From Bacteriovorax sp. Seq25_V (GTDB taxonomy: Bacteria; Bdellovibrionota; Bacteriovoracia; Bacteriovoracales; Bacteriovoracaceae), in NCBI RefSeq assembly GCF_000447795.1, contig NZ_AUNI01000013.1, positions 1-52,093 on the forward strand: DNA of 52,093 nt, given 5' to 3'. How positions within the stretch are numbered: the stretch's first letter is position 1; each line of letters begins with the position of its first letter. Shown one piece after another: positions 1-52,093 of the stretch. A model generated the notes under the pieces. That model did no database searches and was not told the origin of the DNA. It saw only the letters and a list, made by a program, of their open reading frames with translations. The translations under genes were made by a program, and so were the position numbers.

Positions 1-18
1 ACCACTGCGAGGGGGCAG

Positions 19-1353
19 TTAAGGGAGACTGGTCCTTCTTCTTAAGTCTTCGGGACACCGCACGTGCTCATAAGTTTTGATTGCATTGATGATTTCCTCA
101 GTCAGCTCTTGATCTGAAAAAGTTCTAATTCCTGACTTGTATCTAAAAGGAGACATCGAAAGAGTTGAATTGTACTTTGTATTTAGCTTCTTACAGATGA
201 CGCTTGCAACTTCTTTTGCCATGACTCTAAAAGTCGTATATTTTCCACCTAGGATCACATGCATATTATGCTTTGGTTGATAATACTTATGATTTCGTGC
301 TGTCTTGGCCCTATCATTTGTATCATCTTCTTTAACAAGAGGTCTAAGTCCTGCGAATTTGCCTACAACATGTTCGTGATTTACTTTTGCGTTAGGGAAG
401 TACTCATTTAAGTTCGCAAGTAGATAATCAACTTCTTCATCGCTTACTTGCATATCAAACTTGTTTCCGTTGTATTCAACTTCTGTTGTCCCAATTAGAA
501 TGTGATTTCTTTGCGGGATGACAAAAATTACTCTGCCATCCTTGGGTGTTAATACTAGTGGAGAGCTAATGTTGACTGAGTCCTTCTTTAGCCAGAGATG
601 ACTTCCTTTTGAAGGGAGAAGCTTGCGACTCCATTTGAAATCAGGATGATCAATAAGAAGTTCGTCTGTAAATGGGCCTGTTGCAAAGACAATTTCATTT
701 GCCGTTACTGTTTTCTCTGTATTGCTTAGTTCGTCGATGATTGTCGCAGTGACGGTGTTACCATTGAATCTGAAGCTTTTTAAGGAAGTGTGATTAATGG
801 CATCGCAATCACTATTAAGTGACCCGTCTGCAATAACTTCGATAGTTAGGCGAGCATCATCGACGATAGCGTCGTGGTAGACGCCGGCGCCTATTAGTCC
901 ATTACTTCTTATGTCTGGGAGTGCCTTAACTGTTTGATCCTTGTTGGTCATAAAAAAAGGCTTGTTGTGAAAACTAGAGAGTAGGTCATAAAGGAAGAGG
1001 CCACATCTAATCATCCATTTTGGCCTTAGTGAGTCGCTGAAGATTGGCAAATAGAAAGGAGATTCAAAGCATAGATGTGGAGCAATTCTTAGCCATAGGT
1101 TTTTTTCGTGAAGGGCTTCAAAAACTAGATCGAAGTCCATGTTTTCGAGGTAGCGAATGCCTCCATGTAGCATTTTAGAACTCTTTGAACTTGTCTGTGA
1201 GGAGAAGTCCTTTTTATCGATGAGAAGTGTTGAAACTCCGTTGAGACTTAGGTCCCTATAAATACCTGCACCGACAATTCCACCACCAATGATAAGACAA
1301 TCATAGTGATCTTTAATTTGATTTTGTGAATTAATCATGTTTTTGTTATCCAT
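19..1353 (-). CDS. glpD: FAD-dependent glycerol-3-phosphate dehydrogenase
   Basis: The protein (444 residues) oxidises glycerol-3-phosphate to dihydroxyacetone phosphate at the inner membrane and passes electrons to quinone. The N-terminus has the dinucleotide-binding motif IIGGGIVGAGIYRDL, followed by the GlpD-type stretch SSKMLHGGIRYLE. The middle has the family motif LLPSKGSHLW, and FAGLRPLV lies further on. The stop codon is in the window, so the C-terminus is complete. It is shorter than E. coli GlpD (501 residues), and the C-terminal helical domain looks reduced, ending RRRTSLP. The ATG overlaps the stop region of the upstream gene by 8 bases and has no clear Shine-Dalgarno sequence, so translation is probably coupled. 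It is the last visible gene of the operon that starts with the M23 peptidase. The family is clear; the short tail could be natural or a late truncation. Confidence 0.88.
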   Translation of the reverse strand: MDNKNMINSQNQIKDHYDCLIIGGGIVGAGIYRDLSLNGVSTLLIDKKDFSSQTSSKSSKMLHGGIRYLENMDFDLVFEALHEKNLWLRIAPHLCFESPFYLPIFSDSLRPKWMIRCGLFLYDLLSSFHNKPFFMTNKDQTVKALPDIRSNGLIGAGVYHDAIVDDARLTIEVIADGSLNSDCDAINHTSLKSFRFNGNTVTATIIDELSNTEKTVTANEIVFATGPFTDELLIDHPDFKWSRKLLPSKGSHLWLKKDSVNISSPLVLTPKDGRVIFVIPQRNHILIGTTEVEYNGNKFDMQVSDEEVDYLLANLNEYFPNAKVNHEHVVGKFAGLRPLVKEDDTNDRAKTARNHKYYQPKHNMHVILGGKYTTFRVMAKEVASVICKKLNTKYNSTLSMSPFRYKSGIRTFSDQELTEEIINAIKTYEHVRCPEDLRRRTSLP

Positions 1354-2842
1354 TTTTTTCGATAATCACTGCATCACCTGAACATTGAAGTTGATAGAGG
1401 GAGTCCCCGTCTTCTTCTTGATGATTAAGTACTGGAGTGAGAGTGTGCCCAATAGAGATAATTGCGTTGGCGCCTTTTTCAAAGGCCTGATCTTTGAGTG
1501 TTTTTATCATGAGGTCATAAATTTCTGTGGAAGAAATTTTGAATTCACTGACGTCGCCGTTGCCATCGAATTGAGTGGTTTGTTCACTTAGGTCCCCAAG
1601 CGAAACAAGGCGAGAAGTCGTGATGACTCCAATATGTTCGACAATTGTTGTTCCAGCTATTTGATGCTGCTTGGAAACAAGTAGGTCTTCAATAGAAAAT
1701 TTATGTTGTGCTTTTTTATATTTCTTATCTTTGTTTTGAAAGATACTTCTCTTGGTTACTAGGCCTTTGTTCTCATTCTCGTAAGAGCGACTAGGGTGGA
1801 TATCTTCTGATAGCCCAACTTGGATATCGACACAGTATTTTCTGAGCTTGGAGGCCAAGTAGATTGCACTATATTCTGAAATTTGGGCAATCAGGAGGTT
1901 CCCCAGCATCATTGATTGTTTGTAAATAGATTCATTGTCGCCAAGAAGGCCATGCTCATTGAGGATTGCTAGGATTGAATCGTGGACGTCTTCGCTTAAC
2001 AGATCTTTTAAAAGAATTGAGAAAGCGGGATTTCCACCGACTTGCACGCTACCGTATGAGATATTTTTTGCAAATTCTTTAACATCTTTAAAATCTTCTC
2101 GTGGTGCTGAGTCTGAAGATGATGAGTATGAAGGTGTTTCTTCGTGAATAACTTGTACGGCCGCTGGGGAGTCTGTAAAACTGTCCTCATCTTGCACTGA
2201 TTCATATGCGAGGTCTTGCTCTTCGTAGTCTTCCTCGTCCTCTGCAGAAAATTCATCGCCCGTATTATCTTCAAAGTCTTCTTCTGTATTGTCTTCGCTT
2301 AATTCAAAGCCGTCACTAAGCTCTTCTGTCTGTTCTTCAGGACTTTCTTCGTAGTCTGGGTAGGCGCTATCATCAAACTCGCTAGAGAATTCATTTTCTT
2401 CGGAGTCTGACTCTGAAGACATTTCAAATGAGTCTTCTGTATCATCTTCTGGCTCACCTAGCTCATCTAGCTCATTATTATCGTCGGAAGGAAACTCTGG
2501 GAACTCAGAATTTTGAAAAGACATTGTGGCATCTTCTACGTCTTCATCCGATTCACTTGGAATATCTGGGAATGCCAAATTTTCTTCATCTGAGTTATCA
2601 GTGAAATTATTATCTTCAGATTCATTACTGCTTAAATTAGGATTGAATTCTTGAAAATTATTGAAGTCCTCTGAGTCTTCATCGTCTTCAAGATCGTCGA
2701 GATTGGCAAGCGGAGCACCTATTGTCTCAATTGGTGGTGGTTCATCGTCAAAGAGAGAATCGGTCTCAGGATCCTCTTGGTGTAGAAATTCCGAGAGGTC
2801 TTCGATCCTTGTTAAATCTTCCTTGTTAGACTTTTTGCTCAT
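1346..2842 (-). CDS. Acidic protein with C-terminal YbjQ/UPF0145-like domain
   Basis: The protein has 498 residues. The first 245 or so are very rich in Asp, Glu and Ser (low complexity, probably disordered). A folded middle part follows (about 250-350). The last 110 residues resemble the YbjQ (UPF0145) family, with the pattern IAGTTIVEHIGVITTSR, then a helix with KTLKDQAFEKGANAIISIG. YbjQ-like domains form small beta-rich oligomers of uncertain role. There is no signal peptide or membrane segment, so it should be cytoplasmic. It lies 39 bases downstream of secA and overlaps glpD, so it is co-transcribed with a secretion gene. An AAGGA-type ribosome binding site precedes the ATG. The long acidic half is unusual for this family and could bind a basic partner; that is inference. 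Confidence 0.6.
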   Translation of the reverse strand: MSKKSNKEDLTRIEDLSEFLHQEDPETDSLFDDEPPPIETIGAPLANLDDLEDDEDSEDFNNFQEFNPNLSSNESEDNNFTDNSDEENLAFPDIPSESDEDVEDATMSFQNSEFPEFPSDDNNELDELGEPEDDTEDSFEMSSESDSEENEFSSEFDDSAYPDYEESPEEQTEELSDGFELSEDNTEEDFEDNTGDEFSAEDEEDYEEQDLAYESVQDEDSFTDSPAAVQVIHEETPSYSSSSDSAPREDFKDVKEFAKNISYGSVQVGGNPAFSILLKDLLSEDVHDSILAILNEHGLLGDNESIYKQSMMLGNLLIAQISEYSAIYLASKLRKYCVDIQVGLSEDIHPSRSYENENKGLVTKRSIFQNKDKKYKKAQHKFSIEDLLVSKQHQIAGTTIVEHIGVITTSRLVSLGDLSEQTTQFDGNGDVSEFKISSTEIYDLMIKTLKDQAFEKGANAIISIGHTLTPVLNHQEEDGDSLYQLQCSGDAVIIEKNG

Positions 2843-2881
2843 ATGCTTGCCATCCTTGGCGTTTAAATGTGAGGGGGCTAG

Positions 2882-5446
2882 TTAAGCCCCGTGACAATGT
2901 TTAAATTTCTTTCCTGATCCACATGGACAGTCGTCATTTCTTCCAACTTTTACTTGTCCTCTTTGAAGTGGAATCGCTCTTCTTGCTTCTGCTTCTGCTT
3001 GTTTTTCTTCAGCTTCTTGCATTGCTCTGTAAGCATCAAGTTGCTTTTGAAGCTCTTCTTCGTGCTTTCTTCTAAGCTCTGCAATTTCTTCTTCAGTATA
3101 AAGTCTTACTGAGAACATATTTCTTACAACACTCTTTTTAACTTCAACTCTGATTTCTTCAAATAGTCTGAAAGCTTCTCTCTTGTATTCAGTTAGAGGG
3201 TCTTTTTGAGCATATGCTTTAAGGTTGATACCTTCTTTCATATGGTCCATTGAAAGTAGGTGATCTTTCCAGTGCCCATCAAAAGTAGTGAGAAGAATTT
3301 CTCTTAGAGCAAGAGTAACTTGCTTTTCTTCATAAGCAGAAAGTTTCTTTTCAAGAATTTCGATTGCAGTATTTGCGAAATATTTATCGAGGTCACCTTC
3401 GTATTTTTGAGAGCACTCAAGGGCAGATATTTCGTAATCAGTGTTGAAAGTTGTTTTGAAACCATTTGCCATTTCATCCCATGGCCAGTTTTCAAGAGGT
3501 ACTTTCTTTTCAGTTCTATATGTATCGATTAGGTGAGAAGCAACGTCTTCTGTCATTTCTTTAACAAATCCCATATTGTCCATGTCTGATAGAATATCTT
3601 TTCTGATTCTATAGATGACTCGTCTTTGCTCGTTCATTACGTTGTCAAATTCAAGAAGGTGCTTTCTAATTTCAAAGTTGTGAGTTTCAACTTTTTTCTG
3701 TGCTTTTGCGATGGCGTTAGAGATCATCTTGTGCTCGATTGGCTCATCTTCTTCCATTCCAAGAGTTCCCATAACTTTTGAAATTCTATCACTTCCAAAA
3801 ATTCTCATAAGATCATCTTCGAGAGATAGGAAGAATTTTGAACGACCAGGGTCACCTTGACGACCTGAACGACCTCTTAGTTGGTTATCGATACGACGAG
3901 ACTCGTGTCTTTCTGTTCCAAGAATAAATAGACCACCTAGGGCCTTGACCTCGTCATTGATTTTAATATCTGTACCACGACCGGCCATATTCGTTGCAAT
4001 TGTGATTGCACCTTTTGTACCAGCATTCTTAATAATTTCGGCTTCTCTTCCGTGTTGCTTAGCATTTAGTACGTTGTGTGCAATACCTGCAGCTGTAAGC
4101 TCTTCAGATAAGTGCATTGAGCTGTCAATTGAAATGGTACCAACAAGAACAGGCTGACCTTTAGCGTGCAGTTCTTTGATAAGTTTCACGATTGCTCTGT
4201 GCTTCGCAGCTGTGTTTTTGTAGATAACATCTGCATCGTCAATTCTTGCAATCGGTAGGTTCGTTGGGATTACCACAACATCAAGGCTGTAGATCTTTTG
4301 AAATTCTTCTGCTTCAGTATCGGCAGTACCAGTCATCCCTGAAAGCGTTTCATACATTTTAAAGTAATTTTGAAATGTAATTGAAGCTAGAGTTTGGTTT
4401 TCACTTTTTAGTTCAACGCCTTCTTTTGCTTCGATTGCTTGGTGTAGACCATCAGACCAACGAGAACCAGTTTTTAATCGACCAGTGAACTCGTCAACGA
4501 TAATTACTTCACCTTCTTTAATAACGTAATCAACGTCAAGTTTAAATAGGTTGTGAGCACGTAGCGCCTGGTTTAAGTGGTGAAGAAGTTCTGAATTTTG
4601 AATATCGTAGAGGTTATCTACTTTCATCATTTCTTGAACTTTTAAAATACCTTCTTCTGTAAAGATTGCAGATTTTGATTTTTCATCAATTGTGAAGTGC
4701 TTTTCTACTTGTAGTTTTGGGATCACTCCATTTGCTACGTGATATAGTTTAGAGTCACCTTCACTTGGTCCTGAGATTAGTAGGGGAGTTCTCGCTTCAT
4801 CAATTAAAATCGAGTCAACCTCATCTACAATACAAAAATGGAAATCTCTTTGAACATAGTCATCAAGAGAGAATTTCATATTGTCTCTTAGATAATCGAA
4901 TGCGAATTCGTTATTTGTTCCGTAAGTAATATCTGATTGGTAAGCGGCTTTTCTATCTTCGTCACTCATGTCTGAAACAATACAACCAACAGTCATTCCT
5001 AACCAGTTGTAGAGTACACCCATTTCTTCCGCATCACGACTTGCAAGGTAGTCGTTAACTGTTACAAGGTGAGCACCTTTCCCCTCAAGGGCCTTAAGGT
5101 ACAGAGCAAGAGTCGCAGTTAGGGTTTTACCTTCCCCTGTCTTCATTTCTGCAATTTTACCTTCAAAAAGAACGATACCACCGATGATCTGTACATCGTA
5201 GTGTCTCATTCCCATTGCTCTTTTTGATGCTTCTCTTACTGTTGCGAAAGCTTCAGGAAGTATATCTCTGACTTTTGCACCATCTGCTAGCATTTTTTTT
5301 AGTTTTGGTGTTTGAGCTTTTAGTTCTTCATCGCTTAGTTTTTCCATCTCTGGTTCAAGAGAATTGATCTTTTGAACGAGTGGTTGCATTTTTTTGATAT
5401 CCCTATCATGTTTTGTGCCAAATAAAGCCTTCATTGGGTTTAGCAT
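2882..5446 (-). CDS. secA: Preprotein translocase ATPase SecA
   Basis: SecA is the motor that drives unfolded preproteins through SecYEG using ATP. The length of 854 residues is normal. The Walker A region reads MKTGEGKTLTATL, the DEAD-type Walker B region DEVDSILIDEARTPL, and the second helicase lobe has NMAGRGTDI and LRGRSGRQGDPG. The C-terminus carries the zinc-binding SEC-C tail CPCGSGKKFKHCH, which contacts SecB or the ribosome. A good ribosome binding site (AGGAG) stands just before the ATG. It begins 13 bases after the M23 peptidase gene ends, so the two are in one operon. Nothing is odd in the sequence. Confidence 0.98.
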   Translation of the reverse strand: MLNPMKALFGTKHDRDIKKMQPLVQKINSLEPEMEKLSDEELKAQTPKLKKMLADGAKVRDILPEAFATVREASKRAMGMRHYDVQIIGGIVLFEGKIAEMKTGEGKTLTATLALYLKALEGKGAHLVTVNDYLASRDAEEMGVLYNWLGMTVGCIVSDMSDEDRKAAYQSDITYGTNNEFAFDYLRDNMKFSLDDYVQRDFHFCIVDEVDSILIDEARTPLLISGPSEGDSKLYHVANGVIPKLQVEKHFTIDEKSKSAIFTEEGILKVQEMMKVDNLYDIQNSELLHHLNQALRAHNLFKLDVDYVIKEGEVIIVDEFTGRLKTGSRWSDGLHQAIEAKEGVELKSENQTLASITFQNYFKMYETLSGMTGTADTEAEEFQKIYSLDVVVIPTNLPIARIDDADVIYKNTAAKHRAIVKLIKELHAKGQPVLVGTISIDSSMHLSEELTAAGIAHNVLNAKQHGREAEIIKNAGTKGAITIATNMAGRGTDIKINDEVKALGGLFILGTERHESRRIDNQLRGRSGRQGDPGRSKFFLSLEDDLMRIFGSDRISKVMGTLGMEEDEPIEHKMISNAIAKAQKKVETHNFEIRKHLLEFDNVMNEQRRVIYRIRKDILSDMDNMGFVKEMTEDVASHLIDTYRTEKKVPLENWPWDEMANGFKTTFNTDYEISALECSQKYEGDLDKYFANTAIEILEKKLSAYEEKQVTLALREILLTTFDGHWKDHLLSMDHMKEGINLKAYAQKDPLTEYKREAFRLFEEIRVEVKKSVVRNMFSVRLYTEEEIAELRRKHEEELQKQLDAYRAMQEAEEKQAEAEARRAIPLQRGQVKVGRNDDCPCGSGKKFKHCHGA

Positions 5447-5459
5447 ATTTTCTCCTAAT

Positions 5460-6581
5460 CTAATCTAAAATGTAGTAAAGAGGATCCACTGGCGTTCCGT
5501 TAACGCGAACTTCATAGTGAAGGTGAGGACCTGTTGAAAGACCTGTGTTTCCTGTCTTTCCAATTAAATCACCTCTTTTAACTCTTTGTCCTTTTTTGAC
5601 AAGAAGCTGCGAGTTGTGAGCGTATAGTGTTTCTAGTCCATATCCATGGTCGATTTCGATATAGTAACCAAAACCAGGAGTCTTACTCGATGTTTTAACG
5701 ATTCCATCTGCAGGGGCGAGAATATCTGTTCCAACAGGGGCTCCAACATCAAGTCCTTCGTGCATCTTCACTCTATCTGAGTAGTGACTGACACGTGGGC
5801 CGTAGTAAGACGTAATCCAACCATATGACGGCAGTAGCGTCGGCGTGGACTTTAAAAATGAATCTTTATCTAAGAGGTATTGATCAAGGCCGTTAATCCT
5901 ATTTTCTAAGGCGCCAGCAATCTGTCTCATAATGGTAAAGCGATAATCGAAATAAGCAAAACTGATAGCGAGTTTAAAACTCTGCTTAATTAATTCGTTC
6001 CACTCTTTAGTATAACTATAACCAGTAAGAAGACCAAAGTTGGTCGCTATTTTACGTTCGTATAAATCTTTGATGTCTTGAAACTTTTCGACAGAGCTAA
6101 CTTCTTCGACTGTTTTTTTTACCTCAGAAATAAGGTCATCCTCTTCCGTAGGAAGGGAGATTGAGTCCGGAGAACGTTCACTTGGTGATTTGCCGCCATG
6201 AGAGTGGTCGTGGTCGAGATCTTTGGCCTCAATACCAGGGTTAAACTTTAAAGGCTTCGTTTGGTTAACGTCTTTAAAGCCAGTAATGACCCTCAATTTC
6301 TTTTCAAATTGTTGAACTCTCTCAATATCATCAGTGAGAGTGTTGAGTTTCATATTGAAGAGCTGAATCTGTTCTTTGAGTTGTCTATTTTCGATCGAAA
6401 GGTGTCTGTTTTCGTAAACTTGTCTAAGAATCTTCACATAGTCGTAACTTAGGATACCGATTATCGCCACAACAACCAAGATGAAGAAAATAAAACTATT
6501 GAATATTATTCGTGGAACCCTAAAGGACTTAACACCTTTTTCCTTTTCGGGAATTACCATGATTGTGTAAAAACGACTCAA
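5460..6581 (-). CDS. Membrane-anchored M23 (LytM-type) peptidase
   Basis: The 373-residue protein has a short cytoplasmic N-terminus, one membrane segment (about residues 25-47), a coiled-coil stretch (about 50-100), a linker rich in His, Asp and Ser, and a C-terminal M23 domain (about 255-373). The zinc and catalytic residues are visible: H274 and D278 in HEGLD, and H353/H355 in GPHLHYEVR. It probably cuts peptidoglycan cross-links or activates amidases at the division site. The start is TTG, chosen because GAGG lies 8 bases upstream and the family usually begins with a segment like FYTIMVIPEKEKG. A later ATG at 6560 would lose this. A promoter is visible at 6616-6644, and secA follows in the same operon. 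Confidence 0.9.
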   Translation of the reverse strand: MSRFYTIMVIPEKEKGVKSFRVPRIIFNSFIFFILVVVAIIGILSYDYVKILRQVYENRHLSIENRQLKEQIQLFNMKLNTLTDDIERVQQFEKKLRVITGFKDVNQTKPLKFNPGIEAKDLDHDHSHGGKSPSERSPDSISLPTEEDDLISEVKKTVEEVSSVEKFQDIKDLYERKIATNFGLLTGYSYTKEWNELIKQSFKLAISFAYFDYRFTIMRQIAGALENRINGLDQYLLDKDSFLKSTPTLLPSYGWITSYYGPRVSHYSDRVKMHEGLDVGAPVGTDILAPADGIVKTSSKTPGFGYYIEIDHGYGLETLYAHNSQLLVKKGQRVKRGDLIGKTGNTGLSTGPHLHYEVRVNGTPVDPLYYILD

Positions 6582-6615
6582 ATCCGTGACCTCGTAAACA
6601 ACTAATTATGAAAGC

Positions 6616-6644
6616 ATTTTAGTTTTCTTATTAGGTGTTTGCAA
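6616..6644 (-). promoter_or_regulatory. Candidate sigma-70 promoter for the M23-secA operon
   Basis: On the minus strand TTGCAA (6644-6639) is followed by 17 bases and TAAAAT (6621-6616). Transcription would start near 6609 and give a leader of about 28 bases before the TTG start. Both boxes match the consensus well and the spacing is ideal. Confidence 0.5.
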
Positions 6645-6663
6645 CTTGAAAAAGACAAAAATA

Positions 6664-7419
6664 CTATTGCGCAGCAGCGATGATGACCGAGATATTGTCT
6701 TGACCACCATTTTCATTGGCCTGTCGCACTAGTCTTTGGACGCAGTCTCTTATTTTTGTGAAGCTCAGTTTTTTACCGATTAGGTCTTTTTTAATCATAT
6801 AGATGATATCTTCATCTGATACTTTTCCGTGTAAACCGTCAGAACAGATAAGAAAGAAGTCGCCTTTTTTCAATTTATAATTGAAGACGTCAATTTTTAC
6901 ATTTTCTTCAAAGCCGACTGTGCGCGAAAGAATATTCTTATGAGGGTCTTCTAATGCTTGTTGTCTAGTATAAAGACCCATGTTCATTTTTTCTTGAACT
7001 AGTGAGTGATCTTTAGAGAGTTGAAAGATATTTTCACGACTAATCAAGTAGGCGCGAGAGTCTCCAACGTTACCAATAGTTACATTGTCGTCACCGAAAA
7101 TCATCGCAACCACAGTTGTTCCCATTCCTCTTAAAGTTTCGTCATTGTCAGCAAATCTTTTAATGTTGTTATTAGCATATAAGATTGCATCTTTCATGTG
7201 CTTGTCGCGTGCATTTTTAAGATCTACTGATTTGAGATACTCTGACATATGTTTGATGGCCATTGTTGATGCGAGTTCTCCTCCAGAGTGTCCTCCCATT
7301 CCGTCTGCTACAATATAGACATGGTCCGAGTTATTTAGATAAATCGAGTCTTGATTTGTATCTCTTTTTCTTCCGATATCGCTAATCCCTGCAGCTATAA
7401 ATTCCAAAATATTCTCCAT
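6664..7419 (-). CDS. PP2C-family Ser/Thr protein phosphatase
   Basis: The 251-residue protein is a stand-alone PPM/PP2C phosphatase of the PrpC/Stp type, which removes phosphate from Ser and Thr with two Mn or Mg ions. Metal-binding aspartates are visible in RDTNQDS, in VADGMGGHSGGE and in CSDGLHGKVSD, with a final D in NGGQDNISV. GNVGDSRAYL is also typical. It is soluble and complete. It lies divergent from the PrkA kinase module, with 210 bases between the starts, which makes it a plausible partner phosphatase (inference). No clear ribosome binding site precedes the ATG. The M23 gene lies 82 bases downstream with its own promoter. Confidence 0.93.
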   Translation of the reverse strand: MENILEFIAAGISDIGRKRDTNQDSIYLNNSDHVYIVADGMGGHSGGELASTMAIKHMSEYLKSVDLKNARDKHMKDAILYANNNIKRFADNDETLRGMGTTVVAMIFGDDNVTIGNVGDSRAYLISRENIFQLSKDHSLVQEKMNMGLYTRQQALEDPHKNILSRTVGFEENVKIDVFNYKLKKGDFFLICSDGLHGKVSDEDIIYMIKKDLIGKKLSFTKIRDCVQRLVRQANENGGQDNISVIIAAAQ

Positions 7420-7583
7420 CTGTGTATTTGAATATATTGGTTATATTTTCTAAAGGTGTGAAATTTTTGTCAAATTGGGGCAAAAAAAGTACCTGAACAA
7501 AATGGTGTCTTTTTGTCTCTATGTAATTTGTTAATTATATGCAATTTTTTTATGGTTTTACTTTGTTTATCCCCACAAGAGTG

Positions 7584-7589
7584 TATAAT
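7584..7589 (+). promoter_or_regulatory. Candidate -10 box upstream of prkA
   Basis: A consensus TATAAT preceded by TG lies 40 bases before the prkA ATG. No good -35 box is seen at normal spacing, so it may rely on an activator or an alternative sigma factor. The rest of the 210-bp gap (7420-7629) is AT-rich and holds no gene that I can support. Confidence 0.4.
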
Positions 7590-7629
7590 TAAATAGTATT
7601 AATGAACCACTCAAGGACGGGAGAGCTTC

Positions 7630-9690
7630 ATGAGTAAATTAAATGTAAAAGAATTCGTAAGTGAGCATTATAAAGTACAAGATTTTGCTCATCTAAACTG
7701 GTCTGGCTCGTTTCAAGATTATGTTAATCTTGTTTCTGAGAATCCTAAAATTGCTAGAAATGCCTTTCAAAGAATCCACGATATGATTATGTCATACGGG
7801 ACAAGTACGTATAACGAATACAAGAAAGAAATTACTCGTTATCACTTTTTTGATGATCCAAATAATAATGGAAAAGATGCTGTCTTTGGAATTGATGTTC
7901 ATTTAATGAAACTTGTGAACTTCTTTAAAGCTGCGGCCCTTGGCTATGGAACAGAGAAAAGGGTTCTTTTACTTCACGGTCCAGTTGGTTCTGCAAAGTC
8001 ATCTATTGCAAGAAATTTAAAGAAAGGCCTTGAGCATTATTCAAGAACTGACGATGGAGCTATATATACATTCGAATGGTATGATGCTGAAGAGAGCGAC
8101 ATTCTTGGCGGACAGAAAAACTTTCCATCACCAATGCATGAAGATCCATTAAAGCTTATTCCTGTTGAAATTAGAAAAACTTTCTTGGAACAAATTAATA
8201 AGGGCTTAAAGTCTGAAGACAAAGTAAAAATAAAAGGCGAAGTATGTCCGGCCGATAGATATATTCTTAACGAATATATGAAAAAATATAACGGTGATTT
8301 TAATAAAGTTGTTGAGAATCATGTACGTGTTAATCGTCTTATTCTAAGTGAGAAAGATAGATTAGGTATTGGTACATTCCAGCCAAAAGATGAGAAGAAC
8401 CAAGACTCAACAGAGTTAACAGGAGATATCAACTACAGAAAGATTGCTCAATATGGTTCAGATTCTGATCCTAGAGCGTTTAACTTCGATGGTGAGTTTA
8501 ATATTGCAAATAGAGGTATTATTGAATTTATCGAGATGTTAAAGTTAGATGTTGCTTTTCTTTATGACCTACTTGGTGCTTCACAGGAACAATCAATTAA
8601 GCCGAAAAAATTCGCGCAAACAGATATAGACCTTGTTATTCTTGGTCACACTAACGAGCCAGAATTTAGAAAGCTTCAAAATAATGAATTCATGGAAGCT
8701 TTAAGAGATAGAACTGTTAAAATCGATGTTCCATATATCACTAGGCTAGATAATGAAGTGAAAATTTATCAAAGAGATTTTAATAACGAAAAAATTCCAC
8801 ACGTTCACGTAGCTCCTCACACGCTTGAAATGGCTGCAATGTGGGCGGTACTGACTCGCCTTGAAGAGCCGAAGAAAGCTGATTTAACACTTCTTCAAAA
8901 AATGAAATTATATAACGGTAAAACATTGCTTGGTTATAATGAAGATAATGTTAAAGAACTTAGAAAAGAAGCGGTGAGAGAAGGACTTGAAGGAATTTCT
9001 CCACGTTATATTCAAGATAAGATTTCTAATGCTCTTGTTAAGCATGGTCACACTGGATCTTTAAATCCATTTATGATCTTTAATGAACTTGAGTCAGGTC
9101 TTAAGCATCACTCATTAATCAATTCTTCTGAGCAAGGTGAAAAGTTTAGAGAATTATTAGCAATCGTTAGAGAAGAGTATACTGACATTGTTAAAAATGA
9201 TGTTCAAAAGGCAATTTCACTTGATGAAACAGCAATTGAAACTCTCTGTGCTAACTACATCGATAACGTTAAGGCTTATACTCAAAAAGAAAAAGTTAGA
9301 AATAAGTACACTGGCAAGCTAGAAGAATCAGATGAGAGATTTATGAGAAGTATCGAAGAGAAAATCGATATTGCAGAATCTCGTAAAGATGACTTTAGAC
9401 GTGAAATCATGAACTATATTGGAGCGCTTGCAATTGAAGGTAAGCAATTTGATTATAAGATGAATGAAAGACTTCACCGTGCACTTGAATTAAAGCTTTT
9501 TGAGGATCAAAAAGATGCAATCAAACTTACAACAATTATTTCAAACGTTGTTGATAAGGAGACACAAGAGAAGATCGATATCATCAAGTCACGTCTAATC
9601 AAGAATTATGGTTACTGTGAGATATCTGCGACAGATGCTCTTAATTATGTTGCTAGTATTTTTGCAAAAGGAGATAGCGCTAAGTCTTAG
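7630..9690 (+). CDS. prkA: PrkA-type serine protein kinase (YeaG-like)
   Basis: The 686-residue protein belongs to the PrkA family: an AAA-type ATPase domain followed by a C-terminal PrkA domain. E. coli YeaG is the best-known relative and acts in nitrogen starvation and stationary phase. The P-loop GPVGSAKS is at residues 117-124, and [10 protein letters not shown] lies in the second half of the AAA domain. The family is also described as having AAA+ protease-like activity in Bacillus. It is somewhat longer than YeaG (644). A GGGAG ribosome binding site precedes the ATG. It heads a prkA-yeaH-spoVR operon, and an imperfect hairpin covers its stop codon. The assignment is secure; the substrate is unknown. 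Confidence 0.95.
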
Positions 9691-9701
9691 GACTTTGCGC
9701 T
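9676..9701 (+). promoter_or_regulatory. Intercistronic hairpin over the prkA stop codon
   Basis: AGCGC-T-AAGTC (9676-9686) pairs with GACTT-T-GCGCT (9691-9701): 10 base pairs interrupted by one T-T mismatch, with a 4-base loop that contains the TAG stop. There is no T-run after it, so it is not a standard terminator. It may set relative expression or mRNA stability between prkA and yeaH. Confidence 0.45.
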
Positions 9702-9723
9702 CCCACTAAGCTTGGAGGCGTGA

Positions 9724-10842
9724 GTGGATCATCCAATTAAACGAGATCATGCAAGATTTCGTAAAATTATCAAAGGTAAAATCAGAGACAATCTGAAGAA
9801 ATATGTTTCTCGCGGAGAAATGCCTATTCCTAAAGGGAATGGGCAATTTAAAGTTCCAATGCCATCAATTAACACGCCAAGATTTAAATTTGGTGACAAG
9901 AGCCAAGGTGGTTCAGGACAAGGTGATGGACAACCTGGAGATCCAGTTGATGGACAACCAGGAGAAGGACAACCGGGTCAAGGGCAAGAAGCTGGTCAAG
10001 ATGAAGGAGCGAAGGAGCTTGAAGTTGAAATGTCTCTTGACGAGCTTGCAAGTATTCTTGGCGAAGAGTTAGCGCTACCTAAAATTGAGCCGAAAGGTAA
10101 AAAGAATATGCAGTCAACTGTCGATCGCTACACAAGTATCGGTACAGTTGGACCAGATGCTCTTAAGCACTATAAGCGTTCTTATAAAGAAGCGCTAAAG
10201 CGTCAAGTAGCAATGGGGACATATGATCCAAAGAATCCTGTCATTATTCCAATTAAAAGTGATATGAGATATCGCTCCTCTGATACTAAGATTGAATTTG
10301 AAAATTCCGCCGTTGTTATTTATATGATGGATGTTTCAGGTTCGATGGGTGATGAACAAAAAGAAATCGTTAGAACAGAATCTTTCTGGATCAATCTATG
10401 GCTAAAGTCGCAGTATAAAGATATTGAAATTCGCTATATCATTCACGACGCCACAGCGAAAGAAGTTGATGAAGAGACATTTTTTAGAACACGAGAAAGC
10501 GGTGGGACACTAATTTCATCTGCATTAAAAGTATGTCGTGAAATTATTCAAAATGACTACAACTCTGCTGAGTGGAATATTTATCCATTTCATTTTTCTG
10601 ATGGTGATAACTGGTCAACTGAAGATACAAAGCTTTGTCTTGATATTTTAAAAGAAGACATTATTCCAAATTCTAATGTGTTTTGCTACGGACAAGTCGA
10701 GTCACGCTATGGTTCAGGGCAGTTTTATAAAGACCTCGCAGCTGTTTTTGGTGAAAACCATGAAGATGTTATCTTAAGTAAAATTAAGAGTAAGGAACAC
10801 ATCTTAGAATCGATCAAAGACTTTCTTGGAAAGGGAAAATAA
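9724..10842 (+). CDS. yeaH: YeaH/DUF444 protein with von Willebrand A domain
   Basis: The 372-residue protein belongs to the YeaH/YhbH (DUF444) family, which is nearly always encoded beside PrkA. The N-terminus is basic ([14 protein letters not shown]). A Gly/Gln/Pro-rich linker with repeated GQPG follows (about residues 60-98). The C-terminal half is a VWA-like domain with the metal site DVSGSMG (D203, S205, S207). E. coli YeaH is linked to the YeaG kinase in nitrogen-starvation response; its biochemical role is unclear. The start is GTG, supported by GGAGG directly upstream, 33 bases after prkA ends. spoVR starts one base after its stop. Confidence 0.92.
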
Positions 10843-10843
10843 T

Positions 10844-12331
10844 ATGATGGAGAGAACAAAACCACTAACTGGAGAACTTCTCGAATTACGCGATGAGATT
10901 TACGGTTACGCAACTGCGTATGGACTTGATTTCTATCCTGTTGTTTTCGAAGTTTGTAATTACGATACTGTTTGTATTTTGGCTGCAAATGGCGGTTTTC
11001 CGACAAGATATCCACATTGGCGCTTTGGAATGGAGTACGACCAACTCTCTAAAGGTAATACATACGGTTTTCAAAAAATTTATGAGCTTGTGATCAATAC
11101 AGATCCTTGTTATGCATATCTATTAAGTAGTAATCGTTATGTTGATCAAAAGCTTGTTATGGCCCACGTTTATGGACACGCTGATTTCTTTAAGAATAAT
11201 GCGTGGTTTGCTTCTACCAATAAGAAGATGATGGATGTGATGGCCAACCATGGAACAAAGATTAGACGTTACATGGAAAAGTATGGTCACGATAAGGTTG
11301 AGGCATTCATTGATATTGTTCTCTCTTTTGAGAATCTCCTTGATGTGAATGAATTATACCGCACGGCAGACTTTGCTGCTAAGACGGTTTTTGATGAAGA
11401 TTTCGTGATGCCAGATGATCGCTCATCTGTTCTTAAGTCTTTTATGAATTCTAAAATTGGTGGAAAACCAAAAGAATTGGCGAAGCCTAAAGAAGATACT
11501 CCTCTGGATAAAATCGATGAAAAGGTAAAAGGAACTCGCGATATTATGAAGTTCCTGATGGACTATGCTCCAATTGAGGAATGGCAATCAGATATTCTTG
11601 GAATCCTTAGAGAAGAGGCATATTATTTTCTGCCACAACGAATGACGAAAATTATGAATGAAGGGTGGGCAAGTTACTGGCACTCTAAAATCCTAACTCA
11701 AAAAGCGCTTCGCTCTTCTGAGATCGTTGATTTTGCAGACATCCACTCTGGTGTTATGGCCATGAGTCAGAAGTCAATAAACCCATATAAAATCGGAATA
11801 GAACTCTTTAGAGATATCGAATACCGCTGGGATACGGGGAAATTTGGTAAGGACTATATGGAGTGCGATGACCTTCAGACGAAATCAAATTGGAACCGTG
11901 AAACAAATATGGGACGTGAGAAGATCTTTGAGGTACGTAAGTCTCACAATGATATTACTTTCATAGATGAATTCTTCACTGAAGAGTTCTGTGATCGCAT
12001 GCAACTATTCACTTATAAGTTTAATCCACGTACAGGAAGAAATGAGATTGATTCTCGCGACTTTAAAGAAATTAAAGGGAAACTCCTACAGCAGCTTACA
12101 AATTTTGGTAATCCAATCATTGAGGTTGAATCTGCCAACTTTAAAAACAGAGGAGAACTTCTTTTAAAGCATGTTCATCAAGGAGTTGACCTCGATATTA
12201 ACTTCGCAAAGGATACGATGAACAATCTATATAAGATTTGGAAACGTCCGGTTGTTATATCTACAATCATTGAAGAAAAGAGTGTTTTCTATATTCATGA
12301 CGGAAAAGAGTTAAAAGAATTAAAAGAGTAA
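10844..12331 (+). CDS. spoVR: SpoVR family protein (YcgB-like)
   Basis: The protein (495 residues from this start) is a SpoVR/YcgB homologue. The family is needed for spore cortex formation in Bacillus but is widespread in non-sporulating bacteria together with PrkA and YeaH. Typical features are the motif MNEGWASYWHSKI and the conserved His and Glu residues in the central part (for example AHVYGHADFFKNN). I chose the ATG at 10844, preceded by GGAAAGGG 8 bases upstream. A longer frame from a TTG at 10826 would start inside yeaH. It overlaps nothing, is tightly coupled to yeaH and ends the module. No clear terminator follows. Confidence 0.94.
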   Translation: MMERTKPLTGELLELRDEIYGYATAYGLDFYPVVFEVCNYDTVCILAANGGFPTRYPHWRFGMEYDQLSKGNTYGFQKIYELVINTDPCYAYLLSSNRYVDQKLVMAHVYGHADFFKNNAWFASTNKKMMDVMANHGTKIRRYMEKYGHDKVEAFIDIVLSFENLLDVNELYRTADFAAKTVFDEDFVMPDDRSSVLKSFMNSKIGGKPKELAKPKEDTPLDKIDEKVKGTRDIMKFLMDYAPIEEWQSDILGILREEAYYFLPQRMTKIMNEGWASYWHSKILTQKALRSSEIVDFADIHSGVMAMSQKSINPYKIGIELFRDIEYRWDTGKFGKDYMECDDLQTKSNWNRETNMGREKIFEVRKSHNDITFIDEFFTEEFCDRMQLFTYKFNPRTGRNEIDSRDFKEIKGKLLQQLTNFGNPIIEVESANFKNRGELLLKHVHQGVDLDINFAKDTMNNLYKIWKRPVVISTIIEEKSVFYIHDGKELKELKE

Positions 12332-12336
12332 AACCA

Positions 12337-12365
12337 TTGACCATGCCTTTAATTTGAGTCAAAAT
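12337..12365 (+). promoter_or_regulatory. Candidate promoter for the FecR-domain gene
   Basis: TTGACC (12337-12342), a 17-base spacer and CAAAAT (12360-12365) form a fair promoter. Transcription would begin near 12372, inside the loop of the hairpin at 12345-12392, so this transcript would lack the 5' arm of that hairpin. Confidence 0.4.
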
Positions 12366-12392
12366 TATATTAAAATAACTCAGATTAAAGGC
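12345..12392 (+). promoter_or_regulatory. 15-bp hairpin sequestering the ribosome binding site of the FecR gene
   Basis: The arm GCCTTTAATTTGAGT (12345-12359) pairs with ACTCAGATTAAAGGC (12378-12392) over 15 positions with a single G-U pair and an 18-base loop. The AAAGG that must serve as ribosome binding site (12387-12391, 8 bases before the ATG at 12400) lies in the 3' arm. No T-run follows the stem. Read-through RNA from the spoVR operon would fold and hide the site; RNA from the local promoter would not. Confidence 0.6.
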
Positions 12393-12399
12393 TTTATAA

Positions 12400-14262
12400 A
12401 TGTCTCTCAAAAATATCATTTTTTGCATATGTTTATTTCTAAATTCATATGCATTTTCTCGCTCATCAATTGCAACTGTCGAAATTGTAAAAGGTAATGT
12501 TACAAAACTTATCCCTGGGGCTTTGATTGCTAATAAAGTTAAAACTGGAGACGAGCTTTATGAAGATACAAGTGTTGTAACGGGACCTAGAAGTTTTGTG
12601 AAAATCACTTTCATTGATGATTCTAAGATTTCAATTGGGCCACAATCTAAAGTTGTTATAAATCTTGTTCAAAAAGAAGCTGGAAGTGTGATTTCTCTTT
12701 TAAAGGGAAAGATTAGAACTTCTGTTATTCCAACAGAGGAAAAAGAAAAAAACAAATTCTATATCAAGACTCGTACAGCGGCCCTTGGCGTACGAGGAAC
12801 AGAGTTTCAAACAATTTATAACCCAGAGAATAAAATCACAAACCTTCTAACTTTTAGAGGGGAAGTGGCCATGGTTAATATTGAGAAAGAAGCTCACTTG
12901 CAAGCTAGTGAAGTTGAGGCTGATTCAGTCTCTGTTGAAAGAGATGCTGATAATAAACTTCAATTGGAAAATAATCCTATTAAGTCTCAAGATGACAAGA
13001 TTGCTAATCTTATCAATTTAAATGAGGCCTTAAAGGCTTCAGATGCGGTTGTTGTTAAAGGTGGACAATTCTCTGGAACAACTACTGAGCTCGATAAGGT
13101 CTCTCTTCCAGTTAAGATTAATCCAGTTCAACTTGGTATGTTGTATGCTAATGATACATTCACGAATAAGGATGCTAGAGACTCCAAAATTATTAAAAAT
13201 GTTGGTGAGGTAGAAAAATTTGTTGCAGTAAAGCAGGAAGACCAGATCCCACCACCTGAAGGTTTTTATAACGAAAAGACTGGAGAGTATGCACCTAAGG
13301 CCGGAGGTCTAATTGATACTGAGACAGGTCTTTATATCCCGCCTGAAGCTGACGCAAAATTTGATGAAGATAGACAGATCTTCGTTCCAAATAAAGTGGG
13401 ACGCCTTGAGGTTGATACTGGTGAGTATATCGCTCCACGAGGGATGAAGCTTGATGCAAGAAATGGATTTGTTATTCCGAATTCCCATAATCAAAAAATA
13501 GCAAGTCTTGTTCAACTGAAAGAATCGATGAATGATAGCATGGGTAAAGAGTTATTCATTGAAAAAGAAAAGAAAGCAGAAGATGTAAAAATTTATTCCC
13601 TAAGAGAAGAGTTTACGAAGGATCTTGTTCTGTTCTACGGGCATAGTTTCTCACGCGATCTTAAAGTCAGTGAGCGATCTGATTCATTTGATAATGAAGA
13701 TCTCGCCCTTGATGGTTCAAAAGAAGTAGGGGTTGACTGGAGAATGGCCGGGAATGGTGATTATAGACCTAAAGTAGATTTCTCATTCACAAGAGCGGAC
13801 TATAAAGGAGCACGAGATTATAAGGGAACAAGCTCTTCTCTTTATTCTTTTGGTTTTGGTGTTGATAAATATATTACATCAAGGTTCTTTATTGGTGCGG
13901 AGGTTAATATTCACCAGCAGATTTTCGCTCTTACAAACACAGACAAAGACCTTGCTCGTGTAACTCTCACTACTTTTATGCTAACTGGTGACTATGTTTT
14001 TGCTAAATGGAAGAAAGCATTCTTCAATCTTCATACAGGGATTGGTACAAACTTTTATAAGAAAGATGATCTTGTAAGAGTTAAAAATGGTCTTGCCTTC
14101 GAACTCGGTCTTGATTTTGGATACTGGATTAATCAGAAAAATCAACTAAAGATTGGACTACTAATTAATGGTGAAGATGCTGACATTGCAGGATCTGGAT
14201 TCTTTGCCAATAACTCTTCTCACGAAAATGGATTAAGATTCGTTTTCGGCCATGTCTTCTAG
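12400..14262 (+). CDS. Secreted FecR-domain protein with repeats and a likely outer-membrane C-terminus
   Basis: The 620-residue protein starts with a signal peptide (cleavage probably after SYAFS, about residue 20). A FecR-type domain follows (about 25-165), with the typical FIDDSKISIGPQSKVVI and RTRTAALGVRGTEF-like segment TRTAALGVRGTEFQT. A spacer and five short repeats follow (residues 288-361), then a charged stretch. The last 210 residues show alternating hydrophobic beta strands and end in Phe (FVFGHVF), as outer-membrane barrels do. In FecR itself this domain sends signals across the envelope, but free FecR domains are common structural modules. There is no FecI or TonB receptor nearby. 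Its 3' end overlaps the convergent gene by 30 bases. Confidence 0.7.
   Translation: MSLKNIIFCICLFLNSYAFSRSSIATVEIVKGNVTKLIPGALIANKVKTGDELYEDTSVVTGPRSFVKITFIDDSKISIGPQSKVVINLVQKEAGSVISLLKGKIRTSVIPTEEKEKNKFYIKTRTAALGVRGTEFQTIYNPENKITNLLTFRGEVAMVNIEKEAHLQASEVEADSVSVERDADNKLQLENNPIKSQDDKIANLINLNEALKASDAVVVKGGQFSGTTTELDKVSLPVKINPVQLGMLYANDTFTNKDARDSKIIKNVGEVEKFVAVKQEDQIPPPEGFYNEKTGEYAPKAGGLIDTETGLYIPPEADAKFDEDRQIFVPNKVGRLEVDTGEYIAPRGMKLDARNGFVIPNSHNQKIASLVQLKESMNDSMGKELFIEKEKKAEDVKIYSLREEFTKDLVLFYGHSFSRDLKVSERSDSFDNEDLALDGSKEVGVDWRMAGNGDYRPKVDFSFTRADYKGARDYKGTSSSLYSFGFGVDKYITSRFFIGAEVNIHQQIFALTNTDKDLARVTLTTFMLTGDYVFAKWKKAFFNLHTGIGTNFYKKDDLVRVKNGLAFELGLDFGYWINQKNQLKIGLLINGEDADIAGSGFFANNSSHENGLRFVFGHVF
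13261..13485 (+). repeat. Five tandem ~15-residue repeats in the FecR-domain protein
   Basis: The coding sequence contains five degenerate copies of a unit close to G-x-x-x-D-T-G-x-Y-x-x-P. Examples are GFYNEKTGEYAPKAG, GLIDTETGLYIPPEA and GRLEVDTGEYIAPRG. Two copies are more diverged. They form a linker between the FecR domain and the C-terminal barrel-like part. Confidence 0.65.
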
Positions 14263-15639
14263 ATAAGGGTCCTCAACGATATCAAGCTCAATAATGTCTT
14301 TTTGCTTGATAAAGATGGACTCTTGGATTTTTGGATATAATTTTTTCTGAGTAAGATCTTCAAGAAAAGTTGTCACCTTGAAATCTTTCTTTTTAAAATC
14401 TTTGATATCTTTATGGTAATCCTTCCAGATCTGTGACTGAAAATGCAACCAGCAGTTAACTCCATCATAACGGATACAAGCTGTATCTGAAGTTTGCACC
14501 CAGCGATTATCCATTTCATTGAAGTAGATATAGCTCTCAAGCAATAGGCCTTCAAATGGCATTTTCTTATTATAATCGTAGTAGAGCCTCTCTATTTCAA
14601 AGGAAGCTCGTTGAAACTTCTTCTCTTGAACAAGAAATGATGTCGTCAATAATCTTTTTTCACGTTCATAGAGGGCCACTGGAATTACTTTTGATAATGC
14701 TAATCTTCCGTTCTTGTAATTCCCTGTGATCCAGCTGTTAGCAGTTAACAAGAGATTTGCATTGATACTATATGGCCTACGATTCAATGATGATAGAATA
14801 TGAGCATATGAAGTTTTATAGTCATTGTCTCTTGAACTTAATAGCGCTTTTAAGTAAGCAGCGTTTGAGTTATTGATATCCTCAATGAAGTCCTTTGCTT
14901 GTGCCTTGTCATCAATTCGATACAAGTTGTAGGCAATTAAAGTCCTTAGAATATCGTTTTGAAATGCTTTTTCTGGAAGCATATCTATCGTATCAACTAC
15001 AAACTTTTCATTGCCAAGAAGTAGTCCAAATTTTAGCCAAGATCTTAGATGGTCATCTTTGTTATAAATACCAAGTCTACGAACAATATTCGTGTAGTAT
15101 TTAAAGTCTTTCACTTGCTGGGACTTAAAATTTTCAACATAATCAAGCCAAACATAGTCATTCAGTGAGTACTCAAAGTTAAGAGCTTTACATCGAAAGA
15201 AATCGCCTTTTAATTCATCAGTATATTGGCCATAAAGACTAGAAGCAATTTTAAGTAGACAAATTTTTTGAAAATTGGCCGTGTCTGAAAATCTTGGATC
15301 TTTTAATAGCTTTGATGTTTCTTGAAAATTTCCAGTTGAGAAGTAAGCTATTGCTAGATATCTTTTTGCTAGAAGAGTTAGCTTGTTCTTTTGATTCTTT
15401 TCTACTATTTGCGAAAGAAGTTTGATTGCACCATTCGCATCTCCACCTAGTAGGGCGATCTTGGAGACCTGAAGGTCTTTAATAAAATCATTTTTCTTTT
15501 CTATCTCCAATGTTTGCATTAATTCTTGAATCTCAACGTCGTTATAGATCGACCAATCAAGGTTAAGCTCATTGAGTACTTTTGCGTACAAATTGAATGA
15601 AAATACTATGAGTATTATTAACTTCTTCATATTAAACAT
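14233..15639 (-). CDS. Secreted helical-repeat (TPR-like) protein
   Basis: I do not recognise the family. The 468-residue protein has a signal peptide (MKKLIILIVFSFNLYAK; a second ATG nine bases in is equally possible). The rest is mainly alpha-helical, with TPR-like segments such as ALLGGDANGAIKLLSQI and AKRYLAIAYFSTGNFQETSKLL. It is probably a periplasmic scaffold or adaptor. The C-terminus is acidic (EDPYLEDMAENES). It is convergent with the FecR-domain gene and overlaps its last 30 bases, and is divergent from the secreted protein at 15684. No clear ribosome binding site precedes either start. Confidence 0.65.
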   Translation of the reverse strand: MFNMKKLIILIVFSFNLYAKVLNELNLDWSIYNDVEIQELMQTLEIEKKNDFIKDLQVSKIALLGGDANGAIKLLSQIVEKNQKNKLTLLAKRYLAIAYFSTGNFQETSKLLKDPRFSDTANFQKICLLKIASSLYGQYTDELKGDFFRCKALNFEYSLNDYVWLDYVENFKSQQVKDFKYYTNIVRRLGIYNKDDHLRSWLKFGLLLGNEKFVVDTIDMLPEKAFQNDILRTLIAYNLYRIDDKAQAKDFIEDINNSNAAYLKALLSSRDNDYKTSYAHILSSLNRRPYSINANLLLTANSWITGNYKNGRLALSKVIPVALYEREKRLLTTSFLVQEKKFQRASFEIERLYYDYNKKMPFEGLLLESYIYFNEMDNRWVQTSDTACIRYDGVNCWLHFQSQIWKDYHKDIKDFKKKDFKVTTFLEDLTQKKLYPKIQESIFIKQKDIIELDIVEDPYLEDMAENES

Positions 15640-15683
15640 TTCGGGTTAAATTCCGATAACTTAAATGAATCACAGGATAGGTA

Positions 15684-17369
15684 ATGGAATACTTGACTAA
15701 AATGTTCATTGTAATGGCTCTGGCATATTCATCGCTTGCGATGAGCACGGACAGTAATATGGCAGTTAACAACTCATTTATTTTTGAGTTGATTAATTCT
15801 CACCATCTTGAAGTCGTATCAAAGTCGAAAAAACAATGGCTCAATCAAATGGCCCATTACCGTATCTTCTATGTGGAAGGTGAGAATCTAAAAAACTCTT
15901 GTGAGACGATGCCAAAAGTATACTATGCTAATAGTTTTGAGCAAAATAGTGTCGAAACATCTATCGTCGCAACTTTGCAGAAGATCATTTTTGATCACAC
16001 CATTCCGGCCATCGAAAAGTATTCAAGAGCACTGGATTTGAATGAAAACGAATATTTTAATATGGTTGAAAATCTTATCAGAAGAAGTTGTTCTTCGAAT
16101 CTTTCAGTTATTAGTCATCGCCGAATAAAAAAGAAATTTATAGATTTTCGCAAGAATAATTCTTATGTCCTTCCATCTTTAGAGGGGAATCCGCTCTACA
16201 CTCCTAAGGTTGTTTTAAAACAATCTCGTGAGGAGAAAATTGCCAAAGAGCTTTATTATACAGTAGGTCTTTTCGAGATGGCATGTTCTTGGGGACAAAG
16301 AGTTGAGGCCCTTCGTGGACTGATGCCTTTAATTCAAAATCCTTCCATTGCTGCTTTTATCATTCGTCAAATGTCAGGATTAAAAATAGCTGATGATGCA
16401 AATTTTAATTCTCGTTTCCTTACAGAGAGTCAAGATACGACGAGAGTTCATTGTGATGGTCTAATTTGTCGTGAAAAAAGTAGCGCTAAGTTTAAAGAGG
16501 ATTTTGTGAAATCAATTGGTCATCAAAGTATTCTTTCTGATTTAAAATCAAATTACTGTCATTCTATTTCAAAAATAAAAAAAGATGATGAATTTGAGGT
16601 TGATCAAAAAATTACCAAAATAATTCAAAAATATAGTGGTTTTGAGGGAAGCCGTATGCTTGGGCAATTCATTGCACTACTTACAAAAATTCCAGACTTT
16701 AATGTTTGGACAGATGATGCAAAACTACTTGATGAGTATATGAAATTTGGCCTAGACCACTTCTGGGATGGGTGGGCGATGAGAACAGTTAAACATCTTG
16801 AAAATAATCTGATGTATGAAGAACCATTAGAACTTGAAGTAGTTGATCACAATTTATTCCTTGATCCTGAAGATTTTAAACCTCGCATAGAGCTCGATTT
16901 AAATAGTGGAGAGTTTGATAAGTCTGTTGCAATGAAAGGGAAGATCACGTTTAATTTTGATATTAATATACTCGATCTTGATCTTGCTTGGATTTATCAT
17001 GGCTATCGCGAAATAAATCATGAGGATAAAGAGGCGCTTGAAAAATTAGACAACTTAATAAAGCAATACGTTATTAAGGACTTCAAGCTTATTAAAAAAG
17101 AATTTGAGTCATATATCATTGATGGGGATCTCGTTGATCTCCTCGTTAATGAAATTAAGGACCAAATTCTTTTCTTTAGAAATATGAATCTTAAAATGGA
17201 GCGAAAGCTTGTTTCTATCCCCGTAAATGTGAACGTGAGCCCATTTGCCCTTATCTATTTGAAAAATAAGCGAGTTATGGATGAGGCAAATCAAAAAGAA
17301 ATTGCTCGCGATGAGCAGTTTGAGGCCGCAAAGAGAATTGATTCTATGGCCTTAGAGCCGAATAAATGA
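15684..17369 (+). CDS. Secreted protein of unknown function
   Basis: I do not recognise this 561-residue protein. It has a signal peptide (MFIVMALAYSSLAM, cleavage near residue 20) and six or more cysteines, some perhaps paired (for example SWGQ and RVHCDGLICRE segments). The central part is helical; the last 200 residues contain a hydrophobic acidic region and a helical end. An AGGATAGG ribosome binding site precedes the ATG. The sigma-factor gene follows after 12 bases on the same strand, so the two may be co-transcribed. It is probably a lineage-specific envelope protein. Confidence 0.65.
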   Translation: MEYLTKMFIVMALAYSSLAMSTDSNMAVNNSFIFELINSHHLEVVSKSKKQWLNQMAHYRIFYVEGENLKNSCETMPKVYYANSFEQNSVETSIVATLQKIIFDHTIPAIEKYSRALDLNENEYFNMVENLIRRSCSSNLSVISHRRIKKKFIDFRKNNSYVLPSLEGNPLYTPKVVLKQSREEKIAKELYYTVGLFEMACSWGQRVEALRGLMPLIQNPSIAAFIIRQMSGLKIADDANFNSRFLTESQDTTRVHCDGLICREKSSAKFKEDFVKSIGHQSILSDLKSNYCHSISKIKKDDEFEVDQKITKIIQKYSGFEGSRMLGQFIALLTKIPDFNVWTDDAKLLDEYMKFGLDHFWDGWAMRTVKHLENNLMYEEPLELEVVDHNLFLDPEDFKPRIELDLNSGEFDKSVAMKGKITFNFDINILDLDLAWIYHGYREINHEDKEALEKLDNLIKQYVIKDFKLIKKEFESYIIDGDLVDLLVNEIKDQILFFRNMNLKMERKLVSIPVNVNVSPFALIYLKNKRVMDEANQKEIARDEQFEAAKRIDSMALEPNK

Positions 17370-17381
17370 TAAATAAGAGAC

Positions 17382-18428
17382 ATGAATAAAAAGGATAAGG
17401 CACCAAAAGTCGAAGTTTTGCCATCATTAGATATTGATCTCAAAAAATCAGGCACTAGTGATAGAAAAGCTGATATCGACTACGAAAACATTATCTCTGA
17501 GCTTCATGATGAAGTTGAGGGTGAAGAGCCTGATCTTGTTGATCTTGATGAGGATATGATTCTTCCTGTGCTCAGTGAAAAACTTCCTGCTATTACAGAT
17601 GTTTCAACTAATAAACTCAACCAATACCTCAAAGAGATTTCACGTTATAAACTTCTATCTCGTGATCAAGAGCTCGCACTCGCTAAAGCGCTAAAAGAAA
17701 CAGGCGATATTGAAATCGCTAAGAAACTAGTTCTTTCAAACCTTAGGCTCGTTGTTAAGATTGCAATGGAATACAAGTATACATTTAATAATGTGATGGA
17801 CCTCATCCAAGAAGGGAATGTTGGTCTAATGAAGGCCGTCTCTCTCTATGACCCAGATAAAGGGGCTAAGCTTAGCTACTATGCGAGTTGGTGGATTCGT
17901 TCTTATATTTTGAAGTTTATCCTTGATAACTTCCGACTTGTAAAAATTGGAACCACAAACGAACAGAAGAAACTTTTTTATAACCTGATGAGAGAGAAAC
18001 AAAAATTATTGAACCAAGGGATTGATCCAGACCACAAAGTCCTAGCCGAAAACCTTGATGTTTCCGAAAAGGCAGTGGCCTTGATGGATATGAGACTTGG
18101 CGAAGGCGGGGGAGAGATATCTCTTGATCGCCCAGTTGGTGATGAGGCCAAACAAAGTATTGGAGACTTTGTCTCGTCAGGAGAGGACTTTACTGAGGAT
18201 ATTTCATTCCAGCAAAGCTTGAAATTATTGCAAGATAACTTAGACGATTTTGTTAAGGGGCTCAAAGAAAGAGATCGTGAAATCTTCCAAAAACGATTAT
18301 TGTCCGAAGCACCTGCGTCATTACAAGCAATTGCGGACGATTACGGGGTTTCAAGAGAGAGAATTCGTCAAATTGAGTCTCGTCTTATTGATAACTTAAA
18401 GCTTTACATGTCAGATATTATTAGATAA
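17382..18428 (+). CDS. RpoH-like sigma factor (sigma-32 group)
   Basis: The 348-residue protein is a group 3 sigma-70 family member closest in look to heat-shock sigma RpoH. Region 2 reads LVLSNLRLVVKIAMEY, MDLIQEGNVGLMKAV and YASWWIRSYILKFI. It is followed by VKIGTTNEQKKLFYNL, which resembles the RpoH box (QRKLFFNL). The C-terminal region 4 helix-turn-helix is SLQAIADDYGVSRERIRQIE. It carries an acidic N-terminal extension of about 75 residues, making it longer than E. coli RpoH (284). The gene lies between a secreted-protein gene and rpsO. I would not assign the symbol without a tree, since several sigma-32-like paralogues occur in such genomes. Confidence 0.85.
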   Translation: MNKKDKAPKVEVLPSLDIDLKKSGTSDRKADIDYENIISELHDEVEGEEPDLVDLDEDMILPVLSEKLPAITDVSTNKLNQYLKEISRYKLLSRDQELALAKALKETGDIEIAKKLVLSNLRLVVKIAMEYKYTFNNVMDLIQEGNVGLMKAVSLYDPDKGAKLSYYASWWIRSYILKFILDNFRLVKIGTTNEQKKLFYNLMREKQKLLNQGIDPDHKVLAENLDVSEKAVALMDMRLGEGGGEISLDRPVGDEAKQSIGDFVSSGEDFTEDISFQQSLKLLQDNLDDFVKGLKERDREIFQKRLLSEAPASLQAIADDYGVSRERIRQIESRLIDNLKLYMSDIIR

Positions 18429-18507
18429 TATGCATCATTAAAAATCGCCCCATTCTCGGTTTGAAAAATAACTTTCATACTTGGTTTAGGGTTTGTTAGG
18501 AGTATAT

Positions 18508-18786
18508 ATGATTTCAAAATTAGAAACAGAAACACTAGTAAAAGAATTTGGAGCAGCTTTTGGTTCAGGTGAAAAAGATGCTGGTTGTACAGCTGTACAA
18601 GTTGCAGTTCTTACAACAAGAATCAACAACCTAAAAGAGCACTTTGCAGCTCACAAGCATGACTATTCTGGAAACAGAGGTCTATTAAAGATGATTGGTA
18701 AGAGACGTCGTCTTTTAAAGTATCTTGCAACATCTGATGATGCAAAATACAAAGCAGTTATTTCAAAACTTGGTTTAAGAAAGTAA
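18508..18786 (+). CDS. rpsO: 30S ribosomal protein S15
   Basis: The protein (92 residues) is S15, which binds the central domain of 16S rRNA. Typical stretches are QVAVLTTRINNLKEHF, NRGLLKMIGKRRRLLKYL and a C-terminal LGLRK. I chose the ATG at 18508 because TAGGAG lies just upstream; an in-frame TTG at 18493 would include that ribosome binding site. rpsO-pnp is a classic bacterial pair, and a strong terminator separates them here. It could bind its own leader, as in E. coli; I did not find a clear mimic. Confidence 0.97.
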   Translation: MISKLETETLVKEFGAAFGSGEKDAGCTAVQVAVLTTRINNLKEHFAAHKHDYSGNRGLLKMIGKRRRLLKYLATSDDAKYKAVISKLGLRK

Positions 18787-18787
18787 T

Positions 18788-18824
18788 AAAAAAGGGGAAC
18801 CCAAGGGTTCCCTTTTTTGTTTTT
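18788..18824 (+). terminator. Rho-independent terminator of rpsO
   Basis: GGGAACCC (18795-18802) pairs with GGGTTCCC (18805-18812) across a 2-base gap. A-T pairs and a G-T pair extend it outward, and a TTTTTTGTTTTT tract follows. It directly follows the rpsO stop codon. Confidence 0.85.
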
Positions 18825-18965
18825 AAGCAGTAAAATTTAACTAAGATTATTTGACCTTTAGTTGTAGAAATTTAAGGGATATTTGAATAGGGGTGGAAGC
18901 TCACATTGAAATATTCTTTGGATTTCCTCTAAACAAAAATAATCACAACATTTAATTTATATCTT

Positions 18966-18984
18966 AAGACCCACGAAGGGTCTT
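18966..18984 (+). promoter_or_regulatory. Leader hairpin just upstream of the pnp ribosome binding site
   Basis: AAGACCC pairs with GGGTCTT (7 bp, 5-base loop) and ends 4 bases before the CGGAG ribosome binding site of pnp. In E. coli the pnp leader forms a stem cut by RNase III and used for autoregulation. This hairpin is much shorter, so a similar role is only a possibility. Confidence 0.45.
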
Positions 18985-19000
18985 TCATCGGAGTGCATTT

Positions 19001-21160
19001 ATGCTAAACAGCAAAAAACAATTTACGTACAATTACGGCGGAAAAGAAGTAACAATCGAAACAGGAAGACTTGCAAAGCAAGCTGATGGTTCGGTACTTG
19101 TTTCATGTGAAGGAACTCAAGTTCTTGTTACAGTATGTTCTGCAACTGAACTAAAAGACGGACAAGATTTCTTTCCACTTTTAGTTGAGTACACTGAAAA
19201 ATTCTACTCAGCAGGTAAATTCCTGGGTGGATTTATGAAAAGAGAAGGCCGCCCAACAGTTGGTGAGACTCTAAACGCGAGACTAATCGATAGACCACTT
19301 AGACCAATGTTCCCAGAAGGATATATGTTTGACACAGTAGTTTCTTGTACTGTTATTTCTTATTCTGAAAATGGTGACCCTGAGGTTCTAGCTGGTATTG
19401 GTGCTTCTGCAGCACTTACTATTTCTGATATCCCATTCTATGGACCAATTGCTTCATGTAAAGTTGGTAGAATTGGTGGCAAACTAGTTCTTAACCCAAG
19501 CCACTCTCAATGGGCAGAGTCTGATCTTGAAATCGCTGTTTCAGCATCTGAAGATGCGATTCTTATGGTTGAAGGTGAAGCGAAAATTGTTCCAGAAAGT
19601 GAAGTTCTTGAAGCTATTTTCTTTGGACATGACGAAATTAAAGGTTTCGTAAAATTCCTTAAAGAAGTTCAAGCTGAAGTTGGTGTTGCTAAGAGAGAAT
19701 ATATCCCAGCAACTCCAAATAAAAAACTAATGGAAACAATCACTGAGCGTTTCTCAAGTAAAGCAAGAGTATGTCTTGCGATTGATGATAAAATGAAGAG
19801 ACAAAAAGCAGTTAAGCTTCTTGAAAAAGATGTTGCTGCTGATATGTCAGCAAGTTTCGCTGATTATCAATTAGAAGAAGGATCAAGCTTTTCAAAATAT
19901 GCTAACAAAGGTGTTGATGAGCTTCTTTATAACCTTCTTAGATCTGACCTACTTGATCACGAGAAGAGAATTGCTGGTCGTAAGCTAAATGAAGTTAGAG
20001 AAATTGAAACTGAAGTAGATATTCTTGCTACTCCACACGGATCTTCTTTGTTTACTCGTGGTGAAACTCAGGTAATGGCTACTGTTACTCTTGGAGGTTC
20101 ATCAGGTGAGCAAATGGCAGATAGAATTCTTGGTACATCTTATGACAAGTTCTACCTACATTATAACTTCCCTCCTTACTCAGTTGGTGAAGCTCGTGGT
20201 GTTAGAGGTGTTGGACGTCGTGAAATGGGTCACGGTAACCTTGCTGAAAGAGCGCTTAAGGCTGTTTTCCCACACGGAGAATTCCCATATACAGCAAGAG
20301 TTGTGTGTGAGGTTCTAGAGTCTAATGGTTCAAGTTCGATGGGTTCAGTTTGTTCAGGTTCGATGGCCCTTATGGATGCTGGTGTTCCTATTACTGCTCC
20401 AGTTGCAGGTATTGCAATGGGACTTGTAAGTGATGGTGACAGATACAAAATCTTAACAGACATTCTTGGAGATGAAGATCACCTTGGTGATATGGACTTT
20501 AAAGTTGCAGGTACATCTGAAGGGATTACAGCAATTCAAATGGATATTAAGATCACTGGTCTTACTCGTGAGATTATTGAAAACGCTATTAAACAAGCAC
20601 AGGAAGGAAGACTTCATATTCTTGAGCAAATGGCGAAGACAATTTCTACAAGAAGAATGAATTATAAAAAAGGTGTTCCTATCATGAAGTCAATGATGAT
20701 TGCACAAGATAAAATCGGTGCACTTATTGGACCTGGTGGAAAGAACATTAAGAAGATTCAAGAGCTATTTGCCATTACAATTGAAATTGATGATACAGGT
20801 CTAACTAAATTTGTTGGTGCAGATTCTGAGATCGTTGATTCTGCAATGGAACTTGTAAAACTTCAGTTAACTGGACCAGAAGTTGGTGCGACATATACAG
20901 CTACAGTAGCTTCTATCAAGGACTACGGTGCATTTGTTGATATTGCTGAAGGTGTTTCAGGTCTTGTTCACGTATCTGAACTTGCTGATGAAAGAGTTAA
21001 AGACGCAAACGATTACGTAAACGTTGATGACAAAATCAAAGTTAAGGTTCTTGAGATCGACAGAATGGGAAGAGTTAAGCTTTCTGCTAAGGCCGTTGAA
21101 CCTCTAAAGAGAAAAGATGGACAAGCACCAGCTCCTAAAGCTGAGAAGACAGAAGAATAA
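19001..21160 (+). CDS. pnp: Polynucleotide phosphorylase
   Basis: PNPase degrades RNA 3' to 5' using phosphate and is part of the RNA degradosome in many bacteria. The 719-residue protein has two RNase PH-like halves. Marks are FLGGFMKREGRPT in the first half and the catalytic-half region RGVGRREMGHGNLAERALK in the second. These are followed by the KH domain (IGALIGPGGKNIKKIQE) and the S1 domain (YTATVASIKDYGAFVDI) near the C-terminus. A CGGAG ribosome binding site precedes the ATG, with a small hairpin before it. dut follows after 6 bases. The call is secure. Confidence 0.98.
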   Translation: MLNSKKQFTYNYGGKEVTIETGRLAKQADGSVLVSCEGTQVLVTVCSATELKDGQDFFPLLVEYTEKFYSAGKFLGGFMKREGRPTVGETLNARLIDRPLRPMFPEGYMFDTVVSCTVISYSENGDPEVLAGIGASAALTISDIPFYGPIASCKVGRIGGKLVLNPSHSQWAESDLEIAVSASEDAILMVEGEAKIVPESEVLEAIFFGHDEIKGFVKFLKEVQAEVGVAKREYIPATPNKKLMETITERFSSKARVCLAIDDKMKRQKAVKLLEKDVAADMSASFADYQLEEGSSFSKYANKGVDELLYNLLRSDLLDHEKRIAGRKLNEVREIETEVDILATPHGSSLFTRGETQVMATVTLGGSSGEQMADRILGTSYDKFYLHYNFPPYSVGEARGVRGVGRREMGHGNLAERALKAVFPHGEFPYTARVVCEVLESNGSSSMGSVCSGSMALMDAGVPITAPVAGIAMGLVSDGDRYKILTDILGDEDHLGDMDFKVAGTSEGITAIQMDIKITGLTREIIENAIKQAQEGRLHILEQMAKTISTRRMNYKKGVPIMKSMMIAQDKIGALIGPGGKNIKKIQELFAITIEIDDTGLTKFVGADSEIVDSAMELVKLQLTGPEVGATYTATVASIKDYGAFVDIAEGVSGLVHVSELADERVKDANDYVNVDDKIKVKVLEIDRMGRVKLSAKAVEPLKRKDGQAPAPKAEKTEE

Positions 21161-21166
21161 TTTCCT

Positions 21167-21631
21167 ATGACTTCGAAAGTTAAATTAAATATAGTTAAAC
21201 TGCCTAATTATGATGAGGCCCTAGCACTCCCTAGTTACGAAACAACTGGGGCCGCTGGAGCTGATCTAAGGGCAAGTATTGGTCCAGGAGAGTCACTTGT
21301 GATTCATCCTGGTCAAAGACTTTTAGTTCCAACTGGTCTGGCCTTCGAAATCCCTCATGGATATGAAGTACAAATTAGACCTCGTTCGGGAATGTCTCTC
21401 AAAACAGATATTCTTGTGGTTAATTCCCCTGGTACAATTGATTGTGACTACAGAGGGGAAGTAAAGATCATACTTGGGAATTTTGGCTCAAGTGATTATA
21501 CTATTAACCATGGTGATCGTATCGCACAAATGGTTATTGCTCCTGTTTTACAGGCTGACTTCCAAGTTGTTGATAGTTTAAGCGACACTGAAAGAGGCTC
21601 AGGTGGATTTGGCTCAACTGGGACAAACTAA
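21167..21631 (+). CDS. dut: dUTP diphosphatase
   Basis: The 154-residue protein hydrolyses dUTP to dUMP and pyrophosphate, keeping uracil out of DNA and supplying dUMP for thymidylate. All five trimeric dUTPase motifs are visible: AGADLRA, RPRSGMSLK, PGTIDCDYRGE, GDRIAQMVI and the C-terminal RGSGGFGSTG arm that closes the active site. It begins 6 bases after pnp and precedes the small PHA-system-like gene by 11 bases, so it is in the pnp operon. Confidence 0.97.
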   Translation: MTSKVKLNIVKLPNYDEALALPSYETTGAAGADLRASIGPGESLVIHPGQRLLVPTGLAFEIPHGYEVQIRPRSGMSLKTDILVVNSPGTIDCDYRGEVKIILGNFGSSDYTINHGDRIAQMVIAPVLQADFQVVDSLSDTERGSGGFGSTGTN

Positions 21632-21642
21632 GAGGATGTAAA

Positions 21643-21927
21643 ATGGATCTAAATGTTAATTACAATATTGCAAAGTCGGCAACAGAAGCGTATGACCTAG
21701 CAAAAGAACAAATCACTCCTGATTATGTAGCAAAATTTAACGTTCCTTGTGACATTGATTACTCACCTGGATCAACTACAATTTCTGCTAAAGGGAAGGG
21801 ATTTACTTTAACTCTAGTTTTTGAAGAAGATCGTTGTGCTGTAAAGCTAGAGCTTTCATTTCTTTTAAGACCGGTTAGAGGAAAAGTTCTAGATACAATT
21901 GAAAATAAATTAAAAAAGACGGTGTAA
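21643..21927 (+). CDS. Small protein resembling the PHA-system (PHA_gran_rgn) family
   Basis: The 94-residue protein has an N-terminal helix (TEAYDLAKEQI) followed by alternating beta strands (STTISAKGKGFTLTLVFEED) and a C-terminal helix. This layout and the position of the Gly-rich strand are like the putative polyhydroxyalkanoate system family PF09650. The match is by eye and weak. It lacks a signal peptide. It lies between dut and the ferredoxin gene with very short gaps. An AGAGGA ribosome binding site is present. The function is unknown. Confidence 0.5.
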   Translation: MDLNVNYNIAKSATEAYDLAKEQITPDYVAKFNVPCDIDYSPGSTTISAKGKGFTLTLVFEEDRCAVKLELSFLLRPVRGKVLDTIENKLKKTV

Positions 21928-21929
21928 AA

Positions 21930-22487
21930 ATGGCAAAGGTAAAGTTACTGCCAAGTGGAGAGACTCTCTACGTTGATAATTCAAAGTCACTACTTGAACA
22001 TTTAAAAGATAGTGGAATCTACGTGAAATCTAGTTGTGGTGGTCACGCAAGCTGTACTGACTGTGTTGTAAAAGTAGTTGAAGGCGCAGACAATATGAAT
22101 ACGCCAACTTTTGATGAGATGAAGCTTCTAGGAAATGTTTTTCATATTACAAAAGAACGTCTTTCTTGTCAGTGTCTTATTGCTGATGATGTGACAATTG
22201 ATATCTCGGCTCACGATAAAGGTTCTGATGAAGAACGTCGTGATAACAAGAGCAAGAAAATTACTTCTAAATTCAAAGTACGAAAGAAAGAAGAATACGA
22301 TAAAATCATTACAGAACGTAAAGAAAATAGCATTAAGAAGCAAGAAGGTAAGGATACTTGGCAAAGACACTGGGAAAAAGAAGGTGTTAAATTTGACAAG
22401 AAGCTCGGTGGAAATCGTAGACCTAAAGGTCTTAAGGATCTTGATCTTGCTGAAGAAAAAAAGAAATCAAAAAAAGATAGAGAATAA
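21930..22487 (+). CDS. 2Fe-2S ferredoxin with a long basic C-terminal tail
   Basis: The first 95 residues form a plant/adrenodoxin-type ferredoxin fold. Cluster ligands C36, C42, C45 and C80 are spaced CX5CX2CX34C, close to the adrenodoxin pattern. It should carry electrons in the cytoplasm. The last 90 residues are highly charged (many Lys, Arg and Glu) and probably helical or disordered. This extension is not normal for ferredoxins and could bind RNA, DNA or a protein partner. It is the last gene of the pnp-dut operon and is followed by a strong terminator. Confidence 0.85.
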   Translation: MAKVKLLPSGETLYVDNSKSLLEHLKDSGIYVKSSCGGHASCTDCVVKVVEGADNMNTPTFDEMKLLGNVFHITKERLSCQCLIADDVTIDISAHDKGSDEERRDNKSKKITSKFKVRKKEEYDKIITERKENSIKKQEGKDTWQRHWEKEGVKFDKKLGGNRRPKGLKDLDLAEEKKKSKKDRE

Positions 22488-22491
22488 ATAA

Positions 22492-22518
22492 AAAAAGACC
22501 TCGATGAGGTCTTTTTTA
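22492..22518. terminator. Bidirectional Rho-independent terminator
   Basis: AAAAAAGACCTC (22492-22503) pairs perfectly with GAGGTCTTTTTT (22507-22518) around a 3-base loop. It ends the pnp-dut-ferredoxin operon on the plus strand. It also overlaps the last codons (stop at 22516) of the convergent membrane-protein gene, so it can serve both strands. Confidence 0.88.
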
Positions 22519-23085
22519 GTATTTAGCGAGTAGTTCTTTCATTTTTACAAGATCGGCCTTGCGTGAGTGACGATCAAGGAAAAGTTCCTTCCCATTACTT
22601 GTGGTCATGAATAACTGGAAGTAACCCTTATTTTCAAAACCTCTAAGCTCGGCACTTCCCTGCATTTTTGCAACGTTTGGAGAGTCCATGAAGTGCTTTA
22701 CTTCAAATGCATCCTGAGATTTTAATGTATGTTTTCTTGAGAAAAGTGGGATCCAAAATACCTTATGTGTAACAATAAGACTTGTACCAGATTTCTTAAT
22801 AACTTTCTCATAGAAGAAAAAGCATAGCATGACGAGAGGGATGAGGGTCATCGTTAGGGTCGCTCCGATAACGATTGCCTGGTTGATTGAGTCTCCTGTC
22901 TCATAGAGCTTGAACATTGGTCCTTTAACAGCAAGGGCCATTGCGAAGACCACTGTCAAAATAGCTGCTAGATAACCCCAAAATATAAGAGGAAGTCCAT
23001 AACTTTTTAAAGAGATTTCATTGTTTTTTAAATCGATTCTATCTGTTTCGTCTTCGGAAACAGGAAATTGTATCATTAGTCCCAT
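22516..23085 (-). CDS. Small membrane protein of unknown function
   Basis: The 189-residue protein has two membrane segments (about residues 30-52 and 70-95) with short cytoplasmic ends. The last 90 residues form a soluble, probably beta-rich domain (SLIVTHKVFWIPLFSRK), possibly a PH-like fold. I do not recognise the family. The start is uncertain: no ribosome binding site precedes the ATG at 23085, and a second ATG lies nine bases on. It is convergent with the ferredoxin gene, sharing its terminator, and lies downstream of the sensor-kinase gene on the same strand with a 38-base gap. Confidence 0.65.
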   Translation of the reverse strand: MGLMIQFPVSEDETDRIDLKNNEISLKSYGLPLIFWGYLAAILTVVFAMALAVKGPMFKLYETGDSINQAIVIGATLTMTLIPLVMLCFFFYEKVIKKSGTSLIVTHKVFWIPLFSRKHTLKSQDAFEVKHFMDSPNVAKMQGSAELRGFENKGYFQLFMTTSNGKELFLDRHSRKADLVKMKELLAKY

Positions 23086-23123
23086 GGCGAGATATTATGA
23101 TTTTTGGGGCTTTTTGGCAATAT

Positions 23124-24740
23124 TTATGCTGGGAGTGTGATTGAAAACTCCGCAAAGTCCCCAATTTTTCCATCTACGCTGATTTTCCCACCGTGTAGGC
23201 CAGTGATGATATCATAGCTTAGAGAAAGGCCTAGACCAGTTCCTTCACCTGTTGGTTTAGTCGTGAAAAATGGTGTAAATACTTTTTCGATAGTTTCTTT
23301 ATCAAGTCCCATCCCATTATCATGAACGACGATATTGATGTTACTTCCATCTTTTCTTGTCGTGATATTTAGCTCGGGAATGTATGACTTATCATTAAAT
23401 TTTTCACTCTTTTTAAGCATTGAATAAAATGAATTAGAGAATAGATTTAAAAATACACGAGCGATATCAGCAGAAATTACTTCTATTTCACCAATTTTAT
23501 CATCAAAATTTTTAATAATATTGATATGAAAACCTTTGTACTTTGCTCTCATCGCGTGAAAGGCAAAGTTTAAGTTTTCATCGAGTATGTTATGAATATC
23601 TGCTTTCTCTTTGATATTATTTTCATTTCCTGCTCGTGAGTGGGCAAGCATACTTTTAACAATTTGTTCCGCGCGTTTTCCGTGACTGGAAATTTCACTT
23701 ACCATTTTTTCGATGTCATTGATGTCATCAATAATTTCTGATTTTGCTGTTTCTGATGCTTCCATGTCGTTAACCTTAGTTAAGACGTCTTTTAAACTTT
23801 CATCTGAAACTTGTGCAAAGTTAATGACGAAATTTAAAGGGTTATTAATTTCATGAGCAATACCACTCGTTAAATTTCCAAGTGATGCTAGTTTTTCCTG
23901 CGCGATCATGTGATCTTGCATTTTATTAATCTCATCGATTTTTTGTTCAAGAATCGAATTCTTGTCATTCAGCTGCTTTGTTCTTTTTAGAACGAGATCT
24001 TCAAGATGAGACTTATAATCTTTTAATTGTGATTCTGCATCGTCTCGATTCTTAATATAATTCTTGAGATTGAGCCTCATGCGATTCAAGGAAATGATAA
24101 GATCGAAAATTTCATTATTTTCATCAATAGCTGACTTGTTAATGACAAGCTCTTGGTCGATATTTTTATGGGTCAAATCTTCGGCATACTTTGAGATAAG
24201 AATAATTTTCTTGGCAATTGTCACGTAGATAATAAAGAGAATTATAAACGAGACGAGGAATGTTTTTATTGTTTGGGTGACTAGAACGATAAATATTTTG
24301 TCGAGAATTCTATCGTAGAGGTAGTCTAGATTTGCAGAAACTACGACATATCCAATTGTACTTTGATTTTTCTTTCCATAGCTTAGGTCAAAGCGGTGCT
24401 CAATCTTTCTTGTAAATTGGTTATTACCCTTTTCCATGAAAATGGCATCACCATTATTCTTTGATTCAACGACTTTGATATACTCAATGTCACGAAGTTT
24501 TAATATACCTGTTAAGAGAACATCGATCTGGTCGTTGTCTAGATGCCAAAGCGAGTTTGCAAGAGACGATGAATAACTCGACTCGACCTGGATAATTGTC
24601 TTTTGAATTGAGTTATAATCACCTTTATAATCTATATAAACTTGTACCAATGTACTGATAAAAGTAAAAAAGCTACTAGTTATTAAAATATATTTTAATA
24701 ACATAAAAGATAATCTGGATTTAAACCACTCTTTTACCAT
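23124..24740 (-). CDS. Orphan membrane sensor histidine kinase
   Basis: The 538-residue kinase has a membrane segment near residues 13-35, a periplasmic sensor of about 110 residues, and a second membrane segment near 150-178. A linker and a coiled coil (about 225-285) follow. The HisKA region has phospho-acceptor H296 in GIAHEINNPL, and the ATPase domain has the N, G1 and G2 boxes (for example DNGMGLDKE and GEGTGLGLSL). The periplasmic part resembles none that I can name. No response regulator is nearby, so its partner is elsewhere. An AGGAA ribosome binding site precedes the ATG. Possible operator elements lie in the gap upstream. Confidence 0.92.
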   Translation of the reverse strand: MVKEWFKSRLSFMLLKYILITSSFFTFISTLVQVYIDYKGDYNSIQKTIIQVESSYSSSLANSLWHLDNDQIDVLLTGILKLRDIEYIKVVESKNNGDAIFMEKGNNQFTRKIEHRFDLSYGKKNQSTIGYVVVSANLDYLYDRILDKIFIVLVTQTIKTFLVSFIILFIIYVTIAKKIILISKYAEDLTHKNIDQELVINKSAIDENNEIFDLIISLNRMRLNLKNYIKNRDDAESQLKDYKSHLEDLVLKRTKQLNDKNSILEQKIDEINKMQDHMIAQEKLASLGNLTSGIAHEINNPLNFVINFAQVSDESLKDVLTKVNDMEASETAKSEIIDDINDIEKMVSEISSHGKRAEQIVKSMLAHSRAGNENNIKEKADIHNILDENLNFAFHAMRAKYKGFHINIIKNFDDKIGEIEVISADIARVFLNLFSNSFYSMLKKSEKFNDKSYIPELNITTRKDGSNINIVVHDNGMGLDKETIEKVFTPFFTTKPTGEGTGLGLSLSYDIITGLHGGKISVDGKIGDFAEFSITLPA

Positions 24741-24960
24741 ATTATTCCTGTAAACTGATTTCGCTTATAGTATCGGTTATTTTCTAATTCCCTTAAAGCT
24801 TTTTATTTCCAAATATCTGTTTTTAGGGAATTTGTATTGATGTGCTATTAATTGATGTACTTTCTCGAGATTTAGAATATTAAGGGTAAGGGGCATTGAA
24901 TCGTATATAGCCCCTTTGCTCTTTGCGACTTCGATGCCACAAAGTTGGGGGCATAGAAAT

Positions 24961-24988
24961 AAAAAAGGCTCCTTGTGGAGCCTTTTTT
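24961..24988. terminator. Second Rho-independent terminator in the phnE-kinase gap
   Basis: AAAAAAGGCTCC (24961-24972) pairs perfectly with GGAGCCTTTTTT (24977-24988) around TTGT. A T-run follows on both strands. It is not needed to end phnE, which has its own terminator at 25050-25070, so it may end an unannotated small transcript. Confidence 0.75.
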
Positions 24989-25049
24989 TATACTGCTCCT
25001 GTGCTTCTTACTAGAATTTTGCAAAAAACAGGGGAGCATAGATAAAAAA

Positions 25050-25070
25050 AATGCCCCATTAAGGGGCATT
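25050..25070 (-). terminator. Terminator of the phnDCE operon
   Basis: AATGCCCC (25050-25057) pairs with GGGGCATT (25063-25070) around a 5-base loop. On the minus strand it is followed by a run of T, 9 bases after the phnE stop codon. Confidence 0.85.
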
Positions 25071-25078
25071 GTTTTTAT

Positions 25079-26155
25079 CTATTTAATAGCTTCGCGGATG
25101 CGAGAAGATAACCAGTCCATTAGCCATACGATGATAGCGATAACGATAACTAACATCCCGACTTCGTTCCACTTTGCAAGACCTTGGTACTGCATAAGCA
25201 TAGTACCAATACCCCCACCACCAACTAGACCGATAACTGTCGCCATACGAACGTTGATATCCCATCTATAGATTGTGAAAGAAAGGTAAGGAAGAACGAT
25301 TTGAGGTACAACACCAAACCAAATAACTTGGATTGGGTGAGCTCCTGTTGCCATCATTGCTTCGATTGGACCGTTAGAAACGTTCTCAATTTGCTCAGAG
25401 TAAAGCTTAGAAAGCGATGATACCGAGTGAAGACATAAAGCAAGCATACCAGCGAATGGCCCGATACCAACCCATACCGAGAAGATAATCGCCCATACTA
25501 GTGGCTCAATTGATCTTGAAACGTTAAGAATAAATCTTACAGATGTGTAGATCGCCATAGTTGTACGTGATCCGCTCATAAGATTTCGAGCTGCAAAGAA
25601 AGCAAGAATAAATGCCATTGGAAGAGCAACTACAGTTGCAATAAATGCCATATAAATTGTTTCAATAGCTGCAAATGTTGCATCTTCAATAATTCCCCAG
25701 TTCGGATTAATTAGAGCAGTAAAGATTCTCTTTGCTCCATGAAGTCCACTTTCTGAAAGGAATTCAGTAACTGAAACTTGTGAAATTCTAATTCCAGCTA
25801 CAAACGTTAAGAATACAACGAATAGTAGTAGGAAAGTGAAGTTTTCACGCATGATTGGTTTACTTTCATCTCTTTTCATTAGACCTGTAATAGCTCTACC
25901 AAGTGAGGCTGATGTAAAGTATAGGACTAGCGCTATAAGAGCACCTACAAGTAGGGCCGTTTGAGGCTGAGTCCAGTCAAATTTTGGGTATCTTAAGCCT
26001 AAGATAACTTTTTCATAAATTACTTTCCAAGATACAAGGACAGTATATGCCCAAAGTAATGTATCGATTGCGTAGGCAATAAAATGCTTTTTCGCTAGTG
26101 TGCCAGAGAATTCCTTTGGCGCGTTTAAATTTGAAGCTTCTGATGATGCACTCAT
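25079..26155 (-). CDS. phnE: Phosphonate/phosphite ABC transporter permease PhnE
   Basis: The 358-residue protein is the membrane channel of a phosphonate-type ABC transporter. It has membrane segments at about residues 25-45, 65-85, 110-130, 165-190, 210-240 and 300-350. The permease loop that contacts the ATPase reads ENVSNGPIEAMMATGAHPIQV, a form of the EAA motif (here split: EAMMATGAHPIQVIWFG). It is longer than many PhnE proteins (about 260) because of an N-terminal extension with extra membrane segments. It is the last gene of phnD-phnC-phnE, 17 bases after phnC, and is followed by a strong terminator. Confidence 0.92.
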   Translation of the reverse strand: MSASSEASNLNAPKEFSGTLAKKHFIAYAIDTLLWAYTVLVSWKVIYEKVILGLRYPKFDWTQPQTALLVGALIALVLYFTSASLGRAITGLMKRDESKPIMRENFTFLLLFVVFLTFVAGIRISQVSVTEFLSESGLHGAKRIFTALINPNWGIIEDATFAAIETIYMAFIATVVALPMAFILAFFAARNLMSGSRTTMAIYTSVRFILNVSRSIEPLVWAIIFSVWVGIGPFAGMLALCLHSVSSLSKLYSEQIENVSNGPIEAMMATGAHPIQVIWFGVVPQIVLPYLSFTIYRWDINVRMATVIGLVGGGGIGTMLMQYQGLAKWNEVGMLVIVIAIIVWLMDWLSSRIREAIK

Positions 26156-26172
26156 ATCTATTCCTTTAAGAA

Positions 26173-26934
26173 TTAATTAATTGTCACTTCAACGGCATCT
26201 TCACCGTAGATTGTTTTAAACCAGTTTTCATCGATGTCTAAAGGATTACCTTCATAAATCAACTGTCCACCTTTAAGAGCAACTACTCTCGAAGCATATT
26301 GTCTTACAAGAGATAAGAAGTGTAGGTTACAAATAATCGTTACACCTAGTTCTTCATTAACCTTCTTAAGGTACTGCATAACTGAGTGAGAAGTTGCAGG
26401 ATCGAGAGAAGCTACTGGCTCATCAGCAAGTAGAACTTTTGGATCTTGCATTAGTGCTCTAGCAATCGCAACACGTTGTTGTTGACCACCTGAAAGGTTG
26501 TCAGCTCTCGCGTTCTCTTTTCCTTCAAGACCAACGATTTTGATATATTCTTGGGCTTTCTTCTTGTCCTCTTCTGAGTAGATTCCAAGGATTGACTTAA
26601 GAACGCCTGTTCTTGAAAGCGTTCCTGAAAGAACGTTAGTCATAACAGTCTTTCTAGGAATTAGATTGAAGTGCTGAAAGATCATTCCAATTCTGGCCCT
26701 AGCGTTTCTCATCGCTTTACCTTTTAGTTTTGTAATGTCTTGTCCTTCAAATAGAATTTCACCATCTGTCACATCGTGAAGACGGTTTAGGCATCTTAGC
26801 ATTGTTGATTTTCCAGAACCAGAAAGTCCAATAATTACTAAGAACTCACCTTTTTTTACGTTAAAGCTAACGTTGTTTAGAGCGCGGCATCCGTTAGGGT
26901 AGACCTTGTTTACTTTTTTAATATCAAGTATCAT
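26173..26934 (-). CDS. phnC: Phosphonate-type ABC transporter ATP-binding protein PhnC
   Basis: The 253-residue ATPase powers phosphonate, phosphite or phosphate-ester uptake. It has Walker A GLSGSGKST, the signature LSGGQQQRVAIARAL, Walker B KVLLADEPVASLDPA and a switch histidine in ICNLHFLSL. The length is standard for PhnC. It lies 17 bases downstream of the binding-protein gene phnD and upstream of phnE, with all three on one transcript. No phosphonate-breaking genes (phnGHIJKL, phnX, ptxD) are present in the window, so the true substrate is open. Confidence 0.95.
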   Translation of the reverse strand: MILDIKKVNKVYPNGCRALNNVSFNVKKGEFLVIIGLSGSGKSTMLRCLNRLHDVTDGEILFEGQDITKLKGKAMRNARARIGMIFQHFNLIPRKTVMTNVLSGTLSRTGVLKSILGIYSEEDKKKAQEYIKIVGLEGKENARADNLSGGQQQRVAIARALMQDPKVLLADEPVASLDPATSHSVMQYLKKVNEELGVTIICNLHFLSLVRQYASRVVALKGGQLIYEGNPLDIDENWFKTIYGEDAVEVTIN

Positions 26935-26951
26935 TTTTTGTCTCGCTTATC

Positions 26952-27860
26952 TTATTTCTTTAGTTGTTCTTCAATATTAATATTAATTGCTTTAATAACA
27001 TCTCTTAAGTTGTTGTAGTCAGCATCTGTAGTATCATTAACAGCTTCAACACTGTAGATATTTCTGAAGATTTGCTTCCCTTCTGGTGATGCGATGTACT
27101 TCTTTACAGCAGTAATAAACTTTTCAGTAACTTCTGCAGGTAGATCTTTTCTAAATACGAATGGATCGTTTGGAATTTTATCTGTAATCGTAACGATCTT
27201 TACCTTGTCTTCAACGTCTGGGAACTGAGTTTTAACTCTTGATCTTGCGTCTCTGATTTGACCATCTTCTGAAGGAGCAGAGTAGTAAGTTGCTCCAGCA
27301 TCTACTTGTTTTTGGTAAACCATAGTTACAACGTTATCGTGCTTAATTGCAAATGTTTGGTTTCCAAGTTCTACACCTGCATCTTTAACGATTTTAAGTG
27401 GGAACATATAACCAGAAGTTGATGATGGATCAGTAAATGCAAACTTCTTTCCAGCAAGGTCTTTTATTGATTTGATATCAGAATCAACGTGAGCAATAAT
27501 TTGTCCTTGGTAATAGTCGTGACCATATCTAACAGTTCTAAGTAGAGCTTTAGCTCCATACTTATCATTTGCCATTAGGTAACCGAAAGAGTTCATTACT
27601 GCGATATCTGCTCTTGATGAGCCAAATGCTTCAACTACAGAAATGTAGTTTGTTGGAATACCACTTTTAAAAAAGTAACCTGTTTCACTTTCAAGAAACT
27701 TAATGAAGTCTGTTGAGTTAGATGCGATTGTATCGGCGTCAACTGATGGTGTGAAATAAAGCTTAATTGGGTTGTTCTCAGTTCCTAGTTTGTCTTGTTT
27801 TTGGCAAGCCGAAAATAATAATGCTGCTAAAACAGGAACGATTAAGCGAATACCTTTCAT
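26952..27860 (-). CDS. phnD: Phosphonate-type ABC transporter binding lipoprotein PhnD
   Basis: The 302-residue protein has a lipoprotein signal with lipobox LFSAC (C19), so it is anchored to a membrane. The rest is a PhnD/SsuA-like periplasmic binding protein fold with the typical FAFTDPSSTSGYMFPL phosphate-contact loop and ADIAVMNSFGYL segment. It should capture phosphonate, phosphite or a related anion and deliver it to PhnCE. An AAGGAG ribosome binding site precedes the ATG. Upstream (27931-27957) the direct repeat ATTCTTT with 20-base spacing and a nearby AGAATT/AATTCT inverted repeat might be operator elements, but no clear Pho box is seen. Confidence 0.93.
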   Translation of the reverse strand: MKGIRLIVPVLAALLFSACQKQDKLGTENNPIKLYFTPSVDADTIASNSTDFIKFLESETGYFFKSGIPTNYISVVEAFGSSRADIAVMNSFGYLMANDKYGAKALLRTVRYGHDYYQGQIIAHVDSDIKSIKDLAGKKFAFTDPSSTSGYMFPLKIVKDAGVELGNQTFAIKHDNVVTMVYQKQVDAGATYYSAPSEDGQIRDARSRVKTQFPDVEDKVKIVTITDKIPNDPFVFRKDLPAEVTEKFITAVKKYIASPEGKQIFRNIYSVEAVNDTTDADYNNLRDVIKAININIEEQLKK

Positions 27861-28023
27861 TCGTTTCTCCTTACGTCAATTCAAGTATTTATGATTTCTT
27901 TTCTGGCCCATTATTATCATGAATGACACGATTCTTTTAGAATTTAATGAATTCTTTAATCAGTTTTTTTAAAATGCGTGTAATTTTAATACTTTATCTA
28001 CTTGTCTTGTGCTGTGCATTTAT

Positions 28024-28052
28024 GTGAAAAAAATGGAGACGCGGTGTATAAT
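28024..28052 (+). promoter_or_regulatory. Promoter upstream of the small ORF and CheX gene
   Basis: GTGAAA (28024-28029), a 17-base spacer and a consensus TATAAT (28047-28052) form a good promoter. Transcription would start near 28059, exactly at an in-frame ATG of the small ORF, so the message could be leaderless. It may also drive the receiver/CheX gene further on. Confidence 0.55.
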
Positions 28053-28250
28053 TCCTTTATGGCGTTAAATATAAAAAATCTATTTCCATTGCCTCACCCG
28101 AAGCAGACAAAAAAAGGTGGGAAAATAACCTTGGCTTTTGGTGAAGAGGAGCAGGGCCTAGATAATGCTACCGAAGATCGTCACCGGTCTAAAAAGCGTT
28201 ATAAGTTCACGAAAATTAACAATTTAACCAAAATTAATATCATTAATTGA
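28044..28250 (+). CDS. Small basic protein, unknown
   Basis: This short reading frame has 68 codons from a GTG at 28044 that has GGAG 5 bases upstream. From the ATG at 28059 it has 63 residues and would be translated from a leaderless message. The product is charged, with many Lys and Asn residues near the end and no membrane segment. I do not recognise it. It lies between phnD (divergent) and the CheX gene on the same strand, with a 42-base gap to the latter. Its promoter is good, but protein coding is not proven; it could be a leader. Confidence 0.45.
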   Translation: MYNSFMALNIKNLFPLPHPKQTKKGGKITLAFGEEEQGLDNATEDRHRSKKRYKFTKINNLTKINIIN

Positions 28251-28292
28251 GTTGAGCTTCCGATAAAGAAACAATAATTTTCAGGAGATATT

Positions 28293-29153
28293 TTGAAGAT
28301 CGTAAGAAAGGTTCTTATTTTATCGATTAATACTGATTGGGCCAATGAATTGGCCGAGCTATTGAAAGAGAGCCCAAAGATAGAAGTAGTCTGTGCGACT
28401 TCAAGAACTGCTGCAACTAAGCTTATCACTGACTCTCATTTTGAAGCTGTTATTATCGAAGAGAGCTTCAAGGAAAAGAATATTGATTATTTTTTCCGTG
28501 TTGTCGTAACTCAAAAAGTAAAACCAGATAATGTTTTTTTGTGCTTTAGTGACTTTTTAAGTTATAGACGAATAGAATTACCTGATAGTTTGGATGGGAT
28601 CAAAATTAAGATCCACAGTCTTCCAATGCCGAAAGTGATCCTAAAGGATCTTCTCTATAACGAGCTCTTTCCTATGGGGCTTTCTAATCTCTCGATCGAT
28701 AGAGAGTTTAATCAAGTACTCGTGCGTGCGTCCCATCGTGTTCTTGAAAGTTTAAGTATAACCGATATCAAGACCTCTAAGCCTGTTCTTCTTTCGAAAA
28801 TGGAGAAGTTTGATATTGCTATTCGTGGAAAAGTGATCATTAAGACGGAGTTCTTTTCAGGAGCTTTGTTGATTTCGTTTCCACTGGAAAGTTACAAGTC
28901 TCTCTACAAATCAGTTGTTGGAGTTGAAATCGAAGAACTTTCTGCCGATAACACTGACTTCGCTGGGGAAGTCGCTAATATGATTTATGGTCAAGCTAAA
29001 AAAGAATTAGATGAAAATGGTGTAAAGCTTAATATGGCCATTCCGGTGCTTGATGTATCTAAAGAGTTGTTATCAAAAAAACCAATTTACGTTATTCCCG
29101 TTGATAGTTCTGTTGGCAGAATCTATATCAAAATAGCCCCTGATTACTTTTAG
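28293..29153 (+). CDS. Receiver-like domain fused to a CheX-type domain
   Basis: The 286-residue protein has an N-terminal part (about residues 1-125) with the fold pattern of a response-regulator receiver (VLILSINTDWANELAELL) but without the usual acidic pair and phosphorylated aspartate. The C-terminal part (about 140-286) resembles CheX/CheC phosphatases, with the signature E-x-x-N in DFAGEVANMIYGQAKKEL. CheX removes phosphate from CheY. The start is TTG with AGGAG 5 bases upstream. It is convergent with the C45-type gene. The role is probably in chemotaxis or type IV pilus-like signalling, but no partner lies close by. Confidence 0.75.
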   Translation: MKIVRKVLILSINTDWANELAELLKESPKIEVVCATSRTAATKLITDSHFEAVIIEESFKEKNIDYFFRVVVTQKVKPDNVFLCFSDFLSYRRIELPDSLDGIKIKIHSLPMPKVILKDLLYNELFPMGLSNLSIDREFNQVLVRASHRVLESLSITDIKTSKPVLLSKMEKFDIAIRGKVIIKTEFFSGALLISFPLESYKSLYKSVVGVEIEELSADNTDFAGEVANMIYGQAKKELDENGVKLNMAIPVLDVSKELLSKKPIYVIPVDSSVGRIYIKIAPDYF

Positions 29154-29159
29154 GGGCTA
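29134..29159 (-). terminator. Terminator of the C45-type gene, inside the convergent gene's end
   Basis: TAGCCCCT (29134-29141) pairs with AGGGGCTA (29152-29159) with a 10-base loop. On the minus strand it is followed by TTTT. It overlaps the last codons of the CheX gene and the stop of the C45-type gene. The T-run is short, so termination may be partial. Confidence 0.5.
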
Positions 29160-30749
29160 GACAAAAATCACATCTAAAATATCGAGATGAAGAAAAGTTA
29201 AATGTCTTAATGGGATATGATTTAACTTACTCATTATTAATTCTTTTTCAAAACGAAGCCTTAATTGCTCATTTGTTGGTATATGACTAATAAGTTGTTT
29301 TGAGTTTGTAAGTTTTGAAAGCCTAAGGTCTAAAATTGCTGACATATCTTTAAAGTAAGGCGTGAGTCTTGAATGAATTTCGAGATTTTCTTCCATTAGC
29401 TGTGAAAGTGCAAATTGTCCTGGTTCATGAATGTATTGAGCAACGATGAAAAAGAAGGTAACAAGATCGTGCTCTTCCTGACCTTCTGTAAATTCTAGTG
29501 CCATCTGTAGTTCGTGATAACCGTTAACTTCGTCATTTGTATCAAAGCTAAATTGTGCTTTGATGAGATGGAGGTATAAGTCTTTCGCTCGTTGATTTGT
29601 TTCTTTTTTAGAAAGTAGATCAGTTCTTTGACGATCCCATAAGTCTGACAGGTTTACGATATTTCCGGTATAAACTTTTGGGGCCTCTCCTGCAATATAA
29701 GAGGTTGTCATAGCACTTGGATTAAATATAACTGCAGCCATAGTTGAAGGGGTAATTGAAGAGAGACTTGATAAACTTTTCTCGGTTGGTGTAGTAAAAC
29801 TTTTAAGGATCTCTGCATCTTTTTTATTGAAAGTTTTCTTTTCAAGCTTCTTACAATTTTTTCTTCTGACTGAATTGTAATTACTCATTCCAAAGGGCAA
29901 GAAGTCTTCTTGATTGGCGTCTGTATTTACAAGCTCATTACAAATGTACAAGAATTTTTTGTCATGAATATTGTATAAGTTGTAATGCCTTTCGTTACCA
30001 TCAATATCTATTTCAAGGATATTTCCTTCCTTGTCCATAATATTAAGATTCCAGCAAGTAATAGTTTGTGAGCGCTCTAACAGTTCAAGTGCTTCTTTTA
30101 CGCTACTGCAGTTTGAGACAACTTGATGGGCCAGGAAGAAGATCGGTGTTCCATGCTGGTTGAAGGTATTTGAAAATTTTTGATGAATAGCTACAGTTAG
30201 ACCACTACTATTCATACTAGTTAGTCCAGAGAATGGTAGTCCAACACTAGAGTAGTTAAAAGTTTTAAGGCGATTTTTAAAGTTTGTTGTAACGATTCGT
30301 TCATGTTTATCGTAAGTATTTTTTAGTGGAAAATCTAAGATTCTAGCATGTACCGGTTCACCCTTTTCATTGAGAGTGAAAAGACTTGAGCATCCAAAAT
30401 TAATCGGGGAGATATACTTCGTCCACGAACCTAGAAAAGAACAAAACTCTGGTATAAGTAGTGCACCAAAAATGTCGGTCTTTAATACATTTGCACCTTG
30501 TGCGTATGCGCCTAAGAGTTTATCAAACTCATTATTTTTATACAGTACTTGATCAATTATCTTTGAAAACGACTGATGGATAAGCTTATTCACTGGGGCC
30601 CAGGGTGTGGAGATAAGTGATCTAATCATTTGGATGGAGTATTTTGCACTCTCTCCATCTTTTAGGCCTAGTTGGTAAAACGCTTCTTCCTCTTCGCCGA
30701 AGAGGTTAATGAGCGGTAATAAGTCGCAGTTTTTGGAGATTTTAGTCAT
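29157..30749 (-). CDS. Ntn-hydrolase of the C45/acyltransferase type
   Basis: The 530-residue protein resembles the acyl-CoA:6-aminopenicillanate acyltransferase (peptidase C45) group of N-terminal nucleophile hydrolases. The likely nucleophile is C120 in INFGCSSLF, followed by GEPVHARILDFPL, which matches the family pattern with R and D. GLTVAIHQKF and TITCWNLNIMD follow further in. Such proteins cut or transfer linear amide bonds. A residue stretch of about 120 would be removed to free the cysteine. A helical C-terminus of about 150 residues is extra. No signal peptide is seen. The start overlaps the divergent small gene by two bases (CATG) and lacks a ribosome binding site. Confidence 0.6.
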   Translation of the reverse strand: MTKISKNCDLLPLINLFGEEEEAFYQLGLKDGESAKYSIQMIRSLISTPWAPVNKLIHQSFSKIIDQVLYKNNEFDKLLGAYAQGANVLKTDIFGALLIPEFCSFLGSWTKYISPINFGCSSLFTLNEKGEPVHARILDFPLKNTYDKHERIVTTNFKNRLKTFNYSSVGLPFSGLTSMNSSGLTVAIHQKFSNTFNQHGTPIFFLAHQVVSNCSSVKEALELLERSQTITCWNLNIMDKEGNILEIDIDGNERHYNLYNIHDKKFLYICNELVNTDANQEDFLPFGMSNYNSVRRKNCKKLEKKTFNKKDAEILKSFTTPTEKSLSSLSSITPSTMAAVIFNPSAMTTSYIAGEAPKVYTGNIVNLSDLWDRQRTDLLSKKETNQRAKDLYLHLIKAQFSFDTNDEVNGYHELQMALEFTEGQEEHDLVTFFFIVAQYIHEPGQFALSQLMEENLEIHSRLTPYFKDMSAILDLRLSKLTNSKQLISHIPTNEQLRLRFEKELIMSKLNHIPLRHLTFLHLDILDVIFV

Positions 30750-30990
30750 GTCTAGTATTTTAAATTCAATTATCTACCCAAGCAATCAAACAATTATTGC
30801 CATCATGGTAGCTCTTGCAGGACTTAGAGTTTTTATTGAGATGACACCTCTTAACCCTTCTTCATGGCCTATTTCTGCTCGTTGGGCAAAACGTGTGGGG
30901 CAAGAGCACGTAGAAAAATTTCACCGCACTGGTCTTATTATTTGTATTGGTCAAATTTTTCTCTGGGCACCACAACTACTTTTTAGTTAA
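30748..30990 (+). CDS. Small two-segment membrane protein
   Basis: The product (80 residues from this ATG) has two hydrophobic segments, TIIAIMVALAGLRVFIEM and GLIICIGQIFLWAPQLLF, joined by a charged loop. GGAG lies about 9 bases upstream of the ATG. The frame fills the whole gap between two genes on the other strand and stops 2 bases before the next one ends. Its start shares the sequence CATG with the divergent C45-type gene. I do not recognise the family; it looks real because of the ribosome binding site and fit. Confidence 0.6.
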   Translation: MSSILNSIIYPSNQTIIAIMVALAGLRVFIEMTPLNPSSWPISARWAKRVGQEHVEKFHRTGLIICIGQIFLWAPQLLFS

Positions 30991-30992
30991 GG

Positions 30993-32051
30993 TTAGTAGA
31001 GTTCTAGTGATTGAGCACCAAAACTAAACTGTTCAGGAATATTTAGAGTCGTCTCTTCTGCTTTTTTTCTTATATAGATTTTAATTTCAGGGTCGACCTG
31101 AGTTCTTTTGATCATATCTTTTAGCTGGTAAATTTTATTGAGCAGAAGACTATTCTGTTTATTGCTAAGTTTAAAAGCTTCGTAATTTTTTAATCGGTTC
31201 CAAATTTCTCTCGCCTCAAGTCTTCCTTTGAGAAGTTCATAGAATGTGAGATAGATAAGTGGATCAGATTCGAAGTTATCTCCCATCAGAACTATCTCTT
31301 TTGGGATTCCTGTCATGTAAATAATGTCTAGCAGATGCCCTAGTTTATAGATTCCCTGAACCTTTAAGTCTTTTGGAGTAAGATCCCCTTCGATGATTGA
31401 AAAAATCTTACGGTAATCTTTTAAGAATATTCCCGCCGAGTAGATATTGTTTGCATACAACCAATCCCTCATCGCTGTTTCATAAAAGTGAGGAGAGGCC
31501 GAAAGGATAAAGGGGTGATATCCCTGATCAATATATTCTTTTATTATCTTTACCGACTTATCAATTGTCGGGAACTTTTCAATCGGGCTTGTTAGGGACT
31601 TGTAAACTTCTTCTGGTGTCGAATACTTTGTATCAACGAGTGTTTTGTCAAAGTCACAAATCACAAGTTTCTTGTCTTCGCCAATTTTAAGAGGAATATA
31701 TGTTCCAAGAAGAATATCGAGGCCTGGGTACTTGGCAACTTCGTAAACTTCAATCACGTGAACCTTTTCAAGCTCATCTATATTTTTCATTTTGATATTA
31801 AAACATCCAAAAGAATCAGATTCAAATTCTCTATTAAAAAGAAATTCGTGTTTCTCGTCGCGTGCAACAATTTTAATCTTGAAGGCATAGGCCTTTAGAA
31901 GTTTGTAGGCCTGAATTGGAAAACTTGGGGAAAATTTCTCAAGAGTTGTCGTCTTGGAAAAAATATTTTCCTTCATAGTTAAAGAAGCTCTTATGGCGAG
32001 TTCTTCTTTTGTTTTAATTGCGAGAAAGTTAACTAAATGAGCTCTTTTCAT
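30993..32051 (-). CDS. HAD-type phosphatase, App1/LNS2-like
   Basis: The protein (352 residues from the ATG at 32051) has an N-terminal beta-rich part (about 45-120) and a HAD phosphatase domain. The nucleophile motif is ICDFDKTLVDT (D133, D135), motif II is ILSASPHFY and the metal-binding end motif is MGDNFESDPLIY. The combination resembles App1 (DUF2183) and lipin LNS2 phosphatidate phosphatases, so a lipid or phosphate-ester substrate is likely. A longer frame from a TTG at 32087 is possible but has no ribosome binding site. Its 3' end nearly touches the small membrane-protein gene, and it is divergent from the MgtC-family gene. Confidence 0.7.
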   Translation of the reverse strand: MKRAHLVNFLAIKTKEELAIRASLTMKENIFSKTTTLEKFSPSFPIQAYKLLKAYAFKIKIVARDEKHEFLFNREFESDSFGCFNIKMKNIDELEKVHVIEVYEVAKYPGLDILLGTYIPLKIGEDKKLVICDFDKTLVDTKYSTPEEVYKSLTSPIEKFPTIDKSVKIIKEYIDQGYHPFILSASPHFYETAMRDWLYANNIYSAGIFLKDYRKIFSIIEGDLTPKDLKVQGIYKLGHLLDIIYMTGIPKEIVLMGDNFESDPLIYLTFYELLKGRLEAREIWNRLKNYEAFKLSNKQNSLLLNKIYQLKDMIKRTQVDPEIKIYIRKKAEETTLNIPEQFSFGAQSLELY

Positions 32052-32102
32052 TGTGTATATTCTCACGCATAATATCTTTGGTGACAAATAAAAAAATGGA
32101 AA

Positions 32103-32846
32103 ATGTTAATGAAGAATATGTATATTGAATTTTTTGGTTTTCTCCCTCTGTACATTGCGCTTGGGATTAAAATTGTGACTGCTCTTATCCTTGGTGGACT
32201 GGTTGGACTTGACCGTGAGCAGAAAATGAAGTCTGCCGGGATTAAAACAAATATGCTGATCTGTCTGGGGGCAACTGTTTATACTGCGTTATCAATTCTA
32301 TCAATTGATCAGGGGATCGGTGCTGCTGATCCAAATCGTGTTGCGGCTCAGATCGTATCAGGGATCGGTTTTCTTGGCGCTGGTGCGATTATTCATGGTC
32401 GAGGTGGGGTTGTTGGACTGACAACTGCTGCGACTATCTGGGTTGTTGCGGCCATCGGTGTGACAATTGGTTACGGCTATCCGATAGCAGCAGGTCTTAT
32501 TACAATTACAATTTTGATAGTTCTAAGAATGGTTACCCCACTTTATAAGCTTTTTGAATCAGAAAAGCACTTTAGACGCTTCCATGTTGAGGTTCTATCT
32601 CAAGGTCGTGTAAAAGGTATGGTTAAGGAGATCGTCTATAATAGAGTAGATCAAATTGATGAGATTTATGAAGAAATGATGGATGTGGATAATGATATCC
32701 GTTTACTTCATGTATACTTAAAAGTTCATCCAAGAAGAATTCCACAAATTCAAAAGTCTATTAGCTCACTCATAAAAGTTGATAAAGTAAAAATCCATGA
32801 AGCTGAGAGAACAATTGATCATAATAATGAGGAGAGTGACGAGTAG
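32103..32846 (+). CDS. MgtC/SapB family membrane protein
   Basis: The 247-residue protein has four to five membrane segments in the first 150 residues with family marks GGLVGLDREQK, GIKTNMLICLGA, VSGIGFLGAGAI and GLTTAATIWVVAAIG. A soluble C-terminal domain (about 155-247) resembles the ACT-like tail of MgtC. Family members aid growth at low Mg2+ and modulate ATP synthase or phosphate in some pathogens. The ATG at 32103 has a weak ribosome binding site, so a start at 32118 is possible. It is convergent with the coiled-coil gene, with a gap of 8 bases. Confidence 0.9.
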   Translation: MLMKNMYIEFFGFLPLYIALGIKIVTALILGGLVGLDREQKMKSAGIKTNMLICLGATVYTALSILSIDQGIGAADPNRVAAQIVSGIGFLGAGAIIHGRGGVVGLTTAATIWVVAAIGVTIGYGYPIAAGLITITILIVLRMVTPLYKLFESEKHFRRFHVEVLSQGRVKGMVKEIVYNRVDQIDEIYEEMMDVDNDIRLLHVYLKVHPRRIPQIQKSISSLIKVDKVKIHEAERTIDHNNEESDE

Positions 32847-32854
32847 TTACACTC

Positions 32855-34024
32855 CTACAATTTTGCGATTTGAAAGCTTAATATACCATCTTGGTAGTTT
32901 GATTTAACTGTTCTTGGGTCCATAATTTCTGCGACTTTGAAATTTTTTGATAGAACCTCTGTTCGGCGAGTATCAAATTTCTCATCACCCGCTTGGGTTT
33001 CTTCCTGAAATTTTCTAGTAAGTACAATATTGAGATTTCTCTCCTGAGCAGTAAGGTTAACTTGTTCTTTTTCAAATTCAGGAACAGGGAGGGTTACCAG
33101 GTAGTGTTTTCCTTGGTCGACAATTGTTGGTTCTAGTTTTGTTATATGATAGAAGTCATCTTGCGCCTTGTTGGCTACAAGATCCTTAGCTTGGGCATAT
33201 GAACCAACTAGTTTTTTGATATCAGTATCAAATTTAGTTTTAAGACGATTTAGAATCTCTGTATGGTCTTGCTCAAGAGTTCTATATTTCTGTTCAAAAG
33301 ACAGCCTTTTTTGCTTTAAAACTTCATTGTGATGATCAACTTCACTTTTTGTAATATGTTTTTCTGAAGCAATTCTTTGGTTTCGATCAATAGAATTTTT
33401 TCTTTGAAGCTCATCAATTGTTTGATTATGATTTCTTTGTATTTCTTCAAGCTGCGTATCATGTTGTGAACTTACTACTTTAACTTGATTATCGTGTGCT
33501 CGATTTATTGTGATGAATTTTGAATCAAGATCACGAGATAGTTCATCGGCCCTGATTTTAGTGTCAAATAATACGTCTTGGACTCCAAGCTCACTATTTT
33601 TTTGAATATCTTTTATCGTGCGATTTGATTTATCAACAATATCACGATTGATAAGTTGGTTTCGAGTATTAACATCTATAATACTTTGCTCATGTTGATT
33701 TGTAAGGTCTTCATAGCGTTCAAAGTAATCACTCTTAAGTGCCTGTTCTTGGTCCACGAATTTTTGGGTGTTGACTTTATGTTGGGCCTGAATTTTTTCG
33801 AGTCGTTCTTGCTTGGAAAGAAGTGAGTTTTCAATATCAACTTTATTAAGTTCAACCTGATTATAAAGGGCAAGATCGCCTTCTTTTTTTACGTTTTCGA
33901 GTTTTTTGTCATAGAGGACATCAATCTTTTCAATTTCATTTTCTTTCTTTGCAATAATATTGCGTTGGGCTTCAGTAAGCTTATTGAGGTATTCTCGATT
34001 TTGCTGATCAAGAGTTGTCTTCAA
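32855..34024 (-). CDS. Long coiled-coil protein with a C-terminal alpha-crystallin-like domain
   Basis: The 389-residue protein is almost entirely coiled coil from about residue 10 to 280, rich in Glu, Lys and Gln. The last 84 residues (306-389) look like a small heat-shock (Hsp20) alpha-crystallin domain: KHYLVTLPVPEFEKEQVNL opens it and VKSNYQDGILSFQIAKL closes it, like the usual A-x-Y-x-D-G-V-L-T. The G-V-L-like GIL is present. Hsp20 domains hold unfolded proteins, and a long coil in front of one is unusual. The start is TTG, overlapping the upstream TGA stop as TTGA, so translation is coupled. It is the third gene of an operon. Confidence 0.65.
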   Translation of the reverse strand: MKTTLDQQNREYLNKLTEAQRNIIAKKENEIEKIDVLYDKKLENVKKEGDLALYNQVELNKVDIENSLLSKQERLEKIQAQHKVNTQKFVDQEQALKSDYFERYEDLTNQHEQSIIDVNTRNQLINRDIVDKSNRTIKDIQKNSELGVQDVLFDTKIRADELSRDLDSKFITINRAHDNQVKVVSSQHDTQLEEIQRNHNQTIDELQRKNSIDRNQRIASEKHITKSEVDHHNEVLKQKRLSFEQKYRTLEQDHTEILNRLKTKFDTDIKKLVGSYAQAKDLVANKAQDDFYHITKLEPTIVDQGKHYLVTLPVPEFEKEQVNLTAQERNLNIVLTRKFQEETQAGDEKFDTRRTEVLSKNFKVAEIMDPRTVKSNYQDGILSFQIAKL

Positions 34025-34323
34025 TTAAGCTCCTTCGTTGTTGATTCTAGCATTAGTTTTGCTACTGGATCATCGCAAATGTCACTGGCAGAAGTATTTC
34101 CTTTGCAGGTCCAAGTCTTTAGCAAATTGATTCTTAGAGCGTTCATACCACCGTGGTAAGTAACATAAGTTTTTGGATCAAGTGTACTTGTCACTGTAAA
34201 GCTTGATGGAGTTCTCGTTTGTAGGCGAGGTGATACAATATACTGATAAACCCTGTATTCAGCGAATGCTGGTATAGAGATTAAAGAGAATAGTGCGATC
34301 TTACTGAAGATGTGGATTTGCAT
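34021..34323 (-). CDS. Small secreted protein, unknown
   Basis: The product (100 residues from the ATG at 34323) has a signal peptide MQIHIFSKIALFSLISIPAFA. The mature part holds a Cys pair (WTCKGNTSASDICDD) and is otherwise polar. GGAAAG lies just before the ATG, so I prefer it to a TTG further up. It overlaps the upstream gene by 23 bases, and its TGA stop forms TTGA with the start of the coiled-coil gene. I do not recognise the family. It is probably periplasmic. Confidence 0.6.
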   Translation of the reverse strand: MQIHIFSKIALFSLISIPAFAEYRVYQYIVSPRLQTRTPSSFTVTSTLDPKTYVTYHGGMNALRINLLKTWTCKGNTSASDICDDPVAKLMLESTTKELN

Positions 34324-34606
34324 CAAGGATCTTTCCTTCAATTAGTTCTAGTAGCGCCTTTGCTACGATTACTCTGTCTAAATCTGTAAAGCTTGAGAAT
34401 AAAACCTTTTGCTTCTCAAGGTTGTTATATCCTGAAATTTTTTTTAGGAGGCTTTTTGCCTTTAGGCGGTCAGACTTAGTCATTTTTACGGTTTGGAATC
34501 CATCTGTGTAGATGTCATTTTCAAAAAGCGGAAAATATCCATTTGATCCAAAATCAATGAGCCTTTTTATCGAGTCGTACCTTTTTAAAAAACCTAGTTC
34601 AATCAA
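34301..34606 (-). CDS. Small cytoplasmic protein, unknown
   Basis: The 101-residue product is basic and soluble, with a helical C-terminal half (FTDLDRVIVAKALLELI). I do not recognise it. The start is a TTG with a perfect AGGAGG 7 bases upstream, one of the strongest in the window. That ribosome binding site is one arm of an 11-bp inverted repeat (34611-34670). It is the first gene of a three-gene operon with the secreted protein and the coiled-coil/alpha-crystallin protein. Confidence 0.6.
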   Translation of the reverse strand: MIELGFLKRYDSIKRLIDFGSNGYFPLFENDIYTDGFQTVKMTKSDRLKAKSLLKKISGYNNLEKQKVLFSSFTDLDRVIVAKALLELIEGKILDANPHLQ

Positions 34607-34610
34607 TTTG

Positions 34611-34670
34611 CTTCCTCCTGTTACACATAAATATCTTAATCTATTCTTAATGTAGAACTACAGGAGGAAG
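34611..34670 (-). promoter_or_regulatory. Inverted repeat hiding the ribosome binding site of the three-gene operon
   Basis: CTTCCTCCTGT (34611-34621) and ACAGGAGGAAG (34660-34670) are perfect 11-bp inverted repeats with 38 bases between. In the minus-strand RNA the upstream arm CUUCCUCCUGU can pair with the whole AGGAGG region of the 101-residue gene. Translation would need the hairpin opened, or a start of transcription within the loop. The plus-strand arm also contains AGGAGG but has no start codon near it. Confidence 0.6.
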
Positions 34671-34753
34671 ATTCTACCTTCACTGAAATATTAGTATGTT
34701 AGGCTATTTGTAAGTAATTTTTATAATCTTTGATAGAAATGTTCGTGTTTTAT

Positions 34754-34783
34754 TTGATCTTAGGTGTTTTTTTTGTGTAAAAT
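34754..34783 (+). promoter_or_regulatory. Candidate promoter of the outer-membrane protein gene
   Basis: TTGATC (34754-34759), an 18-base spacer and TAAAAT (34778-34783) preceded by TG form a good promoter. Transcription would start near 34790, 31 bases before the ATG. The 214-bp gap 34607-34820 otherwise holds the inverted repeat described above. Confidence 0.5.
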
Positions 34784-34820
34784 TAAGCGGATTAATGTTT
34801 CCTATTAGCAAGGATGGTAT

Positions 34821-35732
34821 ATGAAAACATTATTTTTATCGCTAATTCTATCACTCAATTCATATGCATTAGTTGACTATTCTGATCCGTCAGAGTCAGC
34901 AGCACCTGTCGTAAAAAGAAGTGCTCCTGTGGCCGCAAAGGCAGTCAATAGATCAAGTGCAAGACAATCTGCCCCAAGCCGTGGTTTTGATCGCTATCTT
35001 GAGCTTTCAACTTCATTTGCAAGCTTGGATTACGCTAATGACCAACGAGCAGGTAAGGTTGATGAACTATTAGTCAAGGGCAAGATCGAGACCGATTACA
35101 ATATCTTTTTGAAGTTTGAGCAGCCTTTTTATTCAGGGAAATATCAAGATGACCAAAAGTCAGTGTCAAATGAAAGAGGAAATGCCTCGTTAATCCTTGG
35201 TATTAACTGGTTTGAATACGGTAGCACAAGTGATGCTATTACCATTGATCTTCATGGTGGCGCTATACTTGGTGGAAGTGGCGAATTTACGTCAAAGAGA
35301 ACTGACAAAGTTGTGGGTGTAGAAACATCTAAAAGGTTTTATAACTTTGCCTTAAGTCTTGGGTATGAATTAACTCTTACTGGGGATTCATCTGATGACA
35401 AAGAACAAGACATTGGTAATATCGGTACAATGAAAGCACAACTTGGTTGGCTTGTAAGTAATGATATTAGCTTTGTATTAACTGGGGCAACTGTAACAGT
35501 GAATAAATCAAATAATGATTCAAAAGCAAATGGCTTAGCTAAGGAGCTGAAGTTTGCATATGTTCGTCCTGAAGTTATTTTAGGGCTTGGTGGCGGAGTG
35601 GACTTAACTCTTGCTGGATTATTTAGAACAAGAAGAGTAAGTAGTGAAGATATTTCTTCACAGCTTAAGCTATGGAACGCTCCTGGACTATATGGAAATT
35701 CAATTAGTGCCGGTTTAAGCTTTTCAATTTAA
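34821..35732 (+). CDS. Outer-membrane beta-barrel protein, unknown
   Basis: The 303-residue protein has a signal peptide (MKTLFLSLILSLNSYA, cleavage near residue 17), then a Pro/Ala/Ser-rich linker. From about residue 60 a run of alternating amphipathic strands (for example YNIFLKFEQPFYSG and ISFVLTGATVTV) ends with GLSFSI, a form typical of barrels. It is probably a small outer-membrane protein. An AAGGA ribosome binding site precedes the ATG and a promoter is visible. I cannot name the family. Confidence 0.7.
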   Translation: MKTLFLSLILSLNSYALVDYSDPSESAAPVVKRSAPVAAKAVNRSSARQSAPSRGFDRYLELSTSFASLDYANDQRAGKVDELLVKGKIETDYNIFLKFEQPFYSGKYQDDQKSVSNERGNASLILGINWFEYGSTSDAITIDLHGGAILGGSGEFTSKRTDKVVGVETSKRFYNFALSLGYELTLTGDSSDDKEQDIGNIGTMKAQLGWLVSNDISFVLTGATVTVNKSNNDSKANGLAKELKFAYVRPEVILGLGGGVDLTLAGLFRTRRVSSEDISSQLKLWNAPGLYGNSISAGLSFSI

Positions 35733-35745
35733 CAAAGGCCATTAA

Positions 35746-36618
35746 TTGCTAGTTAATGATAATTTCTATTTTTGTAAAAACTGTAAAATGATTAAAGATA
35801 GTCTTGATGATCTTCTTTTTGTTGAAGAGGGATCATCAAATTGCTTTTGTAGTGAAGACTGTATTGAAAAGTTTTATGGGCCAATTATTGCACATTATTC
35901 AAATAAGATAAATAAGCTAAGAAAAGATCTTAATCTACTTGAGGAAGATGCCCTAAAACTTCTTGAAGACTCTTCTAATATTGAAAAAATGCTCTCAAAG
36001 CCAGATGAGATCTGGCGAGTAGAAAATCAATTGAAGGAAGAGATTTATACATATATTAAGAAAATTACAAAAGGTGATAAAACTACTTATTTAGCGGCCC
36101 TTTGTTTTGTTTTTAATAAGTCACCATCTTTTATTTTAGGACTAACTGCGACGAGTAATGAGTTTTTCTTGCAACAATTCCAAATTGGTGAGCAAGTTGA
36201 ATCAATTGATGAGTATTACGGAAAGCAGTTTGCTGATGAGTATCAAATTGATCCAGAGCTTTTAGAGCAAATTGAATTTAAGAAATCTCAATACCTAGCT
36301 AATCATCTCGAATTGAGATCGGAAGTTGATATCCCTTTTGAAAACTTTGAGCTATACGTCGATTACATCGGCCAGACACTTGATGCACCTGATGAGTCAT
36401 ACTCTGCTCAAGATGAATTCTCTGAAACATTTTCGACATTTATCAAAGCTTTCGCTCGAGATGGAATCTCATTTTTCTATATTGTTGTTTGTATGCAGAT
36501 CACTTCAGAGGAGGGGGCGCAGGTAATTGTTCCAGTGTTCTCGTTCCCAACAATCGACGGTAAGCTCTGTGATGAATACCGTCGTGGTGAGCAGTTAACT
36601 GGTAATTTAAAAAATTAG
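35746..36618 (+). CDS. Protein with an N-terminal zinc-finger-like motif
   Basis: The 290-residue protein begins with a likely zinc site FYFCKNCKM...CFCSEDCIEKF (spacing CX2C and CXCX4C, within residues 10-40), similar to MYM/TRASH-type metal-binding fingers. The middle is helical (residues 50-120), and the last part forms a mixed domain. No signal peptide is seen. The start is TTG with AAGG upstream, 13 bases after the outer-membrane protein ends. It overlaps the convergent lipoprotein gene by 4 bases. The function is unknown. Confidence 0.6.
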   Translation: MLVNDNFYFCKNCKMIKDSLDDLLFVEEGSSNCFCSEDCIEKFYGPIIAHYSNKINKLRKDLNLLEEDALKLLEDSSNIEKMLSKPDEIWRVENQLKEEIYTYIKKITKGDKTTYLAALCFVFNKSPSFILGLTATSNEFFLQQFQIGEQVESIDEYYGKQFADEYQIDPELLEQIEFKKSQYLANHLELRSEVDIPFENFELYVDYIGQTLDAPDESYSAQDEFSETFSTFIKAFARDGISFFYIVVCMQITSEEGAQVIVPVFSFPTIDGKLCDEYRRGEQLTGNLKN

Positions 36619-37295
36619 AATTTTTTGAAAACGTATTCGCCTTTTGATTTGAAGGCGTCACAGTATCTTGAGTCGCCATAGAGATCAAGATTAACTGAAC
36701 AAATAAAGAAAGCATCGTAAGAGATTTGGTCTCTATAGAATGGAGAGTCAAAAAAGTATGATGCTTCTTTCATTACCATTACACTATTAATTTGAAAATT
36801 TTGGTACTTTCCGTAATCTCTATTCTTAACAAGAGGGAATCTATACAGTTTTAAATTAGATTCGATGAACTGACATCTTGCTTCTCCAAGAAAGATTGAT
36901 CTATCTGATGTTGTATACGTTGGTATAACGCAAAGTCTAGTGCTAGGAAGAGGCGTTTTAAGCTGAACATAAACCTCTGATTGGTCTGTCGTACTTTGAC
37001 AGATGGTATGTGCACCTAAGTGAGTATTGCTTGAAGTTGCAAACCCTGACTCACCATCTAGAGACCAACTACATTTTTGTAGTGCTGCTGGAATCGTAGA
37101 GCCTGATGATCCTGTTGTTGTGCCTGAACCATCATCCACCTCAATGGCCGAACCATTTGAGCCCGATGATGAAGATCCATTACTACTCGATGAAGAAGAG
37201 CTTTTCTCGTTGTCTCCGTATAGCGCACGTTTGTCACGTGGGGCTACACATGAAACTAAACTCAGTGTGATTAATAATATAGAAAACTTATTCAT
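36615..37295 (-). CDS. Lipoprotein with a Ser/Gly-rich linker
   Basis: The 226-residue protein has a lipoprotein signal with lipobox SLVSC (C16). Residues about 30-70 are a low-complexity Ser/Gly region (including SSSSSSSNGSSSSG), likely a flexible linker from the membrane. The mature domain holds several cysteines (for example AALQKCSWSL and FFICSVNL) and is beta-rich. The family is unknown; it could be surface-exposed. GGAG precedes the ATG. The Ser repeat produces long spurious frames on the other strand. Confidence 0.7.
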   Translation of the reverse strand: MNKFSILLITLSLVSCVAPRDKRALYGDNEKSSSSSSSNGSSSSGSNGSAIEVDDGSGTTTGSSGSTIPAALQKCSWSLDGESGFATSSNTHLGAHTICQSTTDQSEVYVQLKTPLPSTRLCVIPTYTTSDRSIFLGEARCQFIESNLKLYRFPLVKNRDYGKYQNFQINSVMVMKEASYFFDSPFYRDQISYDAFFICSVNLDLYGDSRYCDAFKSKGEYVFKKF

Positions 37296-37391
37296 TCAGT
37301 TACTCCATAAAAAGACTTCCAATAGTCTTATCGTAAAATTTTAAAAAAAATTAAGAAATATATGTAGTATTTTATCTAAGTAACCGAAAAG

Positions 37392-38648
37392 ATGATTGTG
37401 AAGGCAATATTTTTACTGTTGATTTTAATCTGTCCACTATTATTGGGTGTTTCTCTTTTATTAGAGTCGCCTTATCGCTTTTATGAAACTGTGAGAAAGG
37501 AAGGACTTAGTGATGGTCTCGTAAATATTTCGAAACCTAATCCAAGGTTATTTGGTACACAATTTCTTAAGACGTTTGATGCTATGAAGTTAGATTCCGA
37601 ATCCCTTTGGAAGATGATTGATTACGATAATTATAGTATTCCATTACCATTTGGACATCCAAGTTTTTATATTGCACCGAGGCCATTTCTGGAAGGTAAC
37701 AGAATCATTCCTGCATTTAGTTATAGTGAATCAGATGGAGATGAGCTTGTTAGATTTAGACCTCTTCAAATTGAAAAGGTCGATCTTTCTCTTCCTCCTG
37801 ATAAGCTTTTTAGGCTACCTCTTGTTAGGAAATATATTCATAGGAAGAAGGCCATAAATATTTGGCACGATATTTACAACAAGAATTTAAAAGTTGAGGA
37901 AACTTCAGTACTAAATCCATTTAAGTCCTATGAGCTTTGGAGTAAAGTTAGTCCTATTGAAATTGCTTATAATATCTATCTTTATAAAATGAGAGAGAAA
38001 TTGATTCTTAATGATGCACTAAAAATCTACTTTATTGGAACAAGGCATATTCTTTCTGAAGTTGGGGCAATTGATGAACAACGAAGTCGATATATCGGTC
38101 AATATTTTCACAGTGGTAGGCTTTACACTTATGAGTTACTTGTTAAAAATAATTTCGCAATGGCCAATATGATCATGACTCGTTTTATACGTGACTTCAA
38201 AGTAAGTGAATCAAATGCTAAAGAGGATTCACAGCGTCTCTACGCAGCCTATCGTGCAATTCCTTATAATCAGCGTGCTTCATATGATGCTTTAAATTAC
38301 CTTTATAGTGCCTGGACCCATGAAAAGGAGAATCAGGCTTTTATTCGTGAGATAATTCAATTTTTTGAAAAGAATAAAGATTTTCAAAATATCCTAACTC
38401 CGATGTATTCTTTTGCCCGTAAGAAATGGGGAACAACTTTTTCTAATAAAGATAAGTTGCTTGATGAAGCGGCAGAAGTTCGTCTTCAAAGAGGAATCGA
38501 GCAAGAAAAAAGGAAAGAGGAAATGGAACTTGGAAATTTTGAGACTGAAGATATTGAAAACTTATCTAAGGAAGAAAAAATTAAATACCTCCTCAAAAAA
38601 GGGAAGAGGTACAAGCAAAACAATTCTGGTTCAATTATTGAAAACTAG
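37392..38648 (+). CDS. Membrane-anchored protein of unknown function
   Basis: The 418-residue protein has one N-terminal hydrophobic segment (IFLLLILICPLLLGVSLLL, about residues 5-24) and a large, mostly helical domain outside. The C-terminal 70 residues are strongly charged. No domain is recognised. The ribosome binding site is weak. It overlaps the convergent gene at 38645 by 4 bases. It may be a lineage-specific envelope protein. Confidence 0.6.
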   Translation: MIVKAIFLLLILICPLLLGVSLLLESPYRFYETVRKEGLSDGLVNISKPNPRLFGTQFLKTFDAMKLDSESLWKMIDYDNYSIPLPFGHPSFYIAPRPFLEGNRIIPAFSYSESDGDELVRFRPLQIEKVDLSLPPDKLFRLPLVRKYIHRKKAINIWHDIYNKNLKVEETSVLNPFKSYELWSKVSPIEIAYNIYLYKMREKLILNDALKIYFIGTRHILSEVGAIDEQRSRYIGQYFHSGRLYTYELLVKNNFAMANMIMTRFIRDFKVSESNAKEDSQRLYAAYRAIPYNQRASYDALNYLYSAWTHEKENQAFIREIIQFFEKNKDFQNILTPMYSFARKKWGTTFSNKDKLLDEAAEVRLQRGIEQEKRKEEMELGNFETEDIENLSKEEKIKYLLKKGKRYKQNNSGSIIEN

Positions 38649-39511
38649 ATTTTATAAGAGATACCAAACTCAATCTTAGCTCCTCCCATTGAAGAGAAAG
38701 TATATTCGTTAAGATCGTCATCTTGAATGGCATCCATGTTTGTTATTTTATTGCTAAATAGAGAAGCTGAGGCATTGAATCCAAAAGTTGAAAAAGGGAA
38801 TAGTCTAGCCCTAACTCCAAGATCTGTCCCATACATCACACTCTTGGAGATTTGACCATCGATCATTGTAATCTTCGCACCACCAGAAAATTGTAGTCCT
38901 GCAAAGCCTTCGATTGAAATCAATTTTGTTTGAATCAGGCGGTACTGATATTCTCCTCCGATAAGTGGAGCTTCAAATTTTGCTATATCCGTAGATGTAT
39001 TCATGTAGCCTAGCCAGATTGAGAAACCATAACTTTTTAGGCTTGTTCGATGTTCTAGGGAAAGTCTGAAAGTAGAGAGGTTCTTTTTTTCTGACTCAGA
39101 TTCAAGAGAGCTATTAAACTCTTCCCATTGTGTCCCAGTTCCGCTTACTCCAAGTGATAAAGTCAGAAAGTTATTTTCTTTTAACTTGTCTTCATCAGTT
39201 AGAAATAACATGTCGACATCATGATCCTTTATTTCTGGTGCAGCTGATATCTCACTGCCGTTTGACTCAAAAGTAATATCTTTTATTTGGACATAGGCAA
39301 TTCTTCCGGCCACCAAAATAGGAGTAATTGTATTTGTTTTTAAATTATTATCTCCTACAGTAATTTTACGTCCTGCCCGAATATAACCGATAGGAATATC
39401 AAGGTTTTCATCTGCATAGACGATTGTCTTGATATTGGTTGTATATGCCATACGAGTAGCTAAAATTTGAAAGTGGCAAAATACCAGAATTAGAGTTAAA
39501 ATTATTTTCAT
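38645..39511 (-). CDS. Secreted protein with a beta-barrel-like C-terminus
   Basis: The 288-residue protein has a signal peptide (MKIILTLILVFCHFQILAT). The first 80 mature residues look like a small beta domain, perhaps SH3-like (IPIGYIRAGRKITVGD). The last 170 residues have the alternating pattern of an outer-membrane barrel and end with IEFGISYKI. No ribosome binding site precedes the ATG; a TTGCAA-16-TATAAT promoter lies so close that the message would start at the ATG. It is convergent with the membrane-anchored protein gene. Confidence 0.65.
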   Translation of the reverse strand: MKIILTLILVFCHFQILATRMAYTTNIKTIVYADENLDIPIGYIRAGRKITVGDNNLKTNTITPILVAGRIAYVQIKDITFESNGSEISAAPEIKDHDVDMLFLTDEDKLKENNFLTLSLGVSGTGTQWEEFNSSLESESEKKNLSTFRLSLEHRTSLKSYGFSIWLGYMNTSTDIAKFEAPLIGGEYQYRLIQTKLISIEGFAGLQFSGGAKITMIDGQISKSVMYGTDLGVRARLFPFSTFGFNASASLFSNKITNMDAIQDDDLNEYTFSSMGGAKIEFGISYKI

Positions 39512-39517
39512 ATTATT

Positions 39518-39545
39518 ATTATACTTTGATCTAAAAACATTGCAA
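39518..39545 (-). promoter_or_regulatory. Promoter giving a leaderless message for the 288-residue protein
   Basis: On the minus strand TTGCAA (39545-39540), a 16-base spacer and TATAAT (39523-39518) lie directly upstream of the ATG (39511-39509). The expected start of transcription is at or beside the A of the ATG, and there is no Shine-Dalgarno sequence. Confidence 0.5.
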
Positions 39546-39572
39546 GAGAGTCAAATAAATTAAGGTGAAATT

Positions 39573-40871
39573 ATGAAGTTTCCAGGAAAGAGAAAATCTA
39601 AACATTATTTTCCAGTTGAAGAGCTTGGTAGAGTTCCCTTTGAGAATAATTTGATGTCTGAAAAGAGTGTCTATATTACAGGGATTGATCAACTCTTAGT
39701 AGATATCGAGATCGACGTAACGGATGATATCTTGGAAAAATATAATGTTACTAAGGGACAGTCACAGGTTTTAAGTGATGAGATTGTTGAGAGTATTTAT
39801 CGGGAATGTAAGGATAAGAATCTTATTCTTGGAGAGTTTGCTGGAGGTGCTGTTGGTAACACTCTTCATAACTATTCGACGCTTTCTGATGATCGATCAG
39901 TTGCTCTTGGAACAATCTGTGAAAATATAAAAGTTGGTGATTACGCTTTTAAATATATTTGTACGACGAGTTCAAAAGTTGATTTCAATCACCTACAACC
40001 AGTTAAAGGGGCAATGGCCAGAGCAATGTGCTTTGTTACTCCAGACAAAGAGAGAACATTTGCTATTGGAAAGGGGATTATGAATGAACTTGATGAATCA
40101 TATATTCCTGAAGATGTTATCAGGAACTCAGCTTCACTTTTAGTAACAGCATTTCTACTTAGAGATGAGAAGTCTCCACTTTTTAAAGCAACAATGAAGG
40201 CCGTAAAAGTCGCAAATGAGGCCAATGTTCCAGTTGTTTTTGCTCTTGGAACAAGTTTTTTGATTGAAGAGAAGAGAGATTTCTTTCTCGATTTTATTTC
40301 TAAGCATGTTAACGTTGTTGCAACAAATCTTGATGAGGCCAAGGCACTTTCACATCATGATGACCCTTTACTGGCAGGGGAGTTTATTTTAAACCTCGCA
40401 GATCTTGTTTTGCTTACGGTAGGTGCTCGTGGACTCTATGTATGTGCTTGGGTTGATGAGAAGAATGCGCGTGAAACTAAAGACCATCTCCACTCAAAGT
40501 CACTTGTCGATTACAATGCTTTTGAATACTCAAGAGCTCAATTGAAAAGTGATTGTGAAAAGCCAATCAAAATATATACTCACATCAATCCTTTTATGGG
40601 TGGACCAGTAAGGATTGAAAATACGAATGGTGCTGGAGATGCTGCATTATCTGCTCTTCTTCATGATATTTCGGCCAACAACTATCACCGTCAGTGTGTG
40701 CCGAACTCACCAAAGCATAATGCAAACTATTTAACTTATTCTTCTATTCATCAGATTAGTAAGTATGCGAATAGAGTCAGCTACGAAGTTTTAAAGCAGA
40801 GGTCGCCTCGTCTTGCACATGGTCTTCCAATGAAAGAAGAATCTCTTGATGAGAGTTATTGGGAATTGTAA
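39573..40871 (+). CDS. gsk: Inosine-guanosine kinase
   Basis: The 432-residue protein phosphorylates inosine and guanosine to IMP and GMP in purine salvage. It belongs to the PfkB/ribokinase family and is near the length of E. coli Gsk (434). The N-terminus MKFPGKRKSKHYFPV matches E. coli Gsk exactly. Later segments such as NTNGAGDAALSALLHDI (active site base D) and YANRVSYEVLKQRSPRL are also very close. AAGG precedes the ATG. Salvage of nucleosides would suit a predator that feeds on prey nucleic acid (inference). Confidence 0.96.
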   Translation: MKFPGKRKSKHYFPVEELGRVPFENNLMSEKSVYITGIDQLLVDIEIDVTDDILEKYNVTKGQSQVLSDEIVESIYRECKDKNLILGEFAGGAVGNTLHNYSTLSDDRSVALGTICENIKVGDYAFKYICTTSSKVDFNHLQPVKGAMARAMCFVTPDKERTFAIGKGIMNELDESYIPEDVIRNSASLLVTAFLLRDEKSPLFKATMKAVKVANEANVPVVFALGTSFLIEEKRDFFLDFISKHVNVVATNLDEAKALSHHDDPLLAGEFILNLADLVLLTVGARGLYVCAWVDEKNARETKDHLHSKSLVDYNAFEYSRAQLKSDCEKPIKIYTHINPFMGGPVRIENTNGAGDAALSALLHDISANNYHRQCVPNSPKHNANYLTYSSIHQISKYANRVSYEVLKQRSPRLAHGLPMKEESLDESYWEL

Positions 40872-40877
40872 GACTGG

Positions 40878-41996
40878 TTATTCTTCGTCTTCGTAAGGGA
40901 TAACAAGAGTAAAACTAGTATGACCATTTACAGGTTCATAGTAGAGGTCTGCTTTATTCTTGATTGCTAAGTCTTTGCAAAGACCAAGCCCAATTCCTGT
41001 TCCAGTTTCTTTTGGTTTTGTGGTAAAAAATGGTAGAAATATTTTTTCTAGGTCTTCGTCTTTTATTCCTGGTCCTGAGTCGGTCACTTTTACATGAATA
41101 AGTTTGTCTTCTTTTTGTACTTCGACTCTAATCCATCGATCTTCACTATCGCTGATTGCTTCAATAGAATTATTGATAAGATTGATAAGAATTTGAATGA
41201 TTTGACCTTCGATGCAATTAATCACTGTGTTTCTAATTGACTCAAGATTCTTTACACGAAAATCAATTTTAGCAGAGATGATTTTTGATCTTAATAAGAC
41301 ATCAAGTTCTTCAAGAATTTTGCTAATCTTCGTTTTTTGAAGGTTATCGTTGTAGTCATCACGAGCAAGATTTTTTAGACCATCGATGATATTAAAAATT
41401 CGATCAGTCATATTATCGATTTTTTGAATGAACGATTTCTTTTTTTCTTCGGGAAATTCATCATGATGAATTAGTAAATCAGTAGTTCCCTTGATGATAG
41501 ATAATGGATTTTTTATTTCGTGAATAATTCCAGTTGAAAGAGCTGCAATTGTTTTTAGTTTATCATTGTGCCAAAGTTTGGATTCTAGTAGCTTGGTTTG
41601 AGTGATGTCAAAACCAATGATAATGGCCTCTTGCGAGTTTTTATACTTTTGAGCGACAATAAGAAAGACCTTATGTTTTCCATTGATTGTCTCATTAATT
41701 TCGATTTGGCTATAGTCACCATGGTGAAGGAAGAATTCTTTAATAAAAGTTGTGAATTGACTTTCGTCTTCTTGAATAAAGCCAACTCTTTGGTTTTCTA
41801 TGCTTTTTTTCTGAATTCCAATTAGGTCTTCAAGCGCATTGTTGATAGCGATATATCTTAGGTCGCTATTGATCCAACTAATTGTGCATGGAAGATGATT
41901 AATAAGATAATCCTTCTGCTTTAGTTCTTCCTGAAGAGCGCTATTTTTCTCTTCGAGTTCCTTAATCAATTCTTTTAGTTCTTCAATATTTTCCAT
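40878..41996 (-). CDS. Orphan PAS-domain sensor histidine kinase
   Basis: The 372-residue kinase has a short N-terminal coiled coil (residues 1-30), one PAS domain (about 28-140) and a HisKA domain with H159 in GIIHEIKNPLSII. A C-terminal ATPase domain (about 255-370) has DSGPGIKDED and GTGIGLGLCKD. There is no membrane segment, so it is a cytoplasmic sensor. No response regulator lies nearby. It is convergent with gsk and separated by 48 bases from the end of the pyr operon on the same strand. Confidence 0.92.
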   Translation of the reverse strand: MENIEELKELIKELEEKNSALQEELKQKDYLINHLPCTISWINSDLRYIAINNALEDLIGIQKKSIENQRVGFIQEDESQFTTFIKEFFLHHGDYSQIEINETINGKHKVFLIVAQKYKNSQEAIIIGFDITQTKLLESKLWHNDKLKTIAALSTGIIHEIKNPLSIIKGTTDLLIHHDEFPEEKKKSFIQKIDNMTDRIFNIIDGLKNLARDDYNDNLQKTKISKILEELDVLLRSKIISAKIDFRVKNLESIRNTVINCIEGQIIQILINLINNSIEAISDSEDRWIRVEVQKEDKLIHVKVTDSGPGIKDEDLEKIFLPFFTTKPKETGTGIGLGLCKDLAIKNKADLYYEPVNGHTSFTLVIPYEDEE

Positions 41997-42044
41997 ACGA
42001 CCACCACATGGATAATTGTAGTCGTTATTTTAGAAAATTCAATG

Positions 42045-42707
42045 TTAATTGTTTAAACTAGTAATTCGCTCTGGATTATCTCTCAACGCACGTCCCATAA
42101 CAAGATAGTCAGCCCCTCGTTGAAATGCCTCCTCAGGCGTAGATACGCGCTTTTGGTCATTTACTTGATCTTGTTGAAATCTGATCCCAGGACAGATTGT
42201 TAAGATTTTGTCATCTTTTGAAATGTATTTAAGTTCTTGAGTAGAGCAAACAATTCCGTCTAGATGAGATAAGGTCGCTTGTTTGAATAGATTTTTGAAG
42301 GTCAGCTCGAGGTTTTGATTGTAGATACTTTGGCACTCTCTTTCGTCCATTGATGTAAGAACGCTAACTCCAATCAATTTAGTACTTGGGAGATATTCAT
42401 CACAAGCTTTTCTGGCGGCCTGAAGCATTGTTGTTGAGCCGCTGAGATGAATAGTTAAAAAATCAATTTCAAGGGGAGATAGAGATTTGATCGCACTGGC
42501 CACTGTGTTAGGAATATCATGTAATTTAAGATCGAGAAATATTTTTAAATTATATCTACTCTTTAATTCGGTAATAAGTGTTGGCCCATATCTATAAAAT
42601 AATTCCATTCCTATTTTAATAAGCGAGAGATTCTTTGCGTGTAGGTCTAAGAAACTTAAGACCTCTTCTTTAGACATATTATCTAGAGCAAGAAAAATTC
42701 TATTCAT
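42045..42707 (-). CDS. pyrF: Orotidine 5'-phosphate decarboxylase
   Basis: The protein (220 residues) converts OMP to UMP, the last step of UMP synthesis. It starts at the ATG MNRIFLALDN; the active-site signature FLDLKLHDIPNT (Asp, Lys, Asp) is clear, with ICPGIR and YLVMGRAL near the phosphate site. A longer frame would start inside carAB and is unlikely. The ATG overlaps the carAB stop (ATGAATAG), so translation is coupled. It is the last gene of pyrB-carAB-pyrF. Confidence 0.95.
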   Translation of the reverse strand: MNRIFLALDNMSKEEVLSFLDLHAKNLSLIKIGMELFYRYGPTLITELKSRYNLKIFLDLKLHDIPNTVASAIKSLSPLEIDFLTIHLSGSTTMLQAARKACDEYLPSTKLIGVSVLTSMDERECQSIYNQNLELTFKNLFKQATLSHLDGIVCSTQELKYISKDDKILTICPGIRFQQDQVNDQKRVSTPEEAFQRGADYLVMGRALRDNPERITSLNN

Positions 42708-45700
42708 ATTTTTTGTTCCCATCAAAATGATTCGCGGTAATTTCTTGTAAAGCAAGAGGAGAAGAATCTTTAATATTTCCATGGATCATTGACTCACAAA
42801 CGGCCTTTATATTTTCAAGCCGTGTAAAGCAAGGAACTCCATAAGAGATTGCAATATTTCTAATTATTTCTCCATGATTTTTTGATTTTCCTTGATTCAT
42901 TGGAGTATTAAATACAGCTACTAGATGATCGTCTTTTATCGCATCAATCATGGCCACGCCCTTCACATGTTCATCAAATTTCTCAACAAGCTCACAACTG
43001 AGACCAAGTTGTTTAATGGCATGGTAAGTACCTTTAGTCGCCATAAACTGCATTCCTAATTCATGAAGGGGAGAGAGTAGAGATAAAATTTCATTCTTTG
43101 AGTCATTAGACAGTGATAGAAGTATTTTTCCTGGTCGATCAAGGTTTGGATAATTTCCGAGATATGACTTCATTAGTGCGGTCTCAAGCTTTTTGTCTAT
43201 TCCGAGAGTCTCGCCTGTTGATCGCATTTTAGGCCCAAGAATAATATTGTCTTTTACAAATCGATCAAAAGGAAATGTTGATTGCTTTACAATAAACGCA
43301 TCAAGTTCAAACCGTGTAATATTTGGAATTTCTTTTCCTAGAAGCGCATCAGTTGCAAGCCCTGGTAGGTCAATGTCATAGGCCTTACTTAGAAATGGTA
43401 AGGTTCTTGATCCCCTAGGATTTGCTTCGATACAGTAAATTCGATTTTCTTTAAGTGCAAACTGAAAGTTGACTGGGCCAACGATATTGAGGCGACTGGC
43501 CAGAGTAATCGATAGCCTTTGCATTTTATCGAGATTCTCTTGTGAGATAATAACAGGAGGGGAAATCATTCCTGAATCTCCCGAGTGTACGCCGGCGTGT
43601 TCAATATGTTCACAAACAGTAAAGACGGTATGACCCTTAGTATCTCTTATTAGGTCAACATCATATTCTATTGCGTTTTCGATATAGTTTTCGACTTGAA
43701 ATACTATTGAAGATCCTGAGGCATCATTGTCAAAAATTCCATCCAATTGTGCTAAGTCATTATGACCATTGATGATGAACATACTTTCTCCACCAATTAC
43801 ATAGTTTGGTCTGATGATTACTGGATAGCCAATTTCTGCAATAATATTGAGAAGCTCTTTATGACCCCTGGCCTGTTTTGATACTGTATGATCAAGCTCT
43901 GTCTCCCTTGTTACCATATCAAAACTCTTACGATCTTCTACCAAGTCCAGAGTTTGAAGGTTGGGTCCAAGAAATTTTAATTCATGATATTTTTTTCTAA
44001 AATTTGCTTCAAGGTTTTCTCGAATATTAATTCCTGTTTGACCACTAAATGACGAAATAATGTGATTAGGCCTTTCAAAGTGAAGGATGTCAAAGAGGTC
44101 CTCTGAGTAAAGAGGAGTAAGGTAAAGTCTATCACTACTGTCATAGTCGGTACTTACTGTTTCTGGGTTTGAATTTAGCATGATACTCTTGATACCGTGC
44201 TCGCCGAGTTTTAGGCACCCTTTAACACAAGAGTAATCAAATTCAATTCCTTGGCCAATTCGATTTGGTCCTGAGCCAAATATTGCTGTACTCTTAAACT
44301 CATTTGATAATGGCGTTGGTTCGTTCTGTACCGAGTATGTCGAATAATAGTATGGAGTTCCCGCACTAAATTCTCCTGAACAAGTATCTACCGCCTTGTA
44401 GACTGGGAAGATAGAGTTTTTAAATCTAAGGTCAAGAATATCTTCTTGTTTTTGGTCTGTTAAATGGGCGAGGTATTTGTCTGAGAACCCATACTTTTTA
44501 AAGTTTAAAAGCTGTCCAGGGTTTTGGATTAGTGTTGGATCGTTTTCTAGTTTTCTTTGTAGGATAACGAACTGTTCAAGTTGCTCTATAAACCATTTTG
44601 TAATTTTGGTTTTTTGATAAATATCCTCACTAGTCACTCCAAAGCGAAGGGCCTCTAGACATGTCAATACGGATAGTTCTCTTGGACGTGAAAGTCTATC
44701 CATTACGTATTCTTCACTTGCAATAAATGGAGTAGTTTTTAATTGATTGAGTTTTGGTATTTCTAGACCTTGTTCTGTTGAACGCAGGGCCTTCATTAAG
44801 GCTTCGGTGAAATTTCCTCCAAGAGCAAGTACTTCGCCAACACTTCTCATCTGAGGACCAAGATCTTGTGATGAGGAAGGGAATTTGTTGAATGGAAAAA
44901 TCGGAATTTTAACCGCGACATAATCAAGTGTCGGCTCAAAACTAACGGGAGAAACTTTTGTAATGTCATTTAGAATTTCAAAGAGAGTTAATCCAACAGC
45001 AAGTCCAGCAGAAATTTTTGCGATTGGATACCCCGTCGCTTTAGATGCTAATGCAGAAGATCTTGATACCCTAGGATTCATTTCAATAACTACAATATCG
45101 TCTTCATCTTCATTGTTAATGGCAAATTGCACATTAGCCCCACCTGCAACAACATTCATATGTTTTGCAATGGTTAAAGACATTTCTCTAAGCTTTTGAT
45201 AACACCTGTCTGATATAGTCTGCGCCGGTGCAACGGTAATTGAATCCCCTGTGTGGATACCGCATGGATCGACATTTTCGATCGAACAAATCACAACTCC
45301 ATTTTTGTTCTTATCGACCATTACCTCGAGTTCAATCTCTTTCCAGCCGAGGAGTGACTTTTCCATTGTTACAGGAAATTTAATATCACTACTGTCAAAA
45401 ATTTCTTTGAGATCATTCTGATTGTAGGCAAGGGCGGCCCCTTTTCCTCCCAGTGCGAAGTCTCTTCTAATAATTAGTGGAAATTCAACTTCTGATTTTG
45501 CAAGTTCGTAAGCGTGCTCTTTAGAAGTCGCTGAAAATCTCTTGCCGGCCTTGTAGCCCAGTTTTTCAAGTTCTTTTGCAAATAACTCTCTGTCTTCAGT
45601 CTTCTTTATCGTGTCGACATTGGCCCCAAGAAGTTTTACCCCATTACGAGAGAGAAACTCCTCTTCTTCAAGCTCAATACAGATATTTAGTGCAGTCTGT

Positions 45701-47160
45701 CCTCCCATTGTTGAGAGAACAGCATCGACATTTTCTTTTTTTATAATTTTTTTGATCGTATCTTTAGTGATTGGTTCAATATAAGTTTTAAAACTCATAT
45801 TCTTGTCCGTCATAATTGTTGCTGGATTTGAATTCAAAAGGACGACTTCAATTCCTAACTCTTTATATGCTTTTAGTGCTTGGGTTCCTGAGTAGTCAAA
45901 CTCTGAAGCCTGACCAATTTTAATTGGACCTGATCCTACTAATAGAATTTTTTTGATCTCGCTATTTAATTTTCCCTGGTGATAAGTTGGTAGTGCTTGT
46001 ATATCTTCCGATTTGAATGTCAGTTTCTTCCCATTTATAAGAAAATCTCTAATTTCATCAAAGAATACCGCTGCATCTGTTGGCCCAGGATTGGCCTCTG
46101 GATGAAATTGTACAGAACGAATATTAGAGTCAGTGCTTCTTATCCCTTCAATTGATCTGTCAAAAAGCGAAGTGTACTCACAGACAAATTCACGCCCACT
46201 TGAATTGCAGTTACGGAGTTTTGAAAAAGAGCTTTCTTCAATCGCATATCCATGATTTTGAGCAGTGATCAGTAAATTTCCAGTGATGTGATCAAATACG
46301 GGGTGGTTTGAGCCTCTTTGTCCAAATGGAAGCTTAAACGTGTCCATCCCAAGAGCTAAACCGATTAACTGATGACCAAGGCAGATCCCACGAATTGGAA
46401 TGTCTGTTTTTAAAAGCGCTGCAATTGTTTGTATTTGATCTTTATATAGTTTTGGGTCTCCTGGTCCATTTGATAGAAAAATTAATGATGGTGACAGAGC
46501 TAGAATATCATCGCTTGTGGCACTATAAGGTAGTTCAACAACTGGTAGACCAAAGCTTAGTAAGTTATTTGTGATTGCCTGCTTTATTCCATAGTTTATG
46601 ATGACTATAGGCTTTTCACCTTCTCTATGTATCTTTTTTGTCGCAATAGAGACGCGCCTAAGATCATTGCAAATCAAATTGTCACTTTCAAAATCATTTA
46701 TTGATGGTGGTGCTTCAGAGCTTGTGATTATTGCCTTATGATTTTTAGACTTTGTTGATAGGTACTTTGTAAGTGCCCTTGTGTCGACATCTGAGATTAG
46801 CGGAGTATCGATTTGGTTGAAGAATTCATTATAAGAGAAGTTTCTTGCAATCAATGTTTTTGCGTGAACCTTCTGTGATTGCAAGACTCTCTCGTCTGCG
46901 GCATAGTTTCCGATATGGGCACTTGTGTAGATAATATGTTGTCCGAGAAATGATGGGTCAGTTGCCGTTTCCTGGTAACCTGACATTGATGTCGTGAAGG
47001 CCGCTTCTGCGATGAGTATGTCTTCAAAATTTGGGATGTTAATGAATCCTTGAAAAGTTGTGCCGTCAATGAAATGAATATAAATAGGAGATTGTTTGAG
47101 AGAATCTTGAAAAGTTTTTTCGTCGTGAATAAATTTTTTAGGTATTCCTGATTCTCTCAC
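42700..47160 (-). CDS. carAB: Fused carbamoyl-phosphate synthase (CarA-CarB)
   Basis: The 1486-residue protein makes carbamoyl phosphate from glutamine, bicarbonate and two ATP. The CarA part (about 1-390) has an N-terminal domain and a class I amidotransferase with nucleophile C260 in GICLGHQLIG and H353/E355 in QFHPEANPGP. A linker of about 20 residues follows, then CarB (from about 403, KKILLVGSGPIKIGQ) with both ATP-grasp halves. The C-terminal allosteric MGS-like domain ends the protein (from about 1350). In most bacteria carA and carB are separate; here one frame covers both without a break. I chose a GTG start with AGGAG 6 bases upstream; a TTG at 47196 is possible. It overlaps pyrB and pyrF. 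Confidence 0.93.
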   Translation of the reverse strand: MRESGIPKKFIHDEKTFQDSLKQSPIYIHFIDGTTFQGFINIPNFEDILIAEAAFTTSMSGYQETATDPSFLGQHIIYTSAHIGNYAADERVLQSQKVHAKTLIARNFSYNEFFNQIDTPLISDVDTRALTKYLSTKSKNHKAIITSSEAPPSINDFESDNLICNDLRRVSIATKKIHREGEKPIVIINYGIKQAITNNLLSFGLPVVELPYSATSDDILALSPSLIFLSNGPGDPKLYKDQIQTIAALLKTDIPIRGICLGHQLIGLALGMDTFKLPFGQRGSNHPVFDHITGNLLITAQNHGYAIEESSFSKLRNCNSSGREFVCEYTSLFDRSIEGIRSTDSNIRSVQFHPEANPGPTDAAVFFDEIRDFLINGKKLTFKSEDIQALPTYHQGKLNSEIKKILLVGSGPIKIGQASEFDYSGTQALKAYKELGIEVVLLNSNPATIMTDKNMSFKTYIEPITKDTIKKIIKKENVDAVLSTMGGQTALNICIELEEEEFLSRNGVKLLGANVDTIKKTEDRELFAKELEKLGYKAGKRFSATSKEHAYELAKSEVEFPLIIRRDFALGGKGAALAYNQNDLKEIFDSSDIKFPVTMEKSLLGWKEIELEVMVDKNKNGVVICSIENVDPCGIHTGDSITVAPAQTISDRCYQKLREMSLTIAKHMNVVAGGANVQFAINNEDEDDIVVIEMNPRVSRSSALASKATGYPIAKISAGLAVGLTLFEILNDITKVSPVSFEPTLDYVAVKIPIFPFNKFPSSSQDLGPQMRSVGEVLALGGNFTEALMKALRSTEQGLEIPKLNQLKTTPFIASEEYVMDRLSRPRELSVLTCLEALRFGVTSEDIYQKTKITKWFIEQLEQFVILQRKLENDPTLIQNPGQLLNFKKYGFSDKYLAHLTDQKQEDILDLRFKNSIFPVYKAVDTCSGEFSAGTPYYYSTYSVQNEPTPLSNEFKSTAIFGSGPNRIGQGIEFDYSCVKGCLKLGEHGIKSIMLNSNPETVSTDYDSSDRLYLTPLYSEDLFDILHFERPNHIISSFSGQTGINIRENLEANFRKKYHELKFLGPNLQTLDLVEDRKSFDMVTRETELDHTVSKQARGHKELLNIIAEIGYPVIIRPNYVIGGESMFIINGHNDLAQLDGIFDNDASGSSIVFQVENYIENAIEYDVDLIRDTKGHTVFTVCEHIEHAGVHSGDSGMISPPVIISQENLDKMQRLSITLASRLNIVGPVNFQFALKENRIYCIEANPRGSRTLPFLSKAYDIDLPGLATDALLGKEIPNITRFELDAFIVKQSTFPFDRFVKDNIILGPKMRSTGETLGIDKKLETALMKSYLGNYPNLDRPGKILLSLSNDSKNEILSLLSPLHELGMQFMATKGTYHAIKQLGLSCELVEKFDEHVKGVAMIDAIKDDHLVAVFNTPMNQGKSKNHGEIIRNIAISYGVPCFTRLENIKAVCESMIHGNIKDSSPLALQEITANHFDGNKKYE

Positions 47161-48121
47161 TAATGTCTCCTGGGATTTTCTTATATTGTGAACCAATATG
47201 ATGGTCTTCGTTATTAATCATTGCTTCAATTATCGCCATTCTCACAAAAACAGAGTTTTGTACCTGCTTGTGTGCCATCCATATCTCGGAGTTAACAATG
47301 TCCTGTTCGACTTCTATGCCAATATTTGCTGGCCCTGGATGAAAGACTGGGAGTACTTTTGAGTGTTTTCTAAAACGATCAAAAGTTAGTCCCCATTCTT
47401 GCTGGTAATTTTTAAGTTTGTCTGAGATCGACTTATCATGTCTTTCAGTTTGAACGCGGAGTAAATAGATAGCGTCTGATTGTTCAATTGCTTCATCGAG
47501 ACTCGTGACACGGTTTACTCCTGCTGGCATCTCTTCTGGGATGAAAAAGTCAGGTCCACAGAGTAGTACATTTACACCAAATTGTGGAAGTAGGTCTGTT
47601 AGGGAATGAGTTACTCTCGAGTGGATACAATCTCCAACAATTGAAATTGTTTTCCCCTTAATATTCTTGAGGCCGCCGAAGTGATCTTGTAACGTATAGA
47701 GATCTAGTAGTGCTTGTGTAGGATGTTGATTAATTCCATCTCCTCCGTTAATTATTTTAATTGGAGGATATTCTCTAAATTGATCTAGGAGGTGTGATTC
47801 GTTAGTTCGAATTATACAAATATCAACACCCTGATATTTCAATGTGAGGAGTGTCTGTTCAAGAGATTCACCTTTTTTAAGTGAAGAGCTCTCTGCATGG
47901 AAATCAATATGGTATCCACCAATTCTCATGATTGCCATAGCGAATGATAATTTTGTTCTTGTGGAATTTTCGAGGAATGAAGTAGCAACAGCTAAGGTTT
48001 TTTGCAAGGGAAGACGAGGGGGCTGACCTGATTTAAGGTCATTCGTCCTACGAAGCAAGGCCTTAATATGGCCAAGTTCTAGGTCTTTAATTCCTTCTAA
48101 TATTGAAGGGAAAGCAGACAT
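47138..48121 (-). CDS. pyrB: Aspartate carbamoyltransferase catalytic chain
   Basis: The 327-residue protein joins carbamoyl phosphate and aspartate, the second step of pyrimidine synthesis. The carbamoyl-phosphate loop FLENSTRTKLSF, the HPTQALLDLYTL motif and the end motif HPGPANIGIE are visible (the usual Arg after Asn in HPGPxNRG is Ile here). AAGGA precedes the ATG at 48121; an upstream TTG is less likely. carAB starts within its last 23 bases. It lies in a pyrB-carAB-pyrF operon, so substrate made by CarAB is used by the neighbouring enzyme. No pyrI or pyrC gene is seen here. Confidence 0.95.
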   Translation of the reverse strand: MSAFPSILEGIKDLELGHIKALLRRTNDLKSGQPPRLPLQKTLAVATSFLENSTRTKLSFAMAIMRIGGYHIDFHAESSSLKKGESLEQTLLTLKYQGVDICIIRTNESHLLDQFREYPPIKIINGGDGINQHPTQALLDLYTLQDHFGGLKNIKGKTISIVGDCIHSRVTHSLTDLLPQFGVNVLLCGPDFFIPEEMPAGVNRVTSLDEAIEQSDAIYLLRVQTERHDKSISDKLKNYQQEWGLTFDRFRKHSKVLPVFHPGPANIGIEVEQDIVNSEIWMAHKQVQNSVFVRMAIIEAMINNEDHHIGSQYKKIPGDISERIRNT

Positions 48122-48133
48122 TACTATCCTTTT

Positions 48134-48169
48134 CAACTATAATTTCGTATGATTACCTTATTATAGTTG
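48134..48169. promoter_or_regulatory. Symmetric divergent promoter/operator between pyrB and the 48216 gene
   Basis: CAACTATAAT (48134-48143) and ATTATAGTTG (48160-48169) are perfect 10-bp inverted repeats with 16 bases between. Each arm contains TATAAT in the direction pointing inward. Plus transcripts would start near 48150 and minus transcripts near 48153. The -35 boxes are poor on both sides, which suggests an activator or a shared regulator bound to the palindrome. Confidence 0.55.
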
Positions 48170-48215
48170 ATGCTGTGAATTTTAATAATAGTAGAAAAGA
48201 AATAGTCTTTTGGCC

Positions 48216-49256
48216 ATGAAAATAAATAAAGAATTTAAAACCATTCACAATAACATTCAAAAAGAAGCCTTGATTAATGAAATTAAAGGCAATCTCTTTG
48301 AATATCTTGTCGCTCATCATTGTGCCAAGCGTCTGAAAATTGAGAATGCTTTTCTCGAAAGCTTTAGTGGCGATATGAAGAGTATGTTGATGACTTATGA
48401 AAAATGGCTTCGTCAAAATGATCGAGAACTAATTTCTAAGTTACAAACACTTTCTATGAAAACTTCTAATGAGGTTTCGTCTTATATAGAAAGTATTTTG
48501 AATGAAGGTGAGATCATAAAGACGATTGTGGTTATTGGAAAAATTACTGGTGGCCATCATAATGATATCTTCAAGGAAGCCGATATCATCTTTAGTACAA
48601 GTGAAAGGGAAATCCCATTAAGCCTAAAACTCTCAAAGAAGAATGCTTTTGTTAACACAAAAAGCGCTGGTGCAAAGAGTTTTGTTTCAAAGTATTTTGA
48701 TGGCTTTGTGGAAGCTCCAATTTTTCAAAGTACGTATAATGATATTATAGATAAACTCTTCTTTGAGCTGGGTGAAAAGTTATACGAACGTCATGGGCTC
48801 GAGTTTTCTGGACGCTTCGATTCTACTTGGGATGGCCCAGACTTACCTGGTGAGCTCGATGAAGAGGATCGCGCTGACCTTCATTATATGTATCAGGAGT
48901 TATCCCGAAATCTCTATCAAACACTTAAGCAGTTTTTTGAGATTTCCCCTGATCGTTTCATGGCATCTCTCTTTCCACTTTTAGGTCAGGGGAGTGATAA
49001 TCTCATTCAAGTAACCTGTTTTCACCAGGAAAAAGTCATTTCCGGAGTTAAAAATCGTTATGAGTTTTCCTCTGTCAGTATTAAAGATTACGCAACTACA
49101 CATACGGAAGTTGAATTTTTACCATTTAAAGACAGTACCTCTTCTTTTGATATTCGACTTAATGATGATATACTTCAGATCAGAATAAAACCGATGAATA
49201 AGTTTACAACCGCATCATACAAAGTAAATTGCTCAGTGAGATCAATCAATGAATAA
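48216..49256 (+). CDS. Unknown protein, possibly PD-(D/E)XK nuclease-like
   Basis: I do not recognise this 346-residue protein with confidence. It starts with a helical region (KEFKTIHNNIQKEAL). The pattern GNLFEYLVA (E29), then D123 in FKEADIIFST and K138 in IPLSLKLSKK would fit a PD-(D/E)XK nuclease core with an unusual S-x-K. The match is weak and by eye. The C-terminal half is mixed. No signal or membrane segment is seen. It overlaps the next gene by 8 bases (ATGAATAA), so they form an operon. A promoter is shared with pyrB on the other strand. Confidence 0.5.
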   Translation: MKINKEFKTIHNNIQKEALINEIKGNLFEYLVAHHCAKRLKIENAFLESFSGDMKSMLMTYEKWLRQNDRELISKLQTLSMKTSNEVSSYIESILNEGEIIKTIVVIGKITGGHHNDIFKEADIIFSTSEREIPLSLKLSKKNAFVNTKSAGAKSFVSKYFDGFVEAPIFQSTYNDIIDKLFFELGEKLYERHGLEFSGRFDSTWDGPDLPGELDEEDRADLHYMYQELSRNLYQTLKQFFEISPDRFMASLFPLLGQGSDNLIQVTCFHQEKVISGVKNRYEFSSVSIKDYATTHTEVEFLPFKDSTSSFDIRLNDDILQIRIKPMNKFTTASYKVNCSVRSINE

Positions 49257-50205
49257 CAGCCTATTTGATACAATTATTACCGCTTACCACTTTGACGAAT
49301 ATCTCAATGCATTTGGAAAATATTTTAAAATGTTTAAAATGAAAGATCTCGAGGAAGCTGTCGCAAACTCCAAGGGAGCACTTGTTATTAACAATGAAGA
49401 ATTCTTAGATATTTTAAATATCTCTAATATATCTTCTCCATCAAGTTTTAAAGTTTTTGGATACTGTGAGCATATAAAAGATCATTCTAGAGAAAGAATC
49501 TATCCTGGTGAAGATTACAAAGATTGTAGTGATTATTTCGTCGACACAACCTCATACGTTGTTTCTGCAAGTGAGTGTCACACCTTTAGCAATGACGTCG
49601 AATTTTCAAATTATCTTTTTTGCCCGATTGTTGAGAAGCTTGTTGGCCCTGATGAGTATAGAAAGGCGGTATTTCTTGACCGAGATGGTGTCATCAATAT
49701 TGACCATGGTTATGTTTATCAACCTGAGAAGCTAGATCTCATCCCTGGTGTTATTGATTTTCTACAAATATGTGAAGCCTCAAATATTTTAAAGCTAGTT
49801 GTTACTAATCAGGCAGGTGTTGCGAGAGGACTTTTTACTGAGGCCGATGTTGCTCACTTTCACGATGTTATCTGTGAAAGACTCTCTAAAGAAGGTATTA
49901 CGATAGATGCAATTGAAATTGCTCCTTATCATTTTCAGAATGGACACGGAGATTATAAGAAACATTCTTTTACTCGGAAGCCAGGTATCGCAATGGTTTA
50001 CAAGCATCTTTATCGCTTTTCTGTAGATCTCTCACAATCTTGGATGATTGGAGATAAGCCAAGTGACATTTTAAATATCGATCTTCTTAATTATCTTCTT
50101 CTTCGCGGAGATTATAATTTGTCTCCATATGACAGTATGGTTTACGATGATTTTGAAGGAATAAAAACATACCTTTTTTCTCTTGATTTTTTGCATCAGG
50201 CCTGA
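49249..50205 (+). CDS. HAD phosphatase, GmhB/HisB-like, with an N-terminal extension
   Basis: The 318-residue protein has a C-terminal HAD-IIIA domain (about residues 138-300) like the heptose bisphosphate phosphatase GmhB. Motif I is FLDRDGVIN (D144, D146), motif II is VVTNQAGVARG and the end motif is WMIGDKPSDI. The zinc-binding cysteines of GmhB are missing: the loop reads APYHFQNGHGDYKKHSFTRKP (one residue longer than the 20 rule would show only in part: YHFQNGHGDYKKHSF). The first 135 residues are unrelated to HAD and unknown. It overlaps the gene before it and so may act on the same pathway. The substrate is open; a sugar bisphosphate is likely. Confidence 0.7.
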   Translation: MNNSLFDTIITAYHFDEYLNAFGKYFKMFKMKDLEEAVANSKGALVINNEEFLDILNISNISSPSSFKVFGYCEHIKDHSRERIYPGEDYKDCSDYFVDTTSYVVSASECHTFSNDVEFSNYLFCPIVEKLVGPDEYRKAVFLDRDGVINIDHGYVYQPEKLDLIPGVIDFLQICEASNILKLVVTNQAGVARGLFTEADVAHFHDVICERLSKEGITIDAIEIAPYHFQNGHGDYKKHSFTRKPGIAMVYKHLYRFSVDLSQSWMIGDKPSDILNIDLLNYLLLRGDYNLSPYDSMVYDDFEGIKTYLFSLDFLHQA

Positions 50206-50244
50206 CATCATTTACCCACCACGGATTGGCAATTTGGAGACAAA

Positions 50245-50595
50245 ATGAAGTTTGTTCTAACTATTTTATTCTTATTTATCGTTTCTTTTGCATTTAACTC
50301 AAATGCTCGCGACCTTACACTAAAAGAAAAAACGGCAATATTAAATCTATCTAAGACGACGCGTGTAGCGGAATTTGCTCTTAGTCATATCGATGCTTCG
50401 AGCCTATCTTTAACAGATTATCTAAGCTATAAAGTCTTGAAGAACTCTTGTACTCCACTAAATAAACAGATTGATAAAATTGGGCAGGAGACAAGTGAGT
50501 ATGAAGACCAATCGGCTCGTCTAAGTACGCTGATGAATATCTGCTCACACGGAGTTATTTCATTAACAGATCTTATGATCGAATATAACCACTAA
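50245..50595 (+). CDS. Small secreted protein, unknown
   Basis: The 116-residue protein has a signal peptide (FVLTILFLFIVSFAFNSNA). The mature 95 residues are helical with two cysteines (LKNSCTPLNK and LMNICSHG) that may pair. It is probably periplasmic. It lies 39 bases after the HAD gene and 9 bases before lplA on the same strand. I do not recognise it. Confidence 0.6.
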   Translation: MKFVLTILFLFIVSFAFNSNARDLTLKEKTAILNLSKTTRVAEFALSHIDASSLSLTDYLSYKVLKNSCTPLNKQIDKIGQETSEYEDQSARLSTLMNICSHGVISLTDLMIEYNH

Positions 50596-50604
50596 GGCCT
50601 TTAT

Positions 50605-51624
50605 ATGTCTCAAAAAATTCGTGTTCTTGTTGCTGATACCTTTGACCCCTGGTTTAATTTAGCGACAGAAGATTGGATTTTTCGTGATATGGACCCTGAA
50701 TACAAAGTTCTCTTCCTCTGGAGAAATCAAAATACTGTTGTCATCGGTCGTTTTCAAAACCCATGGACAGAGTGCAATGTTGAAAGAATGAATGCGGACG
50801 AAATTAAGCTTGCCAGAAGACAAAGTGGTGGCGGGGCCGTTTTTCACGATCTTGGAAATACAAACTTTACATTTATGGCATCTAAGGAGACTTACGATAA
50901 AAATGCCAATAATCAAATAATCATCAATGCGCTAAAGCGCTTTGGAATTGAATCTCTTGCTTCTGGAAGAAATGATCTCGTTTTAAAATCAGATGAGGGA
51001 GAGAAGAAGTTTTCTGGTAGTGCCTTTAAAGAGACTAAAGAGCGTGCATTTCACCATGGAACATTATTGATTAACGCTGATCTTTCACGTCTTGGAAACT
51101 ATCTTAATCCAAATAAGAAGAAGCTTGAATCGAAGGGGATTAAGTCAGTCGTGGCGAGGGTGACAAACTTAAGTGCAGTAAACTCAGATGTTACACACGA
51201 AAGTTTGAGTCAGGCAATTATTGAAGAATTTTTTAAATTCTATGGTAGTGAATGCGAAATTGAGCACCTTGATTATGAATACCTCAAGTCAGTTCCAGCA
51301 CTGAATGAATACTATGAAAAATTGAAAGATTGGAATTGGCGTTTTGGTGAGACTCCGAAATTTACTCACTTTATGGAGGAGAGATTTGTCTGGGGTGGGA
51401 TAGAGTTGCATCTTAATTCTCACAAAGGACTAATTACAGAGGTACAAATCTACACAGATTCACTTCATCCTGAAATGATTGAGATTCTCGGTGAAAGCTT
51501 AAAAAATCTTCGTTATGAAAGAGATGATATCTCTCGTGCCATCGGTGAGTTAATTTCTCAGTATAAGATGTATGAGGAATTTCTGACTGATTTTAGAAAT
51601 TGGCTTTGTTCTCAAATTAATTAA
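50605..51624 (+). CDS. lplA: Lipoate-protein ligase A
   Basis: The 339-residue protein activates free lipoate with ATP and attaches it to the E2 subunits of pyruvate and related dehydrogenases. Its length equals E. coli LplA (338). The signature RRQSGGGAVFHDLGNTNFTF region (RQSGGGAVFHDLGN) is present. The lipoyl-AMP site and the C-terminal domain (FTHFMEERFVWGGIELHL) are present too. The gene is intact; an insertion sequence starts just after its stop. Salvage of lipoate would suit growth inside or on prey (inference). Confidence 0.95.
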   Translation: MSQKIRVLVADTFDPWFNLATEDWIFRDMDPEYKVLFLWRNQNTVVIGRFQNPWTECNVERMNADEIKLARRQSGGGAVFHDLGNTNFTFMASKETYDKNANNQIIINALKRFGIESLASGRNDLVLKSDEGEKKFSGSAFKETKERAFHHGTLLINADLSRLGNYLNPNKKKLESKGIKSVVARVTNLSAVNSDVTHESLSQAIIEEFFKFYGSECEIEHLDYEYLKSVPALNEYYEKLKDWNWRFGETPKFTHFMEERFVWGGIELHLNSHKGLITEVQIYTDSLHPEMIEILGESLKNLRYERDDISRAIGELISQYKMYEEFLTDFRNWLCSQIN

Positions 51625-51629
51625 TTTTA

Positions 51630-52093
51630 AACTGCTCCAGTTAAATGGGGACAGCATCTCTCAAATAAATCGAGTTATAGTAATTTATAAAAATATCGAC
51701 ATGCTTTTGAAGCATGTCGATTCTCTTTGTCGTACACCAAGTTCTTCTCGCTAGTCTGTTAATATTTGCCCTAAACATGGCGCACGTGTGATTCAATGTA
51801 AATAGTGGATCGAAGCGAAGCTTCTTAAGTTCGCCTTGTCCAGCTACACAACCTCGTCCTCCTTTGTATCTCTTATATTCTGCTGCTGGAAAGTATCTAC
51901 TCACAAACTTTGGATATGCTTGGTGTTCATCTGATTGAATTGTTGCATCTTGAGCGACAACATTTTTAATCTTTTTAAATACTACTCTTAATCCTCTTTC
52001 ATGATCATTTTTTCGATATCCATATTTCTTTCGTGATTTATCAGCGAGTAGTCCAAATGCAGGAATGCTTGAAACCTTTGCTGCAAGTATATA
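51630..52093 (-). mobile_element. Right end of an insertion sequence (IS1-like), truncated by the window
   Basis: A transposase frame runs into the window from the right and ends at 51641. The short palindrome AACTG-CTC-CAGTT (51630-51642) lies at its end and may be part of the terminal repeat. The other end is outside the window, so I cannot confirm the repeat or target duplication. It is inserted within about 6 bases after the lplA stop codon. Confidence 0.7.
51641..52093 (-). CDS. IS1-like DDE transposase, C-terminal part
   Basis: The frame is open from the right edge of the window (starting IPAFGLLADKSRKKYG after about 9 codons) for 150 codons to the stop at 51641. It has the motif QSDEHQAYPKFVSRYF, typical of DDE transposases, and the C-terminal FTLNHTCAMFRANINRLAR then RTWCTTKRIDML, which resembles the end of IS1-type transposases. 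A GTG at 51904 is only an internal codon. The N-terminus lies outside. The family is likely IS1-like; I could not check this. Confidence 0.7.
   Translation of the reverse strand, partial: YILAAKVSSIPAFGLLADKSRKKYGYRKNDHERGLRVVFKKIKNVVAQDATIQSDEHQAYPKFVSRYFPAAEYKRYKGGRGCVAGQGELKKLRFDPLFTLNHTCAMFRANINRLARRTWCTTKRIDMLQKHVDIFINYYNSIYLRDAVPI

Follow-up and report, generated by a model that had tools for sequence, protein, structure and literature searches.

The carAB gene and its operon

Analysis of the window, by which we mean the entire 52,093-nucleotide stretch from Bacteriovorax sp. Seq25_V, revealed that CarA and CarB, the two halves of carbamoyl phosphate synthetase (CPS), are encoded by one gene. 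Specifically, an uninterrupted minus-strand frame at 42700–47160, here called carAB, starts with GTG, ends with TAG and comprises 1486 codons, the stop included (1485 aa). The open frame extends to an upstream TTG, the start assigned mechanically (42700–47196, minus strand, 1498 aa). However, the GTG at 47160, which the preliminary description of this DNA also took as the start, is likely the better one, because an AGGAG Shine–Dalgarno sequence (47167–47171, minus strand) lies just upstream of it and the ORF has no ATG within its first 70 codons.

Pfam analysis placed all domains in order within this one minus-strand frame: CPSase_sm_chain, the CarA N-terminal domain, at residues 43 to 151 (PF00988; 46744–47070), GATase at 199 to 382 (PF00117; 46051–46602), two CPSase_L_D1/D2 modules, D3 at 834 to 913 and MGS at 1369 to 1458 (PF02142; 42823–43092). 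The GATase is a class I glutamine amidotransferase domain with a Cys/His/Glu triad. It is followed by an inter-subunit linker of ∼28 codons (45964–46047) and by a complete CarB (42778–45963) comprising CPS.A, the oligomerisation domain, CPS.B and the MGS allosteric domain. Thus, the CarA–CarB fusion, the amidotransferase Cys, His and Glu and the complete CarB with its C-terminal allosteric domain, all claimed in a preliminary description of this DNA, are borne out. A short linker does join the halves, but it lies slightly above the position "near 45.9 kb" given there. The CarB half matched the NCBIfam model TIGR01369 with 1177.5 bits (cut-off 1027). The CarA half appears diverged, since its score against TIGR01368, 302.7 bits, is ∼5 bits under the cut-off of 307.35; it passed another CarA equivalog, NF009475 (297.7 versus a cut-off of 221). 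As expected of a single-chain CPS, the CarA and CarB domains share one unbroken frame, and a search of the whole genome (99.97% complete, 21 contigs) found no second CarA or CarB elsewhere.

Comparison of 28 fused sequences with E. coli CarA–CarB (PDB 1A9X, 1JDB) showed that CarA residues C269, H353 and E355 and CarB residues R129, R169, E215, E299, N301, R675, R715, E761, E841 and N843 (E. coli numbering) are invariant. The fused enzyme shares with its E. coli counterpart all domains, the catalytic triad and the ATP-grasp residues, and its CarB half is ∼42% identical; it differs in being one chain rather than two and in its diverged CarA half. A CarA domain with a class I amidotransferase triad and two tandem ATP-grasp modules with catalytic residues are the features of a CPS II, and the protein is predicted to be a biochemically ordinary glutamine-dependent CPS, its fused format being an uncommon bacterial variant. 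In its site-1 loop the fused clade has a signature, RRDFALGG, where RPxFTxGG is otherwise found (RRDFALGGKGAA in the fused enzyme, RPSFTMGGSGGG in E. coli). In the MGS domain, the UMP-site residues K954, T974, T977, K993 and N1015 are kept and T1017 is replaced by Pro, which some of the split enzymes also have. At the ornithine site, Gln and Phe stand in for E892 and D1041 of E. coli, respectively, and many split CarB proteins also differ there.

An AlphaFold2 model of residues 13 to 960 (CarA, linker, CPS.A and D3) was of moderate quality (pLDDT 71.6, pTM 0.66). Its best Foldseek matches, over the whole model length, were human CPS1 chains. With VIA-align it superimposed as one chain on human CPS1 5DOU over 827 residues (4.7 Å, Z 37.2), and its CarA on chain B of E. 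coli 1A9X over 343 residues (2.7 Å, Z 39.5). With moderate confidence, the model suggests that the glutaminase is docked on CPS.A in the usual way, as in human CPS1. The parts required are thus in place, and the fusion may, as the preliminary description proposed, fix the subunit ratio and ammonia channelling.

The carAB gene lies between pyrB (aspartate carbamoyltransferase; 47138–48136, minus strand), which shares its last 23 nt, stop included, with the beginning of carAB, and pyrF (orotidine 5′-phosphate decarboxylase; 42045–42707, minus strand), the ATG of which overlaps the carAB stop (ATGAATAG). Both genes flank carAB, in the order pyrB–carAB–pyrF, in 34 of the 34 fused loci tested. PyrC and PyrE are present elsewhere in the genome, PyrC on another contig. 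Adjoining the operon on the opposite strand is the gene for a 348-aa protein with no Pfam match (48210–49256); 33 of 34 relatives have a homologue of it close to their fused operon.

Distribution and phylogeny of the fused gene

The preliminary description had suggested a search for carA–carB fusions across bacterial genomes and trees of both halves. A search covered 129 genomes from the order to which the window belongs, and in ∼57 of them (counted by hand from the search table) one frame spanned the junction, mostly with 56 to 68% identity to the window protein. All fused relatives fall within the window's family and span some 20 genera; among named records, those of Halobacteriovorax marinus and Bacteriovorax show this fusion as well. 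The fusion thus unites a clade of predatory-type bacteria and is not unique to this genome. No paper describing this clade was found in the literature on bacterial carAB fusions. A review mentions in passing that CPS II of bacteria is either a heterodimer or a single fused peptide (PMC6022934); the passage does not say in which organism or give a sequence. Hence the earlier statement that bacteria normally have two separate proteins stands insofar as the fused format is uncommon, but a single fused bacterial peptide had already been mentioned.

In the Bacillota survey (199 genomes; best match E 1e-200 or better) no CarA–CarB fusion was found, every listed match to both halves having at least one in-frame stop. 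Clostridia matches (L038 to L112; ∼40% identity) appeared fusion-like by coverage, but ORF analysis showed the genes to be split, often lying next to each other with only one or a few stops between them. Three long CarA frames (L205 to L207; 545 to 822 aa) were also rejected as fusions; their extra upstream stretches resemble chance open frame and hold no CarB. In plasmid records with carAB, the genes are separate wherever annotated. A different arrangement was seen in the Bacillota loci L224, L225, L226 and L227 (genomes G522, G394, G467 and G508), where a single frame of 1350 to 1363 aa encodes CarB with a diaminopimelate epimerase domain fused to its C-terminus (PF01678, E 1e-41 to 1e-57), and carA is a separate gene upstream. 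L225 seems to retain both catalytic Cys motifs; the other three have partly lost them.

The trees of the two halves, with 86 to 87 sequences each, both recovered the fused proteins as one clade with support 100, and a careful 33-sequence CarB tree also gave this clade. Its stem is very long (1.0 to 1.8 changes per column; ∼1.05 in the trees of 86 to 87 sequences), so its exact placement is uncertain, but it falls on the side of the Bdellovibrionota and proteobacterial enzymes. The split enzymes of same-family sister genera (e.g., L157, L164) share with the fused enzyme the reaction and a nearby transcarbamoylase gene; they differ in being ∼42% identical to it and in grouping with Bacillus and Fusobacterium. 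An approximately unbiased (AU) test of groups defined after the first trees had been seen rejected a clade joining them with the fused enzymes (p = 2.5e-6). The split carA/carB of these same-family genera (L157, L164, L153 and others) group apart from most other Bdellovibrionota and are probably a replacement of the ancestral enzyme. In several split relatives, some of these sister genera among them, carA and carB are adjacent and in the same frame with a single stop between them. Although such relatives are not direct ancestors, their arrangement shows how readily a fusion of this kind can arise.

Alternative readings

The single frame could be an artefact of sequencing or assembly, in which two normal genes were joined through a missed stop or a frameshift. 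Alternatively, it could be genuine and yet give two proteins, either because translation also starts internally or because the linker is cut by proteolysis, making the enzyme the usual heterodimer. For an artefact, nothing was found beyond the general possibility. The one-frame junction recurs in the ∼57 relatives, including assemblies of 2, 5 and 9 contigs (G043, G046 and G003), and because dozens of independent relatives show the identical single-frame junction, a chance or assembly join is excluded. The linker bears on both readings. In the alignment, which 47 fused sequences entered, its sequence varies but its length is near-constant, 48 to 51 residues from CarA HPE to CarB KIL in 46 sequences; the remaining, diverged fused member (G020, locus L188) has a much shorter linker. 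This near-constancy argues further against an artefact, which we consider vanishingly improbable. The variable sequence is what a cleavable linker might show, and an in-frame ATG occurs in 14 of the 46 linkers. However, the almost fixed length speaks against two proteins, 32 of the 46 linkers contain no ATG, and an in-frame check of the window linker found no ATG, GTG or TTG codon. Moreover, a purine-rich Shine–Dalgarno-like stretch is present in only 2 of 46 linkers, both ahead of a GTG. Since the window linker has no start codon and few linkers of relatives are Shine–Dalgarno-like, a separately started CarB is unlikely as judged from sequence, and we hold the production of two proteins, by either route, to be quite improbable.

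The fused enzyme might also have a eukaryotic connection, the gene having been acquired from eukaryotes or the fusion being shared with them (CAD/CPS1 type), or it might still serve arginine synthesis besides pyrimidines. The domain order is identical to the eukaryotic type, and the site-1 loop FALGG resembles YALGG of human CPS1, not FTLGG. However, human CPS1 groups with Parabacteroides (Bacteroidota) CarB and is well separated from the fused clade, and the match to the E. coli CarB chain (826 bits) is stronger than that to the entire CPS1 (731 bits). In addition, the AU test, again with groups defined after the first trees and in which human CPS1, assembled from PDB alignments, was the only eukaryotic sequence, as it was in the trees, rejected a clade of it with the fused enzymes (p = 0.00017). 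These data speak against common ancestry with the eukaryotic CPS1/CAD lineage, and a eukaryotic connection is extremely unlikely. Because the trees and AU tests place the fused clade apart from both human CPS1 and the same-family split carA/carB, the fusion is best read as an independent bacterial event, separate from the animal one. As for arginine, one CPS serves both pathways in most bacteria, and the genome, 99.97% complete, is still in 21 contigs. However, carAB shares its operon with pyrB and pyrF, and the genome has no ornithine carbamoyltransferase (OTC) above the cut-off, the sole match being PyrB, below it, and no ArgG; 14 of 14 control genomes were positive in both searches. The Gln and Phe at the ornithine site point the same way, although many split CarB proteins lack E892 and D1041 too. 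With OTC and ArgG missing from so complete a genome, and with the pyr operon context that marks a pyrimidine-specific CPS, the fused enzyme most likely serves pyrimidines only, and a continued role in arginine synthesis is unlikely.

Pyrimidine-only use is not universal in the fused clade, as G040 has OTC and G073 and G014 have ArgG. Of the genomes with OTC above the cut-off, 1 is fused and 8 are split, and the link between fusion and loss of arginine synthesis is weak: Since the split relatives also mostly lack OTC, such loss alone would not explain the fusion. Several same-family genomes (G023, G055, G058 to G061, G063, G109 and G126 to G128) gave no CarAB match at E 1e-30 and have strong OTC matches (382 to 441 bits) and other transcarbamoylases; their carbamoyl phosphate may possibly come from arginine or citrulline.

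Proposed origin and relation to known enzymes

The joint best explanation, to which we assign a probability of about 0.92, is that carAB encodes a one-chain glutamine-hydrolysing CPS of ∼165 kDa, the first enzyme of UMP synthesis, and that the fusion arose once in one Bacteriovoracales clade. In such an enzyme, the N-terminal CarA half would hydrolyse glutamine, and the ammonia would reach the CPS.A site without leaving the protein. Carbamate would be formed there and then phosphorylated at the CPS.B site. UMP would probably be sensed by the C-terminal MGS domain, as assumed from its residues, and translation of carAB would be coupled to that of pyrB and pyrF. The single fusion event would date back to an ancestor of one Bacteriovoracales clade (Bdellovibrionota). 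Most simply, two neighbouring genes that were already in frame would have lost the stop separating them, and the parent carAB would have been of the Bdellovibrionota/proteobacterial type.

Single-chain CPS is well known in eukaryotes. Human CPS1 (PDB 5DOT/5DOU/6UEL) and the CPS part of CAD share with the fused enzyme the order GLN–linker–CPS.A–CPS.B–MGS in one chain of ∼1500 residues, and the model aligns with CPS1 across both halves. Human CPS1 differs in not being sister to the fused enzyme in the tree; the latter keeps the glutaminase Cys, is bacterial and lies in a pyr operon. CAD is a CPS joined to dihydroorotase (DHO) and aspartate transcarbamoylase (ATC), whereas the fused enzyme contains neither DHO nor ATC: its ORF ends after MGS, PyrB is an adjacent separate gene and PyrC is encoded on another contig. 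The yeast arginine CPS (CPA1/CPA2) has two chains, so that the preliminary remark that fusion is known from eukaryotic "arginine enzymes" applies to human CPS1 and not to yeast.

CPS is a textbook bacterial heterodimer that turned into one chain in eukaryotes, and the clade described here would represent a second, independent fusion. Its some 20 genera, next to split-gene relatives, offer matched natural pairs in which the effects of fusion on ammonia channelling, subunit ratio and regulation could be asked without invoking anything special to eukaryotes. More speculatively, and in our view doubtfully, the clade may have taken an independent bacterial route to a eukaryote-like, pyrimidine-only single-chain CPS, in which loss of the arginine branch and fusion came with a burst of sequence change (the long stem, new site-1 loop and altered ornithine site), with different regulation and with carbamoyl phosphate perhaps being handed over physically to the co-translated PyrB. 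In two genomes, G053 and G120, a second, split CarA–CarB pair (L185 and L186, respectively) is present beside the fused gene; in the trees, the CarB of this pair falls with Parabacteroides and human CPS1, which suggests that the pair was gained horizontally.
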